From an uncultured Clostridium sp. (GTDB lineage: Bacteria; Bacillota_A; Clostridia; TANB77; CAG-508): a DNA stretch of 8,394 nucleotides. The notes below the pieces were generated by a model. That model had not been told where the DNA came from. It made no database searches and was given only the letters and a program-made list of their open reading frames with translations. The stretch covers positions 1 through 8,394 of the forward strand of contig CAMLYR010000064.1 of the NCBI GenBank assembly GCA_946491915.1, read 5' to 3'. Shown here piece by piece: positions 1-8,394 of this stretch (positions are counted from its first letter, which is position 1; every line of letters starts with the position of its first letter). The position numbers and the translations under genes were made by a program.

Positions 1-14
1 TATAATTCAATTAT

Positions 15-43
15 ATTTTAGACGCAGATTTCACATTTGTCAA
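15..43 (-). promoter_or_regulatory. Leftward sigma-A-type promoter, proximal copy
   Basis: On the minus strand a perfect -35 box TTGACA (43 to 38) is followed by exactly 17 bases and a -10 box TAAAAT (20 to 15), which differs from TATAAT at one position. The predicted start site lies around position 8, so the transcript would leave the window at its left edge and serve a gene not visible here. It lies downstream of the terminator at 144-177 and so would begin a new transcription unit, separate from the defence operon. AT-rich DNA produces promoter look-alikes, but a perfect -35 with 17-bp spacing is stronger than chance usually gives. Confidence 0.6.
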
Positions 44-92
44 GTGTTTCAACGGATTATCCTAATCTGATGATAAAAATCAAGTGTTCAAC
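41..92 (-). repeat. Two-copy 12-13 bp direct repeat overlapping both -35 boxes
   Basis: CAAGTGTTTCAAC at 41-53 recurs as CAAGTGTTCAAC at 81-92; the copies differ by one T. On the minus strand both read GTTGAA(A)CACTTG and both run into a -35 hexamer (43-38 and 83-78). The copies are 40 bp apart, close to four helical turns, so a protein bound at both would sit on the same DNA face. An operator pair for the gene beyond the left edge is possible, but so is simple duplication of a promoter segment. Confidence 0.45.
56..83 (-). promoter_or_regulatory. Leftward promoter-like sequence, distal copy
   Basis: On the minus strand TTGATT (83 to 78) is followed by 16 bases and GATAAT (61 to 56). Each box is a reasonable match to the sigma-A consensus (4/6 and 5/6). 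It sits about 40 bp upstream of the better promoter at 15-43 and points the same way. Both -35 boxes begin inside the same short repeat, so this may be a duplicated promoter unit. It is weaker than the proximal copy and could be a decayed duplicate. Confidence 0.35.
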
Positions 93-143
93 TTATATGG
101 AAATAACGCTTTTTAAGCCTGTTCCAGAGCATTTTCAGCACAG

Positions 144-177
144 AAAAAGGGCTTACCCCATTATCGGGGTAAGCCCT
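144..177 (-). terminator. Rho-independent terminator, leftward
   Basis: A perfect 11-bp inverted repeat (149-159 with 166-176, plus an A-T pair at 148/177) encloses a six-base loop. On the minus strand the GC-rich hairpin is followed at once by five T residues (148 to 144), the classic intrinsic terminator pattern; the plus strand has no T tract after the stem, so the direction is leftward. No other good hairpin lies between it and the stop codon of the last operon gene at 463, so it probably ends the defence operon transcript with a 3' untranslated region of about 300 bases. It could instead belong to a mobile element inserted here, shielding that element's own gene from read-through. Confidence 0.85.
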
Positions 178-462
178 AAAAACACAATATCTTGTGGTAC
201 AATTTAGTTAAACCACTATATATGTTTACCTCGGACGTTTAATATTTGCTTGTATCGTTGGTATAGGTTGAGGGTCACCGCGAAATCGGTCAAAATACCA
301 CTTTTGAAGCAAAAAATACCACTTTTGAGCCCAATTTTAAGAAAAATACCACTCTTTATTAATTCGAATAGAAACAGACCACTAATTATGATTAAGCAAT
401 GTCCCGCTTATTTATTTTATATCATGAACATGTAAGATAAGTATTTTTTCATAAAGATTATA
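178..462. other. Non-coding region between last operon gene and terminator
   Basis: This stretch separates the stop codon of the last gene (463) from the terminator. Apart from the phased repeats at 292-386 it shows only short palindromic words (TCATGA and ACATGT around 422-433; GTGGT/ACCAC at 194-198 and 212-216) that are too weak to call terminators. A plus-strand open frame of 61 codons (250-435) runs through it, but much of its predicted peptide is just the translated repeats (three KIPL units), and it has no convincing ribosome binding site. I see no gene or RNA here that I can support. Confidence 0.6.
292..386. repeat. Phased ACCACT-centred repeats, possible insertion-sequence end
   Basis: Three clear copies of AAAATACCACTTTT-like sequence begin near 292, 313 and 343, and a degenerate fourth (AACAGACCACTAATTA) lies near 374-389. 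The shared ACCACT cores start at 297, 318, 348 and 378, so the spacings are 21, 30 and 30 bp, about two, three and three helical turns. Several short direct repeats near a terminus are typical of IS21-family elements, where the transposase binds them, and the sequence next to the first copy (on the minus strand GACCGATTTCGCGGTGACC) looks like such an element end to me from memory. No transposase gene is present in the window, so an element, if real, would extend left beyond the edge or be a remnant. Confidence 0.5.
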
Positions 463-2769
463 TTATAGACTTTTAGAAACTTGCTTATCATAAAGTTGGT
501 CATTGAGAAGTTTAAAGGCATCCTCAACAGTCTTGACCGGCTTATCATCATCTTTTAACGGAAGACCATTGTCATAGAATTGACCGTCGTGGTATTCAAT
601 ATCCACATCATTCCCATTGACTGCCTTAAGGAACGCGCGGGAACTGTCCTCCGTCAGGTACCCACGGCCACAATTATATTCAACATCTAAACCGTTATTT
701 TTCAGTCGACAATATAGTGCATAACTCATTGCTTCTACGTATTCTGCACTCAGTCTTTCTCTCTGATATAAGAGCACACGCTTATGCTTCCCCATGTCGA
801 TATTAAAACGATTTTTCCACATATACTCAAACAAACCGTTAATATGAACAAGATTATATAAAAGTTCACCAGTCCCCTCCTGTAAGCCGTAAAAATCGAA
901 ATCAGTTTGCCTTTGATAAGCATCAATGCAATCATTCAGCCATTTTTCCGTCTGCCCCCCTATAGAAACACCGCTTTTCTGATACTCTTTGAAAAACATT
1001 TTAAACACATCAAAGGACTTCTGCTCCCTCAAAAGCCTTCTCCATGTAAAGTATTGGTTTCCACCCTCAAAGAAGAAAGTATAACTTGAATTTGCCAAAA
1101 TGGAATAGTCACCGAAAGTAAGCAATGCCCTCTTAAGAAGGTCGTCATTTTCAGCTATCATATTTTTATTTAAAAGCAGCTGGATCGTCTCCCAATTTTT
1201 TACAAATGTTTGAACAGCATCTTTATGCGCCGTTTCATCAAGCGGAAGCGAGTCGTTATTAATTCCCTGTAATCGAAGTGCAAAACCTATCTGTCCATCA
1301 AAATATGTATCTCCCTCGGCTTGCTTGAGCGTCGGCTCCCAATCAGAACAATACTTTATTAGTTTGGCTTTCAGGATTTCTTCACTCACTTGATACCCAT
1401 CAAAGAATTTTATTGTGGGCACTGCGGCAAAATAACCGACTGTGTCTTTGCAGCACTCTCTTGCGATGGCTTCGACAGCATTGCATGAATTGCAAAACTT
1501 CTCATCTGTATCAATCTCCGTGTTCCTTACAAGCTTTGTAATAATGTTAATCCAACGGTCGAATGAAAGCAAATCATATTGCTCCATAACGACCGCATAT
1601 GCGGTGACTGCATACAAAATGACGCGTTCTTTACGTTCTGATTTTACTGCTTTATCAAAAACGGTGTCAAATAAGTTTTTGAGTCTGTCCCTATTGCTTT
1701 TATAGAGCCAAAGCATAAAATTAAATGTCGACTCTATCTTTCTTATGGATCCAGCGCCTGATACATTCAAGGTTTTGTCTTCGAAAATTTCGCGATAATT
1801 ATGAAAATTATAGAAGTCGCTGTTATTTAACACTTTTTCAATTTTAGCGTCAGTTTTTCTATTAGCTGACGACTGAGCAGGTAAAATACAATTAAGTAAC
1901 AACTGATGAAGCAACTTCAAATAATAATCGTCACACCTATCAGCAGGGTTTCCAAACGCTTCGGAACAGGAACACATGTTCCAGATAAGCGACATCCATT
2001 CCGTATCAGCCTGAAGCTCAAACTGCCCACAGAATTCCATATTAAAAATTTTATTGTGTTCGGGTTTCACAAGTGACTCGACATAGTCGAAGAGATCAGA
2101 CTTAAAAATTTCAAATTCGGTCAGCGGCTTTCCTCGCGCATTCATCTTTATATAGAGATCGTTTTCATTCCCCATATCATTGATGCTTAGCCCCATATAT
2201 GTAATCGGACAATCGTCTGCCATAAGCTTGTCTGCGATAGTATTATTTTTAAATAAATTATCAATCTTTTCAAGTACAACCAAGAATGAGGCAACTGACG
2301 GGTCACGTTCCCATGACGACACAAACCAAGCGGCATCTATGATAAAACTACTCAACTTATCATTACCATTTTCAAAATACTCAGGCAAATGATCTATAAG
2401 TTGCGCCAAAAAACGACGAGTTGTCTCTCGAGTATTATATTTAAAACAATGGAGTCGTTTTAGCTCTGCACTCTTTCCTTCTGCTGCAAACGCATATATA
2501 TGTAATAACAGAAGAAGCGTCAATCTCTGTTGCCCGTCAATTGGAATAAACTTATTATTATCAAGTTTTCCATATACATAGTTAAGATCAAGGATTTCCA
2601 TAGTGTCCAAAGCATTGGAAATATCATTAAGCAAACGATTGAGTGTAAATTCAATCTTTTCATCTCTCCTACCTTGAACATAATCTCGTTGAATAGCTGG
2701 TATATCAATTTCATTAACGCCCGACTGTGTAATAAAACGCCAAAAGCTTACTTTACTTCCGTTTGACAT
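463..2769 (-). CDS. DUF262 protein without nuclease domain (GmrS-like)
   Basis: A 768-aa cytoplasmic protein with an N-terminal DUF262 domain, the ParB/sulfiredoxin-like fold that binds and hydrolyses nucleotide in GmrSD and SspE restriction proteins. Visible hallmarks are IPAIQRDYVQGR (residues 23-34, the usual QRxY motif), IDGQQRLT (77-84), YNTRETTRRF (111-120) and KMNARGKPLTEFEIFK (208-223). These match the family motif order. The remaining ~500 residues have no motif I recognise; in particular there is no DUF1524/HNH signature (no EHxxP-like histidine followed by the GNL/N motifs), so it probably cannot cut DNA alone. The start overlaps the end of the DUF262-DUF1524 gene by 22 bp and has a perfect AAGGAGG seven bases ahead, indicating translational coupling. 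It is probably a sensor, NTPase or partner subunit of that neighbour. DUF262 assignment is firm; role is inferred. Confidence 0.93.
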   Translation of the reverse strand: MSNGSKVSFWRFITQSGVNEIDIPAIQRDYVQGRRDEKIEFTLNRLLNDISNALDTMEILDLNYVYGKLDNNKFIPIDGQQRLTLLLLLHIYAFAAEGKSAELKRLHCFKYNTRETTRRFLAQLIDHLPEYFENGNDKLSSFIIDAAWFVSSWERDPSVASFLVVLEKIDNLFKNNTIADKLMADDCPITYMGLSINDMGNENDLYIKMNARGKPLTEFEIFKSDLFDYVESLVKPEHNKIFNMEFCGQFELQADTEWMSLIWNMCSCSEAFGNPADRCDDYYLKLLHQLLLNCILPAQSSANRKTDAKIEKVLNNSDFYNFHNYREIFEDKTLNVSGAGSIRKIESTFNFMLWLYKSNRDRLKNLFDTVFDKAVKSERKERVILYAVTAYAVVMEQYDLLSFDRWINIITKLVRNTEIDTDEKFCNSCNAVEAIARECCKDTVGYFAAVPTIKFFDGYQVSEEILKAKLIKYCSDWEPTLKQAEGDTYFDGQIGFALRLQGINNDSLPLDETAHKDAVQTFVKNWETIQLLLNKNMIAENDDLLKRALLTFGDYSILANSSYTFFFEGGNQYFTWRRLLREQKSFDVFKMFFKEYQKSGVSIGGQTEKWLNDCIDAYQRQTDFDFYGLQEGTGELLYNLVHINGLFEYMWKNRFNIDMGKHKRVLLYQRERLSAEYVEAMSYALYCRLKNNGLDVEYNCGRGYLTEDSSRAFLKAVNGNDVDIEYHDGQFYDNGLPLKDDDKPVKTVEDAFKLLNDQLYDKQVSKSL

Positions 2770-4640
2770 ACTCGAGCCTCCTTAATCAACACTCGTTTAA
2801 TCTCATCCAAATAACATTCCGCATCAACGGTGTCCCAACGTTGCATGTTCTTTAATCCTACCTCATCGGAATACATTTTTAGGAATACATTTTTTGTGCA
2901 GACAGGAATAAAGACCTCCCCCTTATCCCTCTCAATAATCGTCTTCCGTTTGACCGCAAACAAAGCATTCTTATATGAGCGATTTGTCTCTGCATCCAAA
3001 AGGGCAAGATTCCCCAGCCCGTTTTCATTGAATTGACCGCACCTGTCGCATAATTTATTATACTCTTTAATAAATTCATCTGGTTTAATTCCAGTCGGAC
3101 ATTGTGTCATAAGCTTATCAATTTTGTCAACACCGTCATTATAACCAACAAATAAAAACTGCTCTTTAAGCTCACTTAGTATTTCCTTTTGAATGTCAGG
3201 CGTAGCGTTTATAAGTTCTTCGTCTTCTGCGCGCGCATGAATGTGCTCCACGTCCCAGCCTCGACTTTTCTTTTTATTGCCGACAGATGACGAAGTGGCG
3301 TTACCGCTACATACAAGAGTTGGATTCTTATACTCATGAAAGGAAAATCGATTACTTGTCTGGCTATTTATCATTGTATAGATATTAAAAAAAAGTAGAA
3401 CTATGCGGATATACTTTCTGTCCCCTGATTTATTATAATTAAGTTTATCCAAATCAACGCCCTTGAATACATCTTTAATCTTACTATCAATACTTTTTAA
3501 TATCTCTGACTTGCTCTTTGTCTGCGCTTCAGCAATCAACGGTTGAATTACATCGAATGGATTTGACGTTATAGCAATCAAAAAACCGATTTTATGATAG
3601 TACAAATTATTTTCATACCAAGAATGAAGCGTATCATGAATGCGCACAAGTTCCTCCCAAATTTCCGCTGCCTTAACTTGTGCTATCTGTGTGTTTTCGT
3701 TATTATTTTTACCATTTTCCTTAGCCTGATCGATAATTGCACTCACGACTAAAAACGAGAAAAGTCTGTCGCTTTTTATTAGTTTCTTCCCCTGTACTGC
3801 CGAGTTATTTACATTGGTAAGAGCAAAAAGTTTAAGAAGATAGTCTATTCGCGTCTCTAATGATGAATCCTCATTAGATATAAAATACCAGAAATTATCA
3901 TCATGTAACGATTGTTCGACAAAGTCCCACTCGACAGCAATCTTATCTCTCTGTGATTCACCAGAGTTATTGTTACACTGAGCCACGTCCGAACTCAAAA
4001 GAAGCGCCTTAAACAGTTCTGCATTTGTCAAAGGTATTTTACCCATATTCAGCTTAGTAAAGATCTCATTCGACTTTGCTCCGTCAGGAACCTGATACCA
4101 GATAAATTGTATGTAGGAGTGAATTTTTCGTTGCAATTCATAACGTACATCGTCTGCCCTAAGCTCATCAAACCGTTTAAACCATTCCCGAATAGTCTCT
4201 TTCGCCCTGTCAATATAATAATCGTCTATTTCACTACGATTGTTCGCATAGACGATGTCGTAAGGCAATTTATTGCTTTTGCCTTCATAACAAGCAGCCA
4301 GAATAAGAAGAACAGTCGTCAATCGCTGCTGTCCGTCAATCAGTTCCCAGACAGTATCTTCTTCACCAGTTGCATATGTTTGGCAGCTTAATTTTTTGCT
4401 TAACCTATTTCCGTCGTTCAATGGCGCACACTTTTTTACGACAAGGGGCTGAAGGCAATATCTCAAAACGTTGTTCTGGGTATCAAATTCATAAATATCT
4501 TCCAACAAGGCAACAACTTGGGCAGGTTCCCATCGGTATCCTCGCTGATACTCTTTAACAATAAACGTATTCCTTTGTAAAAATTTTGTCCCCGTACCAG
4601 AATCAATAACGACTCTGATCTCAATTTCAGATTCAGACAT
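2748..4640 (-). CDS. DUF262-DUF1524 fusion, GmrSD/SspE-like restriction protein
   Basis: A 630-aa cytoplasmic protein combining the two halves of GmrSD-type (type IV) restriction enzymes. The N-terminal DUF262 domain shows YQRGYRW (31-37), the nucleotide-binding signature IDGQQRLTT (101-109) and KLNMGKIPLTNAELFK (196-211). The C-terminal DUF1524 domain, an HNH-type nuclease, shows WDVEHIH (462-468; H466 the likely catalytic histidine), GLGNLALLD (541-549; N544), then N553 and KR at 564-565. All key residues appear intact and the length is normal for a fused protein. Characterised relatives (GmrSD, SspE) use nucleotide hydrolysis to control cleavage of DNA whose modification they recognise; the substrate here cannot be read from sequence. 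A roughly 75-residue stretch between H466 and N544 carries C514 and C531-x-x-C534. It sits 36 bp after the large nuclease-like gene and overlaps the DUF262-only gene by 22 bp, so the three probably act together. Domain calls are secure, anti-phage role very likely, target unknown. Confidence 0.95.
   Translation of the reverse strand: MSESEIEIRVVIDSGTGTKFLQRNTFIVKEYQRGYRWEPAQVVALLEDIYEFDTQNNVLRYCLQPLVVKKCAPLNDGNRLSKKLSCQTYATGEEDTVWELIDGQQRLTTVLLILAACYEGKSNKLPYDIVYANNRSEIDDYYIDRAKETIREWFKRFDELRADDVRYELQRKIHSYIQFIWYQVPDGAKSNEIFTKLNMGKIPLTNAELFKALLLSSDVAQCNNNSGESQRDKIAVEWDFVEQSLHDDNFWYFISNEDSSLETRIDYLLKLFALTNVNNSAVQGKKLIKSDRLFSFLVVSAIIDQAKENGKNNNENTQIAQVKAAEIWEELVRIHDTLHSWYENNLYYHKIGFLIAITSNPFDVIQPLIAEAQTKSKSEILKSIDSKIKDVFKGVDLDKLNYNKSGDRKYIRIVLLFFNIYTMINSQTSNRFSFHEYKNPTLVCSGNATSSSVGNKKKSRGWDVEHIHARAEDEELINATPDIQKEILSELKEQFLFVGYNDGVDKIDKLMTQCPTGIKPDEFIKEYNKLCDRCGQFNENGLGNLALLDAETNRSYKNALFAVKRKTIIERDKGEVFIPVCTKNVFLKMYSDEVGLKNMQRWDTVDAECYLDEIKRVLIKEARVCQTEVK
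2777..2783 (-). promoter_or_regulatory. Ribosome binding site of the DUF262-only gene
   Basis: A perfect AAGGAGG on the minus strand (2783 to 2777) stands seven bases before the ATG at 2769. It lies inside the last codons of the upstream gene, so ribosomes finishing that gene pass over it. It fixes the start codon and supports matched production of the two DUF262 proteins. Confidence 0.9.
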
Positions 4641-4652
4641 GATTTCAATTAT

Positions 4653-4658
4653 CTCCTT
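4653..4658 (-). promoter_or_regulatory. Ribosome binding site with long spacing
   Basis: AAGGAG on the minus strand (4658 to 4653) precedes the ATG at 4640 by 12 bases, longer than the usual 5-9. No ATG, GTG or TTG lies in the same frame between them, so the 4640 start stands, possibly with reduced translation compared with the downstream DUF262 gene. Confidence 0.7.
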
Positions 4659-4676
4659 CTTCAGTATTTTATCTAT

Positions 4677-7600
4677 TTAAACCTGAAACAATCTTTTAAG
4701 CTCATGAAAAGATATAATTTCAAAGCTTACCGATTTTATATCTGCATAAAACACTTTATTTGTAACCATATAATTTTTGATAGTGTATTTTTCGGCATTA
4801 CAAATACCAAATGCCTTTAAAATACAAGGTAAATGGTCTTCAAGATATGAAATCCTCCTAGCAAACTTCTCCCCTTTTTTGTTAGAAATAAAAAATGAAT
4901 ATTGATGATTATAATATTCTCTTAATGACCCAACCAAATTAAGAAATTTACATTCCAGGTTCCAAACTATATTATTAATACTATCAATAGCTAATACATC
5001 ATAGTCACCCAAATCTGTAGGATGACCGGCTTTTTTGTCAAACTTGTGAAGTTGTAAATTTCTTCTAACTATATAACCTTGCTCTTTCATAAAAGTCTCA
5101 AGATCGACTTCCATTCGTCTTTCGCATTCAGACTTCCATTTTTCAAGAAATTTTTTTAGATTTCCTAAACCATACTCATACGGCAAATAGAAATTTATTA
5201 TACCAAATTCCCACATCGTTTTTAATTCATATATAACAGCAGGAGAGAAAATTAATTTTTCACCTACTCTTACTACAGGTCGTACAATAAATTGGTTATC
5301 TCTACCTTCCCGTTGCCATATTGGAATAAAGTCTTCCTTCTTTCCATTAACAGTTTTAATTTTTAACTCATCAATTACTAAAAAACTTAGAGCATTTAAT
5401 ATTTCTTCTATCTCAACATCTGACAAATTACTTTTATCCGTTAACCAGTTCCTTATATCCTCCCTTATCTCTGCCGTAGACAAACTAAACACATCTGGAA
5501 ATTCTTCCGTTTTAAATGTAAAATTGAATTCTTTACTTAAATAATCTAATATAATAAATAACTTATCAAGCTTTATACCTGTATCAGAATAAAAGCATTT
5601 CATAGCCTGGTTAAACATATCCTTATCGTCCTTTAAATTAGGACGATAATCATCATTATCGTATGTCCTTCTATGCCTTTCTTTACTCAACCGTTGCTGC
5701 TCTTCCGATACAATCGTAGAAACTCTGAAATCATCTTCAATTTCAATCTTGACCTCAGCTAAATTGTAATGAGCATTATCCGAACCATCTTGCAATACCA
5801 TTAACCAATGTGAATAAGCAATCAAATACTTCATATCTTCTAAAGTCACCATTTTATTCCCATTGTGAGTAACTGCTAAGTTCGTTTCTATTAAATATAG
5901 AAGATCACGGATATTATCTTTATTCCGCTCTCTTATGTTAATTATATTTTTACCTGTTACCTCCTTAGCCATATCACTCATATTATTGTCGTTATTTATA
6001 GAATATCGTTTATAATTTAAATTTTTGTTATGAATATTGTAAGCCAATTCAGATAAAAGCAACTTATGTAAATCATATTTACTATATTCTGACACTGCAC
6101 TTTCAAAACGTGGAATTACAACCTGTTGTAACTTTCTAATTACATCTGTAGCTTCCTGAGCAGAATATGTTTTGCTCTCAATGTAAGCTTCTTTACAATC
6201 CTGTGCTATTAATTTTCTGACCTTTGCATAATACTCATCATTAATAATTATCCCACTATTATTTAGTGAATAATAGTATTTTAACTCAAATTGCAAAGCA
6301 GCAATATCTTTTTTATCTTTTCGATGAGCATAGATAGTTTGCTTTAAATTGTTAAAATCAATAAGATCAGTTTTTTCCATGCATGACAGCAATTCGACAA
6401 CACATTCACATTCCACCGATTTATCCTTAACTGAAAGCAGATCATTGAAGAGTTGACTTTCATTTACTGCATATCTTATAAATAAAATACCCTCATTAAT
6501 AGTGTAATCACTATAAATATATTTTCTGTTTTGGCGAAGAAAGCCCGTATTATCAACTGTTTCAGCATATTTTATAGGCATATACATTATACGAACGCCA
6601 TTAAAATCATATAATCCACACTTAATCAAAGCATCTTCAAATAATACAAAATTACGACAATTTATGTCTTCAATCATTCTTATAGCTTCATGCCTTGCAT
6701 CATATTTCTCGTTAATATCTTCAAATATTAAATTGAAAGTAAAAAATATATATGAATTAGCAACATTCCTATAATACCCTCCAAACCCCAAAACTGCGTC
6801 ATTAGCTAAAGTCTTAAAATATCCCTTATCATCATTCACAACACTCCAACAAAACGGATTATCAAATATTTTTTCGTAATGAGTAAATGGATACCATTTA
6901 TTTAAATCCAAATAATCTTCGAACACATCCCATTCAACCATATATGGTTCTGGAATTAGTATTGTTGCATCTAACGCCCCAGGAAACAGTTCCTTATTCT
7001 GTTTTATCCAGGCTTCAAATAGTACCGACAGCCCACCGAATAAAGGCTGTTCCCAATTGGACTTCCTAAATGATTGTATGAAATCGCATATATCTCTAAC
7101 ACATTTAGCCCTATATAAAATTGTTATCAAATCAAACATATATAGAGATGGTAAATTATTCACTTTTGATTTGAATACATTTTCCAAAATAATATGATTA
7201 TCATAAACTATTATGCTAATACCATCACATAATGAATAATCCCATACTCGACATTTACCAGTACTACTGAATTCAACTAATTTTAATTGCTTTTTAGACA
7301 CAATATCGTCAATGGTTTTAATAAGAGTATCGATATTTTTATTTTTTAATCTATCTTCATTTATAAAAAGAAGCGCCTTATCTCTATTACGTAATAAAAA
7401 ATCAAATAAGACCTCTTCGACTATCTTATGTTTTTCCAAATCAGAAACTACTCCTACTTGGATAAGCAAATTATCAGATTTGGGATTTAAATCAAAATTA
7501 CTACATAATGTTTGATACAAAACATAATCAGCAATCTGACTCTGTTTTTCTTGAGAGATTTCAACACCACGATACAAAATATGGAAAGCATCAATTATAA

Positions 7601-8297
7601 TGCTAGGATTGAATAGCGGATACAGTTTTTCCTTTACTAAAATGAAATGCGTCTCTTCAATTTTTTCTCTATTGGCGCATGATAAAAAATTAAGCTTAGA
7701 ATCTAGTGTTAAATCACAAATCATATACCATTGTCTGCAATCATTAAAAAAAGCTTCAGTAGGTTTATGTAATGTAAATATATCTTTGGGGCCTTCGTAT
7801 AAATTTGTATCCTTCAACTGTTCCACCATATTTTTTACATACAGTAAAACATTTTTCATCGAATCTATTATGTTTAACGATTTTGATAGAGCATATAGAC
7901 TCTGCATAATAGGGAATACAAAGCCATGTCCAGTTCCTAAAAACACAGGAAAAAATTCTTCATCAAATGATATTTTAATATCTCCAAAATCTGGAGTAAT
8001 TTCATCATTATATACAGAATTTAATTTAGGTTTCAGACTTTCAAAAAAAATACAAAATTCACCATATGACTTAATGAGTTTAGTACCACCTTTGCCACAT
8101 ATTTTTAAAGCATAATTTAGTGAAAGATAAAATTCCAAATGAGCTCTATTATATCTCCACGCATTAATACAAAAAATTGCATTACACAAATCAAAATAGT
8201 CATATTCAGAAAAGCAAACTGCAAGTTCTTTTGACAGCTCAACATCATACAATATATCTTCAGAATAATTATTTTTTTGCGAATCCATTAAATTCAT
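4677..8297 (-). CDS. Large unknown protein with C-terminal PD-(D/E)XK nuclease-like domain
   Basis: A 1206-aa protein whose first ~1000 residues I do not recognise. The C-terminal ~170 residues look like a PD-(D/E)XK nuclease: an acidic helix (about 1058-1074), a GYIVRRNLQL strand (1074-1083), then GDYDVLAID (1097-1105) and VWNLECK (1111-1117). This gives the expected D1100 ... E1115-x-K1117 metal-binding triad with hydrophobic strands around it, followed by a helical and strand region to the end, as in Mrr/Holliday-resolvase-type folds. I see no Walker A, helicase, methyltransferase, signal peptide or membrane segment, so it is probably cytoplasmic and not itself a motor. The middle (about 840-900) is highly charged and may be a linker. 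It begins 20 bp after an upstream partial gene and ends 36 bp before the DUF262-DUF1524 gene. Its DNA is more AT-rich (27-30% GC in two hand-counted lines) than the two DUF262 genes (35-45% in four lines). The nuclease fold is inferred from motif; function is probably effector or target recognition. Confidence 0.9.
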   Translation of the reverse strand: MNLMDSQKNNYSEDILYDVELSKELAVCFSEYDYFDLCNAIFCINAWRYNRAHLEFYLSLNYALKICGKGGTKLIKSYGEFCIFFESLKPKLNSVYNDEITPDFGDIKISFDEEFFPVFLGTGHGFVFPIMQSLYALSKSLNIIDSMKNVLLYVKNMVEQLKDTNLYEGPKDIFTLHKPTEAFFNDCRQWYMICDLTLDSKLNFLSCANREKIEETHFILVKEKLYPLFNPSIIIDAFHILYRGVEISQEKQSQIADYVLYQTLCSNFDLNPKSDNLLIQVGVVSDLEKHKIVEEVLFDFLLRNRDKALLFINEDRLKNKNIDTLIKTIDDIVSKKQLKLVEFSSTGKCRVWDYSLCDGISIIVYDNHIILENVFKSKVNNLPSLYMFDLITILYRAKCVRDICDFIQSFRKSNWEQPLFGGLSVLFEAWIKQNKELFPGALDATILIPEPYMVEWDVFEDYLDLNKWYPFTHYEKIFDNPFCWSVVNDDKGYFKTLANDAVLGFGGYYRNVANSYIFFTFNLIFEDINEKYDARHEAIRMIEDINCRNFVLFEDALIKCGLYDFNGVRIMYMPIKYAETVDNTGFLRQNRKYIYSDYTINEGILFIRYAVNESQLFNDLLSVKDKSVECECVVELLSCMEKTDLIDFNNLKQTIYAHRKDKKDIAALQFELKYYYSLNNSGIIINDEYYAKVRKLIAQDCKEAYIESKTYSAQEATDVIRKLQQVVIPRFESAVSEYSKYDLHKLLLSELAYNIHNKNLNYKRYSINNDNNMSDMAKEVTGKNIINIRERNKDNIRDLLYLIETNLAVTHNGNKMVTLEDMKYLIAYSHWLMVLQDGSDNAHYNLAEVKIEIEDDFRVSTIVSEEQQRLSKERHRRTYDNDDYRPNLKDDKDMFNQAMKCFYSDTGIKLDKLFIILDYLSKEFNFTFKTEEFPDVFSLSTAEIREDIRNWLTDKSNLSDVEIEEILNALSFLVIDELKIKTVNGKKEDFIPIWQREGRDNQFIVRPVVRVGEKLIFSPAVIYELKTMWEFGIINFYLPYEYGLGNLKKFLEKWKSECERRMEVDLETFMKEQGYIVRRNLQLHKFDKKAGHPTDLGDYDVLAIDSINNIVWNLECKFLNLVGSLREYYNHQYSFFISNKKGEKFARRISYLEDHLPCILKAFGICNAEKYTIKNYMVTNKVFYADIKSVSFEIISFHELKRLFQV

Positions 8298-8302
8298 AGA
8301 AA

Positions 8303-8308
8303 TCCTCT
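8303..8308 (-). promoter_or_regulatory. Ribosome binding site of the large nuclease-like gene
   Basis: AGAGGA on the minus strand (8308 to 8303) stands five bases before the ATG at 8297. A second in-frame ATG at 8288 is 14 bases from this site, so the first is preferred. The site fills the 20-bp gap after the upstream stop codon, the usual arrangement inside an operon. Confidence 0.75.
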
Positions 8309-8317
8309 CATCTATTA

Positions 8318-8394
8318 TTAAAAATAAACTGCAACTGTTAAATCACTCCACTGGTTTTCGCGAAGCATTTCTTTGCGCTTTTTGCGAAAAGCTA
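8318..8394 (-). CDS. C-terminal end of an upstream operon gene (partial)
   Basis: On the minus strand a frame open from the window edge encodes about 24 residues ending in ENQWSDLTVAVYF and stops with TAA at 8320-8318. The charged, helix-like run before it (AFRKKRKEMLRE) and ordinary codons look like the tail of a real protein. The stop is followed, after 20 bp containing a ribosome binding site, by the ATG of the 1206-aa gene, which is typical operon spacing. Two other frames are also open over part of this short stretch, so coding potential alone does not decide; the position of the stop is the main argument. Too little is present to assign a family. Confidence 0.55.
   Translation of the reverse strand, partial: AFRKKRKEMLRENQWSDLTVAVYF

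Follow-up and report, generated by a model that had tools for sequence, protein, structure and literature searches.

The window examined here, 8,394 nucleotides from an uncultured Clostridium sp. (GCA_946491915.1, contig CAMLYR010000064.1, positions 1 to 8,394 of the forward strand), appears to hold the defence cargo of an integrative element, set behind a recombinase gene and made up of two separate systems, a Upx-like protein and an autonomous pair of DUF262 proteins. We give this reading a probability of roughly 0.8. Defence genes packed tightly behind a recombinase do not have to form a single system, and what remains here is a divergent member of the Upx type together with a widespread DUF262 pair.

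Genes of the window and their mobile setting

Four consecutive frames lie on the minus strand: a partial frame that enters from the window edge and has its stop at 8318, the gene of a large protein of 1206 aa (4677-8297), the gene of protein B of 630 aa (2748-4640) and that of protein A of 768 aa (463-2769). The gaps between them are 20, 36 and -22 bases, and the coordinates and spacing given in the initial annotation were thus borne out. All three full frames have homologues across their entire length, or nearly so, and are therefore real genes rather than chance frames. Among approximately 8,000 candidates scored per search, we found 17 homologues of the large protein (P0001), 13 of them covering at least 89%, and, at E ≤ 0.001, 3,073 for A and 7,873 for B. 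A search of the window with Rfam returned nothing above gathering scores. The initial domain reading also stood: the large protein ends in a PD-(D/E)XK domain, B is a DUF262-DUF1524 protein and A is a DUF262 partner with no recognised nuclease. The defence character ascribed to the locus was judged right as well, and it is from the families of these proteins that we infer phage defence itself.

The partial frame had been counted in the defence operon, and this proved mistaken, as it belongs to a recombinase. Its tail peptide, AFRKKRKEMLRENQWSDL, is common to the frame L004:1-1080 of a metagenome-assembled contig from Clostridia (locus L004, CALVPS010000018.1), which matches the Recombinase family PF07508 (E 7.2e-11). 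Therefore, the fourth frame (8318-8394, minus strand) is the C-terminal tail of a large serine-type recombinase whose gene is cut by the window, and not a fourth defence gene. In L004 the recombinase, large gene, B and A follow one another as they do in the window, to which L004 is 95.6% identical from window position 8394 to 264, where similarity stops. Since the window and L004 are one lineage, they count as one piece of evidence.

The large protein, Upx and the loci of the large gene

No match to the large protein was found over the Pfam cut-off, nor any in PADLOC, NCBIfam or PHROGs. A PADLOC search had been put forward as a check on the novelty of the locus; when run on the large protein (version 2.0.0, a library that may or may not hold an Upx model), it gave no match. 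In full-length structural comparisons with VIA and Foldseek, the fold of the whole protein matched that of Upx (9wuf), at approximately 12% identity and with an rmsd of 9.3 in VIA and 11.9 in Foldseek; such low identity and large rmsd make the relation a remote one. Rows missing from the VIA lists were not counted as evidence of a new fold. A profile of the large-protein family matched 9wuf alone among 177,635 distinct sequences (E 4e-6), through two stretches that are each insignificant singly (i-Evalues 0.094 and 0.2), and single-sequence searches with the relatives P0018 and P0019 matched no solved structure. The C-terminal active site lies in a GDYDV...ExK motif (residues 1097-1117; window 4947-5009, minus strand), which aligns to GDIDLLA...IECK of 9wuf, and its residues D1098, D1100, E1115 and K1117 are invariant in all 17 aligned sequences. 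On the modelled fold, the large protein is a divergent, remote Upx-like member with putative anti-phage activity. It is like Upx in the fold of the whole protein and in its C-terminal PD-(D/E)XK active site, but differs in its low identity, in the lack of a PADLOC match and in that some of its relatives begin with a SEC-C metal-binding motif (P0015 and L010:10165-13896 by Pfam, L040:9092-12808 by N-terminal sequence), which the window copy does not have. The PADLOC matches of P0015 are confined to residues 2-45, the location of the SEC-C motif, and two further relatives, P0019 and P0020, have weak DrmC matches in PADLOC (E 0.04-0.05). One listed relative, P0005, is 81% identical to the large protein.

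The name upx stands for an uncharacterised (P)D-(D/E)XK defence gene. In the available portions of two surveys, Upx is entered as antiphage among the nucleic-acid-degrading systems in a table for Pseudomonas, with attribution to Gao et al. 2020 (PMC10855318), and is nearly confined to one genomic-island hotspot (PMC12629846). Our literature search found no relevant paper on 9wuf or on a cryo-EM structure of Upx. The family studied here was found in Clostridia genomes and on one Lactococcus plasmid, which suggests that Upx-type proteins extend past the detection of one current defence-model library and into mobile elements of Clostridia and Lactococcus.

Genome searches with the large-family profile comprised 1,609 overlapping look-ups, all around Clostridia centres. 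In overlapping draws, matches at E ≤ 0.001 were found in 3 of 391, 1 of 70, 3 of 251 and 3 of 396 genomes, and matches at E ≤ 1e-20 in 2 of 398 and 1 of 103. The full-length gene was present in five genomes, G001 (L004), G217 (L010), G611 (L034), G890 (L039) and G756 (L040), and pieces only in G110, G502 and G1176. From the seven large-gene loci that we compared, window included, we excluded G110 (100 C-terminal residues only), G502 (a fragment with a stop) and L045 (a fusion at a contig end). Within flanks of approximately 6-23 kb, the large gene adjoins a DUF262 pair in two of the seven, the window and the near-identical L004, and there is no such pair near it in the other five. At L010 it stands alone at an element edge and the next gene has RepA_N; at L034 (13645-17771) it comes directly after two genes on its own strand, one for an AlwI-type endonuclease (PF09491, E 9.6e-70) and the other for a D12 methyltransferase (PF02086, E 6.2e-67); and at L039 and L040 it is again alone, with a tRNA-Val just ahead of it in L040. 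Relaxase-like and recombinase-like frames accompany a copy beside a tRNA. On the Lactococcus plasmid pFI430 (L001:9838-14568), a relative annotated as hypothetical proteins is split into pieces of 218 and 892 aa around an IS981 transposase gene, and no pair is present. Among phage records, the large protein had no match at E ≤ 1e-5, and viral contigs scanned with the protein and with its alignment yielded no loci.

The base composition of the large gene often stands apart from that of its surroundings. Its G+C is 0.294 in the window, where the DUF262 pair has 0.38 (a difference of nearly 9 points); in L010 it is 0.308 and the surroundings are at 0.38-0.40, and in L034 the two values are 0.317 and 0.42. 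In L039, however, the gene has a G+C of 0.44, like its neighbours on one side (0.42-0.45), so the low-G+C contrast is not universal.

Two fused forms were also seen. P0009, a protein of 811 aa encoded on a contig of 188,775 bases, consists of residues 1-603 from the large protein followed by residues 423-630 from B and, judged by its sequence, would be either a 3,114-base in-frame deletion relative to the window or an assembly artefact. At the contig end L045 (111-1487), the apparent start of a type I HsdM methylase runs on into the N-terminal part of the large protein; this fusion may be a deletion or an assembly chimera.

The DUF262 pair

Both proteins of the pair match PF03235 (DUF262), B (2748-4640, minus strand) with E 1.3e-28 and A (463-2769, minus strand) with E 1.2e-18. 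The match of B to PF07510 (DUF1524, His-Me/HNH-type) reaches 22.5 bits, 0.5 bit below the Pfam cut-off of 23, and A has no PF07510 match at E ≤ 1. The His-Me nuclease core of B (WDVEHIHAR ... GLGNLALLDAETNRSYKN; window 2967-3257, minus strand) contains W462, E465, H466, N544 and N558, each of them unchanged across all 17 aligned sequences, that of the window among them, and B as a whole has invariant QR, DGQQR, EH and N residues. QR and DGQQR are invariant in A also; an FxxxN motif in B corresponds to YIKMN in A, with Y for F. The last third of A is weakly conserved in its alignment, and the model of A matches SspE, DndI and BrxU over residues 1-465 only, with a VIA rmsd of 10-15; Foldseek alone gave no significant match to this model. 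B and A share 22 bases where B ends and A starts, and the two genes are probably translationally coupled, B before A.

B and A are adjacent, with B first, in all 20 pair loci, and the large gene is absent from 18 of them (flanks of approximately 6-23 kb). From the 15 plasmid records that matched A, these counts include the top two, L002 and L003, each of which is annotated with a pair of DUF262 genes; from 10 listed places in E. coli they include H35 alone. L042 and L043, which lie on the same contigs as L017 and L027, were left out. A is shorter in L019 (522 aa) and cut by the contig end in L027, and the plasmid record NZ_CP136442.1, one of the 15, has its B match approximately 1.4 kb away from its A match. 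Scans of viral contigs with the alignments of A and B gave 12 and 2 loci, respectively, and a scan with A as a single sequence gave none. In E. coli, a low-G+C pair lies between tRNA-Leu and yecA (L046:8982-13245), preceded by an IS200/IS605 transposase gene and a gene fragment, and at least 80% of the pair query is present in 7 of 5,426 complete E. coli genomes. The pair is a widespread, compact module of two genes in constant order, which a few E. coli genomes carry as well.

The initial annotation had matched the set of genes to no named system, but both halves are of kinds already named, Upx on the one hand and TgvAB and GmrS1/GmrSD2 on the other. As described in the accessible parts of the sources, TgvAB of V. 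cholerae VPI-2 consists of two DUF262 proteins, with DUF1524 only in TgvB, and defence against phages whose DNA is hypermodified requires them both (PMC11411939); GmrS1/GmrSD2 of E. coli ECOR17 is an unequal DUF262 doublet that restricts T-even phages and needs both genes (PMC12373910). DUF262 genes often adjoin GmrSD genes according to the excerpted text of Machnicka et al. 2015 (PMC4619093). Within what those descriptions cover, TgvAB resembles the window pair in its two adjacent DUF262 proteins, one with DUF1524, and in QR and DGQQR motifs in both, the likeness of A to TgvA being drawn from DUF262; GmrS1/GmrSD2 resembles it as an unequal doublet with an EH active-site pair in the nuclease-bearing protein. 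By the same descriptions, however, tgvA precedes tgvB, within a type I RM operon, and gmrS1 precedes gmrSD2, whereas in the pair type of the window the nuclease-bearing B came first in 20 of 20 loci. Because of this reversed order, we say that the pair works like TgvAB rather than that it is TgvAB; it would function as a kind of paired DUF262 type IV restriction, and we do not claim its membership in TgvAB or GmrS1/GmrSD2. SspE, DndI and BrxU are single-chain DUF262-DUF1524 proteins, whereas the window pair has two chains, with A lacking a recognised nuclease. Our literature search for two DUF262 proteins with phage found no paper, and we make no claim that the combination is unpublished.

One system or two, and the edge of the element

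In the preferred reading of two separate systems, the Upx-like protein of approximately 1200 aa would act alone as a single-protein system, its long N-terminal part most likely sensing infection or binding the target and its C-terminal PD-(D/E)XK domain most likely cutting nucleic acid. The DUF262 domains of A and B would bind NTP, hydrolyse it and probably recognise modification on phage DNA, with A as a non-cutting partner and the His-Me domain of B as the part that would cut. The tight packing of the genes (gaps of 36 and -22) and their togetherness in the window and L004 make co-transcription, and some cooperation in this lineage, possible. The initial claim that the three genes form one undescribed multi-subunit system nevertheless fared badly, with the large gene beside the pair in 2 of 7 loci and the pair alone in 18 of 20 within the limited flanks compared; the annotation had looked to co-occurrence elsewhere to decide the matter, and only the window and one near-identical contig have the two together, which comes close to refuting it. 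Close packing, the same order in both contigs and the deleted relative P0009, which joins the large gene to B in that order, do argue that, in this lineage, the pair and the large protein work as one system with two cutting sites. Yet the three examples belong to a single lineage (93-97% identity), either module is absent from most loci of the other, and the G+C of the large gene is far from that of the pair. Moreover, the large protein has its relative P0005 at 81% identity, whereas none of the listed matches to the pair stands at that level, an indirect sign; identity falls from 96% to 67% among the listed relatives of A and, with the fused P0009 set aside, starts at 64% among those of B. 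We therefore consider joint action of the three proteins very unlikely. It is likewise improbable that the Upx-like protein associates interchangeably with varied restriction modules, supplying each with a second nuclease (the DUF262 pair of the window and of L004, the D12 methyltransferase with the AlwI-type enzyme of L034 and perhaps type I RM at L045), which would make a composite system with two cutting sites in this lineage.

The large protein might not be anti-phage at all and might serve the mobile element, either in competition with other elements or in processing of the element's own DNA. Copies behind a recombinase, beside RepA_N, on pFI430 and beside a tRNA with relaxase-like and recombinase-like frames are consistent with such a role, but the restriction genes next to it (the D12 methyltransferase and AlwI-type endonuclease in L034, the DUF262 genes in the window) and the fold it shares with Upx, listed as an antiphage system in the part of the survey available (PMC10855318), make this quite unlikely. 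As to the pair alone, and compatibly with the rest of the two-system explanation, B may be an ordinary single-protein GmrSD enzyme, with A a separate regulator or decoy instead of an obligate partner. B does hold both the DUF262 domain and the His-Me core, as do single-chain GmrSD and BrxU in the descriptions to hand. This arrangement is nonetheless rather unlikely, given that adjacency and order are kept in 20 of 20 loci and that the unequal pairs studied, TgvAB and GmrS1/GmrSD2, need both proteins by the same partial accounts.

A repeat search of the window found three 16-base direct repeats (AAAATACCACTTTTGA and a variant) at 292-358, with spacings of 21 and 30 bases. They have counterparts in L004 just before similarity ends and are perhaps the end of the element. 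Past the last gene, a terminator-like hairpin (148-177, minus strand; a 13-pair stem and then a T-rich tail, a pattern match only) lies outside the block common to the window and L004; the window has 7 such patterns, against 3.8 ± 2.0 in shuffles. Just past the shared block on its own contig, L004 encodes (9361-10653) a single protein of 430 aa in which a TIR domain is fused to a methyltransferase domain.
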